Source: Dyadobacter fermentans
GTDB taxonomy: Bacteria > Bacteroidota > Bacteroidia > Cytophagales > Spirosomataceae
Assembly (NCBI RefSeq): GCF_019924045.1
Contig: NZ_JAHXBN010000043.1
Span: 1 to 50,773, forward strand
DNA: 50,773 nt
Reading direction: 5' to 3'
Shown in pieces: positions 1 through 50,773 of the stretch. Every line of letters begins with the position of its first letter. Position 1 is the first letter of the stretch. The position numbers were made by a program, and so were the translations under genes. A model generated the notes under the pieces. It saw only the letters and a program-made list of their open reading frames with translations. It did not search any database and had not been told where the DNA came from.

Positions 1-207
1 TAGATTCCTTCAAAACTGTTGCCAGATCGATCCAAACGCATTATCTGGACATCCTCAACCGCGGCGGCGGACCGCTTCTTCAATAACAGAAGTACAAATG
101 CTTCGGCTGAATCTTTCAATGCGAAGATCAAGGATTTCAGGTCATCTTCCAGAGGTGTAAGGGATATTCCATTCTTCCTATTCAGGCTCACCAAACTTTA
201 TGCTTAA
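1..207 (+). pseudogene. 3' remnant of an ISAon1-like (ISL3-type) transposase, frameshifted
   Basis: Two frames carry consecutive pieces of one transposase C-terminus. Positions 3-59 read DSFKTVARSIQTHYLDILN, and from 76 another frame reads FFNNRSTNASAESFNAKIK and continues to FFLFRLTKLYA before TAA at 205-207. In intact family members, as I recall them, ILN runs directly into FFNNRSTNAS, so the roughly 16 bases at 60-75 look like a frame-breaking insertion. The first frame meets a stop at 84-86. The gene is also cut by the window edge. The bases after the stop (about 208-236, with a CCCCC run and GAATTC) may be the element's outer end, but no inverted repeat can be checked because the left end lies outside. 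A dead insertion-sequence remnant is most likely; a sequencing error is possible. Confidence 0.75.
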
Positions 208-339
208 TTCGCCCCCCATGAATTCTGCTTGATCCGAAATTCCCTCAATGGCAATAACGGCGCGGGTGTTGCAGGCGAGTCGCCTGCTTTTGGTGTTCTA
301 GTACCTTAGAAATGCTCGCGGTTTCTATCCGGGAAAACA

Positions 340-373
340 AAAGCGCCCTGACAGTTAGGTGTCAGGGCGCTTT
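340..373 (-). terminator. Intrinsic terminator of tRNA-Phe
   Basis: A perfect 13-bp stem (340-352 with 361-373) has an 8-nt loop. Read on the minus strand it ends in a T-rich tail. It lies ten bases beyond the 3' end of the tRNA. Confidence 0.8.
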
Positions 374-382
374 GCATTTGGG

Positions 383-455
383 TGGTGATGGACGGAATCG
401 AACCGCCGACACATAGATTTTCAGTCTATTGCTCTACCGACTGAGCTACATCACC
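383..455 (-). tRNA. tRNA-Phe (anticodon GAA)
   Basis: The minus strand folds into a full 73-nt cloverleaf. The acceptor arms are GGTGATG and CATCACC, the D arm is GCTC/GAGC, the anticodon stem is ATAGA/TCTAT around the loop CTGAAAA (anticodon GAA), and the T arm is GGCGG-TTCGATT-CCGTC. The discriminator base is A. The encoded bases after it are CCC, so a proper CCA end would be added after transcription. It stands alone, with its own promoter and terminator. Confidence 0.97.
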
Positions 456-481
456 GTTTCAGTTGGTACCTTTTGGGACTG

Positions 482-512
482 CAAAAATAGATGTCTGTTT
501 TGGCTTTACAAA
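482..512 (-). promoter_or_regulatory. Bacteroidota-type promoter of tRNA-Phe
   Basis: On the minus strand a -33 TTTG (512-509), a 19-nt spacer and the -7 box TATTTTTG (489-482) match the Bacteroidota consensus TTTG-N19-21-TAnnTTTG exactly. Transcription would start about 20 nt before the tRNA. Confidence 0.75.
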
Positions 513-611
513 TATTTTCGGAAAATATTTCTGAAATACTTTTTCAAAAACTCATATCAGCTTGATTATCTTACCTTTAATTTTTTAGTACATTAATTTA
601 TAGCTGTTCCA

Positions 612-663
612 TTTGCGCCGGAATACATTTTTATCATACTTTGTTAGTATGCTTGCATACTAA
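612..663 (+). promoter_or_regulatory. Promoter with perfect palindromic operator candidate
   Basis: A TTTG at 612-615 is followed after 21 nt by TACTTTG (637-643), which is one base short of the TAnnTTTG consensus. Directly after it is a perfect inverted repeat, TTAGTATGC (644-652) and GCATACTAA (655-663), separated by TT. The palindrome covers the expected transcription start and ends 17 bases before the start codon at 681. This arrangement fits a repressor site of the TetR or GntR kind; the regulator is not identifiable here. Confidence 0.55.
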
Positions 664-680
664 ACCAGCCCTATTTCGCG

Positions 681-2039
681 ATGGCGATCATACAGCAAAT
701 CATCTTCATAGTTGCCCTGGGAGCAGTGGCCTGGCTGATTTCCCGGCGAGTCGGCATTATCAGCAGGACAATCCGGCTTGGGAAGGAGGATAACCGGACC
801 GACCAGCCTGGCAGGCGGCTGTCGATTATGATGCGGGTCGCTTTTGGACAGAAAAAGATGTTTGACCGTCCGCTGATCGGCTTCCTTCATTTCGCGGTTT
901 ACGCCGGCTTCATACTGATCAATATTGAGATTCTCGAAATTGTACTTGACGGCATTCTAGGTACGCACCGGATCTTTGCCGGTCCGCTGGGTTCGTTTTA
1001 CAGCGTTTTGATCGGATTCTTTGAGCTGCTCGCATTGGGTGTGCTCATTTCCTGCTCCATCTTCTTGATCCGCCGAAGCATTCTGAAAGTGGAGCGGTTC
1101 CAACCCTTACGTCATCGTGAAATGACAGGCTGGCCTCAGCTTGACGGCAAGCTGATACTGATTTTTGAAATCGTACTCATGGTCGCCATTCTCAGCATGA
1201 ATGCCGCCGATAGCGCATTGCAGGATCTTGGCAGCACACATTATCCCATCGTAGGCGATTTCCTCATCAGCCAGTGGGTGAAACCCCTGTTTGCGGGCTG
1301 GAACGAAGGCACATTGATCGCCTATGAGCGCATTGCATGGTGGATTCACATTCTCGGCATTTTCATTTTTGCTGTTTATCTCACGTATTCCAAACATTTA
1401 CACATTGCGCTGGCATTTCCGAACACTTATTTCTCCCGGTTGGAACCCAAAGGTGAAATGAAAAATATGCCCGAGATTACGCAGGAGGTAAAGATCATGC
1501 TGGGTTTGGAAACACAATCGGCAGATGCCGTTGTACCGGAGCGGTTTGGGGCGAAGGATGTGGCGGATTTGAGCTGGAAAAACCTGATGGACGCTTATTC
1601 GTGTACCGAATGCGGACGCTGCACGGCGGCTTGTCCGGCGAATATCACGGGTAAAAAACTCTCCCCGCGCAAGATCATGATGGACACACGCGACAGACTG
1701 GAAGAGGTAGGCCGCAACATGCTCACTAATAATGGCGAATTTGCCAATGATAATAAAAGCCTGCTCGGCGATTATATCCAGGAAGAAGAACTCCTCGCGT
1801 GTACGACGTGCAATGCGTGCGTGCAGGAATGCCCGGTGCTGATCAATCCGCTCGATATTATCCTGCAATTGCGCAGGCACAAGGTAATGGACGAAGCACA
1901 TGCGCCGGGATCGTGGAATATGATGTTTCAGAACCTCGATACCAACCAGGCCCCGTGGAAGTTTTCGCCCGGCGACCGATTCAACTGGGCTTCCGCGGTG
2001 ACAGATAGCGACGTGGATGACAATTCAACAGCATCATAA
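681..2039 (+). CDS. Membrane 4Fe-4S dicluster oxidoreductase subunit (HdrC/EtfD N-half like)
   Basis: This 452-residue protein has a membrane N-terminal half and a ferredoxin-like C-terminal half. Hydrophobic segments fall roughly at residues 3-20, 67-90, 105-130, 155-175 and 220-240, with histidines in FLHFAVYAGF and the WWIHILGIF region that could ligate haem. Two 4Fe-4S motifs follow: C308-x2-C311-x2-C314-x3-C318 and C374-x2-C377-x2-C380-x3-C384. The family feeds electrons between soluble Fe-S or flavin partners and membrane quinone. The next gene supplies CCG domains, so together they resemble a split version of one-piece enzymes such as mycobacterial EtfD, proposed to be the ETF:menaquinone oxidoreductase. 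The exact partner is inference; no etfAB lies in the window. It is probably controlled by the palindromic site just upstream. Confidence 0.8.
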   Translation: MAIIQQIIFIVALGAVAWLISRRVGIISRTIRLGKEDNRTDQPGRRLSIMMRVAFGQKKMFDRPLIGFLHFAVYAGFILINIEILEIVLDGILGTHRIFAGPLGSFYSVLIGFFELLALGVLISCSIFLIRRSILKVERFQPLRHREMTGWPQLDGKLILIFEIVLMVAILSMNAADSALQDLGSTHYPIVGDFLISQWVKPLFAGWNEGTLIAYERIAWWIHILGIFIFAVYLTYSKHLHIALAFPNTYFSRLEPKGEMKNMPEITQEVKIMLGLETQSADAVVPERFGAKDVADLSWKNLMDAYSCTECGRCTAACPANITGKKLSPRKIMMDTRDRLEEVGRNMLTNNGEFANDNKSLLGDYIQEEELLACTTCNACVQECPVLINPLDIILQLRRHKVMDEAHAPGSWNMMFQNLDTNQAPWKFSPGDRFNWASAVTDSDVDDNSTAS

Positions 2040-2052
2040 AAGCATCGATAAT

Positions 2053-2850
2053 ATGAGTGAGATCGCATACCGGGTCCCTACAATGGCCGAAATGGCGGCA
2101 AAAAACGAGACCCCCGAAGTTTTGTTCTGGGTGGGCTGTGCCGGGTCGTTCGACGACCGCTACAAGAAGGTGACGGTCGCTTTTGTGAAAATTCTCAATA
2201 GTGCGGGAGTTAAATTCGCGGTACTCGGGACGGAGGAGAGCTGTACCGGCGACCCGGCCCGACGGGCAGGAAATGAATTTACATTTCAGATGCTGGCGAT
2301 GTCGAATATCCAGGTTTTGGATATGTATAATGTGAAAAAAATCGTCACGGCATGCCCGCATTGCTTTAATACGCTTAAAAATGAATATCCGGCATTGGGC
2401 GGGAATTACGAAGTGCTGCATCATTCGGAATACCTTCAGCAACTGATCGATGCCGGTCGTGTGCGCCTGCAGGGACGCGAGGTATTCAAAGGAAAGAAGA
2501 TCACTTTCCACGATTCGTGTTACCTTGGCCGTGCGAACGATGTGTACGAAGCGCCCCGGCATGTGCTGGAAGCGCTGGACGCCGATCTGGTCGAAATGAA
2601 ACGTTGCCGCACCAAAGGCTTATGCTGCGGTGCGGGGGGCGGGCAGATGTTTAAAGAGCCCGAACCCGGTAAAAAAGACGTGAATATCGAACGGATCGAG
2701 GAAGCTTTGCAAACGGGCGCCGATACGATTGCCGTGGCATGCCCGTTTTGTATGGTAATGATGACCGACGGCGTTAAAAACAAAGAAAAAGAACAGTCGG
2801 TGAAAGTATACGACCTTGCCGAACTCATTGTCCAGGCAAAGGGTTTGTAA
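2053..2850 (+). CDS. CCG-domain (Fe-S)-binding protein, HdrB/HdrD-like
   Basis: The 265-residue product carries two cysteine-rich CCG domains. The first runs from FWVGCAGSF to TACPHCFNTL (about residues 25-110), the second from FHDSCYLGR through GLCCGAGGG to VACPFCMVMM (about 155-250). In heterodisulfide reductases and EtfD-like enzymes these domains hold a noncubane Fe-S cluster at the catalytic site. ATG 2053 is chosen because an earlier in-frame start at 2017 would overlap the preceding gene by 23 bases and add a low-complexity QQHHK leader. The gap to that gene is 13 bases, so the pair is an operon and very likely one complex. Confidence 0.85.
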   Translation: MSEIAYRVPTMAEMAAKNETPEVLFWVGCAGSFDDRYKKVTVAFVKILNSAGVKFAVLGTEESCTGDPARRAGNEFTFQMLAMSNIQVLDMYNVKKIVTACPHCFNTLKNEYPALGGNYEVLHHSEYLQQLIDAGRVRLQGREVFKGKKITFHDSCYLGRANDVYEAPRHVLEALDADLVEMKRCRTKGLCCGAGGGQMFKEPEPGKKDVNIERIEEALQTGADTIAVACPFCMVMMTDGVKNKEKEQSVKVYDLAELIVQAKGL

Positions 2851-2939
2851 CCAGCTGTTGTGAGAACTATGCCGCTAGCACGGTTGTTTTAATTACTCAT
2901 ACAGTAAACCGTTTGACCGGCATTTAACCCTTTTTTACC

Positions 2940-3440
2940 ATGTACATCCCTTTTAGTGATATCGATTTTCAATCCCGGGTCTGGGTGTATCAGGCCAACA
3001 GGGAACTCACCTCGGAAGAAACAGGAATTATCACCGAAACGCTGAAAGCTTCGCTGGATACCTGGGAAGCGCACGGCAAACCACTCACCGCCTCCGGAAA
3101 AATATTTGAACACCGCTTCATTGTAATCGCAGTGGACGAACGCGACGAATTGCCGAGCGGCTGCTCTATCGATAAGTCGGTGCACTGGTTGCAGGAAATC
3201 GGGCAGCGGATGAACATCGATTTCTTCGACCGCTCGCTAGCTTACCTGGACGACGACGGCCACGTGCAAACCATCCCCGTACCGAAAATCAAGCAGGCGA
3301 TCATCCAGGAAACAATCCAGCCAACGACTACGATTTTCGATAACCAGGTGGCTACGAAGGCCCAATGGATGAACGGATGGAAAACTCCCGCATCCCATTC
3401 CTGGCTGAGCCGTTATTTTACAGAACAAACCAGTTTATAG
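2940..3440 (+). CDS. Conserved hypothetical protein of Bacteroidota
   Basis: This 166-residue soluble protein has no signal peptide and no membrane segment. I recognise it as a conserved Bacteroidota family that databases often label ABC transporter ATPase, but I see no Walker A or ABC signature motif, so that label is not supported. Recognisable stretches are FSDIDFQSRVWVYQANREL at the N-terminus and a conserved middle with GCSIDKSVHW. It sits between the Fe-S operon and gldH in the same direction. Function unknown. Confidence 0.75.
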   Translation: MYIPFSDIDFQSRVWVYQANRELTSEETGIITETLKASLDTWEAHGKPLTASGKIFEHRFIVIAVDERDELPSGCSIDKSVHWLQEIGQRMNIDFFDRSLAYLDDDGHVQTIPVPKIKQAIIQETIQPTTTIFDNQVATKAQWMNGWKTPASHSWLSRYFTEQTSL

Positions 3441-3454
3441 AATAGATAAACAGG

Positions 3455-3462
3455 TACTTTTG
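3455..3462 (+). promoter_or_regulatory. -7 box (TACTTTTG) upstream of gldH
   Basis: TACTTTTG matches TAnnTTTG and lies 24 nt before ATG 3487. No good -33 TTTG is seen at the usual distance. It supports ATG 3487 as the gldH start, because the alternative TTG at 3460 lies inside this box. Confidence 0.5.
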
Positions 3463-3486
3463 CAATTCAACATATCAGAGTCTTTC

Positions 3487-3969
3487 ATGAAGTTCATCCG
3501 GCTGGCTGTCGTCATTTTTTTGGTATCCCTTTTATCAGGCTGTGATAAAAATGTCGTCTACAAAGCCCACGAGGATATTGATGACGGACTCTGGTATATT
3601 AAAAATAAACCTTCATTTAAGGTAGAGATCACCGACACGACACAGGCCTACAACCTGTACTACGTGCTGCGGAATGCGCTGCAATATCCCTATTATAACC
3701 TCTACATTACCCGCAACTTTGCCGGGCCTGACGGGAAGGTTATTTCCAACACCCTGGAAGAGGTTTTTATTTCCAATGAAATTACCGGCAAGCCGTATGG
3801 CCACGGGCTGGGCGATTTGTTCGACCACAAAATTCCTTTCCTGAAAAACTATCGTTTTCCGCGTTCAGGAACCTACACATTTACCATTTCACAGTCCATG
3901 CGCCAGAACCCGCTGCCGTTTATCATCAGCGTGGGTATCAGTGTAGAGAAAGTGGCTGTGGAAAAATAG
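3487..3969 (+). CDS. gldH: Gliding motility lipoprotein GldH
   Basis: The 160-residue protein begins with a lipoprotein signal, MKFIRLAVVIFLVSLLSGC, whose lipobox LSGC puts the lipidated cysteine at residue 19. The mature part, with VYKAHEDIDDGLWY near its start and KPYGHGLGDLFDHKIPFLK in the middle, matches the GldH family. GldH is an outer-membrane-associated lipoprotein needed for gliding in Flavobacterium and is linked to the gliding/T9SS machinery. This agrees with the T9SS type B cargo genes at 13480-17569. The gene stands alone and converges on the AI-2E permease gene, with nine bases between the stops. Confidence 0.88.
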   Translation: MKFIRLAVVIFLVSLLSGCDKNVVYKAHEDIDDGLWYIKNKPSFKVEITDTTQAYNLYYVLRNALQYPYYNLYITRNFAGPDGKVISNTLEEVFISNEITGKPYGHGLGDLFDHKIPFLKNYRFPRSGTYTFTISQSMRQNPLPFIISVGISVEKVAVEK

Positions 3970-3978
3970 CCTGGCAAC

Positions 3979-5193
3979 TCAGGCAGCAGGCGCGGGTGGA
4001 GCGCCACCTTCCGGCTTTTTCCTTGGCCTGTTGCGATGCCGGCGGTAGGGCTTTTTCTTGAATTCTTTTGCGACCGCCTGTTCCCTGGCCAAATCGGCCC
4101 TTTCTTCCGCTACTTCGTGCACGGGCTCGCCCAACAGGAAGCCATAAGGTTCGAGGCTCGGAATGGTGTCCATAATCACTTTCAGGATCGCCGTAACCGG
4201 CAATGCAAGGATCAATCCGGAAAGCCCCCAGAGCTGGCCACCCAGAAACAATGCGACGATAGCCGCCAGCGGATTGACACTCACCTTTGAACCCACAATG
4301 TGCGGTGTGATAAAGTTACCTTCCAGAAATTGTACAAAGCTCATAACCCCTATTACACCCAATGCATACCAGGGCGAATCCATGGTGACGATGCTCAGCA
4401 ATGCCGGCAATATCGAACCGATCAGGATGCCGATGTAAGGTATGAGGATCAGAAAACCGGCCAGGAATCCGAAGAATATCGCGTGGGGAACGCCTAAAAA
4501 GAGCAATCCCACGCTGTTGAGCACGCCCACGATCAGGATCACCAGGAACAGCCCGGATAGGTAGCTCTGGATCACTTCATAAATTTTTTTCAGCAATGCA
4601 TTCAACTCCTCGTTCGGCACGCTGCGAATGGCTTTGTGAACAAACATCCTGAAAAAATCACGGTATAGCAGAAAAAAGAATATGTACAGCGGGATCAGCA
4701 CAAATGTGGAAATAGCACCGGTTGTGGTCACAAGCGTATTAAGCAGCACCGCACGCCCCTCGCTCAATGCGTTGATCAGGTACTTTTTGGCTTCACTTAC
4801 TTGCTGGGTACGGCTGATATTCAGGTATCGTTCGCCCATTGTGAGCGTCTCGTCGAGGATTGCCTCCGCTTTTTCGGTAATGCGGGGAAGCTCTTCCGCA
4901 AAACTGCCTATTTGCATCGAAACGACGTAAACGAGGATCACAATCACCGTAAACAATGCAAGAATGCTCAGCAGAATAGCCCCTATCCGCGGCACTCTCC
5001 TCACTTCGAGCCATGCGCAAACCGGGTGCAGGAGGATTGCCAGCAGAATCGAGAATGCCAGCGGGATGATCGTTTCCCGGAGTACGTAAAGGATATATAC
5101 CGTAGCAATGAGCGCCACGAGCGAGCTGGCGATCTTTAAGTACACAGGGGTTTCGCTATCTTTGTTTGGAAGAGGACGCAACGATGAATTCAT
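3979..5193 (-). CDS. AI-2E family transporter (UPF0118 permease)
   Basis: The product (404 residues from ATG 5193) is a polytopic membrane protein with about eight hydrophobic segments and the family's conserved C-terminal region, including HAIFFGFLAGFLILIPYIG and GSKVSVNPLAAIVALFLGG. Members include TqsA, proposed to export autoinducer-2, and sodium/proton antiporters, so the substrate cannot be assigned. The tail after about residue 365 is basic and proline/alanine rich (KKKPYRRHRNRPRKKPEGG). An in-frame start at 5226 is possible. ATG 5193 is preferred because it gives the usual short N-terminus. The start codon overlaps that of the divergent gene at 5192. Confidence 0.88.
   Translation of the reverse strand: MNSSLRPLPNKDSETPVYLKIASSLVALIATVYILYVLRETIIPLAFSILLAILLHPVCAWLEVRRVPRIGAILLSILALFTVIVILVYVVSMQIGSFAEELPRITEKAEAILDETLTMGERYLNISRTQQVSEAKKYLINALSEGRAVLLNTLVTTTGAISTFVLIPLYIFFFLLYRDFFRMFVHKAIRSVPNEELNALLKKIYEVIQSYLSGLFLVILIVGVLNSVGLLFLGVPHAIFFGFLAGFLILIPYIGILIGSILPALLSIVTMDSPWYALGVIGVMSFVQFLEGNFITPHIVGSKVSVNPLAAIVALFLGGQLWGLSGLILALPVTAILKVIMDTIPSLEPYGFLLGEPVHEVAEERADLAREQAVAKEFKKKPYRRHRNRPRKKPEGGAPPAPAA
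5157..5164 (+). promoter_or_regulatory. -7 box (TATCTTTG) for the gene at 5192
   Basis: TATCTTTG matches TAnnTTTG and lies 27 nt before ATG 5192, inside the start region of the opposite-strand permease gene. A TTTA 18 nt upstream could be the -33 element. It excludes the longer reading frame beginning at 5108. Confidence 0.5.
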
Positions 5194-6001
5194 GAACAAG
5201 CTGATATATCTGTGGTTAGCGGTCAAAACGGTGTTCTGTACCTGTCAGCCCGATCACAGAACCAATGATTTTAAGAAAGTTAAAGCGCATTACAAAAATA
5301 GCAAAATAGGAAAGCTTCCCGCGGTAGCTTCGGAAAGTTCAGGACTGGCCCCTGGCAAGCAGCCCGGCACGTTCTGGACGCATAACGACAGCGGCGGCAA
5401 ACCAGAGCTATACCTGTTCGATCTCAAAGGTAAACTGCTCGATACAAAAGCCGTTCCTGATGCCAAAAATATCGATTGGGAAGACCTGACGCACGACAAC
5501 AAGGGGAATCTCTACATCGGCGATTTCGGAAACAATGCCTCACAGCGTGATGTTTTCGACATTTACCGCTTCAACCCGGAAAGTAATGGAAGCGAGCGCA
5601 TTACATTTCGTTACCAGTCAGCGGCACCCGATTGTGAGTCTTTTTTTTATCATCAGGGAAGTTTGTATCTTTTTTCGAAAAACTGGGGCAAGGACAAATG
5701 GGTGAAAATGTACCGCCTCCCAGCGAAGGCCGGCGAGCATAGCATCGCGCCCGGCGACAGCATCCGCATTGGTGCACAGGTTACTTCCGCAGCCATCAGC
5801 CCTGACGGTAAAACGTTCGCATTGCTGACTTATGGGAAAATATTGCTGTTCGAAACGGCTGGTGACAACATCGATTTTAGTAAACCAAAAGGCTGTTTCC
5901 GCTTTTCAAGGAAGCAAACCGAGGCTATCGAATTTTTGAACAATACCGATATGCTGATCACCAACGAGCAGGGCGGCGTCTATCGAACTACTTTTCGCTG
6001 A
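5192..6001 (+). CDS. Exported beta-propeller-like protein, function unknown
   Basis: The 269-residue product starts with a short basic residue and a hydrophobic stretch (MNKLIYLWLAVKTVF) followed by two cysteines, suggesting export, perhaps as a lipoprotein, although no classical lipobox is seen. Repeated WTHNDSGG, WEDLTHDNKGNLYIGDFGNN, AAISPDGKTFALLTYG and TEAIEFLNN blocks resemble blades of a propeller such as NHL/WD40-type folds. I do not recognise a catalytic motif. The start at 5192 is supported by the -7 box at 5157 and overlaps, on the other strand, the start codon of the permease gene. A separate response regulator follows 87 bases later. Confidence 0.65.
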   Translation: MNKLIYLWLAVKTVFCTCQPDHRTNDFKKVKAHYKNSKIGKLPAVASESSGLAPGKQPGTFWTHNDSGGKPELYLFDLKGKLLDTKAVPDAKNIDWEDLTHDNKGNLYIGDFGNNASQRDVFDIYRFNPESNGSERITFRYQSAAPDCESFFYHQGSLYLFSKNWGKDKWVKMYRLPAKAGEHSIAPGDSIRIGAQVTSAAISPDGKTFALLTYGKILLFETAGDNIDFSKPKGCFRFSRKQTEAIEFLNNTDMLITNEQGGVYRTTFR

Positions 6002-6088
6002 TGTTATGTTTATGTTAATATTAGATTTCCTCATGTAATGTGAACATCACATCTGCTAATTTCGAATCGTGTTTTAATCATCAAAACA

Positions 6089-6799
6089 ATGAGCACTGCT
6101 AAATCTGCAAACTCGGCTCCGAAAGTACTGGTAGTTGACGACGATTCCGACATAGTTGAATTGCTAGAATATAACTTAACCAAGGAAGGCTATTCGGTAT
6201 TAACTGCTTCCAACGGGAAGAAGGCCATCGACATCGCCAAGGCATTCGTGCCGGACCTCATCCTCCTCGATATCATGATGCCTCAGCTCGACGGCATCGA
6301 AACCGGCAGGATCCTGCGGCAAAACCCCGATATCAAGAACACCTACATCCTGTTTCTGACTGCCCGTTCTGAGGAATATTCGGAGGTAGCGGCGTTCGAG
6401 GTAGGAGCCGACGATTATATTACGAAGCCCATCAAGCCGCGGGCATTGATGAGCCGTATCAATGCGTTGTTCCGCCGCGAAGCTCAAAAAGCAGAGTCGG
6501 GCGATACAATCGAAATCCTCGATTTGTCGATCAACCGGAAGAACTATACGGTAACCCAGGGCGGTGAGAAATCGACTGTTTTGCCTAAAAAGGAATTTGA
6601 ATTGCTATTCTTTCTCGCGCAAACACCCAACAAGGTTTTCAGCCGCGATGAGCTTCTGCAAAAAATCTGGGGTGCGGATATTTATGTACTCGAACGGACC
6701 GTCGACGTGCATATCCGTAAGCTGCGCGAGAAGCTCGGCGACAATTATATCAAAACTTTGAAGGGAGTAGGCTACATGTTCAGCAACGAGCGGGAGTAA
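6089..6799 (+). CDS. OmpR/PhoB-type response regulator
   Basis: This 236-residue protein has a receiver domain (about residues 11-130) with the acidic pair D17-D18, the phosphoacceptor D61 in LILLDIMMP, a conserved threonine in FLTARSEE and lysine in YITKPIKP. A winged-helix DNA-binding domain follows (about 137-233), ending in the typical TVDVHIRKLREKLG and KGVGYMF. In PhoB relatives, phosphorylation at the aspartate drives DNA binding. No histidine kinase gene is adjacent: the preceding gene is unrelated and the next is on the other strand, so the cognate kinase must be elsewhere. A weak -7-like TAATTTCG lies at 6057-6064. Confidence 0.93.
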   Translation: MSTAKSANSAPKVLVVDDDSDIVELLEYNLTKEGYSVLTASNGKKAIDIAKAFVPDLILLDIMMPQLDGIETGRILRQNPDIKNTYILFLTARSEEYSEVAAFEVGADDYITKPIKPRALMSRINALFRREAQKAESGDTIEILDLSINRKNYTVTQGGEKSTVLPKKEFELLFFLAQTPNKVFSRDELLQKIWGADIYVLERTVDVHIRKLREKLGDNYIKTLKGVGYMFSNERE

Positions 6800-6802
6800 C
6801 CG

Positions 6803-9298
6803 TCATCGCTCGATATCTTCCAGTTTTTTGGCCTCGGACTCTTCGTCTTTCGATTTATCCTTCTTTTTTCTGCGGAAGGCGAGTTTGATATTTACTTCTC
6901 CGTTTTCATCGACGGCTCTGAGGAATATTTTAGAGCCCTCTCTTTTTTCGGGGTTGTTAGGATCTAAAACGTAGGTAGAATCACGCTTTTTGAGGTTGCT
7001 GAGCGGGATCTGAATATTGATATCGGTTTTATTTCCGAAACTGTAAATGCCATCGATGTAGAGCGTCAGCACGTTGGATTCGATTTCCATCGGCGCTATT
7101 TCCACTTCTTGCCCGCTCAACCGGAAATCGTTACGGATCGGGGCAAATTTGACGCGCTCGAAATTCCGTCTTTTGAAGATTAACTTTTTCATCTTCATAA
7201 ACGGCTCGAAGTTGATAATGTAAGCATTCGTCAGATCGATCCTTAGCAGGCCCTTCATGCTCGACGGTACCAGCTTCACATTGTTGTTCAACGTGGATTC
7301 AAAATTGAAATCGGTATTGAGTATCCCTTTCAGGTTCTGATGCGTCAACGTTTTTTGGCCAAAATCGTCGAAAGAATAAAAAACGGAATGCACATCCGCA
7401 TTCGTAATCTTTCCGCGGACGGCCATATGCGGCAGCTTTCCATCGTTATCCATTTCTCCTGAAATCCGTACATGGCCTGCGCCGAATGCTTTCAGCTGGA
7501 AATATTCGATGCTAACCGCATTGTTGCTGATTGTAAGCTGTCCTTTCACGTCCCGGCCGGTGAAATGCCGGTACCTGACTTTTTTTGCGTCGAGTTTCGC
7601 GGTAATCTCCATTTTGTCGATCGCATTATCGAGTAGCTCCGAAAGTTTAAGCGAGTTTTTGGCTTTCTGCCTCGTGGTACCCCTGGCAGCGAGGAGTGTT
7701 TCGAGCCAGTTGAGCTGCCATTCGGGGATATTAATGTCTACATTGGCCCGCAGCGGTTTGGGCGAACCGAAGAGATAAGGGATGAGATCAAGCAGCGTTC
7801 CCCGCACGTATAGCATATTCTGGCCGTCGTGAAAACGAAGATTCGGCATCACCATTACTTTCTCGTTGAATGTAAGATCGCCATTGATTTTACTGACCCT
7901 TACCTTCTGCGGCAGATAGTCCATCGCGATGTTTTTGAGCGAAACCCTACCAGACACTTTGCCGTCAAAATTGTCCTTAGCGGGATTATAAAACTTTCTC
8001 AGATTCCCACTGAAATGAAAATCAATCCTCGCCGAGCCATTTTTGAAACGGTAACGTCCGGGATCGAGTAATGCACCCATATTCGTGGAATCGGCTTCGA
8101 TGCGGCCGTCGATATTTGCCCGTGGATTCCGGAAGTTGTTCACCACCAGTTTGAACGCAAATGGTATCGTCTCAAAAAAGCCGGTTATCTTGGGTGCAAT
8201 CAGCCTCGAATTGAACACGTCGGCCAGTTTGGTCGTATCCGCGCGGTTTGTGAATGTGCCGGAAGCTTTCATTTTGCGCAACACACCTACGGGAAGGTTA
8301 TATCGAAAAGTATCCGTTTCAAAATGCACGTCCACCTGCGGTTTGAGCCCTGGTCGCCCCAAAATCCCTGCTATCTTGACATCCGTATCCACATTCGTCT
8401 GAATTCCGATCGAGTCGATCTGCTTTTGCAGCCGCTGATTCAACAATGGCAAAGCGTTTTTAACCGCTATTCCCTTTGCGTTGAAATTGAGATGGAATAC
8501 TTTGATCGTGTCCGAAAAATCGAAGAAGCCATGGATCCCGATCTTATCGTGCGTTGCGCTTTCGAGGGTTGAAGGATAAATTTTCAACTTCTTCTCATCC
8601 TCATTATAACCCAAAGCCAACGCCAGCGTCGTTTCCTGGTTCATCAGAAAACCACCCTTTTCCACTCTGAATGTCAGCCCCTTGAAAAGCACCGAACCGG
8701 TGAAACTGGCATTCGTGCTCGAATCGGTCCGCTCGATGATGTTGGTCGCATCGTGAAAAACCGCTCCGTAATATTTTTCTTTCACCGAATCGGCATACGC
8801 CACTGCAAAATTGAGGAAACGGATATTTCCCAGTTTTTTGAGAATCTCGTCCGGATCCTTTTTTTGCGGCTTATTTTTCTTTTGCTCTTCTGATTTAAAA
8901 ATGGAAGCATTGGAATACCCGTTCCGCTGAACGAACATACTGATGGCGCCGTCTTCCATCACCAGGTTTTTTACTTGTATATCCCCCGACATAATACGCC
9001 GCAGGTCGAGCGCAACGTGGATTCTACCGGCTTCGAGAAACGGTTTGTGATGAACGTTGTAGAGCGTGTCAGTCAGTTTGATATCGTATAATGTGAAGTT
9101 CAGCCCCAGGCCGCCGTAGAATGGCCTGAATTTAAAATCGGCTATTTCGAGGTTCCCGTTAAGGTTTTCATTGATCAGCTCTTTGGCTCTCAGGAAAAGT
9201 TCGTCCCTGTTTTTGTAAACCCAAAGCTCGATCGCACCGAAGAGCAGGGCACAAACCAGAGCGACGATACCAATGACTTTTAAGACCTTTTGAGACAT
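6803..9298 (-). CDS. AsmA-like protein, inner-membrane anchored, periplasmic
   Basis: The 831-residue protein has one N-terminal membrane segment (about residues 7-27), then a region typical of AsmA/TamB-like proteins: ELFLRAKELINENLNGNLEIADFKF, many alternating hydrophobic beta strands, and a C-terminal AsmA-like section (about 560-800). The last 35 residues are highly charged (RRKKKDKSKDEESEAKKLE). Relatives are bridge-like proteins thought to carry phospholipid between membranes or affect outer-membrane biogenesis. That role is family knowledge and is not shown here. It converges on the response regulator gene with three bases between the stops. Confidence 0.8.
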   Translation of the reverse strand: MSQKVLKVIGIVALVCALLFGAIELWVYKNRDELFLRAKELINENLNGNLEIADFKFRPFYGGLGLNFTLYDIKLTDTLYNVHHKPFLEAGRIHVALDLRRIMSGDIQVKNLVMEDGAISMFVQRNGYSNASIFKSEEQKKNKPQKKDPDEILKKLGNIRFLNFAVAYADSVKEKYYGAVFHDATNIIERTDSSTNASFTGSVLFKGLTFRVEKGGFLMNQETTLALALGYNEDEKKLKIYPSTLESATHDKIGIHGFFDFSDTIKVFHLNFNAKGIAVKNALPLLNQRLQKQIDSIGIQTNVDTDVKIAGILGRPGLKPQVDVHFETDTFRYNLPVGVLRKMKASGTFTNRADTTKLADVFNSRLIAPKITGFFETIPFAFKLVVNNFRNPRANIDGRIEADSTNMGALLDPGRYRFKNGSARIDFHFSGNLRKFYNPAKDNFDGKVSGRVSLKNIAMDYLPQKVRVSKINGDLTFNEKVMVMPNLRFHDGQNMLYVRGTLLDLIPYLFGSPKPLRANVDINIPEWQLNWLETLLAARGTTRQKAKNSLKLSELLDNAIDKMEITAKLDAKKVRYRHFTGRDVKGQLTISNNAVSIEYFQLKAFGAGHVRISGEMDNDGKLPHMAVRGKITNADVHSVFYSFDDFGQKTLTHQNLKGILNTDFNFESTLNNNVKLVPSSMKGLLRIDLTNAYIINFEPFMKMKKLIFKRRNFERVKFAPIRNDFRLSGQEVEIAPMEIESNVLTLYIDGIYSFGNKTDINIQIPLSNLKKRDSTYVLDPNNPEKREGSKIFLRAVDENGEVNIKLAFRRKKKDKSKDEESEAKKLEDIER

Positions 9299-9451
9299 CT
9301 AACGAAGAGGTTTAGCGCTGTTGATGAAAGGGAACAGTTCGCTCCCATCTACAATATAAGCAAGACATTAATAGCGTGCCAGAAATAATGTCCCACCGGC
9401 CATTACAGCATCTTACCGGCCGCTTTACTCGCTATTCAGGACAAAATGTAG

Positions 9452-9459
9452 TAGTTTTG
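9452..9459 (+). promoter_or_regulatory. -7 box (TAGTTTTG) upstream of lysS
   Basis: TAGTTTTG matches TAnnTTTG and lies 49 nt upstream of the lysS start. No TTTG is found at the ideal -33 spacing; TTTA at 9424-9427 is 24 nt away. Confidence 0.45.
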
Positions 9460-9508
9460 CGCACTCTTTTGGAATACCTACTTCCATTTACCAATCCATT
9501 GCTGTAAG

Positions 9509-11224
9509 ATGCTACTGAGCGAACAGGAAATACTGCGCCGTCAAAAACGCGAGGAACTCATGCGAATGGGCATTGAGCCTTATCCTGCGGAAGAATTTGT
9601 CGTAAACGCCTACGCGGCCGACATTCTTAAAAACTACGAAAACAACAAGATCGACTATAAAAACGTCACGATGGCCGGCCGGCTGATGGGCTTCCGCATC
9701 ATGGGAAGCGCTGCATTTGCCGAGTTCCAGGATGCCACAGGACGTATCCAGCTGTACTTCCGTCGCGACGATCTTTGCCCGGGCGAAGACAAGACTTTGT
9801 ACAACACCGTTTTCAAGAAGCTACTCGATATCGGCGATATTATTGCCGTGCAGGGTTTTGTTTTCACCACACAAACCGGTGAAATCTCCGTGCATGTGCA
9901 GGAATTCAAGATCCTGAACAAATCGCTCCGCCCGCTGCCGGTCGTAAAACGCGACGAGGACGGCAATGTGCACGACGGTTTTACCGATCCCGAACTACGT
10001 TACCGTCAGCGCTATGTGGATCTGATCGTGAACCCGGAAGTGCGCGATATATTCATTAAACGTGCCCGGATTATTACCACCATGCGTTCGTATTTCGATG
10101 CGAATAACTGGCTGGAAGTGGAAACGCCGGTATTGCAATCCATTCACGGGGGCGCGGCGGCACGTCCATTTACGACGCACCACAACGCCCTCGACCTGGG
10201 CTTGTACCTGCGCATCGCGACCGAACTTCACTTGAAACGCCTTATTGTAGGTGGTTTCGAAGGAGTTTATGAGTTTGGGAAACTCTTCCGTAACGAAGGA
10301 ATGGATCGCACGCATAACCCCGAGTTCACGACTGTGGAGCTCTATGTGGCTTACAAGGATTACCTCTGGATGATGAATATGACCGAGGAAGTGCTCGAAA
10401 AAGTAGCTTTGGCAGTGAACGGCACTACCAAAGCGAAGTTCGGGGATGTGGAGCTGGATTTTGCAGGCCCTTATCCGAGATTGAGCATTACCGACGCGAT
10501 CAAGCAATATACCGGCCTCGACGTGGAAGCGCTGGACGAAGTCGCGATCCGCGAACAATGCCGGGCGTGGGGAATGGAAGTGAACGAAAGCATGGGCAAA
10601 GGCAAACTGATCGACGAAATCTTCGGAGAGAAAGTGGAATCGAACATTATCCAGCCTACTTTCATCATCGACCACCCGGTAGAAATGTCGCCGCTGACCA
10701 AGAAACACCGCACTAAAAAAGGCATGGTAGAACGTTTCGAGCTATTTGTGAATGGCCGCGAAGTGGCAAATGCTTACTCCGAGTTGAACGACCCGATCGA
10801 ACAGAAGGAACGTTTCGAAGACCAGCTTCGCCTGAAAGAAAAGGGCGACGACGAGGCGATGGAGATGGACGACGACTTTATCCGCTCGTTGGAATACGGT
10901 ATGCCGCCAACCGCGGGTATCGGTATCGGTATCGACCGCCTTACCATGCTGCTGACAGACAATGCCAGCATCCAGGAAGTGATTTTCTTCCCTCAAATGC
11001 GTCCTGAAAAGAAAGCGGAGATCGCGAAAGTAGCTGATTACGTGACGGCGGGCGTACCGGCTGTATGGGTACCGGCTTTACAAAAGATGAATATCCTGAC
11101 GATCGAGCAACTGAAAAGTGCAAATCCGAACAAGATCTTCAACGATTTGGGCGGAATGCGTAAGAAGCTCAAAATAGATGAAAAGATGCCGCTGCTGGAC
11201 GACGTGAAGTCCTGGGTGGAATAG
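9509..11224 (+). CDS. lysS: Lysine--tRNA ligase, class II
   Basis: This 571-residue enzyme charges tRNA-Lys with lysine using ATP. It has the N-terminal OB-fold anticodon-binding domain (about residues 50-160), class II motif 2 with [15 protein letters not shown], and motif 3 [14 protein letters not shown] near residue 475. The last 60 or so residues (from about [16 protein letters not shown]) form an extension that I associate with Bacteroidota LysRS and that is absent from E. coli LysS (about 505 residues). It is a single-gene unit with a -7 box upstream and a strong terminator right after the stop. Confidence 0.96.
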
Positions 11225-11229
11225 CTTGT

Positions 11230-11267
11230 AAATTAAAAATGCCGCTTACTAGCGGCATTTTTAATTT
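11230..11267. terminator. Bidirectional terminator between lysS and the cold-shock gene
   Basis: A perfect 17-bp stem (11230-11246 with 11251-11267) has the loop TACT. Its AAATTAAAAA and TTTTTAATTT flanks give T-rich tails in both directions, so it serves the convergent lysS and csp genes. Confidence 0.9.
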
Positions 11268-11287
11268 CTCTTGCAAAAAAAATACAA

Positions 11288-11482
11288 TTATATCTTTTTT
11301 ACTTGCACAGCGTTAAGTCCTTTTTTTCCTTCAACGACTTCGTATTCTACTTGGTCATTTTCACGGATAGTAAGTCCTCCCAATCCTGTCACATGGACAA
11401 AAATGTCCTTTTTTGTGTCGTCTTCCACGATGAAGCCGTATCCCTTAGCTTCATTGAAAAATTTTACAGTACCTGTTGGCAT
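11288..11482 (-). CDS. Cold-shock domain protein (CspA family)
   Basis: This 64-residue single-domain protein has the nucleic-acid-binding motifs RNP1 (KGYGFI, residues 13-18) and RNP2 (DIFVH, residues 26-30) of the CspA fold. Such proteins bind single-stranded RNA and DNA and act as RNA chaperones in cold or growth transitions. It shares a terminator with lysS. The A/T-rich region upstream of its start (11483-11834) is long enough to hold a long leader, as in known csp mRNAs, but I find no convincing promoter. Confidence 0.95.
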   Translation of the reverse strand: MPTGTVKFFNEAKGYGFIVEDDTKKDIFVHVTGLGGLTIRENDQVEYEVVEGKKGLNAVQVKKI

Positions 11483-11834
11483 AATAGTTGAAATAAAAAA
11501 ATTGAAATAAGGTGAAAATACAGAAGATATGTAGGCGTTTCAGTTAAAAGTCGAAATGGCTATACCAAATAATTGAGGGAGGCTCAACGCATTAGCAAAA
11601 GAAATTTTGGAAATTCTCCCGAAGACATCTTGATTATAATGAACAACTTACAAATTCTTCAATCACAAAGAAACAAAAATTGTTTGTAAAACAATTTATT
11701 TGATTAAAGAATTTGAAAATTTAACGAGCAAGCGGTATTTTGCCTTTTTGGCTCATTTAAAGCAAATTTAACACGTCAGAATTGCATATCCGGGCGAAAA
11801 TCGCTAATTATGAGGCAATTATCAAAAAGCAGGT
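11483..11834. other. A/T-rich intergenic region between csp and pspC-like gene
   Basis: About 350 bases without a gene between two divergent starts. It is A/T-rich with several CAAA and TTTG runs. The only exact minus-strand -7 box (CAAATTTA on the plus strand, 11763-11770) has no well-placed -33 element and would give a csp leader of about 280 nt. I see no RNA gene or strong hairpin. Confidence 0.5.
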
Positions 11835-12056
11835 ATGAACAAGTTTAGGTATTTCGTTGAAAACCAAATATTTGGAGTTTGTGCAGAACTAGGAGAAAAG
11901 CTCAATTTCCCGGCGAGCAGCATCCGGAAATACTTCATTTACGCCACCTTCATGACCTTCGGTTCACCCATTATCCTGTACCTTGTATTGGCGTTCTGGA
12001 TGGATTTGCACCAGCATTGGCGTCGGCACAATAGCCCTACAATCTGGGAGCTTTAA
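11835..12056 (+). CDS. Small PspC-domain membrane protein
   Basis: The 73-residue protein has the layout of a minimal PspC domain: an N-terminal part with FGVCAELGEKLNFPASSIRKYF, then one hydrophobic segment (about residues 36-56, FMTFGSPIILYLVLAFWM). PspC proteins are inner-membrane sensors of the phage-shock envelope stress response in Proteobacteria. In Bacteroidota such short forms are of unknown role. Its last 20 bases overlap the 3' end of the convergent glycosyltransferase gene. Confidence 0.75.
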   Translation: MNKFRYFVENQIFGVCAELGEKLNFPASSIRKYFIYATFMTFGSPIILYLVLAFWMDLHQHWRRHNSPTIWEL

Positions 12057-13065
12057 TGGGTTCGATGCCCGTGAGCTTGCCGAATTTGTGTTTCCCCAGC
12101 ACAAAATACTCCCACACAACACTTCTGTAATAAAGTGGCGCCCTGTAACGGGTTCGCGGTGTTTTCCGTGTCAGTTCGGGGATCATCGCGTAAAAGGCAA
12201 AATGCGCCCTTACAATGGCTAAAACGTCGGGCCAAGCTCCTGTGGCCATAAACCGCACGCTGGAAATACCGTCGAGCACCAACCTGATAAACACCGTTTT
12301 CCACCTGCGGCCTTTCGGCAGGTTTTTGAAAAGCATGATCAGGTTGTTGCGGTAATTCAGAAATGTCTTCTTGGGGTTGGATTTGTGCAAAGTCCCGCCG
12401 CCGACATGATACACCGTCGATTTACCGCAATAAGTAATGCGGAACCGCATATTGAGCAGCCGCCAGCAAAGGTCTATTTCCTCCATATGGGCGAAAAACG
12501 ACTCGTCGAACCCGGACGCGGCGTGGAATGCAGACGAACGCACAAAAAGGCAGGCGCCCGTGGCCCAAAATACATCCTTCTCGTCGTCGTATTGCCCCAG
12601 GTCTTCTTCCCGTGTATCGAAAATGCGGCCCCGGCAAAAAGGGTAGCCAAGGTAGTCCATATAACCGCCCGCCGCGCCGGCGTACTCGAAGTGCGTAGGC
12701 AGGTCGTAGGCGCGTATTTTGGGTTGGCAGGCAGCGATAAGCGGGTCCGACTCCATGAATTCGATCACCGGGGCGATCCAGTTCTCGGTAACCTCGATGT
12801 CGGAGTTTAGCAGAATGTAATAGTCGGCCTGAATACGGCGCAGCGCATCGTTATAACCTCCCGCATATCCCTTGTTTTCGCTGATTTTGAGCGTGTTCAG
12901 CTCCGGGTAATGCATATTCAGCCATTCGAGGGAATGGTCTGTTGAAGCGTTATCGGCAATCCAGACCGCGTGGCTTCCGGAATGCTCGATGACTTTTGGA
13001 AGGAATTTTTCGAGATAATGCTGACCGTTATAATTCAGGATTACAATCGCAACAGAGGGAGTCAT
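12037..13065 (-). CDS. Family 2 glycosyltransferase
   Basis: The 342-residue protein has a GT-A fold domain at residues 3-230. It opens with VAIVILNYNG, has the nucleotide-sugar motif IADNAST, the metal-binding NSDIE (the DXD equivalent), and an acceptor-side HMEEIDLCWRL. This is the rhamnosyltransferase-like GT2 group, which transfers a sugar from a nucleotide donor to a cell-surface glycan; the donor cannot be read. The C-terminal 80 residues are basic with hydrophobic patches, suggesting membrane association. It starts 11 bases after the ybaB stop, so the two are probably co-transcribed. Confidence 0.9.
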   Translation of the reverse strand: MTPSVAIVILNYNGQHYLEKFLPKVIEHSGSHAVWIADNASTDHSLEWLNMHYPELNTLKISENKGYAGGYNDALRRIQADYYILLNSDIEVTENWIAPVIEFMESDPLIAACQPKIRAYDLPTHFEYAGAAGGYMDYLGYPFCRGRIFDTREEDLGQYDDEKDVFWATGACLFVRSSAFHAASGFDESFFAHMEEIDLCWRLLNMRFRITYCGKSTVYHVGGGTLHKSNPKKTFLNYRNNLIMLFKNLPKGRRWKTVFIRLVLDGISSVRFMATGAWPDVLAIVRAHFAFYAMIPELTRKTPRTRYRAPLYYRSVVWEYFVLGKHKFGKLTGIEPIKAPRL

Positions 13066-13076
13066 TCGGTATTCGG

Positions 13077-13424
13077 TTATTTCATAAAGCTACCCAAATC
13101 CAACCCTGGAATATTGGGAAGCACTCCATCCGTTACCTTTTGCAGATGTTGTTGAATTTTGGATTCGATATTCTCATTGGCTTTGTTAACTGCCGCTACA
13201 ATGAGATCTTGCAGCATTTCCTTATCGTCGGCGTTAATGATATCCTTATCGATATCCAGGCTAAGCAGCTTTCTTTTCCCATCGACGGTTGCTTTCACCA
13301 TTCCCCCACCCGATTCGGCGGTTTCGGTGATGTAAACCAATTGTTCCTGTGCTTCTTTCATACGCGACTGAAGGTCCTTCATTTTGCCCATGAGGCCCAT
13401 CATGTCCGCCATATTTCCAAACAT
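13077..13424 (-). CDS. YbaB/EbfC family nucleoid-associated protein
   Basis: The 115-residue product has the family pattern: an N-terminal helix rich in M, K and Q (MMGLMGKMKDLQSRMKEAQEQL), a short beta sheet (TVDGKRKLLSLDID), and a C-terminal helix with LQDLIVAAVNKANENIESK. YbaB/EbfC forms a tweezer-like dimer that binds DNA. In many bacteria the gene neighbours dnaX and recR; here it precedes a glycosyltransferase, so that context is lost. Confidence 0.93.
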   Translation of the reverse strand: MFGNMADMMGLMGKMKDLQSRMKEAQEQLVYITETAESGGGMVKATVDGKRKLLSLDIDKDIINADDKEMLQDLIVAAVNKANENIESKIQQHLQKVTDGVLPNIPGLDLGSFMK

Positions 13425-13479
13425 AGCTGTACTTATTAAGTTTAAAACTTGAAAAAACTTATTTTACGGAAATAGTTCC

Positions 13480-15405
13480 TCACCGTAAAAGCATAAAAGT
13501 ACCGCTTTTTTCAACAGTTTGATTGATGTCGTCGACGAAAGTCATCTTGTAGTAGTAATAGCCCACCGGCGCATTGGTTCCTTCGAAAGTTCCGTCCCAG
13601 CCTTTGGCAATGTCGTCGGAATGAAAGACAACCACTCCCCAGCGGTTCATGACCGACATATTAAATGACTGCAACTGTTCCGATTTCGCTTCCAGAATAT
13701 CATTATAACCGTCGCCATTCGGGGTAAACGCGTCTGGAACAAATACGCCCGCGCTGCGACGATAGTTGACAATATTCGATAAACTCTCAAAACTACCGTC
13801 CTGCGAAACAGCCCGTACCAGGAAATTATATTCCAGGGCACTCTGGTTGTTCAGCTTCACGGTGTAGCTCGTATTTTTTTGCACCGGTATGTCCTCCGAA
13901 GCCCCTCCCGAACCCGTCTGAACGACTGTGTAATCCTCAAAACCGCCAAGGATCGGGTTATCGCCGGTCCAGTTAAGGGTTGTCAGCTTTTTGGTCAAAA
14001 GAATGGTACAAATCGGCTCCGATGCGGGTACTTTTTGATCGCAGGAGTTTTCGTAGCTCATTCGGTAGCAGTACGACAGTTCGTCCGTTTTGGCGTTGTT
14101 GTCGATATAATCGCTCTGATTGTAAAGCGTGATGATCTTCTTGAATAATGTACTGCCAGCCTCCGCACGTTCGATCGTCAGTTCAAATGATGTGTTGGGG
14201 CCCGCACCGGGAACACTGGCTTTGATGTTCACGCTGCTTTTATCCAATACTGAAACCGATCCACCGCTGAGCGGCTTGGCTGCACCAGTTTCAACCTTAA
14301 TACCTACTGGCGCGGAGGTAGAAGTGGCCGTCTTCAATCTTGCAACCACCTGATATTCTGCAAATGTTCCACATTCTACATCCTCATCGGTATAGCTGGT
14401 TTCGCCGATTGCCGTAAAACTCTTGATAACCGTTCCGTCGCGAAGCAGATCGTAACCATCAAATTGCGCCGCGTCCGGATACTGGCTCCATTTCAGGTTG
14501 TTTGAACCGTCCGTACTGTTGCCTGAAATCGTCATCGTACTGATGGGTGCAGTTTCGGTGCTGCCTGCACAAAGGTCTTCGGAAGAAAGCCTTACCTTAT
14601 AACTTTGATCCTTATTAAGTGACCTTATTTCATAGGGTTGCGTGCCACCCGAAGATCGCTTTCCGGCAGTAATATAAGAGTTACCGTCAGTGCTGTATTG
14701 TATGTTGGTAGGAATACCAGTCACACCCTTGTAGGTCAGCCGTATAGTTCCGTCACCACGCATTTCCACGGCGCTCATCTGTATTTCATTCAACTGAGGA
14801 CGCGCGAAAGTGATGGTTGTAGGAGCTGTAAGGCCTTTCGCACAGGGTTTACCACCATCGTACAAACCGGTTATCGACAGCGTAGGGCTACTGGTTACAC
14901 TTGCGTAATTGTGCTCGAATGTCAGGGGATTTCCTTTTTTCCAATAAACAGGAGGTTCGCCGTCACCCCAGTTGATCTCAACCTGGTCGTAGGCTTTCAA
15001 AACATCATCGTTCGTCAAGGTCATGACAATTTTGCCGCCCCCACAGGACGCATACTGCATATTGACACGTCTGCTTTCGTAAATAGTAATCTTCTCGCAA
15101 TGCGAAAATTCAGCACCAGTGTTGGTCACTCCATATTGCAGCAGGGTTCCTGTTGCCGCAGACTGGTAGGTAATACTGGTACGGTTTGTCGAGAGATTGG
15201 GCTCACCTCCGGTATAATTTAAGTCATAGCCGACAAAGGTTGCATTGGGGACAGTACTCTTAAACTCCACATATAATGGGGCGCAACCCGCTGTCGTATT
15301 GATGGTAAAGCCGCCTCCGCCAATGCTGCATCTTCCCTGCCCGTAACCAGTGAAAGCGGATAGAAAAAGAAAAAAGAAAGAGAAGGATAGTAGTGTTATT
15401 CTCAT
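13480..15405 (-). CDS. Secreted protein with T9SS type B sorting domain
   Basis: This 641-residue protein has a signal peptide (MRITLLSFSFFFLFLSAFTGYGQG), a PKD-like first domain after TTAGCAPLYVEFKS, several fibronectin-III-like repeats with cysteine pairs, and a gliding-motility-associated C-terminal domain of about 85 residues. That domain carries VPDAFTPNGDGYND, NRWGVVVF, KGWDGTFEG and GYYYYKM. The type B C-terminal domain directs passage through the type IX secretion system. The protein is probably a cell-surface or secreted adhesin; no enzymatic motif is seen. It is a paralogue of the gene at 15593, with the same domain order. Confidence 0.9.
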   Translation of the reverse strand: MRITLLSFSFFFLFLSAFTGYGQGRCSIGGGGFTINTTAGCAPLYVEFKSTVPNATFVGYDLNYTGGEPNLSTNRTSITYQSAATGTLLQYGVTNTGAEFSHCEKITIYESRRVNMQYASCGGGKIVMTLTNDDVLKAYDQVEINWGDGEPPVYWKKGNPLTFEHNYASVTSSPTLSITGLYDGGKPCAKGLTAPTTITFARPQLNEIQMSAVEMRGDGTIRLTYKGVTGIPTNIQYSTDGNSYITAGKRSSGGTQPYEIRSLNKDQSYKVRLSSEDLCAGSTETAPISTMTISGNSTDGSNNLKWSQYPDAAQFDGYDLLRDGTVIKSFTAIGETSYTDEDVECGTFAEYQVVARLKTATSTSAPVGIKVETGAAKPLSGGSVSVLDKSSVNIKASVPGAGPNTSFELTIERAEAGSTLFKKIITLYNQSDYIDNNAKTDELSYCYRMSYENSCDQKVPASEPICTILLTKKLTTLNWTGDNPILGGFEDYTVVQTGSGGASEDIPVQKNTSYTVKLNNQSALEYNFLVRAVSQDGSFESLSNIVNYRRSAGVFVPDAFTPNGDGYNDILEAKSEQLQSFNMSVMNRWGVVVFHSDDIAKGWDGTFEGTNAPVGYYYYKMTFVDDINQTVEKSGTFMLLR

Positions 15406-15592
15406 AAGTGTGGCATATTTAACCCTGACCTTTTTTCAAAGACGATAGATAGAACAATAAGTTTCCGGGAATCATAACGAATTCAAAAACGCAATAGCAA
15501 AAGTAAGCTATTTAGGGGTGGCGGTAACGCGTACCTATTAAACGGGCGTATTAAAAAAGTATTATCCCGGGAATGATAGTCTTGAAAAAATC

Positions 15593-17569
15593 CTATCTTA
15601 TTAGGAGAAAGCTCCCATTTTTGACCACAGTCTGGCCCGTAGCATTGGTCGCTTCGATTTTGTAGAGGTAATAACCGCCTGGTGCTTTTCCGGTTTTGAT
15701 GTTACCATCCCAGCCTTCGGCGATATCTTCGGAATGATAAACCACCTCACCCCAGCGACTGAAAACAGACATTTTGAAGTCCTTAACAAAATAGGCCTTC
15801 ACTTCGAAACGCTCGTTGTAGGCGTCGCCGTTCGGTGTAAATGCATCCGGGATCAAAAGAATGGCCTCACTTCTGAAATTCAGCACATTGGATAAGCTCG
15901 TGAAATTACCATCGGATGATTTGGCTTCGATCCGGTAGCCGAAATCAGACTGGGATGCAAGATCGAGGGTATGGTTGGTGGAAAGACCTTTAGGCGTTTC
16001 ATTGACCACATTGCCCCCGTCATCAACCTGTTGCAGGGTATAAGTTTCAACAGTACTGATGAACGGCGCTTCGGGATTCCAGACAATATCCGGCGTATTT
16101 GTTGTCAGCAAAATGGAACAAACCGGCGTGCTGAACGACGGCGATTTCATTTTACAGGCATTTTCATACTGGAAACGATAACAATACGAGTTCTGCGAGG
16201 TGTTAACGTTTGTATCGTCCCATTGCAGACTCTGGTTGTTCGCCGGGGAAACGACCTCGAAATTCGTGCTCCCCAGCAATGCGCGCTCGACAACCAGATT
16301 GTACTCACTGGTGAGCCCTTCGCCCGAAAGCTCGACTTTGGTACCGATCGTATTGTTGTCATTAACCGTCACGACAGCGTTCGTGATATCGCCCGGTGCC
16401 GAAGATTTAGGTGCCAGGCTGATAGGCGCTGAATAAGAACGGACGTCATTGTTGATGATGGTGACGATCTCATACCGATAAGTATTCCCGCATTTGACGT
16501 CCGTATCTTCATATGAACGCTTGCCGGGAGGAATAGTGAAAATCACCGCGCCGTTCCGTTTCAACTGAAATTCCACCTCTCCGTCAGTGTTGGACTCTGT
16601 CTCCCATTCGAGCGAAATGATTTCATCAAGCGACAGCCTTCCTTCCTTGATCACAACGCTGCTTACGATCGGGCTTGTGATGACATTACCGCATATGTCC
16701 GTCGACCGGAGTTGAAAGCGGTAGACAGCTTTGGGATCCAGCGACGGCACGGATACCGACTGTACTCCACCTGTTTGCCTGCTTTGATTGGTAAAAGCGA
16801 ACTCTCCGTTTCCCTTGGCGACATAAACCTTGGTTTCGATTCCGTCCATTCCGTCATAAATGACTTTCGCATTCCCATCTTCGGGCATTTCGACGGCTCT
16901 GATCCGGATGCTGCTGAGGGACTGCGCCCCCGCGGCCGTCAAAGTAGTGGTGCTCGCTTCTGCATTACACACGCTGTTGGTATAAGACCCTTTCAGTGTA
17001 ATAGCCGGGAAACTGCCGGGTTTGTAGGTATTTTCGAAAAATGCAGCAGTATTGGTTTTCAGATTGACATCCACTGTCTTGCCATCGCCCCAGTTGATCG
17101 AGACCACATCGTAAGCTTTCGTCACCGGGTCGTCACCAAGCGTGACCATTGCCTTGCCATTGGGGCAGGTGATCAGTTCTCCTTTCGGTCCGCGGGTTTC
17201 TTTTACGGTCACATCCGCGCACGCACTGAAACCCGTGCCACCGGCACTGCCGTATTGTAAAATCGTGTAAGTACCCGGAGTCGGGTAGGTGAAGGACGAA
17301 TCCTGCGTTGTTTCGCTCAGGCTCGGGGGGGTATTCTGGTTACGATCGAAACGGAAAGCATAAGTAAGGTTTTCCGGTTTCGGTACGCGGTTTTTCACAT
17401 TGACGGTCATCGGCGCGCAACCGGTTTCCGGTGTAACGATAAATGCTCCCGTATTACCACAAAAGCTCTGTGTGGCTTCCGTCCTCGCACTAGCGCCCTG
17501 ACCTGAAACTTCCTGATTAACAAGCGAAAAAATGCCGAGGAGAAATGCGATCAGTAGCTTATGCTTCAT
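15593..17569 (-). CDS. Secreted protein with T9SS type B sorting domain (paralogue)
   Basis: From ATG 17569 the protein has 658 residues and a signal peptide (MKHKLLIAFLLGIFSLVNQ). The 21-residue in-frame extension to 17632 is not signal-like and is rejected. After the signal come PETGCAPMTVNVKN (PKD-like), fibronectin-III-like repeats and a type B C-terminal domain with IPDAFTPNGDAYNE, SRWGEVVYHSEDIAEGWDG and GGYYLYKI. It matches the downstream protein along its length, so the two arose by tandem duplication. The 187-bp gap shows no terminator that I can see. Function: surface or secreted adhesion is inference. Confidence 0.88.
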   Translation of the reverse strand: MKHKLLIAFLLGIFSLVNQEVSGQGASARTEATQSFCGNTGAFIVTPETGCAPMTVNVKNRVPKPENLTYAFRFDRNQNTPPSLSETTQDSSFTYPTPGTYTILQYGSAGGTGFSACADVTVKETRGPKGELITCPNGKAMVTLGDDPVTKAYDVVSINWGDGKTVDVNLKTNTAAFFENTYKPGSFPAITLKGSYTNSVCNAEASTTTLTAAGAQSLSSIRIRAVEMPEDGNAKVIYDGMDGIETKVYVAKGNGEFAFTNQSRQTGGVQSVSVPSLDPKAVYRFQLRSTDICGNVITSPIVSSVVIKEGRLSLDEIISLEWETESNTDGEVEFQLKRNGAVIFTIPPGKRSYEDTDVKCGNTYRYEIVTIINNDVRSYSAPISLAPKSSAPGDITNAVVTVNDNNTIGTKVELSGEGLTSEYNLVVERALLGSTNFEVVSPANNQSLQWDDTNVNTSQNSYCYRFQYENACKMKSPSFSTPVCSILLTTNTPDIVWNPEAPFISTVETYTLQQVDDGGNVVNETPKGLSTNHTLDLASQSDFGYRIEAKSSDGNFTSLSNVLNFRSEAILLIPDAFTPNGDAYNERFEVKAYFVKDFKMSVFSRWGEVVYHSEDIAEGWDGNIKTGKAPGGYYLYKIEATNATGQTVVKNGSFLLIR

Positions 17570-17693
17570 AGTGAGTAAAGTAGGTTCCCGCAAGGTGTAC
17601 CGGCACGGGTGCGCCCCGGTGAAACGGATCATCTAAATCCTTTGTTCAATCTGTAACGGACGTTCAAAAATAGAACTTTCGACATTATCAACG

Positions 17694-17701
17694 TACCTTT
17701 G
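17694..17701 (+). promoter_or_regulatory. -7 box (TACCTTTG) upstream of ribBA
   Basis: TACCTTTG matches TAnnTTTG and lies 51 nt before the ribBA start. No TTTG is present at the right -33 distance. No FMN riboswitch fits in the remaining leader. Confidence 0.5.
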
Positions 17702-17752
17702 CAGAGTAAAAACGAGTTTTAGTTTAAAACTATTTTTTCATTAACCCGATTA

Positions 17753-19006
17753 ATGAGTAACAATACGAACCCGATTGCGCTGGACTCTATCGAAGACGCC
17801 ATCGAAGCAATCAAAAGAGGGGAGCTTATCATCGTTGTCGATGACGAGGACCGTGAAAATGAAGGTGATTTTATCTGCGCTGCCGAACTGGTAACGCCGG
17901 AAATAGTCAATTTTATGGCAAGGGAAGGCCGCGGGCTCATCTGCGTGCCCATTACCGAAGAGCGCTGCGCCGAACTTGAACTGGAAATGATGGTGGGCAA
18001 TAACACGGCCCTGCACGAAACTGCATTCACCGTTTCCGTCGACTTACTCGGGCACGGCTGCACCACCGGTATTTCGGCCAGCGACCGCTCCAAGACCATC
18101 CAGGCGCTCGTCAGCAAGGACACTAAGCCTACGGATCTCGGCCGCCCCGGACATATTTTCCCATTAAAAGCGAAAAGAGGAGGTGTGCTTCGCCGCACCG
18201 GCCATACCGAAGCGGCAATCGATTTCCCGCGTCTGGCAGGCTTATCGCCGGCAGGTGTTCTGGTAGAGATTTTGAATGAAGATGGCTCGATGGCCCGCCT
18301 GCCTCAGTTGCGCGAAATTGCGAACCGCTTCAATCTGAAACTTGTCAGCATTAAAGACCTGATCGAGTACCGCCTTCGCGAGGAATCGCTGATCAAACGC
18401 GAGATCGGAGTGGATATGCCTACCAAATGGGGCCATTTCGACCTGATCGCTTACCGTCAGATCAACACCGGTGATCTGCACCTCGCATTGGTGAAAGGAA
18501 CCTGGGAAAAAGACGAACCCGTGCTCGTACGCGTGCATTCGTCGTGTGTGACAGGAGATATTTTCGGCTCCTGCCGTTGCGACTGTGGTCCTCAGCTTCA
18601 TGCTGCCATGGAAATGGTGGATCAGGCCGGTAAAGGCGTGATTGTTTATATGAACCAGGAAGGCCGCGGAATCGGACTTTTGAACAAACTAAGAGCCTAT
18701 AAATTGCAGGAAATGGGCCGCGACACCGTGGAAGCAAACCTTGAACTGGGCTTCCCGATGGACGACCGCGATTATGGCGTAGGCGCGCAGATTTTGCGTG
18801 ACCTGGACCTGACCAAAATCAAGCTTATCACCAACAATCCCAAGAAACGCGCCGGACTGATCGGCTATGGCCTTGAAATCGTGGATTCGGTGGGGATTGA
18901 AATTCCGGCTAACCCGTATAACGAGAAGTACCTGCTCACCAAGCGTGACAAAATGGGCCACAATCTGAATAATCTGACCATCGTAGGACATAATAAGGGA
19001 CTATGA
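17753..19006 (+). CDS. ribBA: Bifunctional DHBP synthase / GTP cyclohydrolase II
   Basis: The 417-residue protein fuses the two entry enzymes of riboflavin synthesis. Residues about 7-205 are 3,4-dihydroxy-2-butanone-4-phosphate synthase, with [12 protein letters not shown] and [14 protein letters not shown]. Residues about 210-405 are GTP cyclohydrolase II, with zinc-binding cysteines in [19 protein letters not shown] and the substrate loop [10 protein letters not shown]. Both catalytic halves look intact. The stop overlaps the start of the GNAT gene by four bases (ATGA), so the two are translationally coupled. Confidence 0.97.
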
Positions 19007-19431
19007 CGATCGAAACCGTCCAAAACGACGCCGATATCCTCAAATGCCGCGGCGCCATCCAGGCGCTGCGGCATTTGCTGACCGACGACATTTATACCGA
19101 CGCCGTAAAGCAAACCCTCGCCGACAACCGGCAAATCATTTTCATCGAAGATGGCAGCCCCGATGCCGCCGCAGTGGCCGTTTTTGAAACCGGTTACAAT
19201 CTTTTTCGTGGAAAATACATCTACATCGACGATCTTTCGACTTTGCCGACGCAACGCGGTAAGGGTTATGCAGGCATGCTGCTCGACTGGATCGCCGAAT
19301 ATGCCCGGAAGGAAGGGTTCAACGAAGTCCATCTCGATTCCGGCGTGAATGCAGCCCGGACGGACGCGCACCGGCTCTATCTCAATAAAAGATTTCAGGT
19401 AACCAGCCTGCATTTTGTTGCCAAGGTCTGA
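19003..19431 (+). CDS. GNAT family N-acetyltransferase
   Basis: The 142-residue protein shows the GNAT fold. The acetyl-CoA loop is QRGKGYAG (about residues 84-91), preceded by the strand [13 protein letters not shown] and followed by [13 protein letters not shown] and EVHLDSGVN...[10 protein letters not shown]. It acetylates an amine on an unknown small molecule or protein. It overlaps ribBA by four bases and lies 42 bases before rfaE1, so the three likely form an operon. A direct role in riboflavin or heptose synthesis is not shown. Confidence 0.9.
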
Positions 19432-19473
19432 TTTTTTAATGCAGATCTGCCGGCAATTTTAGCACATAACTAC

Positions 19474-20451
19474 ATGACAATCGATCAGGTTTTTGAAGCA
19501 TTTGATACCCTGCGTGTACTGGTAATCGGCGATGTAATGCTCGATTCCTATGTTTGGGGGAAAGTTGAAAGGATATCTCCGGAAGCACCCGTGCCGGTGG
19601 TCAATGTTCAAAAAAGGGAATACCGGCTTGGCGGCGCGGGCAATGTGCTGCTGAATGTCCAATCACTCGGTGCAGAGGCCATTGTATGCTCGGTAATCGG
19701 TACCGACGGCCCCGGCGACCTGCTCGAAAACAGTCTCAAAGAAAAAGGATTGAACTGCGAAGGCCTGATCCGCAGCAACGACCGCATTACTACTATTAAA
19801 GAGCGGATTATCGCCGGTTCCCAGCAGGTGGTGCGGATCGATACCGAGACCGACAAACCCGTTTCAAGATCAGAAACTGAAAAACTAATCGCGAAAGCGA
19901 AGGAGCTGATCCCTTCCTGCCAGGTGATTATTTTTGAAGATTACGACAAAGGCGTGCTCACGCCCGAATCCATCGCTGAAATCACCGCATTCGCCAACGC
20001 GAATAATGTCCCGACGGTTGTCGATCCCAAAAAGCGCAATTTCTTGGCCTATAATCACGTCACGCTTTTCAAACCCAATCTGAAAGAGCTCCGCGAAGGG
20101 TTGAAAGTGGATTTCAATGTGGATAACCTCGAAGAGCTGAAAGCGACAGTGCAGCATTTGAAAGATACGCTTCAAGTCAATGGCGCATTGATCACGTTAT
20201 CGGAAAGAGGTGTTTTCATTGATTTCAACGATGAAATCCATAAACTCCCTGCGCACATCCGCCAGATTGCCGACGTTTCCGGCGCGGGCGATACGGTAAT
20301 CAGCATTGCCGCCTGCTGCGTAGCATTAGGCCTTCCGCCCAAAAGCGTAGCCGCTATTTCCAACCTCGGCGGCGGGCTCGTATGCGAAATGGTCGGTGTG
20401 GTACCTATTGACAAAGTATTGTTGAGATCCGAAGCTCAAAAACTGGTATAA
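19474..20451 (+). CDS. rfaE1: D-glycero-beta-D-manno-heptose-7-phosphate kinase-like (RfaE1)
   Basis: This 325-residue PfkB/ribokinase-family kinase has the N-terminal GDVMLDSYVWGKVERISPEAP, the glycine-rich GGAGNVLLN and the anion-hole signature DVSGAGDTVIS with the catalytic aspartate (about residue 272). It matches the first domain of E. coli HldE, which phosphorylates heptose-7-phosphate on the route to ADP-heptose for LPS. The second (adenylyltransferase) domain is absent, so a separate rfaE2 gene is expected elsewhere. The gene converges on 20453 with one base between the stops. Confidence 0.88.
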   Translation: MTIDQVFEAFDTLRVLVIGDVMLDSYVWGKVERISPEAPVPVVNVQKREYRLGGAGNVLLNVQSLGAEAIVCSVIGTDGPGDLLENSLKEKGLNCEGLIRSNDRITTIKERIIAGSQQVVRIDTETDKPVSRSETEKLIAKAKELIPSCQVIIFEDYDKGVLTPESIAEITAFANANNVPTVVDPKKRNFLAYNHVTLFKPNLKELREGLKVDFNVDNLEELKATVQHLKDTLQVNGALITLSERGVFIDFNDEIHKLPAHIRQIADVSGAGDTVISIAACCVALGLPPKSVAAISNLGGGLVCEMVGVVPIDKVLLRSEAQKLV

Positions 20452-20452
20452 C

Positions 20453-21433
20453 TTACCAGTTGATCCCGCCTTCTCCGAGGCCCATTCTCCGCGTAAATCT
20501 GGACGACAGGCGCGACCGGCTCGTGATGTAGCGTACGCTTGCGCCTATGTACGGCGTAGTCGCTGGTGTGTAGGACGTGAGATTTTCGCGGGCGCTGTTG
20601 AATGTTCGCAATTGCCGGAATGTAGTCACACCTGCCTCCACCGACACGTTTAACACCGAAAACAAGTGTGCATTGGCGGCTATGCCTGTCTTGATCTGAC
20701 GGTAATTCTCACGTCGCAAGGCTTTTTCCTCCGGCGTCTGGACCTGGAACCCTCCGCTGTATCCGTTCAGCCCGGCCAGGAAATCTACATTGAACCATTT
20801 GGTAGCCTTGTAATTCGCATTCACCATAAACGGCAGTAATGCCGAAACACGCCAATGTTTGCCTAATCCCTTATTTACACCCAATACAGGAATGAATCGC
20901 AGCTTCTGATTGTAGGCCAGCACCGATCCGTACATAAATTGCGTGCGGAGCCCAAGGATATGCATCCTCGCGGCACCGCCCCAGAAGAATGGTTGGGGGC
21001 TAAAAAACGTCTCATTACTCTCGGTCATACCCAATCCGCCGCCATACACCCACAGCCGGTCCTTAATGCTCGCCTGCAAGCGGATCACACCGAGGGATAA
21101 GGTTTTATAACCATTGGCTGGATCATTCTTGCCATCGAAAGTCGGTTGGATTTGCGTGTATTGAGCAATGGCTACCGTGTGTACAGCCCTCAAATCAAAC
21201 TTTTTTCGCAAGCTATAACCGAGCTGCACCTCACTCTGCAAGGGGATAATGCCGAAAAAGCCCGTTCTCGAAACGCCGTAATCCCGTGTGCCGTCGAGGC
21301 TCGCAGGCACGGCATAATCCGCTTTGAGCGTCAGGTTCGGATAAAAAAGGCGACTTAGGGAAAAATGCTGGGCCTGTGCGGGAACGATCAGGCACAGTAG
21401 CAGACAGGTTAACAGGTTGCGCGAGTTAGCCAT
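20453..21433 (-). CDS. Putative outer-membrane beta-barrel protein
   Basis: The 326-residue product has a signal peptide (MANSRNLLTCLLLCLIVPAQAQ) and then alternating hydrophobic/polar strands with many aromatic residues, for example GYSLRKKFDLRAVHTVAIAQ and RLWVYGGGLGMTES, as in outer-membrane barrels. It resembles the DUF6268 group of Bacteroidota outer-membrane proteins; this assignment is from memory. The C-terminus ends in GGINW, and an aromatic last residue is common in barrels. Function unknown. It is 56 bases downstream of the next gene on the same strand and may share its transcript. Confidence 0.65.
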   Translation of the reverse strand: MANSRNLLTCLLLCLIVPAQAQHFSLSRLFYPNLTLKADYAVPASLDGTRDYGVSRTGFFGIIPLQSEVQLGYSLRKKFDLRAVHTVAIAQYTQIQPTFDGKNDPANGYKTLSLGVIRLQASIKDRLWVYGGGLGMTESNETFFSPQPFFWGGAARMHILGLRTQFMYGSVLAYNQKLRFIPVLGVNKGLGKHWRVSALLPFMVNANYKATKWFNVDFLAGLNGYSGGFQVQTPEEKALRRENYRQIKTGIAANAHLFSVLNVSVEAGVTTFRQLRTFNSARENLTSYTPATTPYIGASVRYITSRSRLSSRFTRRMGLGEGGINW

Positions 21434-21489
21434 GCAGGAATGTCAGGGGATGCGTTAAAATGTTGGCAAATAACGCGAAAATAGTGGGG

Positions 21490-23019
21490 CTATTGTGCAG
21501 TTACCCTCAGCCGCAGCTCTTCATAGCTTATTGTGAGCGGTGCGTCGCGCGAGAGGGCACCCGGACATACTATCTTTTCAACGGCCAGCCCCTCGCGGGT
21601 AATTACTTCATACAATCGCTTTTCCCAGGGTGTAGCGCTCCGCTCTTTTTCCTCGTTCCCAAGGTAGCCATTTACATAAATCACCTTTTGATTGCTTAGG
21701 TAATAACATGCCTGCCACTGTTCATAATTAGGGTTCGGATTCGAATTAAGCATAAGGATACGGTAGCCGTCCTTCACGAAGCCGGTTTCGAAGGGGTGCA
21801 GCGTACCATCCGAAAGCCGGGCACGCCAGGTTGAGTCCTCCTTAGGATTATACCTGCGCAGTTGGTCTTCCGACATAACTCCCAATCCTTTCGGAAAGTG
21901 TAACTCCGTACCAACGTCAAACAGATCTGAAAGGGCCTGAACCCAGGAAACTGTCTCCGCCCCGAAGATATTCCGGATGTTTTTCCCTGGGAATTTTTCA
22001 GCAAGTGCCCTTCGCATTTTACCGATAATCGCTTCATTGTAAACGAATCCGGTAAAGAGATCAACAACCTGGACGCTTTCCACAACAAGCGTACGCATAC
22101 CCCCAAAATTTCCCCCTGTCAATTCCATTACCGAAAGGCGGTTACCAATATCCGTAAACCTGAATTGGGCTTTCTCTTCCGGCGTGGGCTCGCGAACAAA
22201 TGTGGAATCAGGAAATGACTCATTAATGTGGCTCCAAGCCAGATTATACTTGGCCTTGACACCGAAGCTTGTGCTGGTAAGTTCTAAACCGGACGGCAAG
22301 AGCAGCCCGGATATCTTATTGTAGTTTGTGAAAAGACTGCTCTCTTTGTAGTGCACCGGCCCCTTCCCCATCAGTGGGTCTGTATCAACCTGCGGAATGA
22401 CAATTTGCGACACAAGCCGACTTTCCTCCCCGATCATCACCTCCACCCACTTTCCCCCAATTTTCACCTGTATAATGTACTGATCTTCGTTCCCCACATT
22501 CGTCAGCCCCGTATAATGAAGTTCGACGGTATCGGCCGCCATGTATTGAAGCATTAATGCTGGATTATTCAACAAAAACGCATCCATTTTACCATCGCTA
22601 ACTTCCATCACAGTCCGGCTCGTATCCTCAGCACTTGTTAAACCTATTCTTAAGTTAACAGCCTTTTGCAAATTGAAATCAGCAATTGAAACATCCACCA
22701 ATCTCTCATACATAGCGATCAGCTCCTTATCGAAGTTCTCGCCGGCACGTTTTATTTCATTGGCCATTTGCTCTTTCGCCGAATCAGGAGCAATACTCTT
22801 TGGCGACTCCATCAAGTCGCGCATCGGACCGCTTTGTGTTTGCTTTAAGGCGACGGTACCCGGCCGGTCGAACGTGGTAACGAGTTTAAAACTTTTCATT
22901 TGTTTACCACCGGTTGTTTTCAAAAGAGACTTCTTCACGATCTCCCTAGGTGACACATTCTGCGCAAACAACTGGCCCGTGTAAAAAAGCAGTAAAATCG
23001 CTAGTACAAAGTTCTTCAT
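21490..23019 (-). CDS. Exported protein of unknown function
   Basis: This 509-residue protein has a signal peptide (MKNFVLAILLLFYTGQLFAQ). The following segment (VSPREIVKKSLLKTTGGKQMKSFKLVTTF) resembles the start of LolA-like outer-membrane lipoprotein carriers, and TVELHYTGLTNVGNEDQYIIQVKIGGKWVEVMIGEES resembles the beta-sheet hydrolase accessory folds seen in Bacteroidota. No catalytic motif is recognised. It is divergent from the deacetylase gene at 23074 with 54 bases between the starts, so the two may share a regulatory region. Confidence 0.6.
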   Translation of the reverse strand: MKNFVLAILLLFYTGQLFAQNVSPREIVKKSLLKTTGGKQMKSFKLVTTFDRPGTVALKQTQSGPMRDLMESPKSIAPDSAKEQMANEIKRAGENFDKELIAMYERLVDVSIADFNLQKAVNLRIGLTSAEDTSRTVMEVSDGKMDAFLLNNPALMLQYMAADTVELHYTGLTNVGNEDQYIIQVKIGGKWVEVMIGEESRLVSQIVIPQVDTDPLMGKGPVHYKESSLFTNYNKISGLLLPSGLELTSTSFGVKAKYNLAWSHINESFPDSTFVREPTPEEKAQFRFTDIGNRLSVMELTGGNFGGMRTLVVESVQVVDLFTGFVYNEAIIGKMRRALAEKFPGKNIRNIFGAETVSWVQALSDLFDVGTELHFPKGLGVMSEDQLRRYNPKEDSTWRARLSDGTLHPFETGFVKDGYRILMLNSNPNPNYEQWQACYYLSNQKVIYVNGYLGNEEKERSATPWEKRLYEVITREGLAVEKIVCPGALSRDAPLTISYEELRLRVTAQ

Positions 23020-23073
23020 GAAGGGTATAGCTTGTTAATGATGCAATGGCAAACATAACCAAATAATGATATC

Positions 23074-24072
23074 ATGAAGAAAGTGTTACTGCTATTAATC
23101 ACGTTGTTGTCGGGCAACGCTTTTGCCCAAACGACGGAACCGACCTACGCCGAAAAACTCGGCTATCCCAAAGGCAAAAAGGTGCTCATTATCCATGTCG
23201 ACGACGTCGGAATGTCGTACGAATCCAATCAGGGTGCTATTAAAGCCATTCGTGAGGGAGTTGCCAACTCATTAAGCGTGATGATGCCCTGCGGATGGGT
23301 GCCGGGTTTTGTGCATTACTGGAAGGAAAATAAGGACATCGACGCCGGCTTGCATTTGACCATGACGTCGGAATGGAAAGACTATCGCTGGGGACCGCTG
23401 GCGGGCAAGAACCAGGTGAAAGGGCTTACCGACCCGGAAGGTGCATTGTGGCGCGGCGTTGCAGACGTTGTCAAAAATGCCTCTCCCGATGAGGTGGAAA
23501 CCGAAATCCGCGCGCAGCTCGAACGCGCACGTACGATGGGCTTTGAGCCTACGCACCTCGACTCGCACATGGGCACCCTCTTCGCGACGCCCGAGTTTCT
23601 GGAAAGATATTTAAAAGTAGGAATGCAGGAAAAGATTCCAGTGATGTTCCCCGGCGGACATAACACCGCTATTCGGGGCGAGGAAAAAATGATTGCAGAG
23701 CGCTTCGAAATGACGCAAAAAGTGGGTAAACAGCTTTGGGCAGCAGGATTACCCGTGCTCGACGACCTCGAAAACAGCAGCTACGGGTGGAAAGGCCCCG
23801 AGAACGGAGACACATCCGAAAAGGCTTTGCAGAAATACAAAACCGCCAAGTACATCGAAGCGATCGGCAAACTGAAACCCGGCCTGACGATGGTGATCAT
23901 GCATTGCACCATTCACACCGAAGTTTTCCCCCGCATTTCCGACTCCTGGCCGACGCGCGAAGGCGATTTCCTGGCCATGATCGACCCGGAATTGCGGAAG
24001 TATATTGAGAAGGAAGGGATTATTTTGACGACCTGGCGCGAGGCGATGCAGCGGCGGCAGAAGGTGAAGTAG
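23074..24072 (+). CDS. ChbG/YdjC-like carbohydrate deacetylase, exported
   Basis: This 332-residue protein has a signal peptide (MKKVLLLLITLLSGNAFAQ) and then the YdjC fold. Key motifs are HVDDVGMSYESNQGA (catalytic and metal aspartates), DAGLHLTMTSEW, and THLDSHMGTLF, whose histidines bind metal. ChbG removes acetyl groups from chitooligosaccharides; exported Bacteroidota members probably deacetylate other glycans. A later HCTIH motif is near the C-terminus. It stands alone, divergent from 21490. A short repeat (CTTCGGC...GGCAGTCGGC) begins directly after its stop. Confidence 0.88.
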   Translation: MKKVLLLLITLLSGNAFAQTTEPTYAEKLGYPKGKKVLIIHVDDVGMSYESNQGAIKAIREGVANSLSVMMPCGWVPGFVHYWKENKDIDAGLHLTMTSEWKDYRWGPLAGKNQVKGLTDPEGALWRGVADVVKNASPDEVETEIRAQLERARTMGFEPTHLDSHMGTLFATPEFLERYLKVGMQEKIPVMFPGGHNTAIRGEEKMIAERFEMTQKVGKQLWAAGLPVLDDLENSSYGWKGPENGDTSEKALQKYKTAKYIEAIGKLKPGLTMVIMHCTIHTEVFPRISDSWPTREGDFLAMIDPELRKYIEKEGIILTTWREAMQRRQKVK

Positions 24073-24073
24073 A

Positions 24074-24105
24074 ACTTCGGCTTTCGGCAGTCGGCTTTCA
24101 GACTT
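24074..24105 (+). repeat. Short GC-rich repeat after the deacetylase stop
   Basis: The bases after the stop codon read ACTTCGGCTTTCGGCAGTCG and on to GGCTTTC. A related copy in reverse orientation lies at 24822-24848 directly after the lpdA stop. Both follow their gene's stop in the same sense. Confidence 0.55.
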
Positions 24106-24145
24106 TTTTTCGAACAACGACAATCCATACCGCCGCCGACTGCGG

Positions 24146-24745
24146 TTAATCGTTGTTCAATTCTTCCCAAATACGTTGTAGTTCTTCAACATCGCCGAGG
24201 TCCTTATGCCGCGCAGTTGCTTTCTTTTCTGTGATTAAATCGCGCAAATGAAGTACTCGGAAGGGTACACCGTTATAATCAGCTACCAGTGCCCTTTCGT
24301 AGCATGCATCAAAGTCTGTCTCGGCGAAAGCTTTCAATGCATGTCCCAAATCCAGTTCGAAACCTGATTTTCCAAAACGCACGGACGTCCAGCCGAAAAT
24401 AAGCGGCATTGTTCTTAAAAGCTCAGCACCTACGACATCATTTTCGAGTAAGGCACGAACAAATGCTTCCGTATTTCCGTAGGTATTTCCGATCCACAAA
24501 TCCATATCCAATGTGGTGCGGATATGACCGTGAACGACCCCGGCCATGCCTCCTACCAAAAGGTATCGGACCTGATGCTGGTTTAAACTTTTCAAAAGTT
24601 GCAAAACGTCCTCGCTGCTAATGTCCATCGAATGCTTGTTTCTGTTTCTGGGATTCGAACGGTATAGCTTGTCTGCAACACCATTCAAGCGAATGAATGC
24701 TTCCAGATTCTCGGAATGTTGCTTGGTTAATGTATTCGCAGACAT
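24146..24745 (-). CDS. Nucleotidyltransferase-like protein (AbiEii/DUF6036 type)
   Basis: From ATG 24745 the product is 199 residues. The core (from MDISSEDVLQLLKSL, about residue 40) has the glycine motif LLVGGMAGVVHG and the aspartates RTTLDMDLWIG of the nucleotidyltransferase superfamily, then VRFGKSGFELDLGH and LHLRDLITEKKATARHKDLGD, seen in AbiEii-like and related minimal nucleotidyltransferases. Targets of these proteins are RNA, proteins or unknown. A start at 24628 would give only the recognisable domain. The frame to 24781 is rejected because it runs into the lpdA terminator. No antitoxin-like partner is adjacent. Confidence 0.7.
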   Translation of the reverse strand: MSANTLTKQHSENLEAFIRLNGVADKLYRSNPRNRNKHSMDISSEDVLQLLKSLNQHQVRYLLVGGMAGVVHGHIRTTLDMDLWIGNTYGNTEAFVRALLENDVVGAELLRTMPLIFGWTSVRFGKSGFELDLGHALKAFAETDFDACYERALVADYNGVPFRVLHLRDLITEKKATARHKDLGDVEELQRIWEELNND

Positions 24746-24778
24746 AGGAAGTTGAGCAGTATTTTGAGTAAAAATAAA

Positions 24779-24806
24779 CAATGCCCGGAATAACTCCCGG
24801 GCATTG
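24779..24806 (-). terminator. Intrinsic terminator of lpdA
   Basis: A perfect 10-bp stem (24779-24788 with 24797-24806, CAATGCCCGG) has an 8-nt loop. The minus strand continues into a T-rich run (TTTATTTTTA). Confidence 0.85.
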
Positions 24807-24821
24807 CTATAATCAATATTC

Positions 24822-24848
24822 CGACAGCCGACTGCCGACTGCCGAAGT
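24822..24848 (-). repeat. Short GC-rich repeat after the lpdA stop
   Basis: Read on the minus strand this segment begins GACTTCGGCAGTCGGCAGTC, directly after the lpdA stop codon. It is related to the 24074-24105 segment and contains the unit GGCAGTC twice. Confidence 0.55.
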
Positions 24849-24849
24849 C

Positions 24850-26247
24850 TTACAAATCAATCGCTTCACCGTAAGCCGCCTCAGTTGCGCCTTTCAACGC
24901 CTCCGACATGGTTGGGTGCGGGTGTACAGAGCGCATGATCTCATGCGATGTAGTTTCGAGCTTGCGTGCTACTACTACCTCGGCGATCATTTCGGTTACG
25001 TTCGCGCCGATCATGTGGGCTCCGAGGAACTCGCCGTATTTCGCGTCGAAGATTACTTTTACGAAACCGTCGGTAACACCGGCCCCTACCGCTTTACCAG
25101 ACGCTTTGAACGGGAACTTACCTACTTTGATATCGTAACCAGCCTCTTTCGCTTTTTTCTCGGTGAAACCTACCGATGCGATTTCAGGCTGGCAGTAAGT
25201 ACATCCAGGAATGTTGCCGTAATCCAATGCTTCGGTTTTGTGACCTGCGATTTTCTCGGCGCAGATGATACCTTCGGCAGTTGCTACGTGTGCCAAAGCC
25301 TGACCAGGCGTACAGTCGCCGATCGCGTAGAATCCCGGAACGTTGGTTTCGTACCATTCGTTAACCACGATTTTACCTTTATCGGTTTTGATGCCTGTTT
25401 CTTCCAGACCGATGTTTTCGATATTCGCAACGATGCCTGCTGCTGAAAGCACTACATCTACTTCGAAAGTTTTTTCGCCTTCCGGTGTTTTAACCGTCAC
25501 TTTGCAGCCTTTGCCGCTCGTATCTACTTTCTCAACCGAAGAGTTTACCAAAGTTTCGATACCGATTTTCTTGTATTGCTTCGCGATTTCTTTTGAAATC
25601 TCTTCGTCTTCAACCGGAACCAGGTTAGGGAGGAATTCCACTACGGTAACCTTGGTTCCCATTGAGTTATAAACGTACGCAAACTCCATTCCGATCGCGC
25701 CTGAGCCGATTACCAGCATAGAAGCCGGCTGCTTTTCGAGGCTCATCGCCTTGCGGTATTCGATGATCTTCTGTCCGTCGAGCTTAATGTTCGGCAACTC
25801 GCGAGCGCGTGCGCCTGTTGCGATGATCACCCCTTTTGAAGCAGTGTAATCTACTTTTTTGCCATCCTTGTCAGTTACTTCAACCGTTTTCTGGCCTTTC
25901 ACTTTACCGGCACCCATGATGACGTCGATCTTGTTCTTTTTCATCAGGAACGACACCCCTTTGCTCATGGAGTCGGCCACGCCGCGGCTGCGTTTGATCA
26001 CCGCACCGAAATCAGCCGAAGATTCGCTTACATTAATACCGTAATCTTTTGAATGCTTGATGTACTCGAATACCTGAGCACTTTTCAGCAGCGCTTTTGT
26101 TGGGATACAGCCCCAGTTAAGGCAAATTCCTCCTAAACTTTCTTTTTCAACAATAGCAACTTTAAGTCCTAATTGGGAAGCACGAATGGCTGCGGGATAA
26201 CCCCCGGGGCCGCTACCAATTACAATCACATCATATGTTTGAGCCAT
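24850..26247 (-). CDS. lpdA: Dihydrolipoyl dehydrogenase (E3)
   Basis: The 465-residue flavoprotein reoxidises the dihydrolipoyl groups of 2-oxoacid dehydrogenases and glycine cleavage, reducing NAD+. It has the FAD motif GSGPGG (residues 11-16), the redox-active disulfide C42-LNWG-C47, a second dinucleotide fold near VIGSGAIGMEFA (about residue 178), and the catalytic histidine in SVHPHPTMSEA near the C-terminus. Length is as expected for the family. It is a single gene with a -7 box at 26301-26294 and a terminator at 24779-24806. Confidence 0.97.
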   Translation of the reverse strand: MAQTYDVIVIGSGPGGYPAAIRASQLGLKVAIVEKESLGGICLNWGCIPTKALLKSAQVFEYIKHSKDYGINVSESSADFGAVIKRSRGVADSMSKGVSFLMKKNKIDVIMGAGKVKGQKTVEVTDKDGKKVDYTASKGVIIATGARARELPNIKLDGQKIIEYRKAMSLEKQPASMLVIGSGAIGMEFAYVYNSMGTKVTVVEFLPNLVPVEDEEISKEIAKQYKKIGIETLVNSSVEKVDTSGKGCKVTVKTPEGEKTFEVDVVLSAAGIVANIENIGLEETGIKTDKGKIVVNEWYETNVPGFYAIGDCTPGQALAHVATAEGIICAEKIAGHKTEALDYGNIPGCTYCQPEIASVGFTEKKAKEAGYDIKVGKFPFKASGKAVGAGVTDGFVKVIFDAKYGEFLGAHMIGANVTEMIAEVVVARKLETTSHEIMRSVHPHPTMSEALKGATEAAYGEAIDL

Positions 26248-26293
26248 TTTCCGGTATTTTTATTGTACGAAATGGGTTGACAAAATTTTGACG

Positions 26294-26301
26294 CAAAGGT
26301 A
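26294..26301 (-). promoter_or_regulatory. -7 box (TACCTTTG) of lpdA
   Basis: On the minus strand TACCTTTG matches TAnnTTTG, 46 nt before the lpdA start codon. The -33 region that should follow lies inside the left repeat array, and no TTTG is seen there. Confidence 0.6.
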
Positions 26302-26310
26302 ATAATTATC

Positions 26311-26417
26311 GTCAGAAATTGGTCAGGAATTAGTCAGGTCTGGTCGGATGTTGTCAGGTGTGGTCGGGAATTAGCCAAGTGGGGTTAGAAAATAGTCAGG
26401 TGTAGCCAGGAAGTCAT
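26311..26417 (-). repeat. Left degenerate repeat array, about 10.4-bp period
   Basis: Units starting GTCAGG or variants begin at 26311, 26322, 26333, 26343, 26353, 26363, 26374, 26384, 26395, 26405 and 26413. The spacing alternates between 10 and 11 bases (mean about 10.4 up to 26405). Read on the minus strand each unit ends CCTGAC, so the array is inverted relative to the right one. It abuts the lpdA promoter. Confidence 0.85.
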
Positions 26418-26498
26418 TTGTTTTGAAGCTGATAAGGTTATTACAAGTTGTTACCAAAGGGAGATTCTGGCGTATCAATTTGCTAACAAACGGGCTGC

Positions 26499-26861
26499 AT
26501 GATGAAACTGGAAGAACTGCAAGTATACCAGCTGGCAATGGTGATTGGCGACGAAATATGGCGAATAGTAGACGATTGGAGCTATTTTGTGAAAGATGCA
26601 TTTGGCAAACAACTGATCCGCGCTGCCGACTCTATCGCTGCCAACATCGCCGAGGGCTTTGGAAGATACCATTATAAAGAGAATCTGAACTTCTGCTACT
26701 ATTCTAGGGGTTCTTTAAGGGAAACAGTAACCTGGCTTACCAAAGCATTGAACAGGAATCTGATTTCTAAGGAAAAATTCACAGAATTGAAGCAACTTTG
26801 TGAGTTGTTATCCATTAAACTTAACAACTACATCAATACAATAGGCAACGGCTTGCGGTGA
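26499..26861 (+). CDS. Four-helix-bundle protein, S23/IVS family
   Basis: The 120-residue protein matches the S23-type four-helix-bundle family, first known from intervening sequences of Leptospira 23S rRNA genes. Signature stretches are LEELQVYQLAMVIGDEIWRI (helix 1), FGKQLIRAADSIAANIAEGF (helix 2), YYSRGSLRETVTWLTKA (helix 3) and a final helix to NYINTIGNGLR. DGR accessory protein Avd belongs to the same fold, but no reverse transcriptase is here. ATG 26499 or 26502 can both start it. The gene lies between lpdA and prfB, and inverted arrays of roughly 10-bp repeats frame it on both sides. Biochemical role unknown. Confidence 0.9.
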   Translation: MMKLEELQVYQLAMVIGDEIWRIVDDWSYFVKDAFGKQLIRAADSIAANIAEGFGRYHYKENLNFCYYSRGSLRETVTWLTKALNRNLISKEKFTELKQLCELLSIKLNNYINTIGNGLR

Positions 26862-26880
26862 TTCAAGCAGGAAATAGTCA

Positions 26881-27038
26881 CAACAAATGACCACACCTGA
26901 CAAATCATGACGACTCATGACAACCCATGACTACTCATGACAATTCATGACGACTCATGACAACCCATGACTACTCATGACAATTCATGACCAATCATGA
27001 CCACTCTTGAACACTCTTGACCACCCCTGACCAAAACC
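26881..27038 (+). repeat. Right tandem array, exact 10-bp period
   Basis: Fifteen consecutive 10-bp units, each ending in TGA and mostly fitting CNACTCATGA, run from 26881 to about 27030, followed by a decayed unit. The 40-bp block 26911-26950 is repeated exactly at 26951-26990. The outer units carry CCTGAC as in the left array; the inner ones carry the palindrome TCATGA. The array ends about 40 bases before prfB. Confidence 0.95.
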
Positions 27039-27079
27039 TAACAGCGAAGTATTTTTTTAACTTAAATTCAAAAAATTCA

Positions 27080-28154
27080 ATGACTGCAGAGCAATTGAAA
27101 GACTTGAAAGCCCGTGTAGAGGCTTTGGGGAGGTATCTTTGACTACGCTAACCGGAAACAACAGCTAGGACAACTCGAACAGCAGACTGTTCAGCCGGAA
27201 TTCTGGAACGACTCTACCCGCGCGGAAAAGGTCATGAAGGAGATCCGGGGTTTGAAATTCTGGACCAATGGTTACGAGGAACTCGCGCGCCTGCGCGACG
27301 ACCTGGACACGATCTGGGAATTTTACGAAGCCGACGAAGCCACCGAAGAAGAGGTGGACGAGGAAGGCAAAAAACTCGCCGACAAACTGGATGAAATAGA
27401 GTTCAGGAAAATGATGGGCGAAGAAGGCGACGAACTGCCTGCCGTGATCGAGATCAATGCAGGAGCGGGTGGTACCGAGTCGCAGGACTGGGCTTCGATG
27501 CTCATGCGGATGTATATCATGTGGGCAGAGAAGAATGGTTACAAGGTACGTCAGGTGGATTTGCAGGATGGCGATGTGGCGGGAGTAAAATCCGTGACCC
27601 TCGAAATCGACGGCGAATATGCCTATGGTAACCTGAAATCGGAGAATGGCGTGCACCGCCTCGTCCGCATTTCGCCATTCGATTCGAATGCACGCCGGCA
27701 TACGTCATTCACCTCCGTGTACGTGTACCCGCTCGCGGATGACAACATCGAAATCGAGGTGAACATGGCCGACATTACCTGGGACACCTACCGCTCGGGC
27801 GGCGCCGGTGGACAGAACGTCAACAAGGTGGAAACCGCGGTACGTTTGCACCACAAGCCATCAGGCATTATCATCGCCTGCCAGCAGGAACGTTCGCAGC
27901 TGATGAACAAAGAGGTAGCGATCCGCTTGCTGAAATCGCGTCTTTACCAGATCGAGCTCGAAAAGCGCAACTCGGCCCGAGCCGAAGTGGAGGCTTCGAA
28001 ACGCAAGATCGAATGGGGCTCGCAAATCCGCAGCTACGTCCTCGACGACCGCCGCGTAAAAGACCACCGCACGGATTACCAGACTTCAAATACCGAAGCG
28101 GTATTGAATGGTGATATCAACGCGTTTATCAAGGCGTATTTGATGGAAGCATAA
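27080..28154 (+). CDS. prfB: Peptide chain release factor 2, made by programmed +1 frameshift
   Basis: The gene is two frames joined by a +1 shift: 27080-27139 (20 codons), skip T 27140, then 27141-28154, giving about 357 residues. The first frame ends GRYL followed by TGA; the second resumes [13 protein letters not shown]2 releases peptides at UGA and UAA. The second part has the stop-codon recognition tripeptide SPF in [13 protein letters not shown] and the peptidyl-hydrolysis GGQ in [16 protein letters not shown]. The internal UGA lets RF2 limit its own synthesis. A terminator follows at 28165. Confidence 0.95.
27128..27143 (+). promoter_or_regulatory. RF2 programmed frameshift signal
   Basis: GGGAGG (27128-27133) acts as internal Shine-Dalgarno, three bases before the slippery CTT and the in-frame TGA followed by C (CTTTGAC, 27137-27143). 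This is the classical prfB shift site. Confidence 0.93.
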
Positions 28155-28164
28155 GATTAATCTG

Positions 28165-28217
28165 AAAGACCTCTCAATCGGGCTGCTTCAATGAGCAGGG
28201 CGTTTGGAGGTCTTTTT
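28165..28217 (+). terminator. Intrinsic terminator of prfB
   Basis: AAAGACCTC (28165-28173) pairs with GAGGTCTTT (28207-28215), with a smaller GCTGCT/AGCAG helix inside, and a T-rich tail follows. Confidence 0.85.
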
Positions 28218-28258
28218 GTTTTAGCTTAAATTTAATCTTTACATTTAAGCGCTACATC

Positions 28259-28537
28259 ATGAACGGAATCCGATACATTATCGATTCAGAAGGAAATAAA
28301 ACTGATGTGGTAATTGATCTCAAAGAGCACGGCCAGATCGTTGAAGATCTTCTTGATTCCCTCCTAGTGAAAGAAAGAAAAAATGAAGAATCGATGTTAT
28401 TCGAAGACTTCATAAAACAACTGGTTGCCGAAGGGAAAGTTATTGAAAGCTCCACCAAGAAACCGCTGAGATTTGGGATGATGAAAGGCACAATCATAAT
28501 GTCTGAAGATTTTGATGACCCACTAGACTTCTCCTAA
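28259..28537 (+). CDS. Small antitoxin-like protein, orphan
   Basis: The 92-residue acidic protein opens with YIIDSEGNKTDVVIDLKEHGQIVEDLLDSL, which resembles the N-terminal beta-alpha part of Phd/YefM-type antitoxins, and ends with KPLRFGMMKGTIIMSEDFDD, a tail seen in DUF2281-type antitoxins that wraps the toxin. In known pairs a PIN-domain or RelE-type toxin gene directly follows; here an alpha/beta hydrolase follows instead. Either it is a solitary antitoxin remnant or a family I do not recognise. No DNA-binding experiment is possible from sequence. Confidence 0.55.
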   Translation: MNGIRYIIDSEGNKTDVVIDLKEHGQIVEDLLDSLLVKERKNEESMLFEDFIKQLVAEGKVIESSTKKPLRFGMMKGTIIMSEDFDDPLDFS

Positions 28538-28557
28538 GAACCAGCACATACGAAAAT

Positions 28558-29340
28558 TTGATAGTTCCACTCCCTTTCACCCAGCTAGGCTCCGGCTCAC
28601 GCATTCTCCTCGCATTCCATGGAATAGGGCAAGATGGTTCTTCGTGCTTCGCCCCTGCGATTCAATCCCTGGGCTCCCATTACACCATCTACGCATTTGA
28701 TCTCCCTTTCCACGGCCACCACAGCGACGCCGCATTTGAAGTTATTTCAAAAGCCGATTTGAAGGGTAGCATCGCCCATTTCCTCAACCAAAACAACATT
28801 TCCCGCTTCGACATTACCGGATTCAGCATTGGAGGGCGCTTTGCGCTGGCTACGCTGGAAGCATTCGCTGGAAGCATCGACCATGCATTCCTGATCGCGC
28901 CCGACGGCGTCTCCGAGCACCCTATGTACGCGCTCGCGACGCGTATTCCGCCTGCTCGATGGATTTACGGTTGGCTGATGCGGCACCCCGGCGTGTTTTT
29001 TCCCGGAGTTCGGGTCGCGCGTACATTGAAACTGGCGAGTAAAAGTCTGGTACGGTTTACGCAGCAAGTTTTAAATACACCCGAAAAAAGGCAGACCATT
29101 TACCGCTCGTGGGTCGCATTCCGGGATTTGCGGTTTGATATTCCGGCCTTAGTCAGGGCGGCTAATACGAATGGGGTAAAGATTTATCTTTTCGCGGGCG
29201 TTTATGACAGTTTGCTGAAACCGAAAGCTGTAAAGAAGCTCGCGGAGCTGCTTCCCGAAAATCAATACATTGAATTAAAAAGCGGCCATACACGCCTGGT
29301 GGAGCACGCAGCCGCATGGATTTGCACTTTATTTAAGTAA
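28558..29340 (+). CDS. Alpha/beta hydrolase
   Basis: The 260-residue protein has the alpha/beta-hydrolase pattern: oxyanion HG in LLAFHGIGQDG (about residue 20), the nucleophile elbow GFSIGG (serine about residue 89), and the histidine in KSGHTRLVEH near the C-terminus. Substrate unknown. The only available start is TTG at 28558, because the next in-frame ATG would remove the catalytic core. The next gene (MHS transporter) starts 24 bases after the stop, so they are probably co-transcribed. Confidence 0.85.
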   Translation: MIVPLPFTQLGSGSRILLAFHGIGQDGSSCFAPAIQSLGSHYTIYAFDLPFHGHHSDAAFEVISKADLKGSIAHFLNQNNISRFDITGFSIGGRFALATLEAFAGSIDHAFLIAPDGVSEHPMYALATRIPPARWIYGWLMRHPGVFFPGVRVARTLKLASKSLVRFTQQVLNTPEKRQTIYRSWVAFRDLRFDIPALVRAANTNGVKIYLFAGVYDSLLKPKAVKKLAELLPENQYIELKSGHTRLVEHAAAWICTLFK

Positions 29341-29364
29341 ATTGGGAAAACCTAATCCCGGTTT

Positions 29365-30660
29365 ATGGAGCAAACTTTACACAAAGATGACACCGGCTGG
29401 CGCCTCAAAGCCATTATCGGGGGTTCCGCAGGTAACCTTGTCGAATGGTACGACTGGTACGCCTATTCGGCATTCTCCCTCTATTTTGCGAATACATTCT
29501 TCCCCGATTCGAACCCGACTGTTCAACTGATCAATACGGCGGGCATTTTTGCAGTAGGTTTCCTGATGCGGCCGATCGGCGGATTTGTTTTTGGAAAACT
29601 GGCGGATAACCGCGGACGCAAAGTGGCGATGACGGTTTCAGTATTGCTCATGTCATTAGGTTCCTTGCTGATTGCATTCCTTCCGGGTTACAACAGCATT
29701 GGTATCGCGGCGCCGTTACTTCTCCTGGTTGCCCGACTGCTTCAAGGGCTTAGCGTTGGTGGAGAATACGGTACTTCCGCCACCTACCTCAGCGAAGTGG
29801 CGACGGAAGAAAAACGCGGTTTCTTTTCCAGCTTTCAATATGTGACGCTCATCGGCGGGCAGCTCATTGCATTGGGCTTACAACTGATTTTGCAAAATAT
29901 CTTCCTCACCGACCAGCAAATGCACGACTGGGGCTGGCGCATTCCGTTCGTGATCGGGGCAATGCTCTCGCTGGTAGCTTTATACCTCCGCGCGCACCTT
30001 AATGAAACGGAAGCATTTCAATCCAAAGACCTGAAAGTAAAGAAAGAAGGTTCGCTGAAAGAACTGATGAAACATCCCAGGGCCATTTTGGTGGTCATTG
30101 GCCTTACTTCGGGCGGTACGCTGGCATTTTATACCTACACGACTTACATGCAGAAGTTCCTGGTGAATACCGTCGGCCTCACGAAATACCAGTCAACGAT
30201 ACTGACCTTTTGCTCCCTGTTCATATTTGCCGCATTGCAGCCGGTTTTCGGAGCGTTGAGCGACCGTATCGGCCGCCGGCCTTTATTGATTGCTTTCGGA
30301 GTTTTAGGGACGATTTTTACTTATCCTCTCCTCACCACGCTGAGCCATACGACAGAAATGTGGCCGGCATTCGGGCTATTGATGGCGGCGCTGATCATTG
30401 TAAGTGGCTACACCTCCATTAACGCGGTCGTAAAAGCCGAGCTCTTTCCCGTGGAGGTACGTGCGCTAGGCGTAGGACTCCCCTATTCCATCGCCGTGGC
30501 GGTTTTCGGCGGCACGGCCGAATACCTGGCATTGTGGGCCAAAAATCTCGGGCATGAGACTTGGTACTACTGGTATGTAACCATCTGCATTTTCATTTCG
30601 CTGATTGTCTACGTCCGGATGAAGGACACCAAACACACTTCCCTGATCGAAAAACATTGA
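29365..30660 (+). CDS. MFS transporter of the metabolite:H+ symporter (MHS) type
   Basis: The 431-residue permease has 12 predicted membrane segments. Signatures are GNLVEWYDWYAYSAFSLYF at the first segment, GKLADNRGRKVAM in the loop between segments 2 and 3, QGLSVGGEYGTSATYLSE in segments 4-5 and GALSDRIGRRPLL in the second half. These are typical of MHS carriers such as KgtP and ProP, which import organic acids or compatible solutes with protons. The substrate cannot be named. It lies directly downstream of the alpha/beta hydrolase, suggesting a joint role in uptake and cleavage. Confidence 0.92.
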   Translation: MEQTLHKDDTGWRLKAIIGGSAGNLVEWYDWYAYSAFSLYFANTFFPDSNPTVQLINTAGIFAVGFLMRPIGGFVFGKLADNRGRKVAMTVSVLLMSLGSLLIAFLPGYNSIGIAAPLLLLVARLLQGLSVGGEYGTSATYLSEVATEEKRGFFSSFQYVTLIGGQLIALGLQLILQNIFLTDQQMHDWGWRIPFVIGAMLSLVALYLRAHLNETEAFQSKDLKVKKEGSLKELMKHPRAILVVIGLTSGGTLAFYTYTTYMQKFLVNTVGLTKYQSTILTFCSLFIFAALQPVFGALSDRIGRRPLLIAFGVLGTIFTYPLLTTLSHTTEMWPAFGLLMAALIIVSGYTSINAVVKAELFPVEVRALGVGLPYSIAVAVFGGTAEYLALWAKNLGHETWYYWYVTICIFISLIVYVRMKDTKHTSLIEKH

Positions 30661-30754
30661 TTATTAGCCGCTAAGGGGCTTGGAAAAAAGCCATTTTCTC
30701 TTGACATAGTCCATTCAATCCTGTAACTTTCTTGAAACCAAAATTTGAGAAGTT

Positions 30755-31189
30755 ATGAACATGATGGATCGAATCGAGCATTGGGGCGATACACACCATC
30801 CGGCCTGGATGGACATAGTTCGTATTGCTTTGGGAGTATTTTTGTTTGCTAAGGGTATCAGCTTCATCAGCGATACCACCAAGTTGTCTCATCTGGTTAC
30901 CGGCCTCGACTTTCATTTGTACACCGTCACGGCCGTTCACTATGTAGCTTTTGCGCACATTTTTGGCGGATTCCTTATCGCAATGGGATGCCTGACCAGA
31001 ATCGCATCCATCATTCAGATACCGATCCTGCTTACTGCCGTGTTTTTTGTCAATATACGGCTCGGCTTTTCGTACCTCAACTCCGAGCTGTGGCTTTCGA
31101 TGATTACGCTCATCCTGGTCATAACATTCGCCGTGGTAGGCTCCGGTCGTTTCTCAATGGACGAGTGGATGAAGAATCATGATAAATGA
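30755..31189 (+). CDS. DoxX family membrane protein
   Basis: The 144-residue protein has four hydrophobic segments (about residues 18-38, 60-85, 88-105, 110-132) with the DoxX-type pattern WMDIVRIALGVFLFAKG and AFAHIFGGFLIAMGCLTR. DoxX-like proteins are small inner-membrane proteins of varied function, some linked to quinone or sulfur redox. It has its own upstream region (30661-30754). The stop abuts the stop of the convergent AraC-type regulator. Confidence 0.8.
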   Translation: MNMMDRIEHWGDTHHPAWMDIVRIALGVFLFAKGISFISDTTKLSHLVTGLDFHLYTVTAVHYVAFAHIFGGFLIAMGCLTRIASIIQIPILLTAVFFVNIRLGFSYLNSELWLSMITLILVITFAVVGSGRFSMDEWMKNHDK

Positions 31190-32065
31190 TCAGACCATTT
31201 CGGGTGCGGCTTTGTAAAGATATTTCCGCTTGTATTCCAGGGGAGTCATATCGGTAACCTTCTTGAAATGCCGGTAAAAGTTGGAAACATTGTTGAAGCC
31301 GCACTCGAAACAAATCACCTCCGTCGCCATTTTATCTTCAATCAGGAACCGGCAAGCCTGGCTAATCCTGATCTCCACCAGAAAATCGTTGTAGGTTTTC
31401 TTGGTCATCAGTTTAAAATACCTGCAAAAAGAAGTGATTCCCAGGTTCGCGATCGACGCTACATCCTGCAAGGAGATATCGTTGCGGTAGTTGGAGAGCG
31501 TGTAGGCGTATATTTTGTTCAAACGCAGCGTTTCGGCATCGTTGGACTTATAGAATGCATGCGCAGAAGCGATCGTTTCATATTCACTTGCCTCCGCCAG
31601 GATCTTCAGGATCGATAACAATGCGATCAGCCGGTCGAGATTTTCCGCATCCACTGCGGAATGCATTAACCTGATCACCTTCTCCTTCGCTTCACCGCGT
31701 ATCAACAGACCTCGTTTGGCACGTTCGTATAACTTGGGGATCTGGTAAGCTTCCGGCAGCAGTAGCAGCTCGCTGCCCAGGCAGTTGGGCAAAAAGTGAA
31801 TGATAACCACCTCCACCGTCGTATTACTCGCGCCTTCTTCCACCCGCCAGGTATGCGGAAGGTTTTCGCCCAACAGGATAAGCTCCCCGTCGGAAAAGTT
31901 GCTGATGTTATCTCCAATGAACCTTACCCCTTTTCCCTTGACCAGATAGTGGAGCTCCAACTCGGGATGGTAATGCCAAACCGTGCCGAAGCCGGAGTCT
32001 TTGTCATGGCGGATGCTGAACGAAGTCCTCGAAGGGATAGGGACCTTATGGAAATGCGGTTTCAT
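31190..32065 (-). CDS. AraC family transcriptional regulator with cupin sensor
   Basis: The 291-residue protein has an N-terminal cupin domain (residues about 10-95, with WHYHPELELHYLVKGKG) that likely binds a sugar or related ligand, and a C-terminal AraC-type double helix-turn-helix (about 190-285) ending in ECGFNNVSNFYRHFKKVTDMTPLEYKR. It lies 150 bases beyond the sigma-like gene, downstream of the SSS/DHDPS gene set on the same strand. Control of that set is a reasonable guess and is unproven. Confidence 0.92.
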   Translation of the reverse strand: MKPHFHKVPIPSRTSFSIRHDKDSGFGTVWHYHPELELHYLVKGKGVRFIGDNISNFSDGELILLGENLPHTWRVEEGASNTTVEVVIIHFLPNCLGSELLLLPEAYQIPKLYERAKRGLLIRGEAKEKVIRLMHSAVDAENLDRLIALLSILKILAEASEYETIASAHAFYKSNDAETLRLNKIYAYTLSNYRNDISLQDVASIANLGITSFCRYFKLMTKKTYNDFLVEIRISQACRFLIEDKMATEVICFECGFNNVSNFYRHFKKVTDMTPLEYKRKYLYKAAPEMV

Positions 32066-32215
32066 TTTAAATCAATGCCGGCAGGGTTTAGGTTGGCTGC
32101 CATTGCTCAATTTAAAAGATTTTTTTTTAATAATCCATCCTGTGCAATGGACAAAATGCTAAAAAAATACTATTAAATAGCGTAATACTAATATTACTAC
32201 TTCTAATCGGGCCTG

Positions 32216-32539
32216 TTAATAGGCACGAAATGACTGTATACGATCGAGATACTGCTTGCGTGCAGCGGGATCGCTGTATTTTCGCATCTCCCCAAAAATC
32301 TGATCTTTCAGGCTGCTGAACAGGTACGATTGGAAATTACCTTCGGCCCGCAAGGCAAGCCGCTCGTTCCAGATTTTGTTGAAAACGGAGTTGATGACAT
32401 TCTCCGCCTCCGCTTCGTCTTTCAGGAGAACGGCACAAAATTTAAATGCAGCGACATGGAAGTACGAACGGAGTTGCGTAAATGCAACTTCGTCCCCCTC
32501 GGTTACCCGATCCAAAATTTGCTGGTTAGGAAAAGTCAT
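32216..32539 (-). CDS. Sigma-70 region-2-like short protein
   Basis: The 107-residue product resembles the N-terminal half of ECF sigma factors. ILDRVTEGDEVAFTQLRSYF and DEAEAENVINSVFNKIWNER correspond to region 2.1-2.2, and FQSYLFSSLKDQIFGEMRKY to region 2.3-2.4. Region 4, which binds the -35 element and gives promoter recognition, is absent; the stop comes 24 residues later. It could be a truncated ECF gene, or a deliberately short protein that interacts with core polymerase. It starts 31 bases after the DHDPS-family gene stop, so it shares that operon. Confidence 0.6.
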   Translation of the reverse strand: MTFPNQQILDRVTEGDEVAFTQLRSYFHVAAFKFCAVLLKDEAEAENVINSVFNKIWNERLALRAEGNFQSYLFSSLKDQIFGEMRKYSDPAARKQYLDRIQSFRAY

Positions 32540-32570
32540 AGCTCAAAATTTAGGGTTTGATCCGATTGGG

Positions 32571-33551
32571 TTATTTCAAAGGCGCTTCAAGAGTCTTTTT
32601 AAATACACTCGGAATTCCGAGCGCGGCTTGTATCCGGTCCACTTCGTCCAGTAATTGGTCGGCACGTTTCTGCAAATCGGCGGTCAGCTCGCCCACATCG
32701 CGGCGCGTGTACGTCGAGATAGGGAAACCTCTTTTTTGGAGGCAGTATTTGGCGATGATCGGATAAGCCGAATGCACAATATCCATCGACTCGACGAAGA
32801 ACGCTTGAAGCGTTTTTACGTCTTCCCGTCGTTCCGCATTGTTGTAATTGTTGCAAATCCAGACGACCAGTTCAGGATAGATATTTCCTTGAATACATGA
32901 TAGCCCGGCAGCTCCTGCTTTGAGCGACGCTGTCGCATTCACCATGTACGCATCGTAAAGCCCGAAGCGATAGCCTTCGGCCACTTTGATTCTGCGAACG
33001 ACTTCATCGATATCCAGGCAGGTATCTTTGTGATAGATAATGCGGTTCGACGGCAACAGTTCAGCAAGGACTTCACTGCTGATTAATCTTTTGTAAGGAA
33101 CCGGGCATTCATAAAAACCAAGCGGAACATCGCTGGTAAGGCTGATCAGCTCCTTTGCCCGTTGGATAAACACCTCGTCCGATTCGTCCTCGTCTGCCAA
33201 TAGCCCGGTAATTACAATCACCGCCTGCACACCGGTTTCATATATACGTTTGACGAACTGCGCCTGCTCCGGGATTGGTCCTCCGAAGGTTCCCGTCGCT
33301 ACAACCGGTACTCGCCCTGCTGTATGTTCCACAACCGTACGCGTCACTTTCAGCCGCTCTTCTACCGACAGCTCGTACATTTCGCTTGAAAGACAGTTGG
33401 CAAACAACCCCGCAGCACCCGCTTCGAGGTACAGATCGGTCAGTGCTTTTAACCCCTCATAGTCTACCTCACCTGTTTCCAGGAAAGGGGTAAGCATGAC
33501 AGGAATGAAGCCTTGCGGCAACGACGCGGCGGAAGACGATACTGATGACAT
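32571..33551 (-). CDS. DHDPS/N-acetylneuraminate lyase family aldolase
   Basis: The 326-residue protein has the class I aldolase TIM barrel of the DHDPS/NAL superfamily. The Schiff-base lysine is K175 in RIIYHKDTC and the catalytic tyrosine is probably Y147 in GFYECPVPYKR. In DapA the second motif is typically YNxP, so this is a divergent subfamily, and lysine synthesis is unlikely. The symporter gene just upstream suggests a sugar-acid or sialic-acid-like substrate. ATG 33551 is chosen; the 18-residue extension to 33605 is basic and runs into the intergenic hairpin region. Confidence 0.85.
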   Translation of the reverse strand: MSSVSSSAASLPQGFIPVMLTPFLETGEVDYEGLKALTDLYLEAGAAGLFANCLSSEMYELSVEERLKVTRTVVEHTAGRVPVVATGTFGGPIPEQAQFVKRIYETGVQAVIVITGLLADEDESDEVFIQRAKELISLTSDVPLGFYECPVPYKRLISSEVLAELLPSNRIIYHKDTCLDIDEVVRRIKVAEGYRFGLYDAYMVNATASLKAGAAGLSCIQGNIYPELVVWICNNYNNAERREDVKTLQAFFVESMDIVHSAYPIIAKYCLQKRGFPISTYTRRDVGELTADLQKRADQLLDEVDRIQAALGIPSVFKKTLEAPLK

Positions 33552-33607
33552 CGTGTATGGTTTTAAATACTTGTAAGAAAAAATCCCTTTGAAAATCCGG
33601 CTCATAC

Positions 33608-33630
33608 GCCGGCCTCCGGCGAGCCGGCCC
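33608..33630 (-). other. GC-rich hairpin between symporter and aldolase genes
   Basis: GCCGGC arms surround a CTCCGGCGA-type centre, in the 84-base gap of the apparent operon. It has no T-tail, so it may stabilise or separate mRNA segments instead of terminating transcription. Confidence 0.35.
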
Positions 33631-33635
33631 TGTGG

Positions 33636-35219
33636 TTACTTGCTGTGCAAAAGCACCTCTTTTTCAACCGGTTGTTTACGTCTCAGCCTGGTGAGCAGGA
33701 CGCCAGCCAAAAAGATCGTCAGTGTTCCGACCACCATGATCATGTTCTGGTGGAGCGGGTTTCGCAAATAGGAATAGGTGTCAGGAAGCTGGGTCGAAAA
33801 AGTCATCCAGACAATCACTACGATCCCGATAATGGTGGCTGTAAGCGCCTCGGTGTTCCGGGTACTTTTCGAAATCATACCGAGCAGGAACAACCCGAGC
33901 ATTCCGCCCGCAAAAATCCCTGAAAGCATCCACCACACGTCCAACACACTCTTCACGCCGATCATCGCAATGCCCGTCACCATCCCCAGCAAACCAAAAG
34001 CGGTGGTAGCAATGTAAAGCAGGCGCAACGATTGCTGAGGAGTGAGGTCGGATTTGATATATTTTTGATAAATATCCACAGAGAAAACCGTTGCCGAAGC
34101 ATTCATTCCCGAGCTGATCGTACTCATTGCGGCCGACATGATTGCTGCGATAATCAACCCGAGCAAACCTACCGGTACTTTATTCACCATGAAATGCGGC
34201 ATCACTTTGTCGCCATAATCGGCGGGCGTGAGCGTCGCAGCCAGGCTTGTGATCGCGTCCGCCGTGCCACCCGGCAGTTTTTCAGCTGCTACCTGCATCT
34301 TGATGGTTTGCAGCAGCTCCGGATTCCCCTGGTAGTAGGCAAAAAGACACGTTCCTAACAAAAAGAATATCAGCGACACAGGTACGTAGAGGTACACGCA
34401 AAGCCATACCGAACCGGCAGCCTCTTTCGCTGAAGACGTAGTATGGTACCGCTGCACGTAGTTCTGGTCCATCCCGAAATTGTTCAGGTTCATGAAAAAC
34501 CCGTACAGTAATATCACCCAGAAGGAGGCCGTGGTAAAATCCGGCGCCAACGTACCCAGGCTGAATTTGTCATCAGCCTTCCCAATTTCAATAATGCTTG
34601 GCATTCCGCCGGAAACTCCCGACACGACCAGGTAAAGTATCACCAGCGCACCAATCGTCTTGATCACGCCCTGCACCACCTCTGTCCAGATCACCGCCTC
34701 CATTCCGCCCATTACCGTGTACAGAACAATGCAAATCCCCACGACAACCATGATGGTCGACATCGGGTAGCCCGTCAGCGCCTGCAAGCTCAATGCGATT
34801 CCGAAGAAAATCGAACCCATGCGGGCGAGCTGCGTGAGCAGGAAGCAAGCCACGGCATAAGTCCGCGCCCAAGGCCCGAAACGATGTTCGAGGTGGGTAT
34901 AGGCCGATACTTCGCCGGTACTTCTGTAAAAAGGAATAAAGAACTTCGTAGCAACCCAGGCCGCCAATGGCATCGACAAGCTAAAAACAAAGGAACTCCA
35001 GTTGCTTCCGAAAGCCTTGCCTGGTACGCCGAGGAAAGTATTGCTGCTCAAAAAAGTCGCGTAAATGGAAATACCGATCGCCCAGCCGGGAATGCGTCCC
35101 GATGCTTTGGTAAACTGCTCGGCATTGGTATTTTTCCTTGAAAAGTAAATCCCCACGGCAACCATTCCTGCCAGGTAGGCAATCACAATAATGAGATCAA
35201 TGAAAGGTAAGGATTTCAT
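33636..35219 (-). CDS. Sodium:solute symporter (SSS family)
   Basis: The 527-residue permease has about 13-14 hydrophobic segments. Family features are the N-terminal IDLIIVIAYLAGMVAVGIYF, GWAIGISIYATFLSSNTFLG, STGEVSAYTHLEHRFGPWAR and IMSAAMSTISSGMNASATVFSVDIYQ, a SSS sodium-binding region. It probably imports a sugar or sugar-acid with sodium. It is the first gene of an apparent operon with the aldolase (gap 84 bases) and the sigma-like gene. Confidence 0.9.
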   Translation of the reverse strand: MKSLPFIDLIIVIAYLAGMVAVGIYFSRKNTNAEQFTKASGRIPGWAIGISIYATFLSSNTFLGVPGKAFGSNWSSFVFSLSMPLAAWVATKFFIPFYRSTGEVSAYTHLEHRFGPWARTYAVACFLLTQLARMGSIFFGIALSLQALTGYPMSTIMVVVGICIVLYTVMGGMEAVIWTEVVQGVIKTIGALVILYLVVSGVSGGMPSIIEIGKADDKFSLGTLAPDFTTASFWVILLYGFFMNLNNFGMDQNYVQRYHTTSSAKEAAGSVWLCVYLYVPVSLIFFLLGTCLFAYYQGNPELLQTIKMQVAAEKLPGGTADAITSLAATLTPADYGDKVMPHFMVNKVPVGLLGLIIAAIMSAAMSTISSGMNASATVFSVDIYQKYIKSDLTPQQSLRLLYIATTAFGLLGMVTGIAMIGVKSVLDVWWMLSGIFAGGMLGLFLLGMISKSTRNTEALTATIIGIVVIVWMTFSTQLPDTYSYLRNPLHQNMIMVVGTLTIFLAGVLLTRLRRKQPVEKEVLLHSK

Positions 35220-35344
35220 TCTACTTTTCGGGTATTTATAACTTTACCACAAAGAAACAGGATGAAGCCGATGGTTTTGTAGCGTTTTGTAGCCTATTAT
35301 TGTACGATATTATCAAAGGAGTATCTCGGATGTTAAAAACCATC

Positions 35345-36031
35345 CTAGGATTCTACTGTACTCCTGTCTTTAAAGAAATATCCGATACCCACAGTAGATA
35401 TTACAATGAGGGCTATAAGCACGAGTTTGGTTGCCAATCCCTCATTCGGATGTTCGAGCAAATAGCGGATATCCTGTGCTTCTTTGCCGGCCCAGACGGC
35501 CAGTACGGTCCGGGGGATCATACCCAATGTGCCGCCTGTGAGTACTTGTTTGAAACGTGCGCCTGCCATCGCAAAAAACAGGTTGGTAATCGCGAACGGC
35601 AGTACGGGAGACAGTTTTGCAAAAAAGATCAACCTTAACTCATTTTTATAAAACCGGCGTAGCAGCGTGTCAACCTGCGGGTAAACCTGAATAAGGTAAC
35701 TTCTCACAGAAGCCGCATGCAGAAAATGCGCGGATACATATATGATAGCGATCGCGCCGATGTTCAATACGAAAAGCATAGGAAGTGATGCCCAGCCGAG
35801 GAAGTAGCCGTATACCAATGCCAGAAATGTAGGCGGGGTCAGGGCGGCGGACGAAGCCAGCGTGAGCAGGACCGTCACCCCCAGCCACCATTCAACCGGC
35901 AGTTCGCGGAGGATTTTCTCATGATTGATCGCCCAAGCCGTTATGATAGAGGTCGTCACCAATGGCACGATCGTCATTAATATGCTTACGACGACCGGAA
36001 GTGAGAATCTTTTTGGTGTAGACGTTTCCAA
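35345..36031 (-). CDS. TVP38/TMEM64 (VTT-domain) membrane protein
   Basis: The 228-residue protein has about six hydrophobic segments and the VTT (DedA/SNARE-associated) pattern: TPPTFLALVYGYFLGW, FYKNELRLIFFAKLSPVLPFAITNLFFAMAGA and VLTGGTLGMIPRTVLAVWAG. Family members are lipid scramblases or flippases, proposed to act on phospholipid or undecaprenyl phosphate. It is a single gene, between the symporter start and the palindromic repeat. Confidence 0.85.
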   Translation of the reverse strand: METSTPKRFSLPVVVSILMTIVPLVTTSIITAWAINHEKILRELPVEWWLGVTVLLTLASSAALTPPTFLALVYGYFLGWASLPMLFVLNIGAIAIIYVSAHFLHAASVRSYLIQVYPQVDTLLRRFYKNELRLIFFAKLSPVLPFAITNLFFAMAGARFKQVLTGGTLGMIPRTVLAVWAGKEAQDIRYLLEHPNEGLATKLVLIALIVISTVGIGYFFKDRSTVES

Positions 36032-36119
36032 GGCTAATCCGCTTTACTTTTTCTAAATGAATAACCAGTTGTTTTGACAAAAGGTTTTTATGAACTTGCT
36101 TTTCTGCAATTATATTTTG

Positions 36120-36180
36120 ATGCCGCGGAGGCACGAATTAACACTAATAGCATTCGTGTAAATCCGTGCCTTCGTGGCAT
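36120..36180. repeat. 61-bp imperfect palindrome
   Basis: Arms 36120-36148 and 36152-36180 (29 bp each, five mismatches) flank the loop AGC. The core words GGCACGAATTAACAC and GTGTAAATCCGTGCC resemble a palindromic repeat I remember from many environmental genomes. It sits 17 bases before the cystathionine gamma-synthase start. Confidence 0.7.
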
Positions 36181-36197
36181 ACTCAAACCACTAAAAA

Positions 36198-37343
36198 ATG
36201 AATTTCGCTACCAAAGCCATACACGCCGGCGTCGAGCCGGACCTGAGTACCGGTGCCATCATGACGCCGATTTACCAGACCTCCACCTACGTCCAGGAAA
36301 GCCCCGGCAAGCACAAAGGCTACGAATACGCCCGCAGCAGCAACCCCACGCGCACCGCATTGCAAAAGGCGTTGGCTGCCCTCGAAAACGGCAGTCACGG
36401 CATTTGCTACGCCTCCGGCCTGGCAGCCACGGACGCTGTTTTGAAATTGTTCAAACCCGGCGACGAAATCATCGCCCCCAGCGACATTTACGGTGGCACC
36501 TACCGTCTGATGAAACGTATTTTCGAACCGCTGGGGATCGCTTTCAAGTTTGTGGATATTGAAGAAGTGGCGCAAATCGATCGATTACTGTCAAAAAACA
36601 CGAAGCTAGTGTGGCTGGAAACACCCACCAACCCGCTGCTAAAAATCATCGATATTGAGCAAATCACCCGCATTTGCAAAGAACGAAATGTGCTGACCTG
36701 CGTAGATAACACCTTCGCCTCGCCCTACCTACAAAATCCGCTCGACCTCGGAGCCGATATCGTCATGCATTCGGTCACGAAATACCTCGGCGGGCATTCC
36801 GATACCGTAATGGGTGCATTGGTCACGAGCAATGACGAACTGGCCAGTCAGTTGAAATTCATCCAGAATGCCAGCGGCGCAGTACCGGGCCCACAGGATT
36901 GCTTTCTGGTATTGAGGGGAATCAAAACACTACATATAAGAATGCAACGCCATTGCGAGAATGCCGGGCACGTGGCTGTTTGGCTCGCCGCTCATCCCAA
37001 AGTCGGGAAGGTGTACTACCCCGGATTGCCCGGCCACCCTGGACATGAACTGGCCGGAAGGCAAATGCGCGGTTTCGGCGGCGTGGTGTCCTTCGAATTA
37101 AAAGATGATAGTTACGAAAAAGCCGTGCGCACCATGGAACGAATGGAGGTTTTTGCATTAGGAGAATCGCTGGGTGGTGTGGAATCGCTTTGCACGCATC
37201 CCGCGAGCATGTCGCACGGGGGCATGCCGCGCGAGGAGCGATTGAAAATAGGCCTGAAAGACACGTTGATACGTCTCAGTGTAGGCATCGAGGATGTAGA
37301 AGATCTTATCGCCGACCTCGACCAGGCGATCGGCACGGATTAG
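36198..37343 (+). CDS. PLP-dependent cystathionine gamma-synthase/gamma-lyase family enzyme
   Basis: The 381-residue protein belongs to the Cys/Met metabolism PLP family. It has [30 protein letters not shown] (substrate and PLP contacts), the PLP lysine K195 in [14 protein letters not shown], and the C-terminal [17 protein letters not shown]. MetB makes cystathionine from an activated homoserine and cysteine. Gamma-lyase relatives do the reverse, and sequence alone does not separate them. The upstream region is the palindromic repeat, which leaves little room for a classical leader. Confidence 0.85.
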
Positions 37344-37351
37344 CAAACAGC

Positions 37352-37383
37352 GTTGCAATCGACGGTCAAAAACCTTACTTTTG
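37352..37383 (+). promoter_or_regulatory. Promoter of the DUF3127 gene
   Basis: GTTG (37352-37355, three of four matches to the -33 TTTG), a 20-nt spacer and the exact -7 box TACTTTTG (37376-37383). Transcription would start about 30 nt before ATG 37422. Confidence 0.65.
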
Positions 37384-37421
37384 GAACCATTTTTGAAACG
37401 ACACTAAAAAACATATTATCA

Positions 37422-37781
37422 ATGGAAGTATCAGGAACAGTCATTTCATTGCTGCCGGAAGTTACCGGCCAGGGAAAAAACGGAATGTGGCGCAAGCAGG
37501 AGTTCATCCTTGAAATACCTTCTCAATACCCTAAAAAAGTATGTATTTCACTTTGGGGCGACAAAATTGACCAGGCCAACCTGCAAGTGAACGACTCGGT
37601 AACCGCTTCTATCGATGTGGAAAGCCGTGAGTACAACTCCCGCTGGTACACTGAGGTGCGCGCATGGAAAGTTGAAAAAGCAGGAGCAAGCGGCGGTAAC
37701 GCCGGTTACAATGCAGGCGGCGCACCACTGCCTCCGGTAACCACTTTCACCGAAGACGAATCGGACGATCTGCCATTCTGA
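37422..37781 (+). CDS. DUF3127 domain protein
   Basis: From ATG 37422 the product is 119 residues. The earlier in-frame start (37353) lies within the promoter and is rejected. The core (about 1-90) opens MEVSGTVISLLPEVTGQGKN and contains FILEIPSQYPKKVCISLWGD and VESREYNSRWYTEVRAW, matching DUF3127, an OB-fold-like family common in Bacteroidota. A glycine-rich tail ends in acidic DESDDLPF, which resembles the SSB protein C-terminal tip and hints at a single-strand-DNA-related role. That is inference. Confidence 0.85.
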   Translation: MEVSGTVISLLPEVTGQGKNGMWRKQEFILEIPSQYPKKVCISLWGDKIDQANLQVNDSVTASIDVESREYNSRWYTEVRAWKVEKAGASGGNAGYNAGGAPLPPVTTFTEDESDDLPF

Positions 37782-37806
37782 TCCTCGAAAATCAAGCTAT
37801 TTGCCC

Positions 37807-37843
37807 ATCGCCAATGCCTTTCGGTATTGGCGATTTATTTTTG
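37807..37843 (+). terminator. Intrinsic terminator of the DUF3127 gene
   Basis: ATCGCCAATGCC (37807-37818) pairs with GGTATTGGCGAT (37823-37834) around TTTC, with one G-U pair, followed by a T-rich tail. Confidence 0.9.
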
Positions 37844-37860
37844 CAAAAAAGGATTTTTGC

Positions 37861-37868
37861 TACTTTTG
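37861..37868 (+). promoter_or_regulatory. -7 box (TACTTTTG) of the fluoride exporter gene
   Basis: TACTTTTG lies eight nt before the riboswitch aptamer. A TTTG at 37840-37843 is 17 nt upstream. The segment TTTTGCAAAAAAGGA occurs at 37839-37853 and again at 37864-37878. Confidence 0.6.
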
Positions 37869-37875
37869 CAAAAAA

Positions 37876-37954
37876 GGAAATGGTGTCTTCCTATTTAACC
37901 GCCCTAAAAAGCTGATGGCGCCTGGTATAACGAAAAATGCTCATTATCACCAGG
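37876..37954 (+). ncRNA. Fluoride riboswitch (crcB motif) with expression platform
   Basis: The leader shows the crcB-motif landmarks: GGAAATGGTGTCTTCC (P1 stem GGAA/TTCC around the ATGG loop), AACCGCC, and GCTGATGGCGCCT. The loop GGTGTC (37882-37887) can pair fully with GGCGCC (37917-37922) counting G-U pairs, as in the known pseudoknot. Downstream, CCTGGT (37921-37926) can pair with ACCAGG (37949-37954), whose AGG lies just before ATG 37962. The two helices share CC at 37921-37922, so fluoride binding would free the ribosome site. Architecture comes from the sequence; the switch model is inference. Confidence 0.88.
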
Positions 37955-37961
37955 TATTATT

Positions 37962-39248
37962 ATGTCCGTTTCAAAACCATCAGATAACTCGAACACATTT
38001 CCGGGCCGGCTTTCCGACATTAACAAGCGATTCCCTTCTACATTATACATTGCAAAATGGCTCGTCATTTGCTCCATAACGGGCGCATTGATCGGCTCGG
38101 CTTCCGCCTTTTTTCTCGTTTCGCTGGATTGGGCCACCCAAATACGTGAAGTAAACGACTGGCTTATCTGGCTGCTACCCGTAGCCGGCTTTGCGATCGG
38201 CTTGCTCTACCACTATTTCGGCAGGGAAGTCGAGCGGGGGAATAACCTGCTGATCGAGACGATCCATGATCCCAAAGAATTCATCCGTTTCAGGATGGCA
38301 CCTTTTGTGCTGCTCGGGACTGTTACCACGCATTTGTTCGGTGGATCGGCGGGCCGCGAAGGAACCGCATTGCAAATGGCCGGGGCCATCGGCGAGCAAT
38401 TCAGTAAATTATGCAAACTGAATGCGTATGACCGCAAAATCCTGCTCATTTCGGCCATTAGCGCCGGTTTCGGATCGGTTTTCGGTACCCCGCTGGCCGG
38501 AGCGATATTTGGTTTGGAGGTGTTTTTGATAGGAAGATTAAAATATGATGCTATTTTTCCCGCCTTTGCTTCCGCTATCATTGCAAGCCTCGTCACCGAT
38601 CTGTGGCAGGTAAAACACACGCATTACCACATTCCTGTCATTCCTGAAATATCTTTTGCCAACATTATCTACGCCATTCTCGCGGGAATAGCATTCGGCA
38701 TTGTAGCGGCGGCTTTTAGCAAAACCATTCATTTTTGCGCCCAACAATTCAAACAACACATCGCTTTTCCACCGCTCCGACCTGTTGTGGGCGGATTAAT
38801 CGTTTCCGCAGGCGTGTGGCTCATCGGGACACGTTACATCGGCCTGGGAATTCCGGTGATCGTCGAATCATTTACCGTGCCACTGCCTCCGTATGATTTT
38901 GTATTAAAAATCATTTTCACCATCATCACCCTCAGCGCGGGGTTCAAGGGAGGCGAAGTGACGCCGCTGTTCTTCATTGGTGCTACACTGGGCAATGCAT
39001 TGTCGTACTTCGTCCCGCTGCCGATGGGATTACTTGCCGGAATGGGCTTCGTCGCGGTATTTGCAGGCGCTACCAACACTCCGCTTGCCTGCATATTGAT
39101 GGGCATCGAACTGTTCGGAAGCGAATGCGGCGTTTTTGTGGCCATAGCCTGCGTGGTCTCGTATCTCCTGTCCGGACACACGAGCATTTACCGATCGCAG
39201 GTAATCGAGCCCAAGATCAATTCGACTGATAGGCCATCGACATCGTAA
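37962..39248 (+). CDS. CLC-F type fluoride/proton antiporter (chloride-channel family)
   Basis: The 428-residue CLC-family protein has about 10-12 membrane segments. It carries GGSAGREGTALQM with the gating glutamate E133, GFGSVFGTPLAGAIFGLE, and GFKGGEVTPLFFIGATLGN. Canonical chloride CLCs have GSGIP, GREGP and GGIFAP; here the first is GNNLLIETIH (93-102), the second GREGT and the third GGEVTP, as in the fluoride-exporting CLC-F branch. The fluoride riboswitch in its leader supports this. It expels fluoride in exchange for protons. Its last 32 bases overlap the 3' end of the convergent AlbA_2 gene. Confidence 0.9.
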   Translation: MSVSKPSDNSNTFPGRLSDINKRFPSTLYIAKWLVICSITGALIGSASAFFLVSLDWATQIREVNDWLIWLLPVAGFAIGLLYHYFGREVERGNNLLIETIHDPKEFIRFRMAPFVLLGTVTTHLFGGSAGREGTALQMAGAIGEQFSKLCKLNAYDRKILLISAISAGFGSVFGTPLAGAIFGLEVFLIGRLKYDAIFPAFASAIIASLVTDLWQVKHTHYHIPVIPEISFANIIYAILAGIAFGIVAAAFSKTIHFCAQQFKQHIAFPPLRPVVGGLIVSAGVWLIGTRYIGLGIPVIVESFTVPLPPYDFVLKIIFTIITLSAGFKGGEVTPLFFIGATLGNALSYFVPLPMGLLAGMGFVAVFAGATNTPLACILMGIELFGSECGVFVAIACVVSYLLSGHTSIYRSQVIEPKINSTDRPSTS

Positions 39249-39870
39249 ACTTGTCGATCATTTCGTGCGGATGCACCTCGAGAATACGCGCCAGCACCAT
39301 TACCACCAATGTGTTGGAAGCAATTTTGCGGGGAATGCCCGCCACAGTCGCGAAGAGGTCCACCGTCACCGATTCCTTTTCGTCGAGCAGTTTCATCAGT
39401 TTTTCTTCTTTCTCGCCATATTGAAAACTGACGTCGCGCTCGCCGCGGCCCCGGCGCATGATTTCCTTCATTTCGCGGCTGGCCTGAATGGATTTGTCCT
39501 CCACACGGATGTACGCCTGCCGCGCGCCGGTATCATCCACCACATAATGCGGCTTATCCACACTGCGCGGAATCGTGAGCACGAGCACATCGCGGTCGGG
39601 CGTGATGGCCACGCGTTCTTTTTTGAAACTTATTTTGGGGAAAATGTACTTGTCGATGGCACGAGAGAGCGTGTATTCATCCTCATCGGCATCTTTAAGA
39701 CCCTTAATGGCCTTGTCGTCACCTACTCCAACCAGCAGCTTACCGCCACCCGAATTTGCGAAAGCAACCACTTCGCGGACTATCTTTTCGGGGTGATTGG
39801 ATTTCAGTTTGAATTCCAGATGTTCCCCCTCACCTTTCTTAACCAGCTCTTTCAACAATCGAAGCTCCAT
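39217..39870 (-). CDS. AlbA_2/Schlafen-type ATP-binding domain protein
   Basis: The 217-residue protein starts with the AlbA_2 pattern: EGEHLEFKLKSNHPEKIVREVVAFANSGGGKLLVGVGDD (residues about 14-52). A divergent nucleotide-binding fold continues to about residue 140 (PHYVVDDTGARQAYIRVEDK). The C-terminal part (MKLLDEKESVTVDLFATVAGIPRKIASNTLVVMV) resembles a winged helix. Such proteins are often regulators or RNA-binding proteins. Target unknown. Convergent overlap with the fluoride exporter gene. Confidence 0.78.
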   Translation of the reverse strand: MELRLLKELVKKGEGEHLEFKLKSNHPEKIVREVVAFANSGGGKLLVGVGDDKAIKGLKDADEDEYTLSRAIDKYIFPKISFKKERVAITPDRDVLVLTIPRSVDKPHYVVDDTGARQAYIRVEDKSIQASREMKEIMRRGRGERDVSFQYGEKEEKLMKLLDEKESVTVDLFATVAGIPRKIASNTLVVMVLARILEVHPHEMIDKFTMSMAYQSN

Positions 39871-40031
39871 CGGGTTGGAATGGATAAATTATGAGTTATG
39901 ACTAAATCACTTTCGGTAACTTACCTCGTCCTCCTCATTTGTTAACGCTAACAATTTACATTCCTTTTGTCAGATTTAAAAAATAATGGGAGTCGAGTTA
40001 CGTAAAAAAAAGCGGACCATATATCATAAAA

Positions 40032-40056
40032 AAACGGCACCGATAGAGTGCCGTTT
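40032..40056 (-). terminator. Intrinsic terminator of the DUF2795 gene
   Basis: AAACGGCAC (40032-40040) pairs with GTGCCGTTT (40048-40056). The minus strand then runs into TTTTTTT. It begins four bases after the stop of the gene at 40061. Confidence 0.9.
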
Positions 40057-40060
40057 GCAT

Positions 40061-40282
40061 TTAGTATTCGTCTTCGTTGAAAAAGAAATCGTCTTTCGTG
40101 GGATAGTCGGGCCAAATCTCTTCAATGCTTTCATAAGGCTGCCCATCATCTTCAAGCTCCTGAAGGTTTTCAACTACTTCTAACGGAGCGCCTGTTCTGA
40201 TTGCAAAGTCAATTAGCTCGTCTTTGGTAGCTGGCCAGGGAGCATCTTCAAGGTACGATGCGAGTTCGAGAGTCCAGTACAT
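40061..40282 (-). CDS. DUF2795 domain protein
   Basis: The 73-residue acidic protein matches the highly conserved Bacteroidota form of DUF2795: MYWTLELASYLEDAPWPATK at the start, GAPLEVVENLQELEDDGQPY in the middle and a phenylalanine/acid-rich end (FFFNEDEY). Function is unknown. The short strongly conserved sequence and own promoter and terminator suggest a housekeeping role. Confidence 0.9.
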   Translation of the reverse strand: MYWTLELASYLEDAPWPATKDELIDFAIRTGAPLEVVENLQELEDDGQPYESIEEIWPDYPTKDDFFFNEDEY

Positions 40283-40307
40283 AATATTTTCGCCTATTAA
40301 TGGTTAC

Positions 40308-40329
40308 TTTACTTTTCTGCAAAAGTAAA
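40308..40329 (-). promoter_or_regulatory. Promoter of DUF2795 gene with inverted repeat
   Basis: On the minus strand the -7 box TACTTTTG (40327-40320) matches TAnnTTTG, 38 nt before the start at 40282. It is part of a perfect 9-bp inverted repeat, TTTACTTTT (40308-40316) and AAAAGTAAA (40321-40329), with loop CTGC. A TTTA at 40348-40345 is a possible -33 element. Confidence 0.6.
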
Positions 40330-40535
40330 AAATTTGCTATCTTTTAAAAGCTTAAAGCAAAAAAAAAGAAAAATAATTGCCGGGTTACAAATTTTATTTT
40401 CTGTTAGTATTTAATTTATTGAATATCAATTAATTAAAACTTACACAGCAAGTAAAGTTTCGATTGGAGGGCGCCCCACATTTCCCCTCTCCCCGAAAAA
40501 CCCTTAATTTCCCTCACCATTACAAATATCCTATT

Positions 40536-41267
40536 ATGACTATTGAAATTTGCGCTTACTCGCTGGAGTCGTGCATCAATGCGCAGGCCGGCGGAGCGGG
40601 CAGGATTGAACTATGCGGCGGGCTCGGGGAAGGCGGTACTACGCCCAGCGCGGGACTCATCGAAATCGTAAGAAAAAACATTGACATTCAGCTATATGTG
40701 ATGATCAGGCCACGCGGCGGGGATTTCGTCTATGATTTTTTTGAAGAAGAAATCATGCGGAAAGACATTGATCTCGCTAAAAAACTTGGGGCTAACGGCG
40801 TCGTTTTGGGCGTTCTCACAGCGGACGGCAATGTGGACGTAGCACGAACGAAGGCCCTCGTCGATTACGCAGCACCATTAAAAGTAACATTCCATCGCGC
40901 ATTTGATCTCACGCCCGATCTGATGAAAGCGCTGAAAGATATTATCGCGACAGGAGCCGAGCGTATTCTTACTTCCGGTCAGAAACCTTCGGCCATTCAG
41001 GCGACGGAACTACTCGGTAAGCTCGCCAGAGAAGCCGATGGAAAAATTGAAATCATGGCAGGTGGCGGCGTAAACCACAACAACGCGGCCGAGCTGAAAG
41101 CCGCCGGCGTGCATGCCCTGCATTTGACCGCCAAAAAATTCCGCCCTGCACGTCAGAAGTTCTTCCCGGATGGCATTTCGATGGCCGGGGAAATCCCGGA
41201 TGAAAAATCAGTCATGTATTCGGATCTCGAACTGGTCGAGGCGATGGTGCGGGCCGTTTCGGAATAA
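40536..41267 (+). CDS. cutC: CutC family protein
   Basis: From ATG 40536 the protein is 243 residues. The 24-residue in-frame extension to 40464 is non-homologous and rejected. CutC features are the N-terminal IEICAYSLESCINAQAGGAGRIELC, GGTTPSAGLIE, IRPRGGDFVY, VTFHRAFDLT and ILTSGQKPSA, and the TIM-barrel-like GGGVNHNNAAEL. The family was named for copper homeostasis, but a direct copper role is disputed. The gene before it is on the other strand; the penicillin acylase gene starts 36 bases later. Confidence 0.93.
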   Translation: MTIEICAYSLESCINAQAGGAGRIELCGGLGEGGTTPSAGLIEIVRKNIDIQLYVMIRPRGGDFVYDFFEEEIMRKDIDLAKKLGANGVVLGVLTADGNVDVARTKALVDYAAPLKVTFHRAFDLTPDLMKALKDIIATGAERILTSGQKPSAIQATELLGKLAREADGKIEIMAGGGVNHNNAAELKAAGVHALHLTAKKFRPARQKFFPDGISMAGEIPDEKSVMYSDLELVEAMVRAVSE

Positions 41268-41303
41268 TGCCTTTTCAAATAAAAGCACATCAACATCCTC
41301 TAT

Positions 41304-43760
41304 ATGAAGTTCGTAAAGGCAATCCTGTTTATCGCAATCACTGCCGGGCTCGTGTATGTGCTGGACAAGCCGTGGGCGCCCGCACCCGCGCTGGGGCCCT
41401 TTCTGAGCCCTTTTTGCGGGTTATGGCAAAACAGTGAGGAGGTTATCGACCCCAAAACGCGCGTTACCCTGCCACTCGACAGCCTGCGCGATGAGGTGAC
41501 GATCCGCTTCGACGATTCCGGTGTGCCGCACATATTTGCCAAAAACGACTTCGACCTTTTTTACGCGCAGGGCTACATTACCGCCAAAGACCGGCTATGG
41601 CAAATGGATTTGCAAACCCGCGCCGCCGCGGGCCGGCTTTCTGAAATACTCGGCCCGGCCACACTCACGCTCGATCAGCAAAGCCGTCGCCTGGGTATGG
41701 GTTACGGCGCGGAGGCTAACCTGAAAGTGGCGATGACCGATCCCCGGTCGAGAGAAGCATTGCTCGGGTACACGGCGGGTGTCAATGCATTTATCCGGCA
41801 CCTGGCCCCAAAGGATTATCCTATTGAATTTAAATTATTGGGATACAAACCCGAGCCCTGGAAGCCGATTAACACCATGTACATGCTCGAACAGATGACG
41901 CTCACGCTCGCGGGGCGCTCCAATGAGCTGGCTATGACCAATGCATTGAAAAAGTACGGCAGGGAAACCATCGCACAGCTTTTCCCAGACTACCCCATGT
42001 TGCAGGAAAGCCCGATTATACCAACCGGCACCGCCTGGGACTTCCCTAAACTTCCCATTCCAAAGGCTGTTCCGCCGATGATACCGGGCGACAGCAACTT
42101 GTTGTCCTCGAAATCCCTAACCGCATTACCTCCGAGGGCGCCCAAAGAAGAAGGGATCGGCAGTAACAACTGGGCGGTAGGGGCCGAAAAATCCATTACC
42201 GGCTATCCGATCCTCGCCAACGACCCCCACCTCGAACTGTCGCTACCGTCGATCTGGTATCAGGTGCAGCTGCATTCGCCGGATATGAACGTGTACGGCG
42301 TGTCACTGCCGGGCATCCCGAGTGTGATCATCGGTTTCAACGAGCGCGTCGCATGGGGCGTTACCAATGTGGATGCCGATGTTTTCGATTTGTATAAAAT
42401 CAAATTCAAAAATGAATACCGGAATTTCTACTGGCATGATAACCAATGGAAACCCACGCACAAGCGCGAGGAAATTATCCATGTCAAGGGCCAATCGAAA
42501 CCTTACCGGGAACAGATCATTTACACCCACCACGGCCCGGTGACCGACTCGGACGGCACTTTCGGAGAATTGCCTAACCTGGCCATCAAATGGATCGGAC
42601 ATGAGCCGGGCAACAGTTTTATTACCTTTTATGAGCTCAACAAGGCCAAAACCTATGACGACTACCGTAAGGCTTTGACTAACTATGTGGGTCCCGCACA
42701 AAACTTTGTATTTGCCGACAATGAGAAAAACATTGCCATTACCGTGAATGGGAAAATACCTTTGAAATACAAGGAACAAGGCAAATTCCTGCTGGACGGT
42801 TCTTCGCCAGCCGACGACTGGCACGGCTGGATTCCCGCCGAGCAGAACCCGTTTGTCAAAAATCCGCCAAGAGGTTTTGTAAGCAGTGCGAATCAGTCGT
42901 CGGCCGATACCACCTATCCTTATTATATCAACTGGAGTTTTGCGCCTTCCGAGCGTGGTATCCGAATTAACGAGCGGCTGCAAGCGATGACCAATGCCAA
43001 CGCTGACAGCCTTCGGATGCTGCAAAACGACAATTTCAGCGTATTAGCACGTACATTACTGCCCAGGTTGCTAAGCATTCTCGAAAGCCGGTCATTAACG
43101 CCGAAACAAAAAGCGGCCCATATCCTGCTCTCGAACTGGAATTACCAAAATACCCCCGAATCCATCGCGGCGTCGATCTTCGAAACCTGGTTCCCGTTGC
43201 TCGGCCAGGCCATTTGGAATGACGATTTCGCCTCTCCCGAAGCTCCAATGGAATATCCCTCGCGTGACCGGACGTTGTACCTGATTTTGAAGCAGCCGAA
43301 CGAGAAATGGTTCGATAATGTAAATACCCCCGGGAAAGAGACATTACCCGATGTGGTTTACCAGAGTTTCAATGCCTCGCTTGACACGCTCACCAAGCGA
43401 AAAGGTGCTATGAGCCCCGAATGGCAATGGTCGAAGGTGAAAGACGCTGAAATAAGGCATTTGAGCCGCAGTATCAAGCCATTCAATGCCCCACCGCTGG
43501 TGACGGGCGGCGGCAGCAGCATTGTGAATGCGATGACTAAGCGCAAAGGCCCGTCTTGGCGGATGGTCGTCGAACTGGGCCCTACGCCTCGTGCTTACGG
43601 AATTTATCCGGGAGGCCAGTCGGGCAATCCCGGGAGCCCCTATTATCTCAATCTATTGAAAAAATGGGAGAAGGGGGAGCTTAATGAGCTGATATTCCTC
43701 ACGTCGCCGGATCAGAAAGTACCCCATCTGGCGTCAAGTCTTGTATTGCAAAAACGTTAA
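41304..43760 (+). CDS. Penicillin acylase family protein (Ntn-hydrolase)
   Basis: The 818-residue precursor has an N-terminal membrane or signal segment (KFVKAILFIAITAGLVYVLD), the alpha part (RFDDSGVPHIFAKNDFDLFYAQGYITAKDRLWQMDLQTRAAAGRL), and the processing site before the catalytic S287 in GIGSNNWAVGAEKS. The beta part has LPSIWYQVQLHSPDMNVYGVSLPGIP and later NKLYQ-free C-terminal GGSSIVNAMTKRKGPSWRMVVELG. Family members cleave acyl amides, including beta-lactams and N-acyl homoserine lactones; the substrate here is not determinable. A small membrane gene starts 11 bases after the stop. Confidence 0.92.
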   Translation: MKFVKAILFIAITAGLVYVLDKPWAPAPALGPFLSPFCGLWQNSEEVIDPKTRVTLPLDSLRDEVTIRFDDSGVPHIFAKNDFDLFYAQGYITAKDRLWQMDLQTRAAAGRLSEILGPATLTLDQQSRRLGMGYGAEANLKVAMTDPRSREALLGYTAGVNAFIRHLAPKDYPIEFKLLGYKPEPWKPINTMYMLEQMTLTLAGRSNELAMTNALKKYGRETIAQLFPDYPMLQESPIIPTGTAWDFPKLPIPKAVPPMIPGDSNLLSSKSLTALPPRAPKEEGIGSNNWAVGAEKSITGYPILANDPHLELSLPSIWYQVQLHSPDMNVYGVSLPGIPSVIIGFNERVAWGVTNVDADVFDLYKIKFKNEYRNFYWHDNQWKPTHKREEIIHVKGQSKPYREQIIYTHHGPVTDSDGTFGELPNLAIKWIGHEPGNSFITFYELNKAKTYDDYRKALTNYVGPAQNFVFADNEKNIAITVNGKIPLKYKEQGKFLLDGSSPADDWHGWIPAEQNPFVKNPPRGFVSSANQSSADTTYPYYINWSFAPSERGIRINERLQAMTNANADSLRMLQNDNFSVLARTLLPRLLSILESRSLTPKQKAAHILLSNWNYQNTPESIAASIFETWFPLLGQAIWNDDFASPEAPMEYPSRDRTLYLILKQPNEKWFDNVNTPGKETLPDVVYQSFNASLDTLTKRKGAMSPEWQWSKVKDAEIRHLSRSIKPFNAPPLVTGGGSSIVNAMTKRKGPSWRMVVELGPTPRAYGIYPGGQSGNPGSPYYLNLLKKWEKGELNELIFLTSPDQKVPHLASSLVLQKR

Positions 43761-43770
43761 CCCGGAGCTT

Positions 43771-44136
43771 ATGAATTTTCTCATCATAGCCATTCTGTCG
43801 GCCATTCTCCAAGTATTCGCTCCGTGGTGGGTGATTGCCATCGTTCCGTTTGTGATACTTCTCTGGCGGCCCGCCGGCTCATCCGGGGCATTCTGGACGG
43901 GTTTCGGCGGCATTGCCGTGCCCTGGCTGCTTTACGGGTACTACCAGCATTTCATCTCCGACGGTGCCCTGTCGGATCGCGTGGCAAAGATATTCATGCT
44001 GCCGAACGGCATTCTGTTATTGCTCGTTACGGGCCTCATTGGCGGTCTTGTAGGCGGATTTTCCGGCCTTGCAGGATATTGGGTCCGGCAGCTATTTCGT
44101 AAGCATCCGGCGCCGCTCTCAGGCCCTGCCGCCTGA
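43771..44136 (+). CDS. Small multi-span membrane protein, unknown
   Basis: From ATG 43771 the product is 121 residues. The in-frame start at 43741 overlaps the acylase gene and is rejected. It has about four hydrophobic segments (about residues 3-30, 45-60, 80-103 and a glycine-rich GGLVGGFSGLAGYW). No family is recognised with certainty. Eleven bases separate it from the penicillin acylase gene, so it is probably co-expressed. Confidence 0.75.
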   Translation: MNFLIIAILSAILQVFAPWWVIAIVPFVILLWRPAGSSGAFWTGFGGIAVPWLLYGYYQHFISDGALSDRVAKIFMLPNGILLLLVTGLIGGLVGGFSGLAGYWVRQLFRKHPAPLSGPAA

Positions 44137-44193
44137 AAGTTTCGTCCTGACCCCGCCATCAGCACTTATTCATTGTACTTAAACACAAATCAT

Positions 44194-44201
44194 TATCTTT
44201 G
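44194..44201 (+). promoter_or_regulatory. -7 box (TATCTTTG) of ompH
   Basis: TATCTTTG matches TAnnTTTG and lies 32 nt before the GTG start at 44234. ATTG 18 nt upstream is a weak -33 candidate. Confidence 0.55.
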
Positions 44202-44233
44202 CGGCTCGTTCAAAAACAATAAACCTTAAAAAC

Positions 44234-44857
44234 GTGAACAACAATACTTCATTGATCTGGAACGTCGTCCTTTCGCTTGCTGTGGCGGTGTTATTCTTCC
44301 TTCATTTTTCAAGCAAATCGTCAGACACAGGTGCAGCCGCAGATGGTGCAGTAGTGGAAGGCCGCCGCACTGTTTACGTTCAGGTGGATTCACTTCTGAA
44401 AAACTACGATTTCTTCAAGGATACCAGAAAAGAGCTTGAAAACAAGAATTTCCAGCTTGAAAACGAGCTGACTACCAAAGGACGCTCTTTGCAAAATGAA
44501 GTAGCTTTCTTCCAGCAACGCGCAGCTACCATGACTCCCGAGCAGGCTCGTTCTACCGAAGCTCAGCTTATGAAAAAGCAGCAGGACCTGATGGCTTACC
44601 GCGATCAGTCGGCGCAGGCGTTGGGCCAGGAAGAGGCTAAAAAGAACGAAGAACTGTACAAAAACATCCGTTCTTACATCGACAAATACAACAAGGAAAA
44701 CGGCTATGAGTATGTTCTCGGCTACTCTTTGGGTGGCGGGATCTTGTTCGCAAACCCGTCACTGGACGTAACCCAGAAGATCATCGACGGTTTGAACAAA
44801 GAATATAAAAACTCAGGCAAAGCAGCTGCTCCGGCTGATACTACCAAGAAGAAGTAG
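44234..44857 (+). CDS. OmpH/Skp-like periplasmic chaperone
   Basis: The 207-residue protein starts at GTG 44234. It has an N-terminal membrane anchor (LIWNVVLSLAVAVLFFLHF), then the OmpH/Skp layout: a strand TVYVQVDSLLKNYDFF, a long charged coiled-coil (about residues 60-150, rich in E, K, Q and A), and a second strand YEYVLGYSLGGGILFANPS, then DVTQKIIDGLNKEY. Skp-family proteins hold unfolded outer-membrane proteins in the periplasm. The retained membrane anchor differs from soluble E. coli Skp. A terminator follows. Confidence 0.9.
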   Translation: MNNNTSLIWNVVLSLAVAVLFFLHFSSKSSDTGAAADGAVVEGRRTVYVQVDSLLKNYDFFKDTRKELENKNFQLENELTTKGRSLQNEVAFFQQRAATMTPEQARSTEAQLMKKQQDLMAYRDQSAQALGQEEAKKNEELYKNIRSYIDKYNKENGYEYVLGYSLGGGILFANPSLDVTQKIIDGLNKEYKNSGKAAAPADTTKKK

Positions 44858-44874
44858 TATTCCTGAATTGAACT

Positions 44875-44920
44875 AAAAGAGCGAAGCCGGCGGTCGTGTG
44901 ATCGTCGGCTTCGCTCTTTT
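44875..44920. terminator. Bidirectional terminator after ompH and Uma2 gene
   Basis: AAAAGAGCGAAGCCGGCG (44875-44892) pairs with CGTCGGCTTCGCTCTTTT (44903-44920), 18 bp with one G-U pair, followed by T residues. It lies between the convergent genes. Confidence 0.92.
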
Positions 44921-44934
44921 TGGTATAATCAAAC

Positions 44935-45516
44935 CTATATTTTTAATTCACTCAAATCAAAATCAAAACCTGTAAGTACTTCTTCTCCTGATAGTTTCTG
45001 ATCAAAACCTCGGAAAATCTTTACGTCCTCATTTGGTCGATAAACATATGTTGTTTCTCTCTCCGGATCAATCAGCCAGGCGAGTTTGCATCCATTAGCC
45101 ATCCATTCTGTCTGCATTTTATTTTGAATGGTTTTCAAATCGTCATTCTCCGAAAGCAGTTCTATCACAAAATCGGGGCATATAGGAGGGAACTTCTTTT
45201 TTTCAGCCCCTGTCAAACGTTCCCACCGCTCAGCCGAAACCCAGGCAACGTCAGGCGACCTAACTGAGGTATTGGGTAATCGGAAAGCCGTGGAAGAATC
45301 AAAAACGAATCCCAACTTAGTGGAACGATGCCAATACATCAAACAGTAGTTGATGATCGAATTCAGTATTCCCGTAGTTCCGCCAGTATTTGACATAATA
45401 TAGATCGTTCCCTCGCTATCCCTCTCTATTTTGAGTTGATCATTCTCCCGACAAAACTCGTAGAATTCATCGTCGTCAAGACGCAGAGGCTTGTATCTCA
45501 ATTCTATCGTATCCAT
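44935..45516 (-). CDS. Uma2 family (DUF820) putative endonuclease
   Basis: The 193-residue protein has the Uma2 pattern: LRLDDDEFYEFCRENDQLKIERD at the N-terminus, SNTGGTTGILNSIIN, RSPDVAWVSAERW, and the PD-(D/E)XK-like core CPDFVIELLSENDDLKTIQNKM, then GCKLAWLIDPERETTYVYRP. These are predicted nucleases expanded in cyanobacteria and found scattered in Bacteroidota. Activity is inferred from the fold. It is a single gene. Confidence 0.9.
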   Translation of the reverse strand: MDTIELRYKPLRLDDDEFYEFCRENDQLKIERDSEGTIYIMSNTGGTTGILNSIINYCLMYWHRSTKLGFVFDSSTAFRLPNTSVRSPDVAWVSAERWERLTGAEKKKFPPICPDFVIELLSENDDLKTIQNKMQTEWMANGCKLAWLIDPERETTYVYRPNEDVKIFRGFDQKLSGEEVLTGFDFDLSELKI

Positions 45517-45593
45517 GTTGTTGTTTCCTTACCTAATGCAATATAAACATTTTGAAACACTAACAGATTCAAGGCTACCCCCCAAAACAAAAA

Positions 45594-45621
45594 CAGGGCA
45601 ACCGGAAAACCGACTGCCCTG
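45594..45621 (-). terminator. Intrinsic terminator of the sdhCAB operon
   Basis: CAGGGCA (45594-45600) pairs with TGCCCTG (45615-45621), with an inner CGG/CCG helix around AAAA. The minus strand continues into GTTTTTGTTTTG. It starts 21 bases after the sdhB stop. Confidence 0.88.
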
Positions 45622-45641
45622 CATCTGCATTTAATATATCC

Positions 45642-46406
45642 TTAAACCGCCGAAGAAGAGAACTTCGCACCGATGTACTCGCGGTTCATGCGGGCGATGT
45701 TTTCGAGGCTGATTTCCTTCGGGCATTCTGCTGAGCAGGCTCCGGTATTGGTGCAGGCTCCGAAGCCTTCTGCGTCCATTTGAGCGACCATTTTCTCAGC
45801 GCGGATGCTGCGTTCTGCCTGTCCTTGCGGCAACAATGCCAGCTGGGAGATTTTGGCAGATACGAAAAGCATCGCAGAAGCATTTTTACAAGCTGCCACG
45901 CAAGCGCCGCAACCAATACATGCTGCTGCCGCAAATGCATCGTCAGCTGCTTCTTTCGCGATCGGCAATGAGTTTGCATCCTGAGCATTACCCGTGTTCA
46001 CAGAAATGAAACCACCGGCAGAGATCACGCGGTCGAATGCGTCGCGGTCTACCACGAGGTCTTTGATCACCGGGAATGCCTGTGCTCTCCAAGGCTCTAC
46101 CACGATGGTATCACCGTCTTTGAACGAACGCATATGCAGCTGGCAGGTAGTTACCCCACGCAGAGGCCCGTGCGGACGGCCATTGATATACATCGAACAC
46201 ATCCCGCAAATGCCTTCGCGACAGTCATGGTCGAATGCAACAGGTTCCTTTCCTTCTTCGATGAGCTGCTCATTGAGTACATCGAACATTTCAAGAAATG
46301 ACATATCAGGGGAAACGTTGTCCAGCTTGTAGTCTTCGAAACCTCCCGCTGCGTCTGTATTGCTTTGTCTCCACACTTTCAGAGACAACCTCATATTTCC
46401 TTCCAT
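45642..46406 (-). CDS. sdhB: Succinate dehydrogenase/fumarate reductase iron-sulfur subunit
   Basis: The 254-residue subunit carries electrons between the flavin and haem/quinone subunits. It has the plant-type 2Fe-2S motif CREGICGMC with the later cysteine in GVTTC, then 4Fe-4[12 protein letters not shown], and a final motif [12 protein letters not shown]. The sequence type ([14 protein letters not shown] start, [11 protein letters not shown]) matches the B-type complexes of Bacteroidota. It is the last gene of the sdhCAB operon and ends before the terminator at 45594. Confidence 0.96.
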
Positions 46407-46471
46407 ACCTATATTCTTTATTTCTGATACAACTTTTTAGCGTGGCATAAATCCTTGCCACCGGAGGTTTC

Positions 46472-48460
46472 TTATTTGTAGCTGCGTTGAGCGATTTTGA
46501 TGTTTTCGTAAATCAGTTCTTCCTTGTGAAGCTCCCAATTCTCTGGTCCTTTGTGTTCCCAGGCCGATACATACATATAATTTTCGTCGTCGCGCAATGC
46601 TTCGCCTTCTTCGGTCTGGTATTCCTCCCGGAAGTGCCCGCCGCATGATTCGTTGCGGTCCAATGCGTCGATACACATCAGCTCACCGAGTTCGATAAAG
46701 TCTGCAACGCGGTTCGCCTTGTCGAGCTCGGGGTTGAAGTAGTTGGCAGTACCCATTACTTTCACATCCGACCAGAATTCTTTTCTCAACTGACGGATTT
46801 CCTGGATCGCCTCTTTCAAACCTTCCGCATTACGTGCCATACCGCATTTTTCCCACATAATTTTGCCCAAACGGCGGTGGAAAAGCTCAGGAGAAGTTTT
46901 ACCCTGAATGCGCAGCAATGTGTCGATACGCTCTTTCACCTCTGCTTCCGCTTTCACGAATGCTTCGTGGTCGGTAGAGATTTTTCCGGTACGGATCTCG
47001 CTCGCCAGGTAAGCACCGATGGTGTAAGGGATCACGAAATATCCGTCGGCCAAGCCCTGCATCAATGCCGAAGCACCGAGGCGGTTCGCACCGTGGTCGG
47101 AGAAGTTAGCCTCTCCCAATGAGTACAAGCCGGGTACGGTAGTCATCAGGTTATAGTCAACCCAAAGTCCGCCCATGGTGTAGTGCACCGCAGGATAGAT
47201 ACGCATAGGCACTTCGTACGGATCTTCACCCGTGATTTGCTTATACATATCGAAGAGGTTACCATATTTTTCTTTCACAACGGCCTTACCCCATGTGATA
47301 ATGTCGGCATCGGAAGCATTGTGAATGTTGTTCTTGTTGGCTTCCGCACGTCCGTAACGCTCAACCGCCGCAGCGAAATCGAGGTAAACGGCCAGCTTGG
47401 AAGTTCCTACACCGTAACCGGCATCGCAACGTTCCTTCGCCGCACGCGACGCGATGTCACGCGGTACGAGGTTACCGAATGCAGGGTAACGGCGTTCGAG
47501 GTAGTAATCGCGCTCGTCCTCGGGGATTTCGTTACCCGGACGGTTGTCGTCTTTTTTCTTAGGGACCCAGATACGGCCGTCGTTACGCAACGACTCCGAC
47601 ATCAGCGTCAGTTTCGACTGGTGCTCGCCGGATACCGGGATACAAGTCGGGTGGATTTGGGTAAAGCAAGGGTTACCGAAGAATGCACCACGTTTGTGAG
47701 CCTTCCATGCGGCAGTTACATTGCTACCCATTGCATTGGTAGAAAGGTAGAAAACGTTACCGTAACCACCCGTACAAAGCAATACCGCATGGCCACCGTG
47801 TCTTTCGATCTCGCCTGTAATCAGGTTACGAGCGATGATACCGCGGCATTTGCCGTCGATATTCACGACGTCGAGCATTTCGTGGCGGTTGTACATTTTA
47901 ACCGTACCCATCCCTACCTGGCGCTGCAAGCCTGAATAGGCTCCGAGCAACAGCTGCTGGCCCGTTTGGCCCGCTGCGTAGAATGTACGCTGTACCTGCG
48001 TTCCACCGAATGAACGGTTGGATAGCAAACCGCCGTACTCACGCGCGAACGGCACACCCGCCGCTACGCATTGGTCGATAATGTTACCCGAAACTTCGGC
48101 CAGGCGGTGTACGTTCGCTTCACGCGCACGGTAGTCGCCTCCTTTGATGGTATCATAAAAAAGACGGTAAACCGAGTCACCGTCATTCTGGTAGTTTTTT
48201 GCTGCATTGATCCCTCCTTGTGCGGCAATGGAATGCGCACGGCGTGGGGAATCCTGAAAACAAAATGCTTTCACTTTATAACCGAGCTCAGCGAGCGTTG
48301 CTGCGGCAGAAGCACCGGCAAGTCCCGTTCCTACAACGATAATTTCGAGATTACGTTTGTTGGCAGGGTTAACAAGCGGAACCGACGAGCGGTATTTGCT
48401 CCATTTACTTTCGAGTGGTCCTTGTGGTATTCTGGCATCCAGACGAGATGACGTTGCCAT
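46472..48460 (-). CDS. sdhA: Succinate dehydrogenase/fumarate reductase flavoprotein subunit
   Basis: The 662-residue subunit oxidises succinate to fumarate. The FAD-binding GTGLAG is at residues 44-49, the histidine for covalent FAD is H76 in [11 protein letters not shown], and the substrate region has [17 protein letters not shown] and [21 protein letters not shown]. The later [13 protein letters not shown] and [32 protein letters not shown] match the family. Length fits the B-type enzyme. It lies 49 bases after sdhC and 65 before sdhB. Confidence 0.97.
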
Positions 48461-48509
48461 ATATCGAATATTATTTAATCGAAAATTTAGAAAAAAGACG
48501 CTATCGGGA

Positions 48510-49181
48510 TTACTTCACCCAGCCGAGGTAGATCGAGATCGGCATTAATGCAAAGAGGATCGGCACGATGATCGAGAATGCGGTTCCTACGAATGAAATC
48601 GCACCGTTGTATTTCACGTGGTTGAGACCCAGCGACTGGAATGCGCTTTTGAAACCGTGCAGCAAATGCCAGAAAAGTGAAACACAGCCCAGTACGTAAA
48701 TCAATACCACAACCGGGTTCTGGAAGGTGTCGAGCATCATCTGGTAGAGGTTCAGTTCTTCGCCGGTTGCAAACTGGTTGGAACGGTTGGGGATCCAGAA
48801 ATGCGAGGTGTGAATCACAAGGAAAATCAGAAGCAATGTTCCGAGCAAGCCCATGCTGCGCGAATACCACGTGCTGTTCGCTGCTGCATTGTTGACAGCA
48901 TATTTCACCGGACGGGCGTCGCGGTTACTTTTCCAGAGCATCAAACCATCAATGATATGGATCAGAAAACCCGCTACCAGGCCTATTTCAAGCGTACGTA
49001 TAATTGGGTTAGTTCCCATGAAATGCCCCCAGTGGGAGAACGTCTCGCCGCCATCATTGTAGAAAATCATGGCGTTGATAGTGGCATGAATTACCAGAAA
49101 GCTGATCAAAAAAAGTCCGGTAAGAGCCATCAGAAGTTTTTTACCGATAGAGCTCGTTAACGTTTGTGAAAACCACGACAT
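48510..49181 (-). CDS. sdhC: Succinate dehydrogenase cytochrome b subunit (B-type)
   Basis: From ATG 49181 the protein has 223 residues and five hydrophobic segments, as in the diheme cytochrome b558 anchors. Histidines that can bind haem lie in [45 protein letters not shown] and [13 protein letters not shown]. It anchors SdhAB in the membrane and exchanges electrons with menaquinone. It is the first gene of the operon, behind a full promoter at 49235-49266. Confidence 0.95.
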
Positions 49182-49234
49182 AATCAAAAACGAATGGTTT
49201 TAGTGCAAAAAAATGAGGTATATTTAGAACCTTT

Positions 49235-49266
49235 CAAAGGTATATCACAAACGTTAGCGAGACAAA
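49235..49266 (-). promoter_or_regulatory. Promoter of the sdhCAB operon
   Basis: On the minus strand the -33 TTTG (49266-49263), a 20-nt spacer and the -7 box TACCTTTG (49242-49235) match the Bacteroidota consensus in full. Transcription would begin about 47 nt before ATG 49181. Confidence 0.78.
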
Positions 49267-49472
49267 GAATCCCTTCCATTTTTGCAAACCGCGCCGTTTA
49301 TTTATAATCATTATTAAGAATTATTTAGACTGATTAGCCTTTGCAAAAGCAAGACGCTCAGGGCGAACGCCTCAGCACATTCTTTCCAACTATTTTGTAA
49401 CCGAATAGCACACATTTTCAAACATGTGTTTCGTTGAGTTGTTACATCACCGAACGACTAACGGACCTACCC

Positions 49473-50773
49473 ATGCCCAAACCTCTATTTTTCCGGATTC
49501 TGAGTGTAATCCTGATGCTGACAGTGCCGTTCGGCCACGTTTTTGCCACGCACTTTCGGGCAGGGGAAATCACGGCGAGAAGGCTCTCGCTCTCATCGCC
49601 TACCTACGAGATCAAACTCACAGGATATTTTGACGAAATCGGCGGCAAACAGGCCGCGGATAACCAGAATACGGTAGTTTTTACGATCGGGGCTATCAAG
49701 GGCACGGGAACCCCTTTTTTTCTGGAAGCGCCTCGGGTTTCGAGGGTCAATATCGGGAACAACACGACACAGAATGTGTACATCGCTACGTATACCTTTA
49801 CGACCGTGGGTGCTTACCGCATTTCCGTTGAAGAGGATGCCCGCAATGAAAATGTGCTGAACATTGGGCCGAAGCCTACCAATCGCCTCAATTTTTACGT
49901 TAGCACGACCCTCGAAATCAATGCCGCTTTCGGTTTGAACCGGACGCCGGTTCTCCGTAATGCTCCTATCGATCTCGCGGCTGTGGGCCAGCGTTACATC
50001 CACAACCCCGGCGCATTCGATGCCGATGGCGACAGCATCGCCTACCGCATGTACGTTCCCCAACAGGCCGGGGCCAACGGCACAGGGATAAATCTCGAAT
50101 ACAACGACCCTAACCTAACAACCCCACCGGGCCAGACCGAAGCCGGCGCCTCCCCCGCGACGTTCAGCCTGAACCGCGTCACCGGCGACCTGATTTGGGA
50201 CGCGCCGGTCACGAAAGGATATTATAACGTCGCATTTGTGGTGGAGGAATGGCGTGATGGCGTGCTCATCGGGCAGATCATCCGCGATATGCAGATCATC
50301 GTCGACGACGCACGCAACGACCGACCCGTTTTGCCCCCGTTACAGGACATATGCGTCGAAGCAGGGACGTTGATTAACCAAAAGGTTGTCGCAACAGATA
50401 AAAACGGCGACAAGCTTACACTGACGTCCGCGAGCGGCACGTACGATGCTACATTAATCAAACCTCCGCTTGCCACTTTCACTGTTGCCAATCAAGGGGC
50501 CCAGGGCAGCGTTACCGGGACATTCCTATGGCAAACATCCTGTGACCATATTCGAATGGGCCCTTATGGCGTGCTTTTCAAGGTGGAAGACGGTCCATCG
50601 CCTACCTTTCCAAATCCCTCGCTGTTTAGGAAACTAGCCGACATGACGTCATTTAATATCCGGGTCTACGGGCCAAAACCGACCGGATTAAAGGGTACTG
50701 CCGTCTCCGACCCTACCGGAACAGCCTATCGCCTCAACTGGGATGCTTATAAATGCCAGATTCCAGGAGCCAA
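49473..50773 (+). CDS. Large secreted surface protein, 5' part (cut by window end)
   Basis: An open frame begins at ATG 49473 and continues to the last base without a stop, at least 433 codons. It begins with a signal peptide (MPKPLFFRILSVILMLTVPF, cleavage near HVFA-TH), followed by FRAGEITARRLSLSSPTYEI, a start I know from large gliding-associated T9SS type B proteins of Bacteroidota. Cadherin/PKD-like beta repeats follow (HNPGAFDADGDSIAYRMYVP, VTGDLIWDAPVTKGYYNVAF, VATDKNGDKLTLTSASG). A T9SS C-terminal domain is expected downstream. The 285-base gap before it, shared with sdhC, holds only the sdh promoter. Confidence 0.8.
   Translation, partial: MPKPLFFRILSVILMLTVPFGHVFATHFRAGEITARRLSLSSPTYEIKLTGYFDEIGGKQAADNQNTVVFTIGAIKGTGTPFFLEAPRVSRVNIGNNTTQNVYIATYTFTTVGAYRISVEEDARNENVLNIGPKPTNRLNFYVSTTLEINAAFGLNRTPVLRNAPIDLAAVGQRYIHNPGAFDADGDSIAYRMYVPQQAGANGTGINLEYNDPNLTTPPGQTEAGASPATFSLNRVTGDLIWDAPVTKGYYNVAFVVEEWRDGVLIGQIIRDMQIIVDDARNDRPVLPPLQDICVEAGTLINQKVVATDKNGDKLTLTSASGTYDATLIKPPLATFTVANQGAQGSVTGTFLWQTSCDHIRMGPYGVLFKVEDGPSPTFPNPSLFRKLADMTSFNIRVYGPKPTGLKGTAVSDPTGTAYRLNWDAYKCQIPGA

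Follow-up and report, generated by a model that had tools for sequence, protein, structure and literature searches.

Between the core genes lpdA and prfB of Dyadobacter fermentans lies a gene for a four-helix-bundle protein of the S23 type, framed by two arrays of short tandem repeats that face each other in inverted sense. The locus raises the question of whether the gene and the arrays belong together and, if they do, what the protein has to do with the repeats. To our knowledge no function is accepted for the S23 family outside DGRs, and we know of no accepted cause of short heptamer arrays; a tie between S23 lineage and repeat unit opens both questions to test, in that it predicts a ligand for the protein and a maker or reader for the repeats. 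The reading favored here, at a probability slightly better than one half, is that a dispersed family of inverted hairpin arrays has S23 as its partner, with the framed gene as the family's protein-coding master copy.

The S23 locus and its arrays

The window, i.e. the whole stretch of 50,773 nucleotides analyzed (contig NZ_JAHXBN010000043.1), contains the features collected in Table 1. The first-pass annotation placed an S23-type gene between lpdA and prfB, and profile searches bear this out: the product matches PF05635 with E 4.6e-29 (101.2 bits, curated cut-off 33.8) and TIGR02436, "four helix bundle protein", with 98.7 bits (cut-off 24). The mirror sense of the arrays, GTCAG-type units to the left and CATGAC-type units to the right, is likewise confirmed by the sequence, by TRF and by inverted matches between the two sides, e.g. 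a perfect one of 15 nt (100%) and one of 26 nt at 81%. In TRF the left array, of period 11/21, has a best score of 88, and the right array, of period 10/20/40, scores 137-188; these are the top scores in the window, where the next array scores 50; a repeat search finds 12 copies of the right unit in register at a spacing of 10 bp.

Table 1. Features of the lpdA-prfB interval and of the neighboring heptamer-framed gene (window positions)
Feature	Position	Strand	Description	Basis
lpdA	24850..26247	-	left core-gene neighbor, outside the unit	synteny
Left array	26311..26412	-	10/11-bp units GTCAGGNNNN; minus strand reads CCTGAC; + strand G-rich	sequence, TRF
Leader	26413..26498	+	left array to S23 start	sequence
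S23 gene	26499..26861	+	S23 / 23S rRNA-intervening-sequence-type four-helix-bundle protein, 120 aa	PF05635, TIGR02436
Right array	26880..27033	+	10-bp units ending CATGAC/CCTGAC; higher-order period 20/40; + strand C-rich	TRF, repeat search
prfB	27080..28154	+	right core-gene neighbor, outside the unit	synteny
Heptamer arms	24076-24099 and 24821-24845		GGCAGTC/GGCTGTC type, inverted	
DUF6036 gene	24146-24781	-	nucleotidyltransferase gene between the heptamer arms	

Framing was measured by a flank score, which compares both flanks of a gene for inverted similarity relative to dinucleotide shuffles, with z>4 counted as framed; the S23 gene of the window reaches z 8.2, where 142 control ORFs average 0.11. 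Since by eye the prfB ATG lies at 27080, the right array ends 46 bp ahead of that gene, close to the 40 bases first estimated. In frame in prfB is a TGA at 27140-27142 that follows CTT (27137-27142; read by eye), which we take to be the known RF2 programmed frameshift site. Of the original description of the locus as a cassette, the arrays and the gene order stand, with two corrections: an 86-bp leader precedes S23, and arrays of this kind are not special to the S23 gene. A partly similar leader is seen by eye in other S23 copies between lpdA and prfB. An Rfam search of 26200-27200 gave no RNA family at E <= 0.1.

A second gene of the window, encoding a DUF6036 protein, also lies between inverted arms, in this case heptamers. 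Its flank score was z 6.1 and 9.0 in two runs, and a rerun of the control set had it as one of just two ORFs exceeding z 4. A DUF6036 match is found in 15 of 20 relatives' stretches, in at least two of them as a fragment only, with none in the other five; similar heptamer arrays are seen by eye past the lpdA stop in many of the 20. The DUF6036 gene is a possible second cargo of arrays.

The S23 protein

The AlphaFold2 model of the window S23 protein (pLDDT 93.8) has four helices. Foldseek ranks 2gsc first (TM 0.89), 2rld second and Avd third; among solved S23 proteins the nearest are 2gsc, public since 2006, by both sequence and fold, and 2rld by fold. The match to Avd (4dwl, 8ub7) is one of structure, with TM about 0.73-0.82, Foldseek E 0.008-0.24 and an identity of 7-8%; the Avd fold has been solved as part of an RNA-protein complex. 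Short matches to designed TPR proteins in the sequence search were taken as chance. At E <= 0.001 Pfam gives PF05635 alone, with no HUH/Y1 transposase; the Pfam and TIGR profiles match the protein to no nuclease family, and no nuclease, recombinase or reverse transcriptase was found in the unit formed by S23 and its arrays. The gene sits between lpdA and prfB and not in the 23S rRNA gene, the place of the founding members. Passages of PMC10053308 report S23 genes in 23S rRNA and liken PF05635 to Avd, a figure legend of PMC10910872 names a 23S rRNA IVP domain, and a phage table in PMC5524665 includes four helix bundle proteins.

Presence and absence in the lpdA-prfB gap

lpdA adjoins prfB in all 48 genomes of the genus. 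S23 occupies the gap in 21 of them and is absent in 27, so that the proposed comparison among relatives does yield empty sites. TGAC arrays stand on both sides in 19 of the 21 filled gaps; in the other two (G002 and G035) a different 10-bp unit, TTCGG-type to the left and CCGAAC to the right, is seen by eye on both sides, with automatic flank scores of z 2.9 and 4.8. A TGAC chain of at least three units occurs in none of the 27 gaps that lack S23, which are about 172-465 bp long. The claim that gene and arrays form one unit is upheld: both are present in 21 of 48 gaps, two of these with the other unit as read by eye, and neither is present in 27. The S23 gene is broken or stop-bearing in four filled gaps (G012, G013, G038 and G042).

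Compared by eye, filled and empty gaps differ in that the middle of the gap is replaced: the filled gaps lack a segment, resembling the prfB promoter, that is common to the empty gaps examined, and no target duplication is seen, the mark expected of a MITE or composite transposon along with fixed terminal inverted repeats. On a tree built from pieces of lpdA and prfB the filled state requires 13 changes, at least 9 of them with good branch support, and its clustering barely exceeds that of shuffled labels. Turnover at the home site is rapid, either through insertion and loss or through the gap being exchanged as a whole. Several empty gaps (L104, L109, L110, L111, L113) have by eye a different palindrome, of GTCACCCTGAGCGNAGTCGAAGGG type with its complement, and a similar palindrome is seen by eye in place of the arrays in genome G009 at the solo site L036 described below.

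Framing of S23 genes elsewhere

The first-pass annotation also asked for a test of whether S23 genes lie near short-period repeats more often than random genes do, and such an enrichment holds in the genus and beyond it. Genus S23 loci exceed z>4 in 68 of 107 cases and z>6 in 48, compared with 2 and 1 of the 142 control ORFs, all of which come from the window's own genome (window and C9:1-160000). A draw from the Bacteroidota gave z>4 at 10 of 30 S23 loci; some alignments above this threshold, a few of them in the Bacteroidota draw, cover coding sequence and not a clear array. With a Calothrix S23 query 80 loci were found, five of them too short, and 57 of the remaining 75 are framed, against 3 of 76 control ORFs from the same, named loci. 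By phylum labels read off the records, the framed share is 35/39 in Cyanobacteria, 13/25 in Alphaproteobacteria, 3/4 in Chloroflexota and 6/7 in others. The Calothrix query was picked after its arms had been seen, so that its set is biased toward relatives of a framed gene, and many loci are orthologs, so that the framing counts are not independent events. Loci that do not pass z>4 number 39/107 in the genus, 20/30 in the phylum draw and 18/75 in the Calothrix-query set. Framing extends to plasmids, where four of six S23 loci fetched (of 10 matches) pass z>4, the Calothrix one being also in the Calothrix-query set. Polarity is nearly uniform: of 117 loci that exceed z>5, 110 have the G-rich arm 5' of the gene.

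Dispersed array pairs

A search of the whole 8-Mb genome of the window with the three-unit pattern TCATGACN3TCATGACN3TCATGAC, allowing up to 3 mismatches, gave 106 overlapping matches, and the reversed pattern gave none. The stretches read for clusters were the window, 32 regions picked for matches and 160 kb picked irrespective of matches. They hold 41 TGAC clusters: 31 pairs in the order seen at S23, one in the opposite order and nine with one arm only. Loops range from 12 to 531 bp in length, with a median of 37 bp, and only one of the 31 loops has an ORF of at least 80 aa, the S23 gene itself. It had been argued at the outset that gene and arrays would not be a unit if the arrays occurred equally often without any S23 gene; half of that is found, since nearly all array pairs read in the window's own genome carry no S23, and these are solo copies.

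Arm similarity is no greater within a site than between sites (0.418 versus 0.446, p 0.98, for the 19 of 31 pairs tested), which argues for a common unit and polarity and not for a history of copying between arms; palindromic growth by arm-to-arm copying is accordingly unsupported in these 19 pairs. Promoter arrays, in which the last unit would serve as a -33 box, are rejected because 29 of the 31 pairs are flanked by convergent or tandem genes.

At one solo site, L036, between convergent genes, the arrays were compared in eight genomes, the window's own and seven relatives having both neighbors (eleven more without the second neighbor were left out), with 10-bp arrays scored by unit chains and 8-bp arrays by eye. 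The window's genome (G000) has a long 10-bp pair of 15+9 units and G031 a short one; in G044 and G016 8-bp units lie outside a 10-bp pair, more of them in G016; G026 and G043 have an 8-bp pair, G009 a palindrome and G028 nearly nothing. Solo pairs are interchangeable at L036, since both array family and length differ among the eight genomes. In G016, directly past the stop codon (L323), 10-bp TGAC units lie by eye within an inverted pair of the 8-bp TGAATGAN unit, a nesting which suggests that arrays of one family can enter the loops of another.

The dispersed pairs bear on an alternative in which S23 is an RNA-binding protein acting on hairpins in untranslated transcript ends to affect stability, termination or processing; the arrays at its own gene would then serve autoregulation, and the dispersed arrays would be targets held in place by selection and not by self-spread. 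The neighbors of the 31 pairs are convergent in nine cases and divergent in two, against a background of 25 and 30, and all seven array pairs tested fold as RNA hairpins (z -4.0 to -13.7), as such a network would have it; the Avd fold, solved in complex with RNA, is in keeping with it, as are arms that are not mutual copies, expected of independently selected sites. However, the range at L036 from almost nothing to 24 units, with a change of family among eight genomes, and the scattered home unit with its many supported changes are fast for a conserved regulon, and a regulatory network is considered unlikely. The master-copy reading is preferred to it.

Array units and S23 lineages

The array unit goes with the S23 lineage, being 10, 8 or mostly 7 bp long, with mostly heptamers at the flanks of cyanobacterial S23 genes. 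S23 identity and arm similarity (whole arms) are correlated in Mantel tests within the genus (r 0.87, n 58), across phyla (r 0.39, n 52) and in Cyanobacteria (r 0.48, n 32), each with p 0.0005; with cut arms instead, r is 0.69 in the genus and 0.27 in the Calothrix-query set. Common descent of the linked unit contributes to these correlations.

The numbers of arrays across whole genomes were compared after removal of matches at S23 loci (0-9 per genome). The median number of TGAC matches is 41 for the 21 genomes that have a prfB-linked S23, compared with 2 for the 27 genomes lacking it (p 6.6e-5); with the S23-locus matches kept p is 2.6e-5, and the tree-based tests weaken after removal. Counts of the 8-bp unit do not differ by prfB-linked S23 (p 0.46) and do differ by presence of the 8-bp S23 group (61 vs 5, p 0.003), a group of 21 genomes assigned by Pfam match pattern and not by tree, which is also weakly tied to TGAC counts (p 0.046); five of the 21, with a variant unit, score 0-1, and one divergent member scores 0. 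Independent tree pairs, which are few, give for the 10-bp unit 1.4-2.5 pairs in the same direction and none opposite (median p 0.25-1), and for the 8-bp unit 5.4 to 0-0.2 at cut-offs 20 and 30 (median p 0.06) and no signal at cut-off 1 (1.2 to 1.1).

There are exceptions: G044 (342 TGAC matches) and G026 (97) are without a prfB-linked S23, through either recent gene loss or another source of arrays, and G035 has a prfB-linked S23 and no TGAC match. Arrays of the switched CGAAC unit are most numerous in G002 (11), with 3-7 in G018, G029, G033, G034 and G020, 1-2 in four genomes and none in G035; the reversed control gave one match, in G022. The unit switched at the S23 locus is therefore echoed genome-wide in one of the two switched genomes, G002, and not in G035.

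Two heptamers were counted with S23-locus matches included (e.g. 6 of 11 in the Calothrix genome). GGGTGT arrays occur in all four genomes whose S23 has that unit, with 11, 44, 196 and 342 matches, where the reversed pattern gives 2, 2, 83 and 25, and eight other genomes have one match in total. GGCAGT arrays occur in both genomes where they were expected, unexpectedly in Okeania (12 matches), and in none of nine others, four of which have 205, 71, 7 and 3 matches to the reversed pattern. This reversed control, TGACGGN x3, is abundant in the genomes of loci L282 and L242 (205 and 71) and probably marks another heptamer family. Overall, the genome-wide number of a unit tends to go with the S23 of that unit, though there are exceptions and the phylogenetic support is weak.

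These correlations confront a second alternative, that slippage at intergenic hairpins gives rise to array pairs, which are tolerated, and that S23 genes are separate small mobile passengers that enter the loops, as in 23S rRNA helices, and are functionally unrelated to the unit. Many arrays have no S23, S23 genes are known from 23S rRNA (PMC10053308), the DUF6036 gene is found between heptamer arms in the same way, and the phylogeny-corrected count tests are weak, all of which such passengers would allow. Random insertion does not, however, predict units specific to the S23 lineage, as the genus Mantel correlation indicates, nor units that switched on both sides at once, as seen by eye in G002 and G035, nor unit-specific counts across whole genomes, nor that the S23 copy alone among 31 loops carries a gene. 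Tolerated passengers are accordingly regarded as improbable, more so than a regulatory role.

A model for S23 and its arrays

The master-copy reading is built upon what is directly observed: arrays frame S23 genes with a nearly uniform polarity and are dispersed, their units differ by S23 lineage, unit counts tend to go with the matching S23, the home site is filled in some genomes and empty in others, and solo pairs interchange at one site. An array pair would be written 5'-(G-rich unit)n - loop - (complementary C-rich unit)n-3' and would fold into a long hairpin, either as RNA or as extruded DNA. The loop of most copies would be a few dozen bases, and that of the master copy would carry the S23 gene. 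S23, an Avd-like four-helix bundle that is expected to be a pentamer, would recognize the unit of its own family, the 10-bp TGAC unit here and the 8-bp TGAATGAN unit or a 7-bp unit elsewhere, and by such recognition the array family may be kept, amplified or helped to spread, with the chemistry presumably performed by replication or recombination enzymes of the host. The binding, the amplification, the spread and the enzymes are parts of the account that we infer from the arrangement. A wider proposal, held tentatively and at rather less than even odds, is that S23 proteins across bacterial phyla, each specific for its unit, act as partners of short-tandem-repeat hairpins, cyanobacterial STRR-type heptamers included, which they would create, maintain or spread without a transposase or reverse transcriptase of their own. 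If true, this would be a repeat-dispersal system without a recognizable transposase, nuclease or reverse transcriptase.

A retroelement, in which S23 would act like the Avd of a DGR and pass array RNA to a reverse transcriptase for placement at new sites, is very improbable: the fold match to Avd and the likening of PF05635 to Avd in passages of PMC10053308 favor it, but there is no RT-sized frame between lpdA and prfB, PF00078 (the one profile searched) is undetected in 20 of 48 genus genomes including the array-rich G044, G018 and G026, which argues against a dedicated reverse transcriptase, and the array-poor G014, G022 and G036 have 3-6 PF00078 matches.

Relation to known systems

RAYT proteins are Y1/HUH transposases. 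The REP/REPIN-RAYT systems are like the window unit in having a gene flanked by inverted short repeats together with solo copies dispersed between genes; they differ in that S23 encodes a four-helix bundle and its arrays are phased, with units of 7, 8 or 10 bp in place of 20-40-bp palindromes. The likeness is one of layout and not of membership, because the defining transposase is absent here.

Among the full-text matches listed, which leave most subscription journals and bioRxiv outside their scope, no paper links S23 or IVP genes to short arrays. The STRR heptamers of Cyanobacteria and the GGGAATC arrays of Xanthomonas resemble the S23 flanks as short G-rich units that are often found as inverted pairs, although STRRs are dispersed tandem units of 7 bp and the window unit is 10 bp. 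For X. campestris PMC4692102 reports 70 cases of inverted heptamer pairs, and "S23" and "helix bundle" have no occurrence in the main text of that source; the portion of PMC4679880 on TAACTGA repeats describes them without a link to S23. If S23 and arrays are partners, the X. campestris gene XCC0516, whose product is 2gsc, is predicted to lie between GGGAATC-type arms. Array pairs are also like P6b of the Nostoc tRNA-Leu intron, a stem formed from complementary heptamers, with the difference that the latter lies inside an intron; its origins are stated as not known in PMC4476775, in whose main text "S23" has no occurrence.

On the protein side, the Avd of DGRs shares the fold of the window S23 and differs in its distant sequence and in the reverse transcriptase that the window unit lacks. 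The S23 proteins of rRNA inserts are like the window S23 in sequence family, in fold and in the position of the gene in a potential hairpin loop, and the window gene differs from them in lying outside rRNA, framed by tandem arrays.
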